Positions 1 through 64,000 of a stretch of 64,000 nucleotides of DNA are shown piece by piece; positions within the stretch are counted from its first letter, which is position 1; every line of letters begins with the position of its first letter. Under the pieces are notes generated by a model. The model made no database searches. It saw only the letters and a list, made by a program, of their open reading frames with translations, and had not been told where the DNA came from. The stretch is from Heliocidaris erythrogramma (Eukaryota > Echinodermata > Echinoidea > Camarodonta > Echinometridae), in NCBI GenBank assembly GCA_025617745.1, contig CM046858.1, positions 47,691,197-47,755,196 on the forward strand, given 5' to 3'. A program made the position numbers and the translations under genes.

Positions 1-1178
1 GCCCCCCCGGTTATCTCGAATGGACGCGTTCCCAGCGAGAAGTTCAATGAACGCGCCACTTCGAGACAACCGGGGGGGGCTTTCCTCGAATGGGTGTGTT
101 GAGTAGACTTTTGTAACAGACGTTTTAGAAATTTTTGAAAAATGTACTCTTGCTGGTTTTTTCGGGTTTTTTTTGTCTAAGATGTAGAAATATAACCGGG
201 GGTTGTCAAATGAATGTATGAGGTTGCATGAATTCATAATGGAATGTTCATTTAAAATTCAAAGGTCTGGTCGGGCAGACAGTCCAGAATAGAATGTTAA
301 TTCACTGCGGCGTATTTTTTTTACGGGGGGGGGGGGGCACAAGATGGCCATGCCCCACCCCTTATTGGTGGGTGAGTAAGAAAATAGGAAGATGAGTGAG
401 GAAGATGAAAAAATATTCCCGGGTAAATGTAAATAGGGGTCAATTTTCGCAGACTCTGGTGGTTTCCTCCCCGGGGATAGGAGAGGGGGGGGGGGGGTTA
501 ATTTCCTAAATTGCCTGGATAGGGGGTCCAATATCTCAGAAAATTCCCCGGGATAGGGGGGTAAAACAAATTCCAACTTCTCCGGGATACGGGGTCACTT
601 TTGAAAAGGAGGTACGAGCATAGGCCTACCCCTTGTATGGGGAGTTGGGGGCCAGGTACAAACGACCTTTTGATATGCGTTTTGACTTTTGATAGTGGGT
701 ATTGATAGAATGATAGTGGCATTAAAAGTTGTTTCTAACTTTGGAAAGATGATAAACACACCTTGGCTTATGTCAGCACATGTCTGTAACACAATATTTA
801 ACAGGTCACGTCAAAAAAATAAAAATAAATAAATAAAAAATCCTAGCTACGCCACTTGCCCTTTCGTCCCCGTGTGTTTTAATGCATAATTATTCAATTC
901 TCCTATTTACTTTGCACAAATAATGATGTCCTTGTCAAAAGCTTTTTTTAGATACTGTTTTATTAGTACATTTTTCAAAAATTTCTAAAACGTCTGTTAC
1001 AAAAGTCTACTCAACACACCGATTCGAGGAAAGCCCCCCCGGTTGTCTCGAAGTGGCGCGTTCATTGAACTTCTCGCTGGGAACGCGTCCATTCGAGATA
1101 ACCGGGGGGGCTTGTCTCGAAAGGGTGTGCCCGTTCCCACTCCCATCCCGCTCCCGCAACCCACCCATTCGAGACAAG
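1..1178. mobile_element. Foldback element with ~147-bp inverted arms (left edge cut by window)
   Basis: Bases 1-148 and 965-1111 are near-perfect reverse complements (CCCCCCCGGTTATCTCGAAT... against ...ATTCGAGATAACCGGGGGGG). Within each arm is a second, smaller palindrome built on CCGG and TCTCGAA words. A further inner palindrome at 1111-1178 starts and ends in CTTGTCTCGAA/TTCGAGACAAG, so the true end may be there. The 816-bp interior has G runs and no ORF of note. Non-autonomous; superfamily not assigned. Confidence 0.75.
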
Positions 1179-1468
1179 TCAGAGAATCGGCTTTTCCACA
1201 AGTGTGACTGAAAAATTATTATTATTATTTGTTAGATTATCTCAAGTTCTCAACTGATGTGTTGAAAAGTACAACCAGCAAATTTACGACATATTCACAA
1301 ATTCAGAGTCGTTAAAAAAAATGAAATAAGCAGTTTTTGTTCTCTTCAGTATCATTCGTATTCATGTTTTTAAAAATTCATTTCAGATACTTTACCTTTG
1401 GTTGGAATTGTGGAGCAAAAAAAGGAAGATCTAAGATCTAAGTGTTGCCAATGTTCAAGAGAAAAGCT

Positions 1469-1606
1469 GGGGAGGGTTTCATCAAGTGGTTTGTCAGTGA
1501 TTTTTACCGACAACTGTTATAAGCTACTGAAATCCTTGCATCTGATTGGCGGAGAGCAAATTTGTCGGTAAAACTCACTGACAAAACACTTGATGAAACG
1601 CTCCCC
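1469..1606. mobile_element. MITE family A, copy 1 (138 bp palindrome)
   Basis: Ends GGGGAGGGTTTCATCAAG / CTTGATGAAACGCTCCCC with the mirrored GTCAGTGATTTTTACCGACA inside and a unique centre (CTACTGAAATCCTTGCATCT). Same element at 1778, 8483, 12167 and 59863. Confidence 0.85.
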
Positions 1607-1682
1607 TGATTCATAATGTGTGAACTATGTCATTTCTGTCATGACAGTGATTTTATTATTTGGAAACTTTGTTTTTATGCAG

Positions 1683-1750
1683 GATCCAAGAGGAACAAGA
1701 AAAGCTAGAAGCAGCCGAAGCAGCAGCTGAAGCAGGTGTAGAGGAAGATG
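1683..1750 (+). CDS. AK9: AK9 exon w1 (charged coiled linker)
   Basis: First exon visible. The acceptor is TTTTTATGCAG and the donor GTAAGT. It enters with one base completing a codon and leaves in phase 1. The peptide starts IQEEQEKLEAAEAAAEAG, a Glu/Ala-rich helix matching the charged linker after the second kinase domain of AK9. A palindromic MITE follows the donor by only 27 bp. Confidence 0.75.
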
Positions 1751-4700
1751 GTAAGTAACAACAACAGTAACGCACCGGGGGAGCATTTCATCAAGCGTTT
1801 TGTCAGTGATTTTTACTGATAAATGTGCTCTCAGCCAATCAGATGCAAGGATTTCAGTAGCTTATAACAGTTGTCAGTAAAAATCACTGACAAAACGCTT
1901 GATGAAATGCTCCCCTGATAGTGAACAGAGCCAGACACAGAGAGAGAGAGAGAGAGAGACAGACAGACTAAATGTCAGATAAATGGACACACTAACAAGC
2001 TTAAAAATACTCGCACCAACAAGTGTCAAACACAATATATTTCATGTTTTCACTGATGGAAATTATTTACAAAGTACATTATAGCTATGCATGAAGCCAA
2101 AGAATTTCACATTTTCACAGATGGAATATATTTAGAAAACTAAATATATGTATGCATGAAGCCAAAAGAATATGAAAAGGTGGACAGCAAAGTATAATCA
2201 CAATGTAGTTGCAGCTTGCGGCATGTAAACTATAAAGTAATATACTGTTGTTGTTATTAGTTTCAGCAACTTTTTCTTTGCTAAGTAACACTAATTAATG
2301 CAGTTGGATGAAAATTTACTTTTAGTAGGCAAAGGTGTAAAGCAGCTGCGTTTGTAGAAATATGAAAAGAAGTAGTTGTAGTAGTAAAAAAAATGAGGCT
2401 GGCAGTGGTGTTTGCAGTGGTAGCTGACGTAGTGGGGTAGTTGTAGTGGTAGTGGTAGTGGTAGTTGTAGCGGGGTAGTGGTGGTGGTAGTGGTAGTGGT
2501 AGTTGTTGTAGCGGGGTAGTGGTGGTGGTAGTGATAGTGGTGGTGGTAGTGGTAGTGGTAGTTGTTGTAGCGGGGTAGTAGTGGTAGTTGTTGTAGCGGG
2601 GTAGTGGTGGTGGTTGTAGCGGGGTAGTGGTGGTGGTAGTGGTAGTTGTAGCGGGTTGTGGTTGTGGTAGTGGTAGTTGTAGCAGGGTAGTGGTTGTGGT
2701 AGTGATGGTGGTATTGACAGTGGGCATGGTTAGCAGTAGTGTTAGCTGTAGCAATTAAGATAGCAAAAACAGCATCATCAGTGGTAAAAGCAGTAAAAAG
2801 TAGTTTTTGTGGGATATAGAAAGTTGCATTGTTTGGAACTTTATAATCTACTTATGTAAATGTTTTCTTTATTCCAAATTTAGTAGCAGTACAATTACTT
2901 TTAAATTTTACTATTTTGAAGTTTTTGATGTAAACTATCCAAATTTGAATTATCAATGTGTATGCTGCACATTTGAATATAATAATGAAAAGATTGCTTA
3001 CATACCCAGCATGAAATTCATGCACGCCTCTATATTTTAACATATGCACAAATATATCTCTCCGCAAATGAAATCCTTATCGCAACCCCCACACAATTGG
3101 TCATGTAAGCAGTGGCGAAAGCAGAAGAGGAGAAACCCGAAGGAGGAGAGAAGGAAGGAGGAGAAGAAGGAGATCAAGAAGGAGAGCAAGAAGAAGAGAA
3201 GGATGGAGAAGCAGGAGAGGCAGAAGGTAGAATCTATCGTCATCTTCTTTGCTTGCTGTGGATAGGTTGTGGGATACATTGAACTACTAACTTTACTTTC
3301 TCTCTTGCATCATGCAGATAACCCAAAATGGACTTACATGAAGCTGTCGAAAAGTGGGAAAAGATAGAGATTATTCTTGCATTCTGAGGAGAGAATGAGA
3401 AGTAGAGAATTTTAAGAATAAGATGGGTAAAATAAAGAAGCGAGAGAGAAGGAGAAAGAGAGAGAGAGAAAGAGAGGGAAAGATAGAGAAGGGAGCGAGT
3501 AGAGCAAAGGCTGTCATTACAAAACAAAAATTAAATACTCTTTTAACCCTTTATGCAGCTTGAAAGAAGGTTAGCTTCAAAGTTTATGCAATGAAAATAG
3601 CACCTTGAGTTGCACATTATTATTTACTCCATCGCCACCAATATATTTAACCTAGATTCTTGCCCGCCACGCTGAAATTCTTTGGTGTATATTCACTCTA
3701 TAATATTATATTGCAGAATAATTGCAAGTATGACCATTAACCAGATGCATGCATTATTATCCATATATTATTATTATCCATATACAGAAGGTATATTAAC
3801 TAGTATATATTTGCATACATATATTGGATTTAAGGTTCATGGTAATGCTAGTTTAATATTTATTCAACAGAGTAACAGTTGATTTGTTGTGTGGCATGAT
3901 AATGAAAAAAAAATCCTATTTTCTTGTTTGGTCTGTTATTTCTTTGAAAGTTATTTGTCAAGAATTGTGTACTTGGTGAATATTTGTTATAATGTCTAAT
4001 TCTTTATGACTGTATTTGCAAGTTTTGGGTGTGCTGTTTCATTAATCTTGGTGTATATCCACTATGAATATGTATGACTAACCTGCTGAATATTCATGAC
4101 TTTAAATCAGCTTCTCCCACTTTTGGTGGAGGGGTGGAGGGTGATGCAGCAGCAGGCGTGTCTGATGGTGAACAAAAACCTAAAGGTAGCGTGTTTACTA
4201 ACCTGTGTTCTGTGATTTAGGGCTATAATGTAGGTGGGATGTCTGATTGAAAGGCAATCTGAAGGCAATTTGAAGGCAATCTGAGCACAATGGAGCGCAT
4301 TTGAGATTTAGGGACAGGTGTGCTGATGGCATTTTAGGGGTTTGGATTTATATTGGAATTTTTTGGAAGGTGGTGAAATTAATATTAGTGTCCTTGTTTA
4401 TTTTGAAAGTGTGTTTTGCATTCATTGATTTATTTGAAATGAAGGCTTTTCAAGTGAATAACAGTATTTCTTAAACGTTATTGATGGTGTTATAGGAAAA
4501 AATATGGGGGTGGGGCAATTTTTTATTCTTTTCAGCTTCATAGTGATGTAGATAATAATGTTATTACTACTCAGAGATACACAGCAATATTCATACTGAA
4601 ATGATTTGAAATTTAAAAAAATGATAAACCTGTCTGGAATATTGAAAACTTTTCATAGGTTGACTTCCACTAAGTTGTATTTTACCACATTCATATTTTT

Positions 4701-7700
4701 TCTCCATGGGCATAATATTTGTAGTTTGTAGTTTGTAGTTCATTATATATGTTGATTATTTTGTTTTTATATTTCACATTAGTGTTGTAAGGATACATGT
4801 AATATATCACCTCCATATGTGCTTTAGTTTATTGTGTATATATTATGCTTTGCCTATATTTTTACTGATTGCAACATGGTTATAGTTCTCACTTAATTTA
4901 ACACATGTAGGGAGTGATGGTTACTGCATTTTTGTCACCCCGCAGTATTATATTTTTGTTAATGCTAATGCATTTTATTATTTTTGCCTTTTCCCCTATT
5001 GCTCATGTACACCTCATGTACTGTAAAACTTTCCTTACTCTTATTCATGTCATTTCATCCACCTGTTATTCATCTTTGTCTAATCTCTATCATTCTTGTC
5101 TCTTATTCATTCATTGATGCATGCATATATCTACTGCTTTATTGCATTCATGTATTCATTCATATATCTACAATCTAAGTGTGTTTTGTTTGTTTTACTA
5201 AACTATGTTCTTGACACATCACATTCCACTGGCTTTTCAATATACATGTATCTACAAAACAACACTGTCGTTATCAATTCATGGCATGACTATCATATTG
5301 AACAAAATGCTGCTTTGTCCTCTACTCCTATCCTTCACACTGTTTCCTATTATACTGCTATACTACACACACTCTCTACTTAACTGACTTTAAAACCTTC
5401 AACTGCATATGCATCCATTGCTTCTAAACCCTTTGCCTGCTTGGCCTAACACGCTGCTTTCATAATACACTGCCGTCATATACAGAAGGCACAACAACCG
5501 AAGCAGACCCTACTACTACCATAACTGGTAGTACTTCTTATGGAGATAAAGGTATACAGCAAACTTGTTATTATACTGCGTGACCTCTCCCTAACAAGGA
5601 GGGTAACTCCCCCCCCCCCCCAATATAATTATTATACAAACATGGGCAGAGATAAATTATTTGATATGGACTCCGATGATTGAATATGATTTTGCTCTTG
5701 AAGGAAACTTTGGAAAAAAGTAGAGGTTTAAGAAAAAAGGTCAGGTAGTACTATTTTGAAGGACAGAATGAAAGAACACTAGGTATGATGGTATGTGTAG
5801 GGATAAAGAAGTATGGTGAGTATCATATAAACAAAATCTGTAGCATATAAAATGTTTCATATAGTGATATTCATCAGATGCATGCAATACTTTCCATGAT
5901 AATCTTGACTAAATTTTTTATCTGTTGTAAAAATATTGTAGTAGTAATATTATAGTACCTTTAAATAGTAGATCCACCATATAATCAGTTTCAATTTCTA
6001 TAAATGTAGTTTGAAAAGCCTTGCAGTGGCAACAGACAATGGAGCAGAATGCATTTAGTTCTGAAAAAAACTTTTATAAAGGCCTCTTTAATGAAATGTC
6101 TAAATCAACCTCAATTTTTTTAAATTTCTGTATAGAATCTATGTTGATATGTATCTTTTGTGAGTTAAATGAAGGTGATTTTCCCTTCGTAGATAAGACT
6201 GAAGACGATGAAGAGGAGGAACCAATACCGGTCCCAGTCCCAGAAGAAGATCCTCTCCCTCCTGATGGACCCGAGACTACCAAGTTTAAAGACCAGAGGA
6301 ATGACTTTGAGAGAGAGTGGCCATCCATCCAGGCTCTACTCACTGGTACAATCAACCTGGATCCGATCCAACTAGAGATTGAAAACAAGCAGATTGAAGA
6401 CATACTCAAGGAATCTCATAACATGGTGGAACGTAAGTCATACCTCTGACAGATCACACAATCAGGGTTAGTTGGGAGTGGAAATACATTATTAGGGGTG
6501 CCAGGTATATCCCCCCAGGATAATAACTCCCCTGATAACCTAGGACAACTACCCCATACAACAACTGTTTCTTAGGACAGTTACCCCCCTACCCCTGAAC
6601 AAGTAACGTCACCACAAATAGCAGCCCTAATTCAATTACTGCCTTGGTAGTTGTCTGGGGATTCTTGAGGTAATTTTTTTTTGAAAAGGGCATTTGTATG
6701 GTGATGGGGTAGTTGTTCAAAGAGCAATTGGCCTGGAAGGACAGTTTTCCTAGATGGAGATGGAGGGAAAAGGAAAATAAGCTTTAAAATTCTTAAATTG
6801 GCAACATATTGAGAGGTTTAAAATCATTGTTTATTGATCAAAATTGGCAATTTTGTCAACTTTTCAGTAGAGTTCCTAACCATGTATATTGTTTTTAAAG
6901 ACATTACATCTTATTAGAACCATGTAGCACTAAAAGAAAAATATTATTGTTGTCAATATGAAGAATGAAATGTGATCAATTGAACCCTTATTTAATTCCT
7001 GTCTTGAAAGGGTTAAGAGGTTGAGAGCTTGAATCCTTTTCCCTGTACTAACATCCTGACATGTGACACAAGGCATTGATGGAATCTAAACACTTCTGAC
7101 CCATAGATGTCTTCATAGGAATACAATACTATGGGATCGTAATCAACAAGCTCCATTCCTAGTTCTTTCCTCACCGATAACGTATCATGACCTTGGTATT
7201 TTCCCTCTTTTGTAGAGCCGTACACCTACAGACCATGGGAGTACAGTGGCATTGATATGGACGAGGAGGATGAGGATGACGCTGCTGAGGCAGAGGAGGA
7301 AGGAGACGAGATGGAGGAGGAAGAGGTAAGATGAAAGATGCCTTGGTACTAAAAACTTCCCTGTATGCATCTAGTGATATTTACACTTTTACTGTCCCTT
7401 GAGATACATCTCAGCTGATATTTGATTTGATTGATTTATTTCTGCTTGATTTCTCAATTCATCAAATAATGGAATGCATACGTTATACAAATTATGCGAT
7501 ATACAATACAATGGAACATCATGACGTTAATATATCTTAAACTACAAGGCTAACAGTAGGATTATAGAAAGAGAAATCAAACAAGAGGGTTTTCATAATA
7601 AGCCGAGGCTTGACAGCATGAAAGCCCTATGCTATCCTATGAAATATATTGTCAACTGATACTGCCCATTGTTGATGCCTTCAGTGTTGTTTGCTCATAG

Positions 7701-10700
7701 GGATTATATTGCTTGCAATCTATAACCACTTTCCATCTATTAGCAAGCACTTATGCAGCAGTTAATCGTAAATTTTGAACCTACCCTTCCCAAGGGTTCT
7801 CCTTAATTTACCTTTTTTTCAGAAGTTCTGTCAGGATTTACCATTCATTCAACAACAGATGTACGATTAGAGAAACACATTCCAAAGGTTTGACGAGTCT
7901 TTGGCTACATCAGTGCAAAAAGGTTTCAGTTCATGTAAGGTCAAAATATTCAACAGTAATATCACTTCAGCAATCAAAACTGAACAGTTTAGGAATTATT
8001 TTACCAATTTTATATTTACTACCTTCTGCCTTGCACACAACAATATACAAAGAGTGTGTGTTTGAATCTGATGTCTTCTTTTTTTTTCCAGGATGAAGAA
8101 ATCTTGAAAAATAAGAAGAAGCAGTTTGGAGACACCAAGCACTTTTGTCCAGTAGCCTTGAAGGAGAAGTCTGTCTTGTGGCCTGGGAATCCAGAGATAG
8201 CAGCTAAATACAGGGAGAAGGTCTACTACTGCTCTAACACTGAAGCTAGAGATAAGTTCATTGCTGAACCCATCAGCTTTGTTGCCAAAGGAAAGCAATT
8301 TGTGGTAAGTTAGAACCTTGTCGAGGTTGATCATTTGAACTAGATTTGAATGCAGTATGTAGACTTTATGAATACACTCATGAAAAACTCTTCTTACAAT
8401 GCTTTGCAAGCAACACATGCAAATAAAAGAAAAAGAAAAAATGCCTATATCCAACAAAACATTTGAAGAATTGGGTATTTCTGGGGAGTATTTCATCAAG
8501 CGTTTTGTCAGTGATTTTTACTGACAACTGTTATAAGCTACTGTAATCCTTGCATCTGATTGGCCGAGAGCAAATTTGTCATTCAAAATCACTGACAAAA
8601 CGTTTGATGAAGCGCTCCCCTGAATTATTTTGTGTTTAAACATCTGTGACCTCACACATACACATAACTTAAAATACAATATTGTGTCATTCCAAGGGCT
8701 GGGGCAATTTTAGTGACATACCAGAAGTAAGGATCTAATGGGGTGTTGCAAGAAAGTTGCAATTGCAAATCCCCCATTTGCAATCGATTGCAAATATGAT
8801 ATATCTATTTTAAATGGAACTTGCAATCAATTGCAGGACTTGGGACTGATTTGGGGATTTGCAATTGATTGCAACTTACTTGCAACACCCCCTATGTCTC
8901 CTACCAACCATAACCATGTTTGCTAAAACTGAGTTCAGCGTAAAAAGCATATCCACTTATGGTGAGAAGTACATGTACTCTAGCTTCATGGTGAATCAAT
9001 ATGGCACACCAAAATTGTACGTAATATTAAATAAATGTGATGTTAGTAGTACCAACTGGAACAGGAATGATTCTAGCTGGGCACTACTATACATATTCAT
9101 TGCATGAAAATCTTCAACAGATGATTTCATCTTCCATGTGTAATAGAAGATCTCATACCAGCGTTACATGGACATCGCTATAATTTTTGCCCCTACCCCA
9201 TGGAACAACCTTATTGCAAATCTCACCATAATCCTTATCTTTTTTATTTCGAAATAAAGCCCAATAGAGCAAATGTTGGGTTGCCCTTATTTGAATTGAA
9301 ATGTTACAATTTTATGCATTTCTGTTGTATACCGTAGCCCCCTCCAGTAAGACTCTTAATGCTAGGACCTAAGGGTGCTGGTAAGTCTCTGCATGCCCGT
9401 AACATGGCAGACAAGCTAGGACTATTCCACATCAGCTTCAAAGATCGTCTCCAGGAACTCATCATCAAGAAGACCAAGAAGAAGATTGGACCAGAGTTTG
9501 AAGAGGAGGAGGAGGAGGAGGAGCCGGAGGAAGAGGAAGAGGAAGGACAGAAAGATGGAATACCGGTCGTAGCAGAGCCAGGAGATGGTAAAGCTGTGTT
9601 TTTTACTCTTCAGGCTGTTGGTTAACTTTTAACACCTGATAGAATTCCCCGACGGTAATATGAAATGTGCAGTACTTGGGTGCCGCATAAACTTGAATTC
9701 CAGACACATGTGAAAAAGGCACAGCAACACACATCCCTTTTATAATCTTAAATTTCACTATTTTCATGCATGAGTATGTACAGTCAAACCTCCTTTAGCG
9801 ACCACCTGTTTATAAAGACCACAGTTTTTATTTTCCTTAAACAGTGTTTCTCATTGAAAAGTGTGTTAAAGGAACCTGTAAATAAAGACCACCTGCTCAT
9901 AGTGAAGACTGCTATTCATGTCTCCCTTGAGCGGTCCTATATTTAGAACAAACATTGTAATCTCCTTGTGATTTGAAGTCTCAGGGTTTTTGAGGATATC
10001 TTTGTAACTGCTTGTATTTCCCCCATTTTAAATTTCATTCTGATACAAGCTGCTGCAGCAGAACAGACTGAGGAAGATAATGAAGAAGGAGTAAGTTATG
10101 CATCAATTATTTCTTTGTTTAGTTTTAGGTTTTCTGATAAGTTATGATTATTTAATGCAGTTTTTTTATAATTGTACCCAGTGAATTACATTTCATTCAT
10201 ATCCTCCTGACATTGTGCAGAGTCATGTTACTCATATGGTACTTCTCTGAGTGGAGGTGGTTTTTCACATACAAGTTTTTGTGCATAATTATAATGACTG
10301 ACGTAACAATAATTGTATAGGTTTTAGAGACATACTTGTTATCAAGATGTATTTCATTATTAGCAAAATTATTATCACCACCATTGAATTCATTGTCATC
10401 AGTGGAGGCACACAGCCATTATGGGAGACTCTTTCTCCTTTGGGATACTGATTTTCTCTGTTTACATTTGCTGCAGAGGGATCACCTTGGCTCAACTTGA
10501 AAATATGATTTAAGCAGATTGCTCATGAAAAATTACTCCCTTTGACTGTCTACTTTAAAAATTCACCATCTACTTTTGTTTTAATAACATTTTGTTGTGA
10601 TCCACGCACAAAACAAATGGACTTTTGACCTCAGAGAGAAAAAAATTTGGGAAAAAATGCCTTGTTGGTGGTGTTGTTTCTGTTGTCCTCTTGTTAATAG

Positions 10701-13700
10701 GTTAATAGCAAAGTCTCCAATATCAGAGACTGCCTCCCAAATCAGCCGTGCGCCTCTACTTGTCATCATTATCATCATTATCATCATTATCATTATTTTT
10801 CTTTTATCTTTGGATCAGGGAGAGGAGGAGCAGGAGGTAGAATTGACTGAATTTGAAGAGAACGTTAAGGGTAACCTCATGGGAGATGAATCTCTTAGCA
10901 TTGATTCACTGGAGAAGATTGTACCTGAATGGTGGAATCTGGAACCCTACAAGTAAGTTCCTTCTCTGTGTTTCTATGCTAGAACCTTGTAGCCCTTATT
11001 ACCACCGCGGGGCCTACATACTTTACATACTCACACCCCAGACTCGTAACAAAACAATCTTTCACGCAAACGGTGAAAAATAACGGAAAACCACTCCAAG
11101 TTTACCGGCCTTGATATTTTGCCTTTTTATTAACTACGGCATCTCCCACTGCGTATGTGTGCCAAAAACTTATTTATTTAATATGCATAAGATTCATAAA
11201 GCCCTTATGCTGGCAACATGAAAAAAAAGATATGAATCACGAATGCAATTTTGAGAGACAATATTTCCATTGTGGCTATTTTCTATGTTCATCTGGATAC
11301 AAACACCACTCTATAATACCATACTTCCAATAGAGTGGAATCATGTTATAAAGAGCTCAGATATAAGGCGATTCCTGATATAACACTTTAATTATACCCC
11401 CGCCAAACGAAGTTTGAAGGGGGTATATAGGAATCAGTCAACGGTTGGGCGGTCGGTCGGTCGGTCGGTCGGTTGCAAATCTTGCGGATCGAACTACTTC
11501 CTCAGTTTTTGACCGAAAGTCATGAAACTTGGTACACACATTGGTCTTGTTGGGAAAATGTGCAAGACATATTTTTCGGATGAGTCGGCATCTGCGTTGC
11601 CATCGTAACGGCATATTTATGGTAGTAAATCAAGGAAACACATTGCGGATCGAACTACTTCCTCAGTTTTTGACCGAAAGTCATGAAATTTGGTACACAC
11701 ATTGGTCTTACTGGGAAGATGTGTACAACATATTTTTTTGATGTGTCGGAAGCTGCGTTGCCATTGAAACGGCATATCTATGGCAGTAAATCAGGGAAAA
11801 ATCTTGCGGATCGAACTACTTCCTCAGTTTTCGACCAAAAATCAAGAAAGGCTGGTCCCAGCCTGAGGTCTTTATGTTCTTTTTTTTTTTTTTACCCTGA
11901 TATAAGGAGATTCCTGATATAACAATGTACTTTTCATGTTCCCAAGGTCCGCGTTATAGTGACTTTCCACTGTATAAACACCACCCACCCCCCCCCCTAA
12001 AAAAAAAAAATCTGAACAACAGACAAGCTTTTCTTCATCCAAGAATATTAGAGAACACAATATCAGAGTTTTGGGCAGAAAGCAAAAATTCCATGGAGAG
12101 TTAAGAATCATCTGCACTTGTTTTTAAGAGTAGGGTGTTTAGTGAGTAACCTGCACATCCCAATCAGGGGAGCGTTTCATCAAGTGTTTTGTCAGTGATT
12201 TTTACCGACAACTGTTATAAGCTACTGAAATCCTTGCATCTGATTGGCTGAGAGAAAATTTGTCGATAAAAATCACTGACAAAACACTTGATGAAACGCT
12301 CCTCAGTTGTGCCGGAAGAAGAAACCATACCAAAGGTCATGCGATATTGGAAGGTTACATAAACTGTACATATACATAAAGAGAAACCGTTGATATTGAA
12401 GTTGATATTTCACTATAGATCTACAGCTGTCATATTAGAAGGCTAATTGCATGTACCCATCAGTATATTTCATTTTTTGATTGTGGATGTTTTGTAAGTT
12501 TTGTAAGGTCATTAGGCATTGGATGGCTACATATTAAATGTTCCGTACATATAGATGAATGTGTTTATTTCTGTGTAGATCAACAGGTTTCATCTTGGAG
12601 GGTTTCCCGCGGACCTCTGAAGAAGCTCATTTCATGGCCGATAACGGTCTTTTCCCCGACGCTGCTATGCTACTCAATGTAGAGGAGACAGACATCACCA
12701 ACAGACTACTCCCACCCAAGCTGGAGAAATGGCGCAAGCGACGGGATCGACGCTTGGCACGGAGGGAGAAGCGTAAAGCCAAGAAGAAGAAGGAGAGAGA
12801 AGAAGCGATCAAGAAGCGTCGTCAGGAGCTCATCTCAGAGGCTGATGATAGGAAAGCAAAAAGACAGGTATGAGGAAATTCTTTCATTTCTCTATTATTT
12901 CATTTTTGTTACTAGTTCAGCCTTACAAATATATATATATATATGTATATATTAAAATCACATCATACAGTATCAGTTAATAGTCAAAACATTACTGTGT
13001 AAAGATTTATATAGGGCTCTCTTTGAAAGAATAAGAAAAAGATGAAAAAAAGATGTGAGAATAGTGTAGCCGTTCCAGTGCCGGATCCAGGATTTTGTGA
13101 GGGAGGGGACCCAATATTCTGAAAGCTTTCTGATAAGCAAAAAAAACACAAAACCTACCACAAGAGTTTTATGTAATCTAGTAATTCAACCCTAATCTTA
13201 TTATGCCTTCGCCCACCAAAGGTGGGTGCCGGAGGCATTATGTTTTGAAGTTGTCCGTCTGTCCGTCCGTCCCGTTTTTGTTCTCACAATAATTTAAGAA
13301 CCATTTGGCGTATCAACTTCAGACTTTGCTCATGTATGCATATGGGAGTGACAATAGTTTGATTACATTTTGGGATCATGAGGTCAAAGGTCAAAGGTCA
13401 CAGAGGTCATTATATACCTGGAAATAGATGGTTCTCATAATAACTCAAGAATGATTAAATGGATCAACTTCAAACTTGGCACACATGTATATAATTGGGT
13501 GACAGTGATTAAGTCATGGGTTCAAAGGTCAATGGTCACAGAGGATGTTACATACCTGTAAAATAGACGGTCTTGCAAAAACTTGCGCACATTTTGACAT
13601 TTTCAATTCAAACTTGGTACATGTATGCATACTAGGGTGACAGTGATCTGATTAGATTAGGGAATTCAGCAATATGGCAACTCTGCTTGATAGAATATTA

Positions 13701-16700
13701 TGCAGACTTAGAAAGACAGCAATCTACTTGGAAGATGATTTCAAACAAAGCCCATTTATGCACACAGGAATGGCAATAATTTTAAGGGCAATGGTCTCTG
13801 CAATCATTTCAGATATTTATTGCAGTAACAATAGTGTTTTAGCTAATTTCTTTAGAGTGATAAAATATTTTAAAAAGTTTTTCAAACAAAATTAAAAAAA
13901 ATCAACATGAATGTGTGAAATATTTCTGATCTGGCAACAGATCTGTGAAGTTCTCAAAAATGAAAACCTTTCAAAATATAATGTGAATAGTGTATTTGAC
14001 ATGAAGACATCCCCAAGATAAATGTGAAGGCCTACCAAGCATGTTTGATATAGGATTAGTATCCCATGTCATGTATGTCAAAGAGGATACTGAAAGAAAG
14101 ATGTATAGTTTGGAAACATCTAAATGAACTTAGTTGTTTTATGTGTAGGCAGTGGTATACATTAAATATGATTAACAGCTCAAGCTTTCAATTTTTCTTG
14201 TAGTAGAAAATGATCAAATAATTTGGCGCTTTGTAGACAAAAAAGGAAAACAATTGTTAGCAAAGTTTGACTTCATTTTGCTCGCCGAAAGAAAAATTGT
14301 CCTTTTTTTGCTCAATTTTTCTCTTTATTGTAATGTTTACCCAATACTTCTTTCAATTCATGATGGCAAATACCTCTATCAGTGTCCATTTTAGTCTGGT
14401 GTGAAATGCATGCTGCTTCTTACAATTGTAGCTCAGCTTAGCAGTTAGTTTGCTATTTGAATGTCGGAATAGTGGTGTGAATATTTATTCATTTTAATCT
14501 TCATTTTCCTTTATATTATTTTGCACAGATTTAGTCATACTATTTAATGTATAAATTATGGTAATTTAGACTATTTGGAATAGTGTGTATGTCACATTTT
14601 AAAAATGTGATTTATTTCAATGATTCATGTATAGAGCACCTCACTACAACCCTTCCTTCCTCCTGATGCATATAACCACATCCGCAATGTTGTTGAAACT
14701 TCTTTTTGATGATGTGAATCATATTTTGTGAATAAAAGAAGCCCACACCTCCTTGATAACCTTGCAATTTAAGCCATGTGCTTCTTGTGATTTTCCTACA
14801 TTTTTAAATGTGAAAAAAAAATACTTGGTGTGCATTTGTTACATGAGAAGGCACTGAATTTTTTCTAATCTTTGAATTTCTGAAATAATTTTGAAATAAA
14901 TTTACTCGAAAATGTTGGATCTACTTTGTGTCTTTTTGTCTAGGATAGCACTTCTGCTATGAAGATTTATGCTTTCCATTTTATCTGTAAGGACACTAGT
15001 GCTTTGTAACTTTATGTTTAAGACCCTAGTGGTTTATAATCTTGTGTTTAAGAACACTCATATTATGTAACGTCATATTTGTTACATTTAGGCTCAAAGA
15101 GCTGCCGATAGAGACAGTGACGATTCTGAGCCCTCAGATGAGGAAGGATTCGATGATGAAGAAGAGGAAGACATTGACGCAATGCTGGCAGAGGAGTTTG
15201 AAGAGGAGGAAGAAGAAGAAGAGGAAGAGGAGGATGAATTAGAGGAAGATGCCATTGAGAGACTGAAGACTGAAATCGGAGAGGTGTATGATGATGATAC
15301 AAATCATATCTCAGGATTACAGGTCAGTTATTAAACAAAACACTCAATAATATTGATTGGAGTGTCAAGATAAGGAGGAATTGATTCATAGGCATACAGA
15401 TCACTTAGCAAATCACTGGTAAATATTACAGGATTAAAGATTAAAGGAAAGAGGAAAATATTTTTAACTTTGTAGGTAATTCCAGCTTGGGTGTAATATT
15501 TCATTATCACAAATTATTATGAGAAGGCAAAACTAAAACTAGAACACATTGTTTTGCAACTTATCATCACCTTAAGCTTTGCATCTTTATTGATAGTAAT
15601 ATAGTTTTATGCAGGAATACAGTGCAGTGTAGAAAAGCTAGAATAATTATCCTGGACAGTTCCAACTTTTGTTGAGAACTATGTACTGTTAAAACACATC
15701 TTGGGGAGGGTGGGGTGTAATAGGTGTGTTTGTGGTCGGTGGGGAAGAGGTAGAAGGGTAAGTATGAGTAATGATTTTGTATTAATTGTTCAGGGAAGAA
15801 GTTATCTGATCAATCTTGAATGTACTGAAACGATGATCAGCTGTTCTCAACTCTGTTCTGTTTCGTTTCTCCTGACCAGGAAACCCTCGAAGAGATCATG
15901 ATCCCTCGCATGGAGCTGAACGGTGGTCGCAAGCCTCGCATTGTCCGCTTCGCCCTTGAACAGAGTCTTAGACCGATCCAGGAGTTCCGTGAAAGTCTCT
16001 TTGAGAAGGTTTATCCTGTCAGAGAGATGGTGGCTAGGAAGATGTTACAGATTGGTTACAAACATCAGTCTAGGTTCGGAAGATGGTGTCCCGTCAAACT
16101 GTTAGAAGGAGACTGTATTCAACCTATGCAGGTAATTTGTGGTCTCCAAGTCATGGGAAAAGTTCAAGTTATGAATTTAATTCTATGTCTAATGAAATAT
16201 AATGAAATTATGTACAATTATGAAGTGATGAAGATAGCATACTATTTATTACACCTATGAAGGTGTGGAAAAAATGTATCTTAATGTTGTCAAGGGGCTC
16301 CTTAATGATAGAGCAGGAATTTGGAATGTATTCTTGCTCTGCTGTATTAGCTTACAATCTATGCCAGTCGAGGAGATGCACATAATTTAAGTAAGAAGTT
16401 TTGACCAATAAGTATGAAGTTGGCAAGACCTGTGAACAAGAATTGGTTAGGAATTGGTGTTTTAATGGCTTACACCATCTCCATAGTAGCCCATAAGGAG
16501 TTTTCGGATGTGTCGACTAATAATAATAATAATAATAGATACTTATATAGCGCAAAATGCTAAAGCCTCTAAGCGCTTTTTAGAAGTGAAGAGAAAATAC
16601 ATGTATTATATTGAATAATTAATACACAACATAAACATTTAAGTGATACATTTATAAAACAGTACATTCAAGCGAAGGCAACATCAAACAAGTAGAACGC

Positions 16701-19700
16701 CGTCCTAGATCCTCCCAGCGACAATGGGCTGCTTTGTGTTGACAAAGTAGGTGAAGCGAGGTTCACGTTTTAGAGAAGACGGCAAAACCATGTTTGACCC
16801 GTTCTCGATCTGACTAGTGGACGAGGGAGAAGCCAGTGGACAGGTGAGCCGTTCTTGCACAAAGCGCGGTATGCAGCAAACACAAAGCAGTCCATTGTAG
16901 CTGGGAGGATCTAGGAAGGCGTTCAAGTCGACACAAGCTCACTAATGTGATTGTTATTTCATCTTGATTACTGCAACTAACTAAACATACATGTATATTA
17001 AAGATGTGTTTGAAATAATTCAAGTGGGAAAGATGCTATAAAAATTGCTACTATTGTTATCCTCCTAGGGTCACACCTACCCAACATTCCCAGCGGTATA
17101 CCGTCAGCACATCTACTTCATGTCTACACCTCAGGCCAGAGAGGAGTTTGTGATGCATCCATTGAAATACCTGAAGCAGCCATCTCCTAAGCCTGTGGTC
17201 CCTGTCAGGATGGCTATCATTGGACCACCTAAATCTGGAAAGACCTCATGTGAGTAGTTAGAGGTTATTGATGAGGGCATCTTTAAAGTAGATCTGCCAT
17301 ACTTAATAGGTTGTTTGGTTTCAAGTATTGGCATTATCGGGCTGCTAAAGGGTGTCGTTAGTGGCCAGTGACATCTTGCATTATTAGTCATGTGAGTGCG
17401 TAAAATGCATGAACCACCCTAGTTACAGTATGGGGCTGGCCAGCGATGCTCATGAGAAGTGCAATCTATTACTTGACGATGCAAACATTTTAGAAACGGA
17501 GAGTTGGTCCATGCAACAGGATAGGATGTTGAGATGTCAGGACCACAAAAATTTGGAAAGACCGCATGTGGGTAGTCAGGCCATAACAATCTATAAGGAA
17601 AGCAAAAAGTACTTTCTTCTAGTGACAACTTAAAAATAGGAGCCAATATCTTATGCTCTATTTCCCTGACTGTTTTATGGCTCATATGTTACAGTATTGG
17701 CATCAAATTTATGATTACTACAACTTCATTTTCATTCAGTGGCCAACCGCTTTGCAGCAGACTATGGGATGATGCGTCTGTCCATCGGTGAAGCAGTCAG
17801 GTTTGTCTTGACCCAACAACCTAAGACAGAGCTAGCTAAGCTCATCAATGCTCAGATTAGAAAGGGTATCCCGCTCCCAGATGAACTTGCCATTCGAGCT
17901 TTAGAGGTCAATCTACTGGATACAAGGTCATCAACCAGAGGGTGAGTAGAGGGAAGGTTTGGTGGTGGTAGCGATGGATATGTTGATTTTGATAGTCGTA
18001 TTATGAAATTGGTGATGAAAAAGGGGTAATTATAATGATGGTTGCAGTAATGACAGTATGAATATATGGTAAATATATTAGAATGATAGTACTGTTAGTA
18101 ATGATGATGATGATGATGATGATGATGAGGATGGCAGTGACGATGATGAGGATGATTATGATGATGATTATGATTATGATGATGACAGTGGCAGTGACGA
18201 TGACAATGATGATGACGATGAGGATGATGATATTGATGATGATGACGATGATGAGGATGAGTCTAATGATGATTATGATTATGATGATGATGATGATGAT
18301 GGTGATGAAGCTGATAATGGCTACTACTGATGTTGGTGATGGTTCCAGAAATGATCATATCAATATCTTGCTAATGATATTGATTGTGAAGACAATTGTC
18401 CTGCTCATGAGCATGACAATCAACTTTGTTCTCTTTTCATTTTACCCCTACCAGATATGTCCTTGATGGTTACCCAGTGACCAAGCACCAGGTTGACTTG
18501 ATGACTGATCTTGGTATCATTCCAGTTGTTGTTCTTGAACTGGCTGTTGATAGCAGGGAACTCATGGTCAGAGGCATGAAGGACAGGCATTCTTCTGATA
18601 GGTAAGCACATCCAGTCACAACTTCACATGGAACATATCAGCTTCAAAGTTCAAAGTTTTAGTCCCATGGAATCCTCACATCCAAAGGGATGTGTATTTT
18701 ATCAGAAAATTACAAAATACTATATAGAAGAATATATCATAAAGAAATGTGAGAAAATTACAAAGCCCCGACCGGGATTCGAACCCGGGACCCTGGATTA
18801 CATGACCAGTGCTCTACCAACTGAGCTATCCGGGCTCCCGTCGAAGCAAAGTAACAATCTCACATATAGCCCCTCTCTTTCCATCGAGCGTAGGGGGTAC
18901 ATCCATACCAATTCCATGCGTATGCTATATTTGCCCGACTTTAGAGGGAAGACCTGTCTCATTGGTAGGCCATTATATAGCGTACGCATGGAATTGGTAT
19001 GGATGTACCCCCTACGCTCGATGGAAAGAGAGGGGCTATATGTGAGATTGTTACTTTGCTTCGACGGGAGCCCGGATAGCTCAGTTGGTAGAGCACTGGT
19101 CATGTAATCCAGGGTCCCGGGTTCGAATCCCGGTCGGGGCTTTGTAATTTTCTCACATTTCTTTATGATATATTCAATTTACTTCAATCCTATCAATTAT
19201 GATATTTATATAGAAGAAATGCGTTAACATTAAAAGCTGATTATTTTTAAAAATAATTTTTTTTTTCCTCTTCATGCTGTGGGCAAACCCTGCCCAAGGA
19301 TATTAGCGATGAACAATGGGTGATTTTGCCCTCGGTGTTGGTGTTTGGTGTTTGGTGTTAGTGTCTAGTTTGCTGCGCAATCGTGATCTAACACAGACTA
19401 TGAAATGAGAATAAAATCAGTTGGTGTTGGGTTTTGACCTGGTTCCGGTTGCCAGTGTTTATTTTTTGTCAATTATCGTCTGCTGAACCGAGCTCGGCCG
19501 TTGGTGTTTAATTTCGTGTACAAATTCCCATTCACTAACACTATACCCCTAGGGATTAAGAAATATTGATTTCACGGTCAGTGTTGGTGTTGGTGTTGCT
19601 AGCTATGGGAAATTTTGCTGATTAGTCATGAGAACTAAAGACAGTAGGCATTATTCGAAGTGTAATTTCACAGTTGTTAAGAGGTATTATGTTCATATAG

Positions 19701-22069
19701 GCCTGAAATTAGATCTAGGCCAACATTTGGTCTAACGTTCGATCTAGAGCACATGGAAAGGAACTACTTTTGCTTTTTAATGGGGCTGAATGAGTGAATA
19801 AAATATTCTACCTTGTCTGTGTAGGGGATTTTCTTTTTTTAAGATAGATTTAATAAATATGACATTAGATATTCCGTAGTTAAAGACCCACAGAATCCAC
19901 ATCGTTTTGTTAGGATATTGTTATTGGCTCCTTAATCTGAACAGCGGTGTTTGAGCTCGATTTTAGGAGAATTTTCGCTCTCAACACCAACACCAAACAC
20001 CAACACTGCGCGTGAAATCACCCCATGTGTTACAGTTCATTAAGGCAGAAAAATGAGTAAATTGCTAAATATCCGAAAAGTGTAGTGAATTGAATAAGGT
20101 CATAGAGATGTAATATGTCTCTTTCATTTGATGATAGCTAGTATTCAGATGATTTTGTTTGATATCACTTCAAACTCTCGGTTTTCTTTACCAGCTGCTA
20201 CCTCTTCACGACAGCTAATATTCAGGTCATAGAGTTGAATATAATTTCAATCTCCCTTTTTCCTTGCCTTGCATTCAGATTGTTTGACATCATTTTAAAC
20301 TCCCTCTTTCTGTACAGGTTGCTACCTCTCCATGACAGCGCTCAGATCTTAGCAATAAAGATCGCTGCCTGGCAGAAAGAGATCACAGCTGTGAGGGAAT
20401 GGTACAAGGAACAACATAAGAACTGGGTCAGTGTGGTAGGTGAGAAGTCTAAATGGTGGGTTTGGAACAGAGCCGCTGAACACTGCCAGGACAGCGTCCG
20501 TAGGATACAAGACTATCTCCAAAGGATATCCGAGGGTAAGGATTCTTATTTATAGAAGTAATTCTTTCCTGACCAGATGTAAACAACCTGTATAACATGG
20601 CTTGATTTTCATTTCACATGCATTTCTTATGGGGTTCATAAGGAGCTACATGTATCTTGGGCTTTGTCTTCAACCGGTCAACTTCTATTCAACTTTATTG
20701 TGAGATGAAGGAAAATGATAAGAATATGACATCATAAAAGAATTGTGGAAGTCTACAGATTCCATTCCATTCCTAGTAACTGCTTCTATGGCATTCAGTA
20801 TTTATTTTCAGTAAACTTTCAGTTGAGATCAGAAACTGATTGCTCCACATACTCTCTGTTTCATTTCGACTCTTCAGGTAAAGCAGCTTCCATTGCTCAC
20901 ATGTGCATCACACCCAAGGAATTCTTCTCCCGTCTGGGTGACTTTGGTCAGTACTGTCCTGTCAGTCTGGCCAAGGACGGTGAGCTGGTGGACTGCGCGG
21001 GACAGATCAGCCTGGACAACGCTGCAGAGTTCCGAGGTCGTTACTACAAGATGGAGAACCCATTGAAGGTCAAGGAGTTCCTGGCCAGACCAGAGCTCTA
21101 TGTCCCACCTCAAGCACCCAGAGCCCTGCCTGCACCGGAGCTACTACCTAAGAGAAGGACTGCCATCGATGCCAAGAAGATGTTCCCTATGCAGATTGAG
21201 CTGCAGGGATATTGCCCTGTCACATATCTTGACGGAAAGCTCAGGTAAGCTCATTACCAATCCCTACAGGGTTAATCACAGTCTGTCAAGGTTTTTCTTA
21301 TTCAGGCATTAACTGTCGTGCTTTATATGGTTGAGGTTTATTGCTTTTATCAAGCATATCTATTAACGATGATTATTATCATTATCTTCTTTGCCTTGCA
21401 TAATATGGTTTTGTTTCACTCAAATTAGTTCATGAAGTGAAATAAAAAAAAATCAAACAGAAGTAAAGGAAATCAAGTCCTGAATTGATGAAATTGCCAT
21501 CTTGATGATTGAGTTGTTCCTGCAAAATGTTGTGAACTGTGCACCTTTTTCCAAACAAGTTTTCAAAATGCTCTTATGACATGGAGATTATTTCAATCTA
21601 ACTAAAAGCTTATAAGCAGCTTTATACTATGTTGAATACAGCTAGCTTTTAGACTTGCATGATTTTGATTTGTCTTTAATGGCAGGAGTGTCACTGCTTG
21701 AAGGACATAAGTGCTACACAAGAAGCCACCATTTCTAATTTTATTTGTATCCTTGTTGTTCAGATATGAAGCCATAATTCCAGGCAACCCAGATTTGATT
21801 GTAGAGTATAGAGACAGGATGTACTGCTTTGAATCTGAAGAAAAACTGCAGAAATTCATGAGGTAAGATGCAATGCGAAAGACTGAACATTTTCTTGAAC
21901 TGATCATGGAACAAGCTATCTGTAGCATTTGTAACGATAATTGAATTGTGTAACATATACCCCAATAAAATGATGACATGGTTAGGTTATGATGATGATT
22001 TTGATGATGATGATTGATGACGATGATGATTGATGACGATGATGATTATGATGATGATGTGGACGATGA

Positions 22070-22106
<37 letters not shown>

Positions 22107-22129
22107 GATGAAGATGATGACAAAGATGA

Positions 22130-22161
<32 letters not shown>

Positions 22162-22171
22162 TGGACAATGA

Positions 22172-22214
<43 letters not shown>

Positions 22215-24514
22215 GATGAAGATGATGACAAAGATGATTTTGATGATGATGATGATGATGATGAAGTAGATGACACTGCTACCAGATGATAGAAATGGGT
22301 AATTAAAGGGGACCAATCACCACAAAATGCTTTGCTCTGTGTTTTGGGGATATCATGTCAGTATATTTAACCCTTTCGAGACAATTGACAATGTTTTGTG
22401 GTTTGGCGCAATAACTTTTGACTAAGAGCTCTACAAATTATACCAGATGCATGAGTAGAAAGGGCAAAAATTTCTGCACACACTGTCTCCTTTTTTGTTG
22501 CATGGCCATTTTGTGTTTGATGCCAGAAATTTTGTAAAGGAGAATAAGCTTTAAAATCCTTAAATTTGCAACACATTGAGAGATTAAAATCATTGTTTTT
22601 TATCGAAATTGGCTTTTTTTGGCCAAAGTTTCTAACCATGTATTGTTTTGAAAGACATTACATTTTATGAGAACCAAGTAGCACTAAATTATTGTTGCCA
22701 ATTTGAAGAACAAAATGTGATCAATTTAGCCCTTGAATAATTCCTGTCATCGGTTTAGAAATACTGCAAGTTTGAATACACTCATAATGAACATAAAAGC
22801 ATCTTGTGAGTGGACTAGTTGATGTATCTGTATATTCCGCACACCATGTGGGTCTTGATTAGCATTTTTTGCCCTTCTGCTTTCTTATCCTTATCCTTAA
22901 CCATAGTTTTGATGTCTTACAAAATTTTGGGGATGTTTTAATGTCTTCTTAAGATATACACACTTGGGGGGGGGGGGGGTGATTTGTTCCCTCAATTAAG
23001 ATATCAGCGAGATGAAAGTTCACAAAATTTTTGTGTCTCGTTGCATACCATCAAGAGAGATACAGTGTATATGCTGTTACTCCTCCTCAGGTATCCTGAA
23101 CGGTACTTCAGCCTGAAGCTGCCCCACAAGTTACCCCCTAGGAAGGACCCCCTCCTGGTAACCTCTCTACCCATGCTAGGTTACATGGAGCAGACCATCT
23201 CAACGGCAATCACTAAAGCTCTTACTGCTACAGGATGCTTCAAACCAAAGTTTCCCTTTGTCTCACCATCGAGGTCTGCTCTCCTATACCTGGCATTCCA
23301 CCTCAAAGGTAATATCAGTCCTCTCTGACCATTCCTCTTTCCGTCTTGCTCTATCTATCTGTCTTTGTTTGTCTAATGATCTGTCTTTCTCTATATTGTT
23401 GTTGGCTGGCAGAAGGGTGTTAGCATGCGCACGAGCCATAAAGCATATTTCTGGTAACTTGCTTCTAAGATTTGGATTGCTCTGTGCATGTTATACCATT
23501 TTTTAAACATGACAGGAATTTCTCTCTTCATCAACTAATGACAAGTGAAAATGGATGGTAACTAACCCATTTATTATGCCTCCGCCCACCGAAGGTGGGT
23601 GCCGGAGGCATTATTACTTTTGTATCAAATAAGAACATATTTTTGAGTATTTATGAGTATTTTAATGCTAACGACCGTCTGTTTAACGCAATAGTGCGCG
23701 TCCACTTTTTGGAGAACGGTCCAATGCGCTTATGCCTTCTGCCAGCCGCACGACGATATTTCTTTGTTCTTTGTCTGCTTTTGTATATTTGTCTGTCTTT
23801 GCCTCACTACATCCATCACAGTGTACATTAACCCTATCTCTGTCTGTCCATCTATCTCTCTCTCCCCTCTGACTTTCTATTAGTCATATCATAGTTCCCC
23901 TTTCATTCTCTCTCTCTCTCTCTCTCTCTACTCCATTTCCTATCTCCTTCCATATTTCCGTCTCTGTTTCTCCACTCCCATCGATTCTCCACTGGACTAG
24001 ACCAGATTTATTTTCACCTACAGAGACAACACTGTAAAACTTGTGTCTCTGATCATGATGCTGTAGTCTACAAGTGAATATCATATGCAAACTTGTTTCT
24101 CATCGAAACAGATGCATACCAAATTTTACTTTGAGCAAGATTTTGTATACCCTTGTGCCTGTGTGCGCCTACTATCTAGAGGTTATATGCCAGTCACTAT
24201 AATTGTAATGATTTGGCTCTACATACATGCACATCCCACATATATTTACTTTTAGCAACCATCTTTAACCATTCATTTCCCATCTTCCTCCGTCAGCTTA
24301 CAACCCCAAGAGCTCTGACTACGTGCGCAAGAAGTACCGCAAGAAACTCGACCAGTTTGAGGAGCACTGTGAACTTATCCGTTACCTAGGCAATCAGATG
24401 GGTCAGCGATTCCGCGACCCTCGGGAGCTTCCTATTGACTTTGATCATAAGATGCTTCTCTTTCTCAATCTGAAGGGACGGGAGCCTACACCGTCAACGT
24501 TAGTCGCTATTTAA
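1683..24514 (+). CDS. AK9: Adenylate kinase 9 (AK9), C-terminal ~1,243 residues, 21 exons
   Basis: AK9 is a very long multi-domain nucleoside mono/diphosphate kinase of animals. Exons read here: 1683-1750, 3113-3226, 4111-4185, 5486-5551, 6193-6432, 7216-7325, 8092-8304, 9338-9587, 10050-10090, 10819-10952, 12579-12867, 15092-15322, 15880-16131, 17069-17249, 17740-17941, 18455-18601, 20318-20535, 20878-21244, 21764-21862, 23091-23308, 24297-24514. All have GT donors and AG acceptors and the phases close to one frame ending in TAA. Visible protein, numbered from the first exon: acidic linker (1-224), CPV module (225-295), kinase domain with Walker A GPKGAGKS and GFILEGFPRT (about 297-610), CPV module, kinase domain with GPPKSGKT and GYVLDGYPVTK (about 740-940), two more CPV modules, basic C-terminus. 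The order matches vertebrate AK9, whose first kinase domains must lie left of the window. Identification is by remembered family similarity, not a search. Confidence 0.93.
1778..1915. mobile_element. MITE family A, copy 2, opposite orientation
   Basis: Same ends (GGGGAGCATTTCATCAAG / CTTGATGAAATGCTCCCC) but the unique centre is reversed relative to copy 1. It lies 27 bp after the donor of AK9 exon w1. Confidence 0.85.
1939..1959. repeat. GA microsatellite
   Basis: (AG)n run in the AK9 intron after exon w1, followed by ACAGACAGAC. Confidence 0.7.
2402..2725. repeat. GTAGTGG/GTTGTAGCGGGG minisatellite
   Basis: About 320 bp of GTGGTAGTGGTAGTT words broken by repeated TTGTAGCGGGGTAGTG. It lies in an AK9 intron. 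The reverse strand reads as a Thr/Pro-rich open frame, a by-product of the repeat. Confidence 0.85.
3113..3226 (+). CDS. AK9: AK9 exon w2 (acidic Glu/Gly linker)
   Basis: Encodes a Glu/Gly/Lys-rich stretch (AEEEKPEGGEKEGGEEG...). The donor is GTAGAA at 3227. The acceptor is uncertain: AAGCAG at 3107-3112 is a NAGNAG tandem acceptor, and AAAG at 3121 is another candidate. Starts at 3110, 3113 and 3122 all keep the frame. The exon is phase 1-1, so skipping it would not shift the frame. Low complexity makes this less certain than the kinase exons. Confidence 0.65.
4111..4185 (+). CDS. AK9: AK9 exon w3 (75-bp linker exon)
   Basis: Acceptor TTTAAATCAG, donor GTAGCG. Phase 1-1, 25 codons, peptide ASPTFGGGVEGDAAAGVSDG then EQKPK. 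It has no domain similarity and extends the disordered linker. Support is the splice sites and a frame that agrees with both neighbours; inclusion in transcripts is inferred. Confidence 0.6.
5486..5551 (+). CDS. AK9: AK9 exon w4 (66-bp Thr-rich linker exon)
   Basis: Acceptor GTCATATACAG, donor GTATAC. Phase 1-1, 22 codons, peptide EGTTTEADPTTTITGSTSYG then DKG. Thr/Ser-rich rather than Glu-rich, so it may be an alternatively used cassette. Support is splice signals plus phase only. Confidence 0.55.
6193..6432 (+). CDS. AK9: AK9 exon w5 (linker before third kinase unit)
   Basis: Acceptor CCTTCGTAG, donor GTAAGT. Starts DKTEDDEEEEPIPVPVPEED, then changes to an ordinary globular/helical sequence (FEREWPSIQALLTGTINLDP) corresponding to the helical region of vertebrate AK9 before its third kinase. 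Enters and leaves in phase 1. Confidence 0.88.
6768..7017. repeat. Interspersed repeat G, copy 1 (partial)
   Basis: Shares ordered blocks with 22367-22752 (AAGCTTTAAAAT, TTGAGAG, AAATCATTGTTT, CCTAACCATGTAT, AGACATTACAT, AATGTGATCAATT). Ends TCTTGAAAGGGTTAA, the reverse complement of the left end of copy 2 (TTAACCCTTTCGAGA), so the family has TTAACCCTTT inverted ends. Confidence 0.7.
7216..7325 (+). CDS. AK9: AK9 exon w6 (acidic run after PYTYRPWEYSGID)
   Basis: Acceptor CTCTTTTGTAG, donor GTAAGA; enters phase 1, leaves phase 0. PYTYRPWEYSGID aligns with the aromatic 'PFQYTAWELTG'-like stretch I recall from vertebrate AK9 and is followed by a Glu/Asp run. Confidence 0.88.
8092..8304 (+). CDS. 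AK9: AK9 exon w7 (first CPV module)
   Basis: Phase 0-0, 71 codons, acceptor after an 11-pyrimidine tract, donor GTAAGT. It holds FGDTKHFCPVALKE, then WPGNPEIAAKYREKVYYCSN and a terminal FIAEP, the first of four CPV modules in this protein. Very close in pattern to the equivalent vertebrate AK9 segment. Confidence 0.95.
8483..8620. mobile_element. MITE family A, copy 3
   Basis: Ends GGGGAGTATTTCATCAAG / TTGATGAAGCGCTCCCC; centre in the orientation of copy 1. In the AK9 intron after exon w7. Confidence 0.85.
9338..9587 (+). CDS. AK9: AK9 exon w8 (Walker A of kinase unit 3)
   Basis: Acceptor TATACCGTAG, donor GTAAAG. Encodes PPPVRLLMLGPKGAGKS with the P-loop GPKGAGKS at 9365-9388, then the NMP-binding start (LFHISFKDRLQELI) and an acidic insert. 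The P-loop binds the phosphates of the nucleotide donor. The acidic insert, also present in vertebrate AK9, interrupts the kinase fold. Leaves in phase 1. Confidence 0.95.
9779..9947. mobile_element. MITE family E (TACAGTCAAACCT ends), copy 1
   Basis: Begins TACAGTCAAACCTCCTTTAG, with AAAGACCACCTG...AAAGACCACCTGCTCATA inside and CTCCCTTGAGCGGTCCTATA near a decayed right end. TA-starting inverted ends of this kind are typical of Tc1/mariner/pogo-type MITEs; that class assignment is inference. Confidence 0.7.
10050..10090 (+). CDS. AK9: AK9 exon w9 (41-bp microexon)
   Basis: Short exon AAAAEQTEEDNEEG, donor GTAAGT. The acceptor is ambiguous: ACAAG before 10050 or CAGCAG at 10056-10061 (starts 10059 or 10062). 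All are in frame and change only the number of Ala residues. It bridges the phase 1 end of the Walker A exon to the phase 0 start of the next one. Confidence 0.7.
10400..10761. mobile_element. MITE family D, copy 1, 5-bp target duplication GTCAT
   Basis: Ends CAGTGGAGGCACAC / GTGCGCCTCTACT, flanked by GTCAT at 10395-10399 and 10762-10766. A related copy is at 33220-33651, inverted. It ends 58 bp before AK9 exon w10 and is followed by a short TCATCAT run. Confidence 0.8.
10819..10952 (+). CDS. AK9: AK9 exon w10
   Basis: Acceptor TTTGGATCAG, donor GTAAGT. Encodes GEEEQEVELTEFEENVKGNL then VPEWWNLEPYK, the helical part of kinase unit 3 before the GFxxxGFPR strand. Leaves in phase 2. A MITE of about 360 bp with a 5-bp target duplication ends 58 bp upstream of this exon. 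Confidence 0.92.
11394..11893. mobile_element. Pearl/HINE-like element: hairpin, GGTC microsatellite, 161-bp core repeats
   Basis: Order of parts: hairpin TATACCCCCGCCAAACGAAG...GGGGGTATA (11394-11428), (GGTC)n at 11446-11473, then 2.4 tandem copies of a 161-bp unit (GCGGATCGAACTACTTCCTC at 11484, 11645, 11806). Hairpin plus tetranucleotide microsatellite plus core repeats of about 160 bp is the layout of pearl and Helentron-associated elements in marine invertebrates. The assignment is by architecture only. Confidence 0.6.
11853..11870. repeat. Short match to the MITE B right end
   Basis: CCAGCCTGAGGTCTTTA resembles the right terminus of family B (GGTCAGGCTGAGGTCTTTAA), without the rest of the element. 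Solo end or chance. Confidence 0.35.
12167..12304. mobile_element. MITE family A, copy 4
   Basis: Ends GGGGAGCGTTTCATCAAG / CTTGATGAAACGCTCCTC, 138 bp, orientation of copy 1, in the AK9 intron before exon w11. Confidence 0.85.
12579..12867 (+). CDS. AK9: AK9 exon w11 (GFILEGFPRT core, Lys/Arg-rich lid)
   Basis: Starts (K)STGFILEGFPRTSEEAHFMA, the adenylate kinase signature (GF(I/V)LDGFPRT), here with Glu for Asp as the acidic residue. The strand MLLNVEETDITNRLLP follows, then a long basic helix (KWRKRRDRRLARREKRKAK) that replaces the usual short lid. Phase 0 exit, donor GTATGA. Confidence 0.96.
12927..12952. repeat. AT microsatellite
   Basis: ATATATATATATATATG run in the AK9 intron after exon w11. 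Confidence 0.6.
13198..13660. mobile_element. Second pearl/HINE-like element
   Basis: Hairpin TTATGCCTTCGCCCACCAAA/GGTGGGTGCCGGAGGCATTATG at 13198-13242, then GTCTGTCCGTCCGTCC, then diverged tandem units with CAACTTCAxACTTxGCxCATGTAT and AGGTCAAAGGTCA. Same architecture as 11394-11893 but a different unit sequence. Confidence 0.6.
15092..15322 (+). CDS. AK9: AK9 exon w12 (acidic tract)
   Basis: Phase 0-0, 77 codons. Starts AQRAADRDSDDSEPSDEEGF, contains an uninterrupted Glu run and ends AIERLKTEIGEVYDDDTNHI SGLQ. Vertebrate AK9 has an equivalent acidic stretch followed by 'DAIERLRGELG'. Acceptor GTTACATTTAG, donor GTCAGT. Confidence 0.93.
15880..16131 (+). CDS. AK9: AK9 exon w13 (second CPV module, start)
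   Basis: Phase 0-0, 84 codons: IPRMELNGGRKPRIVRFALE, then FGRWCPVKLLEGDCIQPMQ at the end. It closes kinase unit 3 and opens the second CPV module. Acceptor TTTCTCCTGACCAG, donor GTAATT. Confidence 0.95.
16511..16936. repeat. Inverted-repeat element with ACTTATATAGCGC tail
   Basis: (TAA)n, then GATACTTATATAGCGC and AAGCGCTTTTTAGAAG. CCTAGATCCTCCCAGC (about 16703) is mirrored by GCTGGGAGGATCTAGG (about 16900), and TGTCGAC occurs near both ends. Non-coding repeat in the AK9 intron before exon w14. Confidence 0.55.
17069..17249 (+). CDS. AK9: AK9 exon w14 (second CPV module end, Walker A of unit 4)
   Basis: Encodes GHTYPTFPAVYRQHIYFMST with FVMHPLKYLKQP, the second half of a CPV module, followed by PVRMAIIGPPKSGKTS. 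The P-loop GPPKSGKT is at 17222-17245. The exon breaks just after the P-loop, in phase 1. Confidence 0.95.
17740..17941 (+). CDS. AK9: AK9 exon w15 (kinase unit 4 NMP-binding part)
   Basis: Encodes (L)ANRFAADYGMMRLSIGEA, then ALEVNLLDTRSSTRG. The S-I-G-E-A segment sits where adenylate kinases bind the monophosphate acceptor. Acceptor TTTTCATTCAG, donor GTGAGT, leaves in phase 2. Confidence 0.95.
18095..18312. repeat. GAT trinucleotide microsatellite
   Basis: About 215 bp of imperfect (GAT)n with GAC/GAG variants in the AK9 intron before exon w16. Confidence 0.9.
18455..18601 (+). CDS. AK9: AK9 exon w16 (GYVLDGYPVTK strand of unit 4)
   Basis: Begins GYVLDGYPVTKHQVDLMTDL, the adenylate kinase 'GFxxDGFPR' strand with Tyr substitutions and Val in place of the usual Arg. 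This change is also in vertebrate AK9 as I recall it, and suggests this copy departs from canonical catalysis. Continues IPVVVLELAVDSRELM. Leaves in phase 2, donor GTAAGC. Confidence 0.95.
18764..18835 (-). tRNA. tRNA-like sequence (Thr-TGT-like, probably a SINE head), left copy
   Basis: Acceptor GCCCGGA/TCGGGGC with one G-G mismatch, D-arm GCTCAGTTGGTAGAGC, T-arm CCGGGTTCGAATCCCGG perfect. The anticodon arm CTGGT-CATGTAA-TCCAG has a T-T mismatch and A instead of U at position 33. The A and B boxes for RNA polymerase III are intact. The decayed anticodon arm suggests a SINE or pseudogene rather than a working tRNA. Confidence 0.5.
19070..19141 (+). tRNA. tRNA-like sequence (Thr-TGT-like, probably a SINE head), right copy
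   Basis: Mirror copy of the - strand sequence at 18764-18835, with the same mismatch positions, so the two copies arose from one another. B box GGTTCGAATCC present. Confidence 0.5.
19316..20025. mobile_element. Element with GGTGTTGGTGTTTGGTGT-rich inverted ends
   Basis: Left end ATGGGTGATTTTGCCCTCGG then GTGTTGGTGTTTGGTG. Right end CACCAACACCAAACACCAAC then GTGAAATCACCCCAT. About 700 bp, no ORF. In the same AK9 intron as the tRNA-like hairpin. Confidence 0.65.
20318..20535 (+). CDS. AK9: AK9 exon w17
   Basis: Encodes LLPLHDSAQILAIKIAAWQK, then WYKEQHKNWVSVVGEKSKWW and a helical end (IQDYLQRISEG). It completes kinase unit 4. 'YxEQHxNWxxxxGxxSKWWVWN' is a highly recognisable AK9 block. Enters phase 2, leaves phase 1. 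Confidence 0.96.
20878..21244 (+). CDS. AK9: AK9 exon w18 (third CPV module and start of fourth)
   Basis: Longest exon here. ITPKEFFSRLGDFGQYCPVS, then AEFRGRYYKMENPLKVKEFL and PELYVPPQAP form the third CPV module. MFPMQIELQGYCPVTYLDGK begins the fourth. Acceptor TCGACTCTTCAG, donor GTAAGC. Confidence 0.97.
21764..21862 (+). CDS. AK9: AK9 exon w19 (fourth CPV module end)
   Basis: Encodes RYEAIIPGNPDLIVEYRDRM, then YCFESEEKLQKFMR, the closing half of the fourth CPV module. Enters and leaves in phase 2, 99 bp. A GAT microsatellite follows about 130 bp after the donor. Confidence 0.95.
21988..22272. repeat. GAT microsatellite with higher-order repeat
   Basis: (GAT)n interrupted by GATTTTGATGAAGATGATGA and CAAAGATGATTTTGATG. 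This pattern occurs twice, about 95-105 bp apart, so the array grew by duplicating a large block. In the AK9 intron after exon w19. Confidence 0.9.
22367..22752. repeat. Interspersed repeat G, copy 2
   Basis: Starts TTAACCCTTTCGAGACA and shares the block order of 6768-7017. No coding capacity. In the AK9 intron before exon w20. Confidence 0.7.
23091..23308 (+). CDS. AK9: AK9 exon w20
   Basis: Encodes YPERYFSLKLPHKLPPRKDP, LLVTSLPMLGYMEQTIS and PKFPFVSPSRSALLYLAFHL. Near-identical in pattern to the C-terminal part of vertebrate AK9. Acceptor TTACTCCTCCTCAG, donor GTAATA. Confidence 0.96.
23574..23614. repeat. Solo hairpin TATGCCTCCGCCCACC...GGTGGGTGCCGGAGGCATTA
   Basis: Matches the hairpin at 13198-13242 but without the microsatellite and core repeats; probably a terminal remnant of that family. 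Confidence 0.6.
23902..23930. repeat. TC microsatellite
   Basis: (CT)n run in the AK9 intron before the last exon. Confidence 0.75.
24297..24514 (+). CDS. AK9: AK9 terminal coding exon w21
   Basis: Encodes AYNPKSSDYVRKKYRKKLDQ, FEEHCELIRYLGNQMG and ends LKGREPTPSTLVAI then TAA at 24512-24514. Basic helical C-terminus matching vertebrate AK9 up to its last residues. Acceptor CCATCTTCCTCCGTCAG. Confidence 0.96.
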
Positions 24515-26730
24515 ACATTCATCACGATGACCTTCTAAAGGAACACCTCAAGCATCGACACTGTATTCATCTGAAGCTTAGTATATGTAATTCCAATACT
24601 AAATAGAAATTAATATTCCCAAAATGATGGAAAGGATTGCATCAAAATTTGGAAAAGGGGAACATGTCAAAACAAAGGCTAATATGATTGAATTTCTAGA
24701 ATTATTGCTTGCGTGCACAATGATGCATGCAATACATATATTGTATTCACCTTGAATCTGAAATTGTTAACAAGTGAAAAGTGTTTCCGATATTCATGAG
24801 GAATTTGGAATCAAATATCACGTGCCTCACATTACTAGAAAATGTCAGTCTGTTATCCATGTTGCAATTGACTTGAATTTGATTATAACATGAAATATCG
24901 TTATCTATTTATTGCAATTCTGATTGGATATCAGCCCTACACATTTATTTCTGGCTCAGATTAGCATGTAGTAATATGAATTTAAGATTTGACATCAGTG
25001 TAAGAATGAAGAAATGTGTTCACTTCGAGCTATAGTTATGAAAGATCTGGGCCAGTATTCAGTTTAATACTTAAGAATGAAATTTGAGTAGTTTACTTAG
25101 ATTTCGGCTGAGATAAAGTAACTGAAAGCAATTTTGGTATTCAGTTGAATATTGTGGCTAAGTATTTTACCCTAAGTCTAAGACAGCTTCCTAGCAGACA
25201 TAAGCCAATTACTTGATTGGCAGGTACATGGTTTTCTTACATACACGGAGCAGTATAAGCTGCGCACAGGCAAACTTTGTAAGCGCGCATCTAATGTGAT
25301 GCATTTATTGCGCAAGATTTTGGACAGGATATGTGACGTCACAATGGATATCAGTATTTTGCCTTAAAGTCGGCTTGCTAAAGAAAAATGGATCTGGATA
25401 CGATTTAAGCCATTTTACTTAACCGAGTTAAATTACCGTGTGAATTCAAAATGTAACAAAGTCTACCATGTTGGACTCTGATTTTCTTACTATTTGTACA
25501 AGTAGAGATTTAGATTGTAGAAGTGAGAGAAATAAGGTTCGAGTCCAGTAATAATGCTCCTCCATTTGTGAGAGTATTTATTATACATGGCCACTTCGCC
25601 ACCAGAATTGCAAAATATGTGCTTTTACGTAGGTACATGTATCTTTTTTCATTTCTACTTTCCAATTCAGACTATTATGCCTTAATGAAGAATTAAATTC
25701 TAAATATTATTTTATGATAATGTGTCTTGATATCATTCCGTCCTTATCTCATCTTATGCAAATGTGCGTGTCCATTGTAAAATACATGTACATGCATATG
25801 CAAATTTATTTTTTTTAGTATGGAGCTACTGTAATATACATGTACGTATTTAATGAAAGATTTTGAGATAGAGGTGCCATTGTTCATGAAAACAAATGAG
25901 AAAGAATAGGACTTAGTCATTCTCTCTCTCTGTCTCCTTCAAACCACTTAAGTAGGTGTAATGTCAAAATGTACAAAATATACACATTTATCCCAGTCTA
26001 CTCAGTATAATAACCACAAGGAGAAATAGATTGTTATATGGAACTGTATGAAAAGAGTACTAGAGTCTTTCTTTGAGATACAAGATAAGTACCAACAGAC
26101 CACCTTTACACTTAAAGATAAAGTCGAGTTCAGGGAGAGGTTAAAAATAATTTGAGCTTTTTATGTGAGGTTGGAAGATTATCATGCAAGAAATGTCCCC
26201 TAAAAAAGAAGGCTCTTCAAATGCCCTCATATTCGATATATGACGAGAAATAGCTGAAATATTCGGGCAGAACATTCATGTCACTTGTGTGTACAGTCCC
26301 ATATACCCATTTCTGTGTGGAGTACATGTGCCTTTTAGTGAGATTGGGTCAATTTGTTATCATCTGATGATTCCAAAACTTCACAGTATACATCAATTCT
26401 TATGTAGATATGATCAACCTTTCCCAATGCTTTGAGACAGTTTCTTTCGCAATGTCATTGCATGACCAGAACTCTTTAAATTAAAATCCAATGATTTGAC
26501 ACTCCTTCCACTTCAAATTTTGTAATATATATGTATTTGTTCATGTAAATTTGTATTTAACAGACTTTATAAAATGTTTATTCTATATTTCTATGAAATC
26601 TTGCTTCCCAGTATGATACTTCAAAAGATATTTTGTATTTTGATGTGTCTCTGTAAATATTTGAGATGACTTTGTAAATTTGATTTATCATATTTCACAT
26701 GTAATAAATTGCAAGACTGTAAAGCTGCCT
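24515..26730 (+). other. AK9: AK9 3' UTR (inferred)
   Basis: AT-rich, no long ORF. The best cleavage signal is AATAAA at 26703-26708, followed by a TG-rich stretch, implying a UTR of about 2.2 kb. A segment at about 25050-25460 (ATTCAG...TTAAC words) looks like an old MITE-type insertion. The true end could be earlier; no transcript evidence is available. Confidence 0.5.
26703..26708 (+). terminator. Polyadenylation signal AATAAA, AK9
   Basis: Canonical hexamer on the + strand downstream of the AK9 stop codon and before the convergent TRAPPC3 gene, followed within 30-50 bp by a T/G-rich stretch (GGTTGGTTC). Confidence 0.5.
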
Positions 26731-27450
26731 CTTCCCATGGTTGGTTCATATTTTATTAGTGGTTATACTATATATAGCATGTAGCAACCTCATAATTCAT
26801 ATTCACATGAAGTAGAAAACAGATAATACAATTACCAATAATGACGATTTACACAAGAACATGAAGGGCAACATCACCAATGATGTTAAATAATCATTAT
26901 TAACTTTCATGTTGCAAATAATAAGAAAAGAGAAAATTTTGACCTATTTAGAAGCATGGATAAAACAAGAATATAGCCAACTGAAATTATTTACAGGAAA
27001 TATCAATTTTCATTTATGATGGGGAAAATCTGCATTTGAAAATAAAATTTGTATATTTCAAGCCTGCTAATCGTAGATATTATTCATGAAATCATAAAGT
27101 ACTATCAGAATGCATGATCAATCGACTGTCACTTGTAGTGGTTCATCATTTTTGAATGAGATTGAAATCTGGCATATTTCATAAAGGACTCCTCTGTGTC
27201 ACATACAACATATGATTTTTTCCCTTTATTGCACACCAAAATGAACAAAAAAAAAATCGCTTGACATGAACATTGGCTAATATTCATTTTTGGTACGTGT
27301 ATCACTATGTAATGACTAGCACTAAACAATTTTTCATTCATTATTTGTAAAGTCACTGGTCTAGAAAACGTTCATTTTTCCAATACAGAATCTCTCAAGG
27401 ATTAATTCTTAAGAGCAGACAAGAAATTATTGCACTTCTTAATTTGACAA

Positions 27451-27619
27451 TAAAGTGGTACCTTGTTATAACAAACTCCTTTGGACCAAGGAAATTACCT
27501 TGTTATATCAGGACTAAAAAACAATAAAATACAAAGGAGTTGGACCAGGAAAATGACTTTGTTATAAAAGAGAGTTTGTTTCAGCAGTGTTCTTTATATC
27601 AAGGTTCCTCTCTACTGTA
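27451..27619. mobile_element. TTATAAC-type MITE
   Basis: TAAAGTGGTACCTTGTTATA at the left, TATCAAGGTTCCTCTCTACTGTA at the right. It shares the GTTATAACAAAC/GGACCAAGGAAAT words with 39520-39661. Confidence 0.6.
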
Positions 27620-28045
27620 GCAACAAGCTGGGGCCTGAAATACACAAAGATAGTTACACACAAATCAATTTATCAAATATTGATGTATATTATAAAATGT
27701 GTTCAAGAATGTAGCCATCCTGATTGGTCAAATAACACTACGTGACTGTGCAAAAAAAGTACTAACGCACAGCATAAAGGTACTAACGCACGGCTGAGCT
27801 GCGCGTACGCGTACCTCTGGTGCGTGCAAACTTAAAATGCAATGAAATCGCATAGTTTGTCATTTTAGCGCAGGGATTACATGCGCGCACTGAAACGTGC
27901 ATGACTCTTGTTGGCTACGCTTTATGTGATCTCATCCAGGAAAGCAAATGGCAGCCTCCATGACTGTGCGACTCTTGGCGTTTCTATGGGGTTCGTAACC
28001 ATTTTTATAGACTTCATAATCATATTGCCGACCCGTTTTATAAAA

Positions 28046-28212
28046 CTATTAATACATGGTCGTGAGCTTGTGCGTTAGTGCGATCCGGCAACACGCAGGT
28101 TTTTTTCGTGGTGTCCATCATACTCGGCTTGCGCTTCGTTGTATAGTAGACCACGATAAAAACCTTTGTGTTGCCAGATCGCACCAATGCACTCCCAACC
28201 ATGTATTAATAG
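28046..28212. repeat. Palindrome with CTATTAATACATGGTCG ends
   Basis: Left arm CTATTAATACATGG...GCGATCCGGCAACACGCAGG; right arm CCTTTGTGTTGCCAGATCGC...CCATGTATTAATAG. About 65-bp arms around a 35-nt centre. MITE-like. Confidence 0.75.
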
Positions 28213-29243
28213 TATATTAGCATATGCAAATTTACTCTTTACCCTTTAAATGTTTCTGCTACATGAATGAACCCAAGAACATTCATCATTCATCACTAAC
28301 TCCAGTGTCAGATACAAATTCAGGAAAATCCTTCCCATACAGAATCCCAACTTAAATTGACTTATTACCCACAGCTATACATATAGAGAGTCGAGACACA
28401 GGAATTCACTTCTGATTAGTCAGTCATTTCATGCATAGAGAATGTACGTGAGAGGGAACTATTGGGAGCTCCATGATCCACCATGTTTAAAACAAAGACC
28501 GTGTACGCGTGTCACAACTTTCTCTTTCAATGCGCTCTGCTAATACCTATGTAGTGCCATCCACTCGTTAAAATGCCATTCATTTGTGAAGATAAAAATG
28601 GAGAAGCACATTACAGGTAAATGTATATAGCCCTGTTCCCACAAAGGTGGTAGACTGCTCTAAAAAAAATGCTGGGGTAAAATAAAGAATAACTTTAAAT
28701 GTAAAAGAATGCCTAGAGGCAAAGATGTGGGTGGGGGGGGGGGGGGGGGTATCTGCATCTGTAGCTCCTACAATTACTTGAACTGTTTCACATGAAGCAA
28801 GTTATAGATATACAGGGATGCCAACCTAAAACCGTATTCTTTGCCTATTACGCTTGGATAAGTGGTACCAAACGCTATGGACATCGGTAATTATTCAGAA
28901 CATAAAAATGCTATTGTGCATCCACCTCTGTACCAGAACAACCTTTATTATCCACTAGAGCACAATGCAAATAAGCCATCCAATTTCACAGGTTTCGTTT
29001 TTGTGTACCACAGACAAAAATTTCATGCAAATCAGAGCCATGAATAGTTAAAATCAGTGGATAATAAAATGTTATGCAAGGATACAGGTGCGATGTATTA
29101 TGGTATTTTGGTGTTCCGAATTGATTATAGACATCTATAGATCTTAGTACCCCCTTATGAAGCAAAAGAAAATAGAAAAAGTAAGGAATACGTTTTTTGG
29201 TTGGCATGTCTGGATATACCAAGCACAGTATGCTTGTATCAGT

Positions 29244-29249
29244 TTTATT
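29244..29249 (-). terminator. Candidate polyadenylation signal, TRAPPC3
   Basis: TTTATT on the + strand reads AATAAA on the - strand, about 155 bp past the stop codon. A second hexamer lies at 28944-28949. Either could be used; there is no transcript evidence. Confidence 0.35.
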
Positions 29250-29402
29250 TTGCAGCATTCTTTTGCAAATGGATTACCACCTCTTGTGTGAACAGGGCCT
29301 TACACTCCTTATATTTAACATGATAGGGAATGGTATCATTTCTTCATGGTTATATTTATATGTATTTACACAGTCCATATATACACGAGATGTGTTTGGT
29401 GT

Positions 29403-36248
<6,846 letters not shown>

Positions 36249-36780
36249 CTTGGCTTCGAAATCCTCAGCTTGGTGATACCAGGCAGTAAGTAATTCAGCA
36301 AACTAAAACAAAAGTCAAGCTTCAGTTCAACAGCACGCAGTTTCTAACGGCTGGGACTATTGGGGTTTAACACCAGATAAAAAATCATTCATTCGCGACT
36401 GTTGGGAATTTAATTCAAATGCAGTTTGATCTACGGTGACTGAAGAATCACATACACGTCTGAATAAGGACCTTATAGAGGGTAAATTAAGACCAAAATG
36501 ATATTTTCCTAGATTTGTTCTCGATCACTTGTAAAACGGTAAAACCAAAACAACCACAACAACGCGCACACAATCCACCCATTATCGCCCGTATACGGTA
36601 CATGCATAGGGTACATGTATGTATGCATGCACTAGCACTGCATTGGCGTGCGCGCGCGGCAATGATTTCGATCAAAGAATTCGTCACTGCACTTCAATCG
36701 AATCCCAAAACCCAGGCAGCTTCTGCGAGTTCTGGATGTAACGTTAACGTTAGAGGCAGGAGCCGGAGTGATCAAAAATC
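36249..36780. promoter_or_regulatory. Shared head-to-head promoter interval, TRAPPC3 / SAM-domain gene
   Basis: Only 532 bp separate the two divergent start codons, so both promoters must overlap here unless one gene has a distant 5' UTR exon. The right part is CpG-richer (GCGTGCGCGCGCGG near 36645-36660). No TATA box was placed. Confidence 0.5.
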
Positions 36781-36838
36781 ATGGAGTTCATAAATATTCC
36801 TCGTTGGTCAGCGAAAGACGTAGGGGAATGGATGAAAG
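36781..36838 (+). CDS. First coding exon of a SAM-domain protein, probably CNK (connector enhancer of KSR)
   Basis: ATG, 19 codons plus one base, MEFINIPRWSAKDVGEWMK(G), donor GTAAGA. The pattern W-S-x(3)-V-x(2)-W-M-K-G is the first helix of a SAM domain. It resembles the start of CNKSR proteins (…KWSPSQVVDWMKGLDD…), scaffolds that bring Raf, KSR and Rho/Ras regulators together at the membrane. Sphingomyelin synthases and SAMD8 also begin with SAM domains and fit less well (they lack M-K-G). The next exon was not found, so 27 kb of intron would follow. The gene name is inference from 20 residues. Confidence 0.55.
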
Positions 36839-37489
36839 GTAAGATTTAGTGACCCTTAATTTGCCAATGAAACAAAAGTAGGAAACATAGTTTAATAGAA
36901 GCCTTGCTTAGCTCAGCGGGGTTCTTTCGATGTTGGGGTCAATCAGAGGCTTATCTACGCCGACGGGTCGGGCGTAAATGAGGTGAAGCGTACCCATGAC
37001 CATGTAAACATTTTGCGGCTGTCAGGCTGTGTCTGTGACTCATGACTGCAGATACTGAGTCTGCACGTCTGAGGTAGTATCTTACTGTTTTGAGTCTGAT
37101 TTGTGAGTGAATGCAAGGGTCAAGGAAAATTGTGCTTGGCTATCTCAGTGTCATGTCACCTTGATCTTGTTATATTCAAAGTTACAGCTCAATCTTCCTA
37201 AAATAAATGTCAAGAATAGACAAGATGAAATGTGCATGTTTGTTATTGTTGAATGAAGTGGAGAAAAAAAAAGAATAAAAAGCCCTTCTCTCTAGTCTAA
37301 TGTTAGCTCTCAACCTTCAGAGTCAGACCATGTCAACCTGACGGATCTGTGCCCACTTGACTTGAGCGCTTCGTTGTAAGACATCTCGATCCAGATAATT
37401 TTACATCAGCACCTTAGCTTGTGTTCATGGCTATGTCTGTGAGGTTCGATCAACACAAAAATAGGTTAAGTAACTAAAAATAAGGGTAA

Positions 37490-37960
37490 GGTACTAAGGG
37501 CAATCCAACCTGTACCTTTATTTTAAGTTATTTGTTGAAAGCAGAAAAATAAGAGAAACGGGATGGTGAAAGTTTGAAAGAAATCAGACACATAATAAGA
37601 AAGTTTAATAGGAATGTTTAGATAAGAATTAAGATCACTATTAAATCTATGTGAATCTCAAATCAACGCAATAAATTTTTCATTCCAGTTTTTTACCTTT
37701 TCCCTTAGTCTTTTTTTGTTTGTTCGAACAAATGGGAGAGTTGTCTGCTACTATAATACAGAGACATTACCGATATGGCCAATTCTGACATTCTCCATAC
37801 TTCTTCTAGATGTGTGTACAGTCCACCATCTGGTGTATTCACGCCCATATTTAGTGCTTACAAGGTTTAAAAATACACGTTTCATTTTGGGGTCTGATTT
37901 CGTTCAATTTTCACCAGTCTGCTTCTCTGATTGGTCTCTTTCTGTCAGAGCAACTTGCTC
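37490..37960. repeat. Interspersed repeat H, copy 1
   Basis: Shares ordered blocks with 40555-41190: GGCxATCCAA, GAAAGCAGAAAAATAAGA, GAAAGAAATCAGACA, GTGATTCTCAAATxG, AATGGGxGAGTTGTC, TCTGCTTCTCTGATT. Non-coding. Confidence 0.65.
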
Positions 37961-38217
37961 ACAGAGAAAGACAACAACAACAACTCTCTCCCCTCCCCTT
38001 TTCCTTCCCTGTAACAGTGTGATTGTACTGTGGAAGAGGTTCATGTATACATGTAAACCCATTTAGTCTTCAATATTTTAGAAAAGTTTGTAAAGGGTCC
38101 ATTTTGAAGCCTTGAATAGGGAACCTCAAAATATTCTTGAAGCCTTTGTGTAATCTTATGTTGCCTGTGCAGAAATACAATGTCGCATAGAGATCTCATA
38201 TAAGTTGCAAGATACAT

Positions 38218-38712
38218 GTAAACAAATTTGTAGGCATTTTACTCCCAGTGTTAAAGATCGTATGCTCGATCTGTAATGAAAAACACAAGTCAGAAAAAAT
38301 TGGAACCAGCGGGATTCGAACCTGTCATCTACTGCTTGCCGGGCAGCGACTTAACCACCAGGCTATTCTGGTTCACGGCCAAGTCACGATGAACTAGAAT
38401 AAAAAACCCAAGATCCTCTTCTTTCTGACTCATTAATATTCAACGGTCCGCCGTAGACAATGGTTAGTAAACAAAGAAGCTTGATGGGAAGAATTTTAAT
38501 TTGTAAACAAATTTTTAGGCATTTTACTCCCAGTGTTAAAGATCGTATGCAAGCAGTAGATGACAGGTTCGAATCCCGCTGGTTCCAATTTTTTCTGACT
38601 TGTGTTTTTCATTACAGATCGAGCATACAATCTTTAACACTGGGAGTAAAATGCCTAAAAATTTGTTTACAAATTAAAATTCCTCCCATCAAGCTTCTTC
38701 GTTTACTAAAGA
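38218..38712. repeat. Compound inverted repeat with tRNA-like head
   Basis: 38218-38337 is mirrored by 38551-38675, and 38463-38549 is mirrored by 38612-38712. Common tail words are GGCATTTTACTCCCAGTGTT, ATGAAAAACACAAGTCAGAA and GAAGCTTGATGGGA. Looks like two overlapping SINE copies in opposite orientation. Confidence 0.75.
38302..38375 (-). tRNA. tRNA-like SINE head (GGC anticodon position)
   Basis: Acceptor GAACCAG/CTGGTTC perfect, anticodon arm GCTGC-CCGGCAA-GCAGT paired, B box GGTTCGAATCC. But position 33 is C and the T stem has two mismatches, so a functional tRNA is unlikely. The 3' half is repeated on the + strand at about 38551-38592. Confidence 0.45.
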
Positions 38713-39519
38713 TACATGTACTTGTACATGTAAATGGTAAGGAGTGAAAGATGTAAGTGCAAAGTCCAAAGAGTAGTCAAGGAATGTTTGAAGGCCAGAA
38801 TCGATCACAATGAAACAAATTTCTTTTGGAATGCTCGATATCATCATCATCAGCAGCTCACTTTAATAAATGTCAACAATATTGTTACAAATTGTAGAAA
38901 AAATTGAAAGACTAACCAGTCTACAAATGTAGTTAAGATGATTTCTCCAGTTACAGATTGTGTACATGCACATCTACATGTGATCAAAGGAAATGATTAC
39001 TGAAATCCCCATTCATGTACAAATACTTGAAGTGATAAGTGGGTCTATGATAGAAAAGCATGGTCTACAAATAAGTGTGGTTTAAAGTTTGAGTAAAAAG
39101 GAAACTGATATATATGCGAGCTAATGTGTAAACAGATGAAGTTCATGGGACACTTTGTACGTACATGTACATGTACATGTAAGGGTGGCTTGGAGAACCT
39201 TGCTCTGACAGGAAAGATTGAGGGGAAGAGGAGAAGGGGAAGTAGAAGAACACTCTGGATGGACAGTTTGCAGATATGGTTACAATGTTGAAGAGAGAGA
39301 AGTGAAAGACCAGGGAGTGGTGCCAATAGAGAAGGCTAGAAATAGAGGGTTGTGGAACAACATGATCGCCAAAGTCAATAGATATGGCACTTAAAGAGAG
39401 AGATGTTAAAAAAGAGAAAACGTACACGTTGCATCAAGTAGGTACTAGGCAAGCCTATGTTTATCATAGGCAAGCCTACAGTACCTCCTTGATTGTATGT
39501 ACTGTACCTACCCATGTTA

Positions 39520-39661
39520 TACAGTGGAACTTTGTTATAAAGGACACTGTTACCTGCATCAAACTCTCATTTTTACTTCCTATTCCCAATTCTTTGTATC
39601 CTATCATGTTTTAATAGCCTTGATATAACGGCTTCAATATAACAAGGTAATTTCCTTAGTC
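39520..39661. mobile_element. TTATAAC-type MITE fragment
   Basis: TACAGTGGAACTTTGTTATA at the left, AATATAACAAGGTAATTTCC at the right; abuts the next element. Confidence 0.5.
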
Positions 39662-39666
39662 CAATC

Positions 39667-39938
39667 GGCCCGTATTCTAAACTCGGGTTTAACTTAAACC
39701 ATGGTCTAAAAAGAAGTGTGGTTTAAACCTAGTGTAAACCTGCCCTTTAGACTGTACTACTGTATAGTCTCTAGAAAATCTTATTCTGAATTCCGGTTTC
39801 ACTTAATAAACTCCAGTCTAGTGTGGTTTAACTTTGTACAGAAATTTAGACTGGACTTGCAGTTTTAGTCAGTTTTAATTAAACTCTGGTTTATCACAGG
39901 CTGGAGTTTAAGTTAAACCGGAGTTCGGAATATGAGCC
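39667..39938. mobile_element. Palindromic MITE rich in GGTTTAA words
   Basis: GGCCCGTATTCTAAACTCGG then TTTAACTTAAACC at the left; GAGTTTAAGTTAAACCGGAG then TTCGGAATATGAGCC at the right. The interior is a series of partial TTTAAAC palindromes. A related fragment may lie at 60645-60800. Confidence 0.7.
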
Positions 39939-40000
39939 AAGGAGTTTTTATCGAGGTTCAACAGTATGATCATGATTGATTAGAAACAAATTATTTTCAC

Positions 40001-40023
40001 ATTGTGTGTGTGTGTGTGTGTGT
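40001..40023. repeat. GT microsatellite
   Basis: (TG)n run of about 22 bp. Confidence 0.8.
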
Positions 40024-40554
40024 TTTTCTCTCTTCTTGTGAGCTGGTACCCAGAAAGGAGCGAAGAGGAATAAGAACCGTTGGGTGAGGAATGTCTTACA
40101 AAGGATATCCTTTAATGAAGGTCTTCCTCTCCATTGGCGTACCATGGATTACCTTTTAACAACTGTGTGTATATATTCCCTTGAATCATGTGATGGTAAT
40201 ATCGCCAACAGAACTCCAGTCTAGGGTGTCACTCTTCATGTAATCCTGAGTGATATCAATACATTGTACTTTCTTTTACTACATTCTTATTACAAACAGT
40301 GTGATTAAGATGTGTGTCATGAATAATTATAATGTGTCACATCCTATTCTACAATGACATTTGACTTTGGTGTGTGTGCAAGTCTGATAATTTGTGATAT
40401 TTTCAGATATTCTGAGATGAGTGTTTATAATATAATAATTTGTAGTACAGTGATTTTAAAACATTGATGTTGATCTCATTTATTTTATGAGCAGAGCTGA
40501 AACTCAACACTTCTAATATCTCTTTGTTTCTATTCTTTTGTTTCTAGTCCTGTC

Positions 40555-41190
40555 TGTTTAAAGGGCTATCCAAACTTGGTAATAAGATGATTTGTGTGAA
40601 AGCAGAAAAATAAGAAAAACAGGATGATGAAAGTAAACGAAGAAGCTTGACTGGGGAGGAATTTTTAATTTGTAAACAAATCTTTAGGCATTTTACTCCC
40701 AGTGTTAAGGATGATGAAAGTTAGAAAGAAATCAGACAAGGAATAAGAAAGTGGTAGATGTTTTGAAAAATGAGATCACTCCATCTACATGTATGTGATT
40801 CTCAAATTGGCAATTTGGCGAGTCAATTGTAACATACTTGTGGACAACTCCCCCATTTGTCATACACAAAAATGTCTTTACCCTACGGGCAGGACTCAAA
40901 ATAGATAGCACATTGTTATAGGTTCTCATGACAGAAGAAGATCCTACTGAGTAACATATTTGGAAAAAAAAATGACATTTTAGTAATTTTTTTTATGTTG
41001 GAGTAAATGGGGGAGTTGTCCACATTATCTATTCGGCCACTTTGAAATTCCCCTGGATACATAGTGATTACAACTTTTAAAAATTAATTCCTTTTTTTTA
41101 TTGCTTATCCAATTTCGTGCAAAATTTCACCAATCTGCTTCTCTGATTTTTCCTCTTTCTTTCAGAGCAATTTGCCATTAAAGGTTGGTT
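40555..41190. repeat. Interspersed repeat H, copy 2, carrying a 73-bp insertion
   Basis: Same block order as 37490-37960, interrupted at 40635-40707 by sequence from the 38.2-38.7 kb hairpin family. Confidence 0.65.
40635..40707 (+). mobile_element. 73-bp retroposed fragment with 14-bp target duplication
   Basis: AGGATGATGAAAGT at 40621-40634 and 40708-40721 flanks exactly a piece matching 38463-38549 (GAAGCTTGA, ATTTGTAAACAAAT, TTTAGGCATTTTACTCCCAG). Perfect 14-bp duplications of this length are typical of LINE-driven insertion. Confidence 0.8.
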
Positions 41191-41599
41191 TCCCTTTTAA
41201 ACAAGTAGCAGTCGGATGTGTTTTCATGATGTCAGAAAAAAAATAATAATCAGTAGCTTCTGCATGTTTGCAGTGTAACGATTTTAATCACCTTTACCTA
41301 CATTGGCTACCTTGCATCAATGAAAAAGAACCAAAAAGAGCCATAATTTCCTTTTGAAATTCTAACAGTTGCAACTTACAGCACTTGTTGAAATCCAAAC
41401 CAGTTCGTTATCCGCTAGTTTTGATATTAAATGAAATTTGATAGTCGAAACTATACCCCTATTGAATCACATTCTGTTGTATTGTTTGGAGTAACAAGGA
41501 TGAAAATTGTACGGCCAAAAGCTAAATACATGTAGAAAGAAGAATCCCCATTTACCATCAGTTTCGTGTAATCATATTTTATCAGGAAATAGCATGTGG

Positions 41600-41866
41600 C
41601 ACTATGAACACGATGACAAAGAGAGCGGACAAAATATACAGCTCCTCATTGTACCCTCCACAATTGTTCTGGTAGACAAAAGAACATCCCTTCATTGCTA
41701 TTATGTAAAATAAGTAGAACAGGTGAATATGCATGTGACACCTGTTCTACATATTTTTACATAATAGCAATCAAGGGATGTTCTTTTGTCTACCAGGGGC
41801 AATTGTGGAAGGTACAATGAGGAGCTGTATATTTTGTCCTCTTCTCTGTTCGCCATGTTCATAGTG
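41600..41866. repeat. Hairpin with ~127-bp arms and 13-nt loop
   Basis: CACTATGAACACGATGACAA...GTAGAACAGGTG (41600-41725) mirrored by CACCTGTTCTAC...CCATGTTCATAGTG (41739-41866), with scattered mismatches. Confidence 0.85.
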
Positions 41867-41925
41867 TGGAATGCATCAGTTATACATTGTATTAAGCTGC
41901 ATACCTGCCCACTGTCCCTGTTTAA

Positions 41926-42350
41926 AGACCTCAGCCTGACCGAATTTTGAAATATACCCTTTATTCATCCACGGGGAGCTATATATTTTCTGAACAAATT
42001 GAAACCAACTTCATGAGATTCCGTTTCCTGTGGAATGAGTAACATCGTCCCGAATGTTGAGCCCCGGTGGTTTGGGCCCCGTCTCTGAGGAACGCTACTT
42101 TGCGGGGGGTGAAAATTTGATGACGACATATCGTGTAGACGCACTTGGAGCTGTACGCATGACATGTCGTCACACGTCTAGCGACCCCCTGCAGTGTTAC
42201 GCCATAGGGAGGGGGCGGACCAAAAAAATTATCTTTTTTATTTTTTATGGATAAACGGAGACGAAAATTTATGAATAACCAGGGTAATTATATTCTTTGT
42301 TTACTAAGCTTTACGTCAATATATGGTTGTTTTGGGTCAGGCTGAGGTCT
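41926..42350 (+). mobile_element. MITE family B (TTAA target), copy 1, 425 bp
   Basis: AGACCTCAGCCTGACC / GGTCAGGCTGAGGTCT ends, TTAA at 41922-41925 and 42351-42354. The interior includes a GC-richer block (CCCGAATGTTGAGCCCCGGT) and GGATAAACGGAGACGAAAAT. TTAA targets suggest a piggyBac-like or Kolobok-like transposase acting in trans. Confidence 0.9.
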
Positions 42351-42769
42351 TTAACAGGGACAATCCTGTTTTTTGGTGAAAGAAAAGGTCACTTCTACCA
42401 AGTGCTGTGTCCCAATTTTCAGCCTCTGCCTTGTCATTTTTCATTTAATTAAATTAAATTTATTCAGTTTTGCATAAAAAATTAGAAATACAAGTATACA
42501 TGTACATGTAGTATACAATTTACATTATGATCACAGAAACATGTTTCCTACAGAACTTACATGTAGAGCTCCAAGATATTAAGCAGAAGCTTGACACCTT
42601 GAGATCCCTTACAATTTAAATACAATCTTACTAAGGGGGGAGTAGAGGGGGTCCTGGTGATGCAGAACAGCAAGGAGAAAGGGAGAAAGGTGGATAGGAA
42701 CTGAAGAGAGAGGGAGAGAAGGAGTCTCGTCTTCTTCAGTTTCTTGGGTTTCAGGGTTGGACCGTCTGG

Positions 42770-44021
42770 GTTTATTGCCACTTGGTTTAATGCCAACTGG
42801 TCTAATAGGCAACTGGTCTAACATCATTCGGTCTAATATCAGTTGGTCTAATAACCAGTTGGTCAAATCATCATTTCGCCCAATTGCTATTTGGTCTAAT
42901 TACAATTTGGTCTATAGTCAATTCGTCTAATAGCCATTTGGTCTAAAACCATTTGGTCCATTATCAATTGGTCTAGTTGCCATTTTGTCTAATCATCAAA
43001 TGGTCTAAACCCATTTGGTCTAATACCAATTTGGTCTACACATCATTTGGTCCATTTATCAGTTAGTCTAACCTCAGTTGGTCTATCATTTGGTCTACAC
43101 CCAATTAGTCTAATAACCATTTGGTCTAATTGTCATTTGGTCTAATAGCCATCTGGTCTAATTACCATTTGGTCTAATCATCGTTTCGTCTAATGACCAA
43201 CTGGGCTAACTTCTTGTTTGCCCTCTTATACGACTACGGACTACATTGCATTGAGGGAAATCATTAAATGGCAGATGCTCATGAATATGAAATAGGGTTA
43301 GGATTGGGGTCAGGTTTCGGGTAAAGATAACTGAAAGATAACGGCCCGTAGGGTCTTCTCAGGGTTTTTTCTCTCACTCCCCCCACACCGCTTTTTCATT
43401 CTCACTTTTTTGGTCCCAACCACTCCCTGGCTACGTGCCTAAAGGGGATCTAGCCCTATACCCCCGCCCCGGTTCCACGGCCCATGCAATGTTTATATGA
43501 CAGGCTAACCTATTTGTATGTATAGTATTAGACCAAATGGATATTAGACCAAGTGAACATTAGACCAAACGGTTATTAGACGAACTGAGAATTAGACCAA
43601 ACGGTGATTAGACGTAATTAGACAAAGTGATGATTAGACGATGTGGGTTTTAGACCAACTGGGTTTAGACAAAATGGCTATTAGACGAAATGATGATTAG
43701 ACCATTTGGTTATTAGACCAACTGGTTTTAGCCGAAATAGATATTGGACCAAGTGAACATTAGACGAAATGATAATTAGACCAAGTGGTGTTTAGACCAA
43801 ATGCGTTTTGACTAAATGTGTATTAGACCAAATGGGTTTTAGACGAATTGGCTAAAGACGAAGTGGTGATTAGACGAAGTGATTATTAGACGAAGTGATT
43901 ATTAGACCAAATGGTTATTAGACTAAATGTTGATTAGACGAATTGGTGATGGACCGTGTTGTTAGACCGAATAAGACCATTTGGCTATTAGACCAGTTGG
44001 CATTAGACCAAGTGGCAATTT
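42770..44021. mobile_element. Minisatellite-armed foldback transposon (TU/Rehavkus-like)
   Basis: Left arm 42770-43212 is a tandem array of ~16-bp units (CATTTGGTCTAATAAC type). Right arm 43525-44021 is the same array in reverse (ATTAGACCAAATG). The 312-bp centre is unrelated. The 9-bp sequence ACCGTCTGG occurs at 42761-42769 and 44022-44030, directly outside the arms (GTTTATTGCCACTTGG / CCAAGTGGCAATTT): a target duplication. Sea urchin TU foldback elements and the Rehavkus group are described with tandem-repeat arms, and Rehavkus with 9-bp duplications. No transposase gene is present. Confidence 0.85.
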
Positions 44022-44735
44022 ACCGTCTGGAACTGTCATACATACATGTAGGCTGCAACCTTACAATCTTCACTTGCTAAATATTGACAGAGAAAATACC
44101 CAGCACATTACTAAAAACTTTCATCCCACTAAAGTTATCTTGAAACAGCTGCTTCGTATGCTCAGTAAATACAGACCTACCGGTATGTGTACAGTAGGCT
44201 TTCCTGTAGGTAATAGTATCCATAAACAAAGTTGAATCAGGGACTTTATTATACTTCCCTGGTTGAATGATCATTTTGTAGTTTATTTGTAGGCCTAGAT
44301 TAACCTATCGCAGACTTTATCAAGACCATAACTATACATACATGTACATGTGCATGTCAGTCATGTCACTGGCACTATCTTTAAAAGGAAACATATTTAT
44401 TTGTGATCATAAAGGCTGTCAGTTGCAGAAACAAAGCATCTTGTAGGATTAAATAAATTATCATATTATTGTAAATGTGTAGGCAGTGGGATGGTTGTAC
44501 CCCTTCCCCCAATGAAGGCAAGAGCTCTGTCACACACTGAAATTAGAGAATGTTTCCAATTCCTGTCAAAGTGGTAGCACCTCTCTCACAAGTTACACTT
44601 CCCTGGTGGATGCATGCTCCTGCGTATACACATGTAGGCCTCCATACATTTCAAAAGAAAGGAATAAAGAAAAGAAAGAAAAGAAAATATATACCGGTAT
44701 CTGTGAGAGAGTAGTCTAGACAAGTATGAAAAGTG

Positions 44736-45012
44736 TTAAAGGGATACGCCACCAGGCGGCCGTGGGGAAAGTCAGGATTACGTAAGCCTGATTCACTCTT
44801 ACACACAGTTCGTACGTCGAACGCGTCCGTCGGACTGCTGGGGTTACATTTTGGACTGCACAAAGCTGACCGAATCTCGCACAAGAGCTCAAGCTCAGGC
44901 GGAGCGTGCATGTCACGTGGCGACCGGCTGTCCGAAGCTTGCGCCCCGCGGGGCAACGGCATGATCAGGTAACGATCAGGTTCCCTCTTGCAGCGGTTGA
45001 GTATCCCTTTAA
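44736..45012. mobile_element. GC-rich MITE with TTAA target
   Basis: TTAAAGGGATACGCCACC / GAGTATCCCTTTAA ends around 250 bp of CpG-rich sequence (CGTACGTCGAACGCGTCCGT; GCGCCCCGCGGGGC). It stands out from the AT-rich surroundings and opens frames on both strands that look meaningless. Confidence 0.7.
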
Positions 45013-45352
45013 GAAAGTATGGACCAATATGAACTGGTCACAATCCCTAGTGACTGCTTACTGTCTCTGGAAACTTACTTCATAGAGGCAAGAAATCTGC
45101 TGGAAACTGTCTGTGACCCTCATAGCATGAGCTAGATTAAAAGTCATGCTTGGAGAACAAATGTCATCTAATCCAGTTATTCTTGGCGTTGTTTGATTGA
45201 GACGAGTGGAAAAAACTCATTTCCGTTCCTTGAGGCTGGCTATTTTAAGCAGTTTTAATTACCGTAGATCACACTTTATTGTCATAGTCCTCATGTACAG
45301 CACTTGACAAGTAGTCATTGGATGGCATTATGCCTGATTTAGTGTTTATTAA

Positions 45353-45758
45353 AGACCTCAGCCTGACCGAATTTTGAAATATACCCTTTATTCATCCACG
45401 GGGAGCTATATATTTTCTGAACAAATTGAAACCAACTTCATGAGATTCCGTTTCCTGTGGAATGAGTAACATCGTCCCGAATGTTGAGCCCCGGTGGTTT
45501 GGGCCCCGTCTCTGAGGAACGCTACTTTGCGGGGGTGAAAATTTGATGACGACATATCGTGTAGACGCACTTGGAGCTGTACGCATGACATGTCGTCACA
45601 CGTCTAGCGACCCCTGCAGTGTTACGCCATACGACCATTATCTTTTTTATTTTTATGGATAAACGGAGACGAAAATTTATGAATAACCAGGGTAATTATA
45701 TTCTTTGTTTACTAAGCTTTACGTCAATATATGGTTGTTTTGGGTCAGGCTGAGGTCT
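45353..45758 (+). mobile_element. MITE family B, copy 2, 406 bp
   Basis: Same ends and interior as copy 1, TTAA at 45349-45352 and 45759-45762. It lacks about 20 bp (GGGAGGGGGCGGACC and neighbours) present in the other copies. Confidence 0.9.
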
Positions 45759-45916
45759 TTAAGACTGTTAAGATGTGAAAAGTTGTTTTAATTGTACTTA
45801 TTAAATGATAGTTAGAAATCAACCTGTTTTATCTACGGTAATTTACAGTTAATACCATAGGGATACGGTACATGTCAAATTGAAAAAATGCCAAAATATT
45901 TATTTTTTAATTCATG

Positions 45917-46105
45917 TACAGTCAAACCTGTCTTAGTGGCCACCTGTCTATAGGGGTCACCTGTCTATAGTGGTCACTTATATTGCCTCCCTGTAGCAAA
46001 AAATATGTGCCTTAAAACCTGTGTATATATAAAGGCCACCTGTCTACAGTGGCCACTTTTTCTGTTTCCCTTGGGTGGCCTTTATAATAGACAGTTTTGA
46101 CTGTA
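45917..46105. mobile_element. MITE family E, copy 3 (GGCC variant)
   Basis: TACAGTCAAACCTGTCTTAG to GACAGTTTTGACTGTA. The inner words read GTGGCCACCTGTC where the other copies read GCGACCACCTG, so it is a sister subfamily. Confidence 0.8.
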
Positions 46106-47226
46106 GTTGCACATACAGTCTATTCCCCATTTGAGACAGAAATCAAACATGTACATGTCACATGTCAGGGGCAGATCCAGGATTTTGTAAAAGAGGGGGT
46201 CGGAGCCGAAAAAGTATACAATTGAGGCAATTTTTAAAAATTGTCATGTACTTTAAAGTAGTAGTGCTTAAACATGTACATGTAATACAGTTACAAGCTT
46301 TTCTCATATAAGTTTACATTTATTTTCTAGTTCTATTACCCATAATGTACAAATCGAAACCCTGTGGAAAAACTTTTAGACTGACCCCACTCTCCTTTAT
46401 ACTACAGGTTCATACATGAATATGGAGTTGTGTAAATATAACCTGCAATATGATACTTCACTGTTTGTTATTTTATTCACTTGTCTGAATTGCCACCATG
46501 AAAAGAGGAAGTACAGAGAATTAAATTCCACATCCACCTGCAGTACACAATGTAATATTGTTGGTACAGTATCATGTTTAAAGTCAAGAATCCAATTGTG
46601 ATTTATTGATTTATTTATCAAACAGATCCTGGTACTTTGGTTGTAATTGCTGTATGATATACATGTATGATGCACTTTGTGCATTGTAAGACCAGAAAAT
46701 TTTGTTACATGAAACTTTTGTAAATTGTACATGATGGCCATTTTCATGGAAGATACTTTTGCAAATTACAAAAGATTTAGTGTTGTGGGTGAGCTAATTG
46801 TGATTGAATTGTTTTGCAGGCCCGGAATGAAACTTCTGCAAATCCGAACCACTTGCGAAATTAACAAAAGTTTCATGCAATCGCAAGTTTCTGTTTTTAT
46901 AATATCCGAAAATTGATAAAATGGGGGCAGAATATCTTCCAGGGGGCAAGGTTGATAATTTACAACTGTACCATGCCAATCCCTTGTGAAATAGACACAC
47001 TACAAATAGTATTGATTTTTGTGTGCTTGGCATTCAAACAGCACTTTATAGCTTTATACGCAGGCTTCATCTTATGTTAGATACGCGATTGCACTACCCC
47101 TTCCCAATACTTTGGTTTATCACTGCTAAATGTTTCTGTTGCTTTCAAAAATATGGACCATCTTCTCTATTGAGAGCAAGAAGGTTGCTATATCATCACA
47201 AAGTTATGCCCTTTTGGCTAGGAACA

Positions 47227-47460
47227 GAGCCTGATCGGTTAGTCACAGACAGACTTTCGACAGATTTTGGAAGTTTGAAGGCCTGTAGAAAATAAGTATT
47301 TAATTGAAGTGAGCTACTTTGTGTTTCATTGTGAAGGGCATAACCGAAGGAGTTGAAATTTGATAAAATTTGTTTGCCATGGTCGCCTACTAATATTATA
47401 ATCCATGTAATATTCATTGTCATGGGTGGACGAAATGCCTACTCTTAACCAATCAGACTC
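47227..47460. mobile_element. MITE family F, copy 2
   Basis: GAGCCTGATCGGTTAGTCAC to CTTAACCAATCAGACTC with the same inner words as copy 1. Confidence 0.8.
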
Positions 47461-48141
47461 AGCAGTGATGCAGAAGGGGTAGGTAGATTTGAGAAATATT
47501 TACATTCGTCCCAATCAGCGTACTAGTAAAACCTTAGAATTCCTTTATGAAACCGAAAATGAACTCGATTGTAGGATTTATTGAATGTGTTGCTCAATAT
47601 ACATACATGTACTATACATACTACTGAATGTATTGTAGTGAACATTGCTGTAGTTGCAAACCTACATGTATGCATGCATAGAATTACGATTAAGGTTATA
47701 TTATCACTGGGTGGGACACAACTAATTGCTTCCTACAAATTACTGTCTAGTATTAAGGGAGTGCTGACTGCGGAGTCCTTAAAAATATGAACAATAGTTC
47801 ATTCTATCATTTTTTTAATCTCACGCTGAACAACATAACCACAGTAAAACTTGAAGAATACCGGTACTATAAATTAAACCAGAAACTTTCATATTATGAA
47901 TTTATCACTTCAGCTATTTCTCATCATATTTCTACTAGTACGGCATATGAAGAGTAATTCTTTTCACGGGACAATTTTACTGTGATGTTCTTCCAAACTG
48001 ACATATTTGGTCCTTATTGTTCTTATTTAGCTCGATCAAGCAAGCTCAAGCAGTGCAGCACAGTGGTGAAATACCTATTAGTTACGTCTTCATTACAGAT
48101 TAGTTGGCTATTTTGTGATTGGCTACTTTGGAATCTTGGGC

Positions 48142-48370
48142 CAATAGACCTGTTTACTATTTTATGGATGTTTCTTTCCTGGGGACCTAGTAACGAGGTA
48201 TTCCATTAACCTGTTATTAATGAATGAACTACAATACTTGGAATCCAGTTTGCATACATTACTTGTTGCTATGCCTGACAAGCCTCTGGCAAGCTTTCAG
48301 GTTGTCAAGAACAACCTTTGTTTCAAAAGTATGCATAAAATTTGAATCACAATAGTAAACAGGTCTATTG
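48142..48370. mobile_element. MITE family K (CAATAGACCTGTTTACTATT ends)
   Basis: Perfect 20-bp inverted ends at 48142-48161 and 48351-48370. The interior has CTGGCAAGCTTTCAGGTTGT and TTTGCATACATTACTTGTTG. Confidence 0.85.
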
Positions 48371-49041
48371 AAACGCATCTTTTGAGAATGACAACGGCAG
48401 ATGGAAAAGGCTTGAATGGGGTTGTGAAAAGAGAAGGAAATTAAGGTGGAGGAATTGACAATAAGATAGGGAATTGTACATGTATAAGGCTGACTGACAA
48501 TAGGGAGACAGCTCTATTAAAGCAATGATACAATCATGTAGAATAGTGGAAACAGGGAGATTAAAGGAGAGTATTAAAAGATATTACAGAAAAATTAATA
48601 CATTATTTACTTTTCATGTAAAATTAAAATTTTGAAGTCATGAAATGAAGGAATAAATAAACATTCAATTAGGCTTTCATGTTCATTATATCCACTAATA
48701 TATTACATGTACATGTATGTACATGTACAGTAGGTTTGCAGTTATTATGGTGAAGTATACTATTAGTGATTGATTGTAGGGCTGTAGATGTTTATGTGAC
48801 GCACCTTTCTCTGGCGGAAATGGCAAAAAACAATGATGAACCAGGGTCGGTGTGCAGTGAAATGTGAATAAAGAACAATAGAAAGATGGAACTGTATTCA
48901 CCACAATGTATGACTTCACATGCCCAAACCATTTAGATTTCAGTGTGACATGTAATCTGTCAAATATTTGTTGTGCAAGTGCGGTTTGTAGGTGTGTTTG
49001 TATAATTGAAACTTTGCCACTACTAGTAATTGATTTGTATT

Positions 49042-49181
49042 AATAGACCACCTTGGTAATGTATGCAAATTTTATGCATACCTTTCAAACAAAGGTTGTT
49101 CTAGACAACCTGAAAGCTTGCTGGAGGCTTGCCAGGCATAGCAACAAATAATGTATGCAAACTGGATTCCAAGCATTGAGG
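49042..49181. mobile_element. MITE family K, truncated reversed copy
   Basis: AATAGACC end, then reverse complement of the interior of 48142-48370 (ACAACCTGAAAGCTTGC; AACTGGATTCCAAGCATTG). The second terminus is missing. Confidence 0.75.
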
Positions 49182-49961
49182 CTCATTTATAAAAAGCATG
49201 TTCATGGAATAGCTCGTCACTATGTGCATAAATTTGTGTGCATAAATTTTTATACATTACAGAAGTTGCCTATTACTTCAACAAGGAGAGAGGTAATTTC
49301 ATTTGCAAGGATTTGGGATTTGGAAGGGATGATAATAAATATTGTTGAAATCTCTCCAAAATATTGTGGTGGTGTATCTAATGACCCACTTGTTACATGT
49401 ATGTGTTGATCACAGACATGTATCCTTGAAAACAATACCAATAAAAATTGGTGTACAGTACAGTGTACAGTACAGTGTAAACCTTACATCTGTGTAGAAA
49501 ATATATGATCTATAAAACTGGTGCTGAAGATTTGCAGAAATCTGTGAGCTTCAATTTTATAAGTAGTACCTTTTCTACATGTGGCCAATTCCATGATAAA
49601 GTCCAGACATCAGGCCAAACTTTATTTTTGCTCTTTCTGAAATTCAGGTCGAGTTTGGGGGTTTAAATAAATACAGGAATTGTTTTTACAAAGGGGTTTC
49701 ATACTCACCCAAAACAATTTTATTTAATATTGCCCCTTATAGAAGAATCCAAACCATACACAAATTTAGATAGATGGGACTTCACACAGATTTTTTTTTT
49801 AGTCATGGACAGATATATACTGCATATTTTGTGAATTTTTCGATTAGATAATTTGTAGGGCATTTAGTCACACCAATTTAAAAGAAGGTAGGCAATAATA
49901 AGTTGTTGAAAAGGTATAAAAATCTCAAATATGTAGTACTGGACAAACTGTAACGTAAACC

Positions 49962-50341
49962 GTAACGTAACTAACCAAGGTTTTGGGCTCTACTTAAACA
50001 AATTGAGGGATACAATCTCTAAGCAAATTTGGGGCAACATTTGTCATCAAAGAAGTAATAGTGATGTGGCTCCAAGTTTGAGGTACAATACAATAAGGAG
50101 GAATATTGTTTCAAAAACTTTGGTTTGTTTCTCATGTCCTTTTTTTGTAACGTAACTAACCGGCATAAAACGTTCTCATTACAGCTCTTATTTTATTCAT
50201 TTACTTTTGATTTCTTCATGTACTGTAGACCTTTGTTAGGTGAATATATATTTGCAAGAGTAGGACTTCAGATGAAAAAGCTATTGAATAAATATCTGTA
50301 TCAAAAATATTAAAATTTGATAAAGTGTAACGTAACTAACC
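49962..50341. repeat. Three GTAACGTAACTAACC motifs about 180 bp apart
   Basis: The 15-mer is at 49962-49976, 50147-50161 and 50327-50341, same strand, with a half copy (TAACGTAAACC) at 49951. The sequence between is not obviously repeated. Confidence 0.7.
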
Positions 50342-50444
50342 ATGGAATTGCCCATGTACATGTATGTAAATGTAGACCAAGTACTGTTTTTGCTATGGTT
50401 ATTAATGATATGTGATCTGGGCCCTCTTGCTTAAAAAGTTGTGT

Positions 50445-50549
50445 TTAATCGCAAGTCAAAAAATTAAACACAACTTGAATTTCAACCAATCAGGATCGCA
50501 TATTTTTACATGTAACTTGCGTTTAATTTTTTGAGTTGCGATTAAACGT
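50445..50549. repeat. Palindrome GTTTAATCGCAAGTC / GAGTTGCGATTAAAC
   Basis: Outer arms of about 27 bp with TTTTTTGA/TCAAAAAA, plus an inner GTTGTGTTTAAT/ATTAAACACAAC pair. MITE-like. Confidence 0.65.
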
Positions 50550-52939
50550 ACATACACATGTACATCATGTTAGGTTAGAACAATACCTGTTGTACTTTCA
50601 TCCATAGTAACAAAACACTGAGTATGAAAGAAGGGCATCACCATAGCTCTAATATTGAAAACAAGGGGTAAATATTCATCTTATCTTTATAGCTAGCACT
50701 TCAAGCCTAATCCAATAAATACATTTTCATTCTGTACATCTTACTGCCAGATCATGGCGATGTGCGTGCATTAGGGTGAGAGTGAAAACTAAATTATTAT
50801 CCCAGATGACAAGTCGAAGGTAAGCGGTCAGATGATACGATGAACAATGCTCTCTTCTGATGGTTTTATCCCACATTTCTCTATAGCTGTTTTACACTTT
50901 CTTGATCCTGAAAAGTGACAAATACTTCTTTAGATCCAGAATTAGAAGTATGAAATATCTCATGGGTAGCCTCATCAATATACTATTCTCCTTGAGTTAC
51001 ATAAAAATTTTAGCCAGGATAATGATGCCCACTTTCACTCTTTTCTTTTTTTTTTGCTTTGGCTATCACACTTTCCAGATATTGTAGGGCAGCCTGTGAT
51101 TATAAAGTTCTTATAGTTTGCTTTGCAATCTCATTAAATTGTGGTGAATGTTATATTCAACACAACAATGAGCTTGCAAAAAACAAGAGGAATCAAGGTA
51201 CACTGTATAAACACAAAGTATGATAATAGTATCATAAAAAAAACTTTGGTTCGGGGGAATTATCCCATATGTAGTTCTGTTCATGCTGCCCAAATCCATG
51301 TTCCTGGTATTTTCGAATCATGTTGTACACAGGGCTCAACACTGACTTTTTTCCATGTAGAGCTCCAGATTGCAATTTCAAGGGACTGTATGCAGATGCT
51401 CCTCGTTGAAATTTGGGGGGGGGGGGGGGGGGTCCGGACTGCGTGTCCCGGATGATTGATAGTGTTGACTTTTTTTCTGATCAGAAAGGATGTGAAAGCA
51501 CCTTCGGTCACATGATGGTTTGACCTTCAGACTTGCAAGTTCATGCGGAAATCACATCTGGAAATTATGGGTTTGAATCCAGCTAATTTGGTCAATTTGG
51601 GTCATGGAAGAGAGGGAAGTGACTATTGGCATTGTCTATCTTCTCCAGTGCTCATTCAGGTTTCAAGTTACTCTATGTAGTCTGTATTGGCAGATCGATA
51701 CACTAAAGTTGAGACTACATGTAGTATTGTTTCAATGGTTGGAAAAGTTTGATCAGTTGAGGGGAGGGATGTTTTATTTTAGCCCAATCCTATCTATTTG
51801 AACACATTTTAAAATCTGTGAGATCAAAATGGATGTGAAAACAACCCACAGACCTATGCAAATAAGTCTGGGTAAAATACCCATTTTACCCTACAAACTG
51901 GAGCCAAAACCCCTTTATAAATTCTGGTACTTAATACTTGACATAGTTAAAAACTTGTATGTTTCCATAGACAAGCTATGGAGTGATGCAATGTATTAAA
52001 GTTTGCATAGAGGTCTAGCAAGCTAGTGGTAAATTTCCTTTTCCATTTTGTGTATATTGCAGAGTGCATGTAAAGCTTGATTTGGCAAAAACAGACAGCG
52101 GTTTTATAAGTGTGATTTAAGTAAACACTTTTCTTCTTTAGAGGAATACATTATTTATAAGAAGACTTCCTCTTTAAAGCCTTATTCCCACGTACAATGT
52201 TGTAAACTGCTGATACATGTAAAAGCCTTAATGAAGTTCCTTACAGCGTTGTATTTCATATAATGCAAATATAATTTTTATAAATAGCTTAGGATTATGG
52301 GGTCTTTGATGCATGCAGTGCCATTTATTTCACCCCTACTTGGTATTTGTTGATAAGAATTTTGAAAGAGAATGCCCTGCAGGGGATTTGGGATAGGGGT
52401 TATGGAATCATTTGAGGCTTAATTTCTCATAGCTGAATATCTGAACAAAACTCCAAATTGAGGCTATCAAATGGTCATCTCTGTCTTTTAATACTGAAAA
52501 GCACCAAAGTGTGTGTATACATGCATACACAGTTGTCCATTTAGTTGTCCATTTGGTTTTACTAATCCTAGTCATTTGTGAAAATGTTCATCCTGCCTGG
52601 CCCAGGATTTTTGACCTCTCATTTGTGTAATATTCCACCAAAAGGTACATCACATCAGTTTAGTATTATGAGTGTCTTCCTATTCATCAATGAAGTTAAC
52701 CTGTTGGATCAAATTTGATTTTGGTATAAAACACAGATCCCATAGACTCCTGCCAGAGTTATCTCGATGGAGTACTCAAAGGGTTAAAGAGAAATCATAC
52801 AAACAGTTTTTTGTGGCCTTACCAAACTATAAATGGATTTGAAGGTTGGACACAGCTTAGTGTGGGAAGTTTGTTGATAGAGAGGATGTAAGACTACATG
52901 TAGGAAAAAGAAAGGAAGGGGAGGATAGGATCTCTTGAA

Positions 52940-52950
52940 GGTGATGGAGA

Positions 52951-52987
<37 letters not shown>

Positions 52988-53180
52988 GGAGGGGGAGCAA
53001 GGGAGGGAAAGAGTTGGGGAGAGTTGGGGGAGAGAGAGAAAGAACATTAGACATAAAGAGAAAGAATTGGAGAGAGAGAGAAAGAAAGAGAGGAGAGGGG
53101 AGAGGGCAGTTGTAAGGGAGAGAAAGAGAGAGAAATGGGGGGGGGGGGGGGGGAGTTAAGAGAGAATAGAGAGAGCTCGA
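52940..53180. repeat. GA-rich tract with poly-G run
   Basis: (GA)n at 52955-52984, then about 200 bp of purines including a 17-base G run near 53137-53153. Confidence 0.85.
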
Positions 53181-53618
53181 GAGTGAGAGAGTTAGTGCAA
53201 GGAGTTATCTCAGAATATGACTCCTTGGTTAGAGACAAGAAAGAGAGGAAGAGTGGTGGAGGAAACATTCTCCTCGTAATCTCTGGGATCTGGAGTCTCC
53301 CAAAATATCGAAGGCCATGGACATCTTTAATGCCATGACTTCATTCGTCAGTCCATTTATGATGTCCAGGGAATACTTGCCATAATTGAGAATAGATTTG
53401 GTCTTTGCGTCATTGTCAGAACTACTTTGTGACGCAAGTCGAAAGTCAAAATGTGGACTGTGCTTTGAATGATGTCCAGTGGTACCAATATCAGTGTCAT
53501 TTTTAACTACATGTATTTAGAGTACCGGTAAGTATTAAAATCACAAGCCATTTTTCATATTAGTATGTTGCTCATGTACATTGCACATAAACATGTAGCT
53601 TCATGTTTCTAGTATGAT

Positions 53619-53789
53619 ACCAGGGGGGTGTTTCATAAAGCTGTTGGTATAAAGTTACGCACGACTGGTGATCAGTTCTTGTGCTAAATGATTGAGAATC
53701 TGATTAGTATAGCGCCCAAGAACATGTTCCAGTCTTTTGTAAAGTCATTCGTAACTTTACGAACAGCTTTATGAAACACCCCCCTGGTA
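53619..53789. mobile_element. MITE family C, copy 1
   Basis: ACCAGGGGGGTGTTTCATAA / TTATGAAACACCCCCCTGGT ends, with TTCGTAAAGTTACG-type inner arms and the unique centre GTGCTAAATGATTGAGAATC. Confidence 0.85.
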
Positions 53790-54963
53790 TTTGGCTATTT
53801 GCAGTACAGTAGACAAAATTAACAAAGACTTTGAGTCTTTGTTGAATTAGTGATCCTGTCACGTACATGTAAATGTCGCAGAAGAAAAAAGTCATGTACA
53901 TAGGTCCACACATTCTTGTTGGTTCAAACTGAAGTTCACTAGATTTTATTATCATGTTTCACATTTCACATGAATTTATAGTATTGTTTACAGTAAATAT
54001 TGTATTATAGTGGCTTTACATGTAGTTCAAAATGAAGAAAGAGAGAAAAAAAAATGAATGATTAGTTTGTGCAGGTTTTAGTTATGTGCAACTTACCTGC
54101 TGTGAAGATTGATATCGTTATAAAAATGTAATTAACTGAAGCACTTCATGATTAATTTTTACATGCAGTGAACAACAGACATCTTGAGTACTACATTGTA
54201 CGTTTTGTAAACTTGTATAGAGTTTATATGGTATTACACATGGAGGTAGCAACCGTTTGGCTCTCATTTGGATTCGAGAAGCCTGAATTAAAAAAAAAAA
54301 TCAGGTGTGAAAATGCAGAACTTGGCAAAAATTGGATTTCAGACAATGATTAAATGAATTAATCACCTCAAACCAAAAATTGTGTATGGCTACATAATGT
54401 ATAAAGTGAACCTCAAAACACTGTACCTGGCATTCTATGGATTATCAGAACTTTCCAGAGTATGAAGAAAATAAAGGTTAACTCTTACTGTGCCAGGGGT
54501 TTTAGCGCGCTTCAAAATTTTACCAAAATGTGATCAATGCTTACTTTTCAAATGTCTGCACTTCATTAACCATCTATTGTTTCATATATTGTGTACAAAA
54601 CTTGTAGGAAATTTATTGTAATTTCTTATGATACCAAACATTATTACTTTACCCAACTTTATGCACATGAATTATTGAAAATTACATTTGAGTTTCTTTT
54701 TTGTCCATGAAATTTTGGTTTCTCATTTGTTTACTATAATGTTGAAATAAGGTAATATCTTTTTAAAAATCTGAGATTTCTCTAAAATTTCTCTGAAATT
54801 TTCTATGGTAGCATATAATTATAATCATATATTTAGAATGCTTGATTTATGCTCAAAATTATACATTGACCACCATATACCTTTCCTGTGGTCGAGCAGT
54901 TGGTGAATGATAATGACAAGTCTATCTGTCACATATATGTGCCATCGGCACTGAAAGAGTTAA

Positions 54964-55415
54964 AGACCTCAGCCTGACCGAATTTTGAAATATACCCTTT
55001 ATTCATCCACGGGGAGCTACCGGTATATATTTTCTGAACAAATTGAAACCAACTTCATGAGATTCCGTTTCCTGTGGAATGAGTAACAGCGTCCCGAATG
55101 TTGAGCCCCGGTGGTTTTTCTGACGAGGGCCCCGTCTCTGAGGAACGCTACTTTGCGGGGGGGTGAAAATTTGATGACGACATATCGTGTAGACGCACTC
55201 GGAGCTGTATACATGACATGTCGTCACACGTCTAGCGACCCCCTGCAGTTGCCTCTGTTGTTACGCCATAGGGAGGGGGCGGACCAAAAAAAATTATGTT
55301 TTTTATTTTTTATGGATAAACGGAGACGAAAATTTATGAATACCCAGGGTAATTATATTCTTTGTTTACTAAGCTTTACGTCAATATATGGTTGTTTTGG
55401 GTCAGGCTGAGGTCT
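54964..55415 (+). mobile_element. MITE family B, copy 3, 452 bp
   Basis: Same ends, TTAA at 54960-54963 and 55416-55419, with short insertions (TTCTGACGAGGGC; TTGCCTCTGTTG) relative to copy 1. Confidence 0.9.
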
Positions 55416-56826
55416 TTAAAGAAACTTTATGAGCACGTGGAACCGAATGCGGAGTTGGGTTCAGAGCGGACCCTGTTCCTGGTGAGCGCTCATTGGTGGT
55501 CAACTAGTCTATCCAAGACCCGCTTTTATGTTTATTCAGAGTGTATTTAAAGTTGCAAAATCTCATTATTAGAGAACTAATATTTGAAGTACATACTGTA
55601 TTTTGAATATAATATAGCAACATGCTTGGGCGGAAACATTCAGGAAATTCTTTTCATCGGCGGGGGGGAGGGGGGGCAATACATGTAACAATAGGTCATC
55701 TCCCCTGATGAATAGAATTGTGTAACACATCTCCGCCACTGGCGACATGGAACTCTAATATACAGAACCTTATTTTTTTGTGATTGGTGCCCTTTAATAT
55801 TAAAGGACAATTAACCCCACATGATATTCTAGATGCGGTATTGTCTGCTACGTCTTTCCATGGAGGCTGCCATTTTGTGCATGACACGGATCATTAGGTA
55901 CCATATGCATTGATAATAGCCTACCTTTACAACAGATACGTCGCTTTGTTCTGATTTTATTACGATTGTTATTGGTCATGGGCCTAGATAATTGACGACC
56001 CATGAGTTCTAATAGCCATCCTGTAATGCAGATTCCTCGCTTTGTTTTGGTATTGTTACGATTGTCTCCGTCCTTGACGTCAATTCTCCGTCTCCACGTA
56101 CAGAAAGTATATTTTTATGAACAAATTAAGACCTTTTAAAAAATATATAAAACTAAACTTACATTTCAGAATATGTGACTATATCTAATATATATTTGTC
56201 CTCTAAAAATCAATTACAAGTTAACGATGAAGGAAATATTACTTGGGATGAAAAATATTTTCGTGTACACATAAAGTAATGGCAGCCCCCTTATTATTGC
56301 TAGCAGACAATAACTTGGCTGGAAAATAGTGATTTATATCTATATCCTGTGTTTTTACATGAAATTGCATGTATCAAATAAGAGGCATATACTACACCAT
56401 TCAAAATAAGCTAGTTCATACGCTGAGGTTAATTTCCCTTTAAGCTGTTGGATATGTCTTGATTTGGATGTACTGTCGGTCGATGCACACATTTTCTCTA
56501 GATTCTGACCTGATTTTAATACATACATGTACCTCAGCTTTAATAGCATTCAACATGTTCATTGACTTGGCATGTTTGGATTTAAGAAGCCAGATTAATG
56601 TCACCTTTCTCATTTGCATAGGGCGAGGTTGGAAGTGTGGATTGTTGATACTGACTCATGGTACATGTACATGTAATATTTGTGAAGTTTGGTTCAGGTT
56701 ATCTTTCTAACATGAACAGGTACATTTTGAGGTGTATCTGAGATTAATGTCAATGGCCTGTATTCTGCTTCATGTTTGCATACCGCAATAAAGCCTACAT
56801 CTATCAATCTTTCATACTGGATCAGG

Positions 56827-57416
56827 GCTGGTCATGCATGAAGTGGTCTTGTGGCTTGCTGTCAATGGCCTGAATCTGACTCATATTTGGATTTTAATAT
56901 AAAGCCTATATCTATATGTACATGTGTCTCTTTCAGGTTACATGCAGGTTATCATTCATATGTGATCAGGGCCGGTCATGAAGTGGATTTGCGGCTTCCA
57001 GTCAATGGCCCGAATCTGACTTATGTTTGGATTTATAAAACTTACATGTGTATCTCTTTCATGTTACCTGCAGGTTATCGTTCATATGTGATCAGGGCTG
57101 GTCATGAAGTGGATTTGCGGCTTCCAGTCAATGGCCCGAATCTGACTCATGTTTGGATTTATAAAGCTTACATGTGTATCTCTTTCAGGTTACCTGCAGG
57201 TTATCGTTCATATGTGATCAGGGCCGGTCATGAAGTGGATTTGCGGCTTCCAGTCAATGGCCCGAATCTGACTTATGTTTGGATTTATAAAGCCTACATG
57301 TGTATCTCTTTCAGGTTACCTGCAGGTTATCGTTCATATGTGATCAGGGCCGGTCATGAAGTGGATTTGCGGCTTCCAGTCAATGGCCCGATTCTGACTC
57401 ATATTTGGATTGGGGT
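56827..57416 (+). repeat. 126-bp tandem repeat, ~4.7 copies, open in one frame
   Basis: GTTCATATGTGATCAGGG recurs at 56955, 57081, 57207 and 57333, exactly 126 bp apart. As 126 is divisible by three, one frame stays open for 197 codons as a 42-residue repeat (VIRAGHEVDLRLPVNGP..., ...MCISFRLPAGYRSY). A degenerate further unit lies at about 56740-56826. Each unit holds a TCTCTTTCAGGTTACCTGCAG segment resembling a splice acceptor. I see no known domain and take it as a minisatellite. Confidence 0.85.
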
Positions 57417-58904
57417 TAAGCCTGGGAGGGTGTATCTGAAGTGATGTTTTTATTTCCCAAGCCCAATAAGTGCTTGCTTCCAGTCACACCAGCCCCTATA
57501 CTTTGTTGTTACTATAAATATACCTGTCGCATGAATACACCATATCCCTCGGTATCTCTGGGTAGATCAGAGTCGGGCAACTTTATGAAATTAATGTAAC
57601 ACAAGGTAAAAATAATCAATTGGAGTCTAACAACTGGCTAATCTATATGCATTGGTTTTGTCTGGCGTCACGGCAGTTGTGTTGAACAACAGATTGTTCA
57701 ATATTGCTAGGACTGAATATCAATGAATTTGAAGTATTAGAGTTGGTTTACCCAATGCATAGGCTGCATAGCTACAGGGAGGCAAAAAGGGTGGGGCATA
57801 TACATGTATGCTTCCTATGGAACACTGGGGAAATAAGGGGAATAAAAGAAGAAAGAAAGAAAGGGAGAAGGGAAAAGGAAGATGGAAAAAGATGATAAGA
57901 CCCCTTCCCACACCCTTGTTAACTCATTTCATCCACCTACATATCACCTGTTGAGAGCCAGAAGGACATTAACTCTGTGTTGAAGTGTATGAGTTAACGA
58001 CCTTCTGGCTCCAAACAGACAATATTCGTAAGTCCAGTGCCCCCCCCCCCCAACTCTGCCAGTATCCCCTCTATGGCTGTACCCACACTGTGCCTGAGTT
58101 TACCAACTGTTCATGTGGAAAACAAGAACTAATTAAATACCACTCAATAAAACTGCAAAACAGAGTGAATAGGAACACACACACACAAAAAAAATCTCCA
58201 GAGGTACATGTAGGTCCATGTAATGTCAACCCTTTTGTTATCTCCAAGCGTGATGTTGACCCTTTCTGTTCCTTTATGCGTTATGAACATGATAATTAAA
58301 AGGCTCTGCTTCAATACTAAAAAAATATTTTGTCAGGAAGGTTTTCAATTTTTTATTACTATTCACCCCTGGGTTCCTTTTCCGTTTATGGTATTCATTT
58401 ACATGCATATGTACTATGTTATAAAGTTACAAATATACAAAGCAATTTTTCGACAGGTCGGTACTCTAGAGCTGTTGTAAAAAGGTCCTTTTTTGCCAAT
58501 ATGGGATTTGGGATTTCATCAGTGATCAATAAAGACTAGCAACTTCTGAATAAAATGCTAGAAAATTGTGAATGGTTGAAAAGTTTTAATTATTACATGT
58601 ATTTGATAGTCTGTAGATAGTGTGTTATTTCCAGTGATCTATCATCCATACAAGTGTATGTGCACAGCTACATGTTTTACATAATAGTTGCATATGACAG
58701 TCAGTTGATCTCATGAACAATGCTGTAATTGATTATGGCTTAATGACTTTAGGATGGAGGAACTGCGTGTCCACCTTCATACTTCCTGAACAATTTCCTG
58801 TTGCAATCTTCCTGCCACTCGAATTCTCTCCTTAGCTCCTTCATTCACAGCCGTTCTGAGTTCTTTCTTTCTATTTGCCTCTTCTGTCCATCTGTCGTTG
58901 TGGT

Positions 58905-59030
58905 GGTCTTGTGTAGAGGTGTTGTGATCTTAGTGGATAAGGCACTCCACTGCAGATCACAAGGTACTGGGTTCGATTCCCCGCCAAGGCACTAACGCCC
59001 TTTGGCAAGGCATTAATCTATGTTTGCCAT
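58905..59030 (+). mobile_element. tRNA-derived SINE fragment
   Basis: A box TTAGTGGATAAGG at about 58929-58942 and exact B box GGTTCGATTCC at 58970-58980, 3' words CCGCCAAGGCACTAACGCCC and TTTGGCAAGGCATTAATCTA. Typical pol III SINE head and body. Confidence 0.65.
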
Positions 59031-59061
59031 GTACACACTCATCCCAGGTGTAATATTGGGT

Positions 59062-59243
59062 ACCTGGGAGGTGTTTCATAAAGCTGTTCGTAAAGTTACG
59101 AATGACTTTACGAATGACTGGAACATGTTCTTGGGTGCTATACTAATCAGATTCTCAATCATTTAGCACAAGAACTGATCACCAGTCGTAAAGTCGTGCG
59201 TAACTTGTAACTTACGAACAGGTTTATGAAACACCCCCCAGGT
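59062..59243. mobile_element. MITE family C, copy 2, reversed
   Basis: ACCTGGGAGGTGTTTCATAA / TTTATGAAACACCCCCCAGGT; the centre (GATTCTCAATCATTTAGCAC) is the reverse complement of that of copy 1. Confidence 0.85.
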
Positions 59244-59862
59244 AGATTTAATCCTTCAGTGCACTGAGCAATTCATGCTTAAAGCCAGGTAATAATATGC
59301 AAGGCCCTTTGGGAGAACATTATGTAGTACTGATGAGGATACCCTGTGTACAGTGTAAACAAAACATTTATTATTATCACTATTATCATTATTACTGTTG
59401 TTTCGCTTATCTACTGTTGTTTCACTTATCTGCCTTTCTTTTTCTCTACCTTTCTTTTTCTCTTTCTTCCTCTCTCTATATTTTTGATTTATTTCTTTTC
59501 ACTATTCATCTTTTCCTTCTTTCTCCCCATCTTTTCCTAGTCTGTAAGCACAGACTGCAATTTGACATGTTTAATAAAAACTCATTATGTCTTGAAGAAA
59601 GCGTAACCCAGGGTCCTACTGGTTGTGTCAGGAGCAGCTATGGTAGTCTTCCAATTCAGACACTCTGTTACATGTTTTAACTGGCAAGGGCTTTTGCCTG
59701 CAAACTTATCTTTTCCCTCATAAATATTTTAATACAGTGCATGTTAACGCACTGAATAAATTTTGGCCTGTTGCCTGTAGAAAATGTGTGTTGTTCCAAG
59801 GTTAAAGTGTATTCAGTGAGTTAATCATCAAAATAGTCAGAAAAAAATATTGTTACATTACA

Positions 59863-59972
59863 GGGGAGCGTTTCATCAAGTGTTTTGTCAGTGATTTTTA
59901 CTGACAAATTTGCTCTCAGCCAATCAGATGCAAGGATTTCAGTAGCTTATAACACTTGATGAAACGCTCCCC
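59863..59972. mobile_element. MITE family A, copy 5, internally shortened
   Basis: Same ends but only 110 bp. About 28 bp of the right inner arm is missing, so the centre joins directly to CTTGATGAAACGCTCCCC. Centre in the orientation of copy 2. Confidence 0.8.
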
Positions 59973-62900
59973 AGGCTCCCCAGGTATACCACATGAATGT
60001 GCCAAAGAAGTTCACTGTTTTTTCCAGCACAGGAGTCTTTTTCTAGACATACATGTACAGGCCTACATGTACTTGATTAAGTTCAAATTTCTTCTTACAA
60101 AAAAAGTATGTAAAATGGGATATTATTTTATAAAAGGAAAGTGAAACAGATATTAGAGCTTCCAATCACCATCAGTCTACATCAATGATAATAGATGTAA
60201 TGAAAGCTAGAGCTAAACCAGACAGGAAAGTGAACCTTCATTTAAGATTGATTAGTTAACTGTGTGGGTTCCCACAAAGGTTTATTCATCCATCATATGT
60301 CAGTTCACGGTTACAGTCTGCGCATGAGCAGATAAAAGGTCCAAACTGTGCAATACACGGAGACAAAATACTGGATACGTGCTCATGAAAGTTATGTAAT
60401 CATTATTCATTTATGCACAAGCAGTGTACTCCATGATACACAGGTGGAAGTATTCTTTGAAAGGGGGAAACAAAGGCTATTTATGTAGCACCTCCATCGG
60501 TGTAGCAGTGATTATTTCAAAAGGTTCAAAGTGGGACTTCTCCATTATTTACAGAGATCTGTGGATATATGGGGTCATTTGGGACATGTGCTAAGCGTGA
60601 ACTGGTCTATTCTAAGCTTAAATCACATTTGCTGCATGAGCTCTATGGCCCAAATTCCAGAAAGAGGTTCATTTAACCAGTGGTCTATAAAACCATGGTT
60701 CAAACCGCCCCCAGGGACTATAATAAGCGTAAATAAGCATATAAAGCACAGTGGACATGAAGACATGCGCGCACTACCCTTATGGAGGTTTAAACCATGG
60801 GGGTTAGATAAACTTCTTTCGTAAATTATGTATGGCCTATACATGTACATGTACACTGTACATGTCTGTTCATTTTTCACCTGAGCTGTGAAAAAAAGAA
60901 CGTCTGTGAAAAGCAGTTTTGGTAATTTATGGGGATTACTTTAAAGTAAAATCCTTTTGGACTTGACCAATCGATTCATAAAATTTTATTTACCACTTAA
61001 TATTGTGCTACATGTATGTGTACATTTAGCTTAGAAATGAGCAAACAGACCCCCCCAGTCTTCTTTCTTGTATAAAGTATATAAACCCCCCCCAAAAAAA
61101 ACAAAAAAAAAAAAAACTAAACTAGACCGGTCAATTTTGATCACAGATAGGATGTATGTCTGGACTTGGCCTCCATGTGATCAGAACTCACTTGACGTCG
61201 GTTAGATAAATTAATGCGGAAGGAACTTTACAGACATTTACAGTGATAAATGGACATCAAGGATATTTTGTCCATTGTCTTCGTAACAGTAGTCATAATG
61301 CGATCGAAACAAGCTCTCATTTTCAGAAGGCTCGTCGTACATGTAGTATTAACTTAGATCGACTTTTGCCTTCTTTTGTACTGAAGTGCTGAATTACTTT
61401 GACGTTCATTCAGTAAGTTCACAATTTGTAGTCCTTGTAAAAATTAAAGATTGACTTGATAGAGAGATTGAGTTGACTTCAACTTCTGCAAATATCGTAC
61501 TTGATTTAGTAACTTTATTATTAGATTTACTTTTGCTTTCTTTTGTACTGAAGTGCTGATTTATTTTGTTTGATGTTCATTCAGTAAGTTTACAATTTGT
61601 AGTCCTTGTTAAAAAATAAAGATTAATTTGCAAGAAAGGTGGAGTTGACTTCAACTCAAATATTAGGCCTACATGTGTGTGATTTTTAATGCAAATATAG
61701 ACATACATGAGATTTACCCAAGTTCTGTTTGTATAGAATGTCTTGAGTGACTTAAATATTGAATATAATAATGTTGGACATGTATGTTTGAATAGAATGT
61801 ATGCATGTGTAATCAGGTTTAATACTCAGTGGAATGGCGCATGACTAACTCATATTTAAAGCTGATATTTAATGCTGCTAAATCATTTTGTTTGATTGGT
61901 AAGGTTGTCTGTCAGTGTAAAAGCTTTCCCAGTGGGCTGGTCTGTATAGCCCTGATAATACTAGTATGGCTCTCTGAGGATACATCGCCACAGTGGTGAT
62001 ATCACTGCAGTTGATATGCTTAGTGAAAGACCCTGTCCACTTTCATCAAACCACACATGAACATACAGTTGTAAAGGGAGAACATGCTTTCAAGATTGAA
62101 TAAATCTTGATGATTGCTTATAAAAGCATTTCAGAAAAATACCAGATGTACATGTATGATGTGTGGGTACACTGAGGGTTTTAGGCCAATATACATGTAT
62201 GTAAACTGTGTTAAATGATGAGTTATAACATATACACCCAATTATGAAGCCAATGGTTCTTCTTTTCAAGTATGTCATGTAGATTGGAAGTATGGCACAA
62301 ATCATGATTAAGACAGAGGGGGTATATATATGGCTTGATAACTGCTACATACACTTTCTACATTGATTATCTGAGGTGTAATGACATTTACCCATTACTA
62401 GTTTAATGTGTCATCAAACAGCACCTGGAGATAAATATAAACCTTCATGAATAACCATTACTCTACATGCATTTGTTTCTCTTTCTTTGAATGTTCCTCT
62501 ATTTTTAACATTTTCTAAATATTACTCTAACATGATTGATATGGCCTCTTCTATAGGAAGGGGAACACCTCTTCTTGTTTTAGGATGCTGATAGAGTATG
62601 CTTCTCATTACTCTTGATAATTTTCCTGAGCAGTGAGCTCAAGAAAATTTTTCATTTATTTCAGTTCTGTTGTGTCTGTCATTGAGTTTTAGTCTGGAAG
62701 GTAGTGATAATGTTCTTCACCAGTCTCTAAGGGTTAAGGGCGAATCACCTCCTTTGACTTTACTCATTTCCCTCCGACGTCGTTGCAATCACCAGTGACG
62801 TTCAGTCGCTTGTCTCATCTAGGAACTCCTTGGTCTCATCTAATCTTCTCTGTGACGGTGCTGGGGAAGCTTCTGAAAGATGATATGATCTTGGCTCTCT

Positions 62901-63912
62901 TTTGTTGGAAATTTTTGACACTGGATGTGGATAAGTAAACTGCAAAGAGACAAACTTTAGTAGGACATCCTGTGCTCTTCCAGGACTACTGGACAGACTT
63001 TAAAAGACTGTTGGATACATCTACAGGTGTGATTCCAGCTCTTGATTTTCATCATTTAGTGCAAGGAAAAGTGGACTGAATACTCGCAGCAGATCGAGTC
63101 AATCTCAGGTCTGAATTTCTGACGTAGCGTTTATCCAACCTTTACTTTCAATACCTTTCTGATTCTCAGTGCCGGTAGTCGTTTTCTGTGATTGATATCA
63201 AATCATAACATATAGGCTAACATCTGCCTATAAGGAACTTGATCAATGTGTCTTTTGGCTCAACCAAGTCCATTATGTTTTCACATGAATGGCAAGATCA
63301 CTCAAACCACTTGCAAAAGTATGTCTGAGGGATTCTTCGTCTATTGAACTGCAAGCACATTTAAGCCTCATTCAGACAAGAAGACATTGTAAACTGCCTT
63401 AGGAAACAACTGCAGCAAAATAAAAACCGCTTTATACATAAATGAATGGTAAGTTGGGGTGACAAAAAAGAAGCAAGCTGGGGGAAGAAGCCATTAGCAT
63501 CATGCTGCTCTCACAATAGGCTAGGTATGATAAGATATAGAAAAGTGAAGTGCATTTGGCTCTTATTATTAATGTTTGCTGCAGAGCGATTCCATGCAGA
63601 GTATCCTGTACGACGTAATAATTATCCATATATTTCATCCGTAAACAAAAAAATCTCTTGATATGGCCATGACTCTAGGTGGTGATAGCAGAAAGCACCA
63701 TTATTCAATGGTCATATCGAGAGATTCCTCATTTTTGGATGAAATCTGTGAAAAAAAGAGACATACATGTATATGGGACACGCTGTAGAGAATCGCCTTG
63801 CAGCATTTCTGGGGTTTAAGTGAATTATGTGTGAATGAGCTAGGTCTAAAGTCTTTGAGCCATAGTTCCTTTTGTTTACATACTGTTAACAAAAGAATAG
63901 GGTTGAGCTCAA

Positions 63913-64000
63913 GCACTTTTGTACAACTGTTTCCTTTTGTACAACTGTTTCCTTTTGTACAACTGTTTCCTTTTGTACAACTGTTTCCTTTTGTACAACT
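63913..64000. repeat. 19-bp tandem repeat running off the window
   Basis: CTTTTGTACAACTGTTTCC repeated about four and a half times up to the last base, so its length is unknown. Confidence 0.95.

Follow-up and report, generated by a model that had tools for sequence, protein, structure and literature searches.

In a 64,000-nucleotide stretch of the genome of the sea urchin Heliocidaris erythrogramma (contig CM046858.1; hereafter the window), two arrays of a 16-bp unit lie head to head (42798-43199 and 43526-43947 by TRF), and the word ACCGTCTGG is present just twice in the window (expected number 0.11), once on either side of them, at 42761-42769 and 44022-44030. What kind of element is this, and what might its repetitive arms do? 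An earlier note, made from the letters alone, took it for a complete foldback transposon with a perfect 9-bp target duplication, matching the TU and Rehavkus elements, with arms that may be evolving by unequal exchange. We compared the locus with its relatives in the same genome and with known transposons.

A multi-copy family with tandem-repeat arms

The structure has what defines a Foldback-type element: long inverted arms of tandem repeats, a short centre and a flanking target duplication (Table 1). With the ends taken from the family, the two arms (443 and 499 bp) and the centre (314 bp) come close to the 445, 497 and 312 bp given in the earlier note. Segmentation of the window copy yielded 58 bounded units, 39 of them 16 bp and 15 of them 15 bp long; two unit words are present twice among the 58 listed. 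No second array of the GGTCTAATNNYCANTT unit was seen elsewhere in the window.

Table 1. Parts of the foldback element and its target-site copies (positions in the window)
Feature	Position	Strand	Description
Whole non-autonomous foldback element	42769..44024	+	1,256 bp, GGTTTATTGCC...GGCAATTTACC; ends by comparison with relatives
L-type arm	42769..43211	+	Array of about 28 units GGTCTAATNNYCANTT, 15-16 bp each
Non-coding centre	43212..43525	+	No stop-to-stop frame of at least 110 aa
Internal-deletion junction	43322..43323	.	Relatives have more sequence at the junction
R-type arm	43526..44024	-	Inverted array of about 30 units; unit order unlike L arm
Private tandem duplication of one 16-bp unit	43876..43907	-	Exact double here; single in the majority of other copies
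Left target-site copy ACCGTCTG	42761..42768	.	8 bp; directly abuts the family's left end GGTTTATTGCC
Right target-site copy	44022..44029	.	First three bases (44022-44024) are also the element's terminal ACC

The genome searched comprises 1.06 Gb in 26 contigs, with the window on contig 6. A whole-genome search with the element gave 154 scored matches, from the 40 candidates scored of 2810 found at a first look. A 22-bp end motif, allowing up to 2 mismatches, occurs at 770 places (376 + 394) and the reversed pattern at none; a 54-bp word of the R end occurs exactly 18 times and a word of the L end 10 times. The genome matches and end-motif places thus bear out the earlier view of an inserted foldback element belonging to a multi-copy family with tandem-repeat arms; the family is real, well populated and of a known foldback kind. 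Where the window copy can be aligned with the other copies, it departs from their majority at 10 of 483 positions in the right arm and 13 of 439 in the left. Because these differences are so few, a fairly young insertion, which the earlier note had also proposed, would be a reasonable reading. No empty site was present among 46 genome matches of the joined flanks, the window's own locus being matched only as two halves. Pattern scans for relatives in viral and prokaryote collections gave 0 matches, and looser scans of these gave 4 isolated matches without arrays, which we took as chance. In the literature, a search on the letters of the unit found nothing related by title among the matches listed.

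A dispersed repeat of about 160 bp (42564-42724 of the window), with many genome copies up to 94% identical, stops 36 bp short of the element's left target-site copy. At several composite loci (L039-L044, L046 and L048), R- and L-type arms of the family stand in tandem; in the three examined closely (L041, L043 and L048) the arms sit within another array, with unit CCACAAATGTAAAAAT. Long sequence is common to L041 and six of the seven others, and none was found between L041 and L046. At L015, three L-type ends follow one another in tandem at intervals of about 2.15 kb, with GGCCGATC in front of each, along with one R-type end; this locus is a tandem amplification of part of an element.

Target duplication and the missing internal segment

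How long is the target duplication? Relatives with other flanks have GGTTTATTGCCACTTGG at one end and GGTAAATTGCCACTTGG at the other, read inward. Therefore, the G at 42769 and the ACC at 44022-44024 are element sequence, and the ninth matching base of the flanking word belongs to the element on the left, where it is this G, and to the flank on the right. Between 16-bp border zones, a shared word of at least 9 bp arises in 0.08% of 20,000 random site pairs in the window; with the family ends, only GTCTG (5 bp) agrees in the window copy at register 0. We compared the flanks of 19 end pairs, namely those with both ends readable by eye (loci without one recognisable end were left out). These pairs represent 18 independent sites, because L053 and L055 have common flanks, and they include C7, the only one of nine further comparisons tried for which two ends were obtained. 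Eight of the 19 agree over 8 bp with at most one mismatch, three of them exactly (L013, L017 and L049), whereas shuffled pairing gives 0.43 such pairs on average and 4 at most, and a 9-bp duplication fits a single pair (L028, exact). The remaining pairs are off by a one-base shift or short indels (L018 and L064), match only when shifted (L057), agree over 5 bp (the window copy and L062) or show no duplication (L014, L051, L053, L055 and C7).

The target duplication of the family is 8 bp. A 7-bp duplication, entertained from the symmetry of the ends, was dropped since relatives show GG/ACC ends. Identical 9-mers do flank the element, as the earlier note observed, but as a target duplication the 9 bp do not hold, and the match in the window is best read as the 8-bp ACCGTCTG combined with a 3-bp loss at the right junction; in the simplest history, ACCACC would have collapsed to ACC. 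The pairs without a duplication may possibly reflect recombination between copies, a process proposed for chimeric Galileo copies (PMC3573991). A flanking repeat sized from one copy can thus mislead when flank and element end agree by chance.

The element is not complete, contrary to the earlier note: an internal segment is missing and no long frame is present (Table 1). Elsewhere in the genome, matches to the centre cover either one half or the other. The point 43322/43323 is crossed by none of the 45 other centre matches listed; for eight places both halves are listed, with 86-699 bp between them. The window copy either stems from an internally deleted form or turned into one; it is a shortened derivative without transposase. 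In L013, L014 and part of L031, the extra internal sequence looks non-coding.

Where, then, might a transposase be encoded? None came to light near the known copies. Among 31 MULE domains in the genome, the nearest lies 123 kb from 140 known element positions, and among 76 hAT dimerisation domains the nearest lies 31 kb from them; because these positions cover only part of the family's copies, an autonomous copy may have been missed. For a 6.2-kb end pair on C2, the 5.0 kb of interior examined contain no frame longer than 115 aa, and four frames from the composite loci had no Pfam match. Two long MULE frames of the genome are Rehavkus-like (L069, 861 aa, with a PHD finger) and Phantom-like (L072, 656 aa, with PHD and FLYWCH) in their domains; no arms of the window family were found within the 7.5-8 kb examined at these loci.

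Could the flanking repeat instead stem from a 5-bp stagger, or from an end-specific 3-bp deletion at insertion, rather than from later slippage? With the family ends only the five bases GTCTG agree in the window copy, and L062/L063 show a 5-bp agreement as well (CATCA) that overlaps the ACC end in a similar way. Most pairs having a duplication nevertheless have 8 bp, and both the step from ACCACC to ACC and the C run at L062 are ordinary slippage sites; we consider such an origin unlikely. More improbable is that the element belongs to Rehavkus and made a genuine 9-bp target duplication, the ends of the window copy being slightly shortened. Rehavkus elements are described with 9-bp duplications, a PHD-finger transposase and insect and annelid hosts (PMC6446971, PMC10218199) and with minisatellites at or near the termini (PMC6446971), the satellite repeat of Rehavkus-1_TC measuring 164 bp (PMC10218199). 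Terminal minisatellite or satellite repeats are thus found in both, and the identical flanking 9-mers, the exact 9-bp duplication of L028 and the PHD-finger MULE genes of the genome (L069 and L072) also speak for this origin. Against it, the pairs fit 8 bp far more often than 9 bp, differently flanked relatives likewise end in the G of 42769 and the ACC of 44022-44024, and no MULE domain comes closer than the distance given above to the known copies. Membership in Rehavkus, one half of the match drawn in the earlier note, is not supported. Finally, the locus might be no transposon at all, a local minisatellite having been duplicated in inverted orientation with a 9-bp match by chance. The modest likeness of the inner arm parts (about 74%, not collinear) would suit such an origin, but both arms and their ends recur at many unrelated places, each with its own flanks; these genome copies already refute it, and we give it practically no weight.

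Unit order and core conservation in the arms

Do the arms evolve by unequal exchange? To the window R arm, 33 right arms of other copies align at 88.7-98.0%, and to the window L arm 20 left arms align at 89.1-96.3%, all identities being taken over aligned columns with gaps uncounted. From these alignments we dropped cross-arm rows (5 of R and 11 of L) and 3 duplicates, and we excluded L005-L012, four loci also present as longer stretches (L027, L029, L030 and L032), L068, and stretches under 1 kb. These 33 R and 20 L arms have their units in the order of the window arms, so unequal exchange is not constantly reshuffling the units. Within the window copy, a unit resembles its neighbours no more than it resembles other units (p above 0.1 at every lag from 1 to 10); on this and the shared order we rejected unequal exchange as the main driver. 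The window copy nevertheless has one private unit duplication, a few small R-arm deletions and one unit fewer in the L arm, and whole-unit gains and losses are present in other copies too. Conversion over whole arms is unsupported as well, because the L and R arms agree in unit order no more than shuffled arms do (p 0.10, or 0.29 when the outer units are left out). The two arms match closely only over about the outer 45 bp, and their inner parts are about 74% alike and not collinear. The arms are ordered rows of units, inherited with slow turnover.

Variation along the unit is uneven. Among the 39 16-bp units, positions 1, 9, 10, 11 and 14 vary freely, which agrees with the wide variation remarked on in the earlier note, whereas positions 2, 4, 6 and 16 are invariant. 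Conservation along these units has an sd of 0.185, against at most 0.089 in 1000 uniform-mutation simulations. For 12 of the 15 units of 15 bp, the absent base can be placed in the linker (52% on average in simulations), a weak result. Variation among copies is lower at cores than at linkers in both arms (R arm, 3.2 versus 5.8%, p 1.5e-6; L arm, 4.6 versus 8.7%, p 3e-4), and the difference exceeds all 15 shifted-label controls in each arm.

The family has copies enough for selection to be read position by position. We separated private variants (one copy) from shared variants (at least three copies), with the window copy excluded and both arms pooled. The core/linker ratio per site was 0.79 for private and 0.35 for shared variants: private variants are about a fifth rarer at cores than at linkers, and shared ones about threefold rarer (odds ratio 2.24, p 0.0017). 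This contrast was also found with a threshold of two copies (odds ratio 1.62, p 0.006), when the eight co-amplified composite copies were left out (3.87, p 0.006) and when CpG sites were removed (2.54, p 0.0005). By arm, L alone gave p 0.004 and R alone p 0.11. With shifted labels, odds ratios ranged from 0.60 to 1.75, the highest being that of shift 1 (p 0.028), which overlaps the true register. The scarcity at cores of shared variants, and much less of private ones, suggests selection for binding sites, with the unit cores as candidate sites needed for movement. The protein that would bind them is presumably the transposase.

Alternatively, core conservation could be a by-product of mutational context or array homogenisation, the arms being just carried-along repeats. 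Private variants are indeed slightly rarer at cores, copies do gain and lose whole units, and the R arm on its own gives a p value above 0.1. Homogenisation, however, would be expected at all positions, yet positions 9-11 vary freely, and adjacent units show no excess likeness at any of the ten lags; moreover, the depletion at cores is much stronger for shared than for private variants, with or without CpG sites. We regard a by-product as rather unlikely. Selection on candidate binding sites would mean that unit cores all along the arms, beyond the outermost ends, matter for movement, as the contrast between shared and private variants indicates, and this bears on why foldback transposons have such long repetitive arms.

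Known foldback transposons and a proposed mechanism

Which known elements does the family resemble? The sea urchin TU elements of Liebermann et al. (1983) reportedly have long inverted arms with outer short tandem repeats of about 15 bp, and are said to make an 8-bp target duplication; they are not known to have coding capacity. By this description, TU and the window element are alike in their long arms with short tandem repeats and in having no known coding capacity, and the 8-bp duplication is likewise found here, within one mismatch, in eight of 19 pairs. The TU half of the match drawn in the earlier note therefore fits in structure. The best label is that of a TU/Foldback-type non-autonomous element, probably powered by a MULE.

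Target duplications of MULEs are given as 8-11 bp (PMC6446971, PMC3169594), a range that includes the 8 bp of the window family. Tm1, a Mutator/Foldback family of root-knot nematodes, has arms of 13-15-bp tandem units in varying number, mostly 9-bp duplications and a known copy encoding a Phantom-type MULE (PMC3169594). It resembles the window family in its tandem-unit arms, its mostly non-autonomous copies and the short end motifs outside the array; it differs in duplication length, in its unit, in its asymmetric 7-bp end motifs and in its known encoding copy, no such copy having been found here. In Galileo of Drosophila, the arm repeats contain footprinted transposase sites (PMC3688188). Long, internally repetitive arms and two-arm deletion derivatives are common to Galileo and the window family (PMC3688188, PMC3573991), and chimeric Galileo copies without matching duplications (PMC3573991) recall the five of 19 pairs here. 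Unlike the window family, Galileo has a P-type transposase and a 7-bp duplication, and the tandem repeats of about 210 bp in the F group of D. mojavensis are unlike the window unit (PMC3688188, PMC3573991). The Tetris paper cites a sea urchin foldback element (PMC4079207); other literature behind the comparison is PMC13359780, PMC4438587, PMC1634758 and PMC4455052.

The same genome holds a cousin MULE (G000:C12:20959225-20969485; 10,261 bp) with the 9-bp duplication GAATAGAGG, long inverted arms carrying a minisatellite whose sub-units measure 16 and 25-27 bp, and a 385-aa frame that contains a MULE domain. One sub-unit, TTCGGTCTATAGAACC, resembles the window unit beyond permutations (p 0.0037), and the second has no similarity to it (p 0.20). 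The cousin and the window element are alike in genome, long inverted arms and minisatellite, but the cousin has a 9-bp duplication, other ends and at least 300 bp of arm outside the array. Because ends and duplication differ, it was rejected as the partner itself. Together with Tm1, it makes a MULE the likeliest driver of the window family.

What could the mechanism of transposition be? We favour, with a probability of about 0.68, a non-autonomous TU/Foldback transposon insertion, probably driven by a Mutator-like transposase, with arms that serve as ordered binding sites and an 8-bp stagger at the target; the superfamily of the transposase is one that we infer. A transposase made elsewhere would recognise the short end GGTWWATTGCC and would also grip an ordered row of about 28-30 sites per arm, with core GTCTA(A)..CA..T and a spacing of 15-16 bp. 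It would pair L-type and R-type ends and move the element, and insertion by an 8-bp staggered cut would give ACCGTCTG at the window locus. Many sites per arm may provide specificity or avidity; linkers would drift, and selection during copying would keep the cores. The window copy has changes of its own, an extra unit and small deletions, which would include the 3 bp at the right junction. The average spacing of the sites, 15.7 bp, corresponds to 1.50 helical turns at 10.5 bp per turn. More tentatively, the arms might, in evolutionary terms, be not minisatellites but two distinct ordered rows of about 28-30 individually inherited, core-selected putative protein-binding sites, with one row for each end. 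If so, successive transposase subunits would, at this spacing, alternate faces and build an asymmetric multi-subunit complex able to distinguish the left end from the right, an idea that we consider possible though doubtful.

The window contains further repeats. Three near-identical copies of 414-460 bp with TTAA at both ends (41922-42354, 45349-45762 and 54960-55419) have inverted ends AAGACCTCAGCCTGACC and resemble a piggyBac-type MITE. Other inverted-repeat elements, with arms of 76-163 bp that are 87-100% complementary, lie at 1-1111, 34501-34789, 38217-38671 and 48185-49225. At 56919-57411, a 126-bp unit is repeated four times in tandem within one 200-aa open frame, whose Pfam matches are only weak and implausible. 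The inverted repeat at 18730-19175 consists of two 201-bp arms, one base different and 44 bp apart, each with a tRNA-Thr (TGT) gene, head to head (ARAGORN). The frame at 20730-21245 matches adenylate kinase 9.
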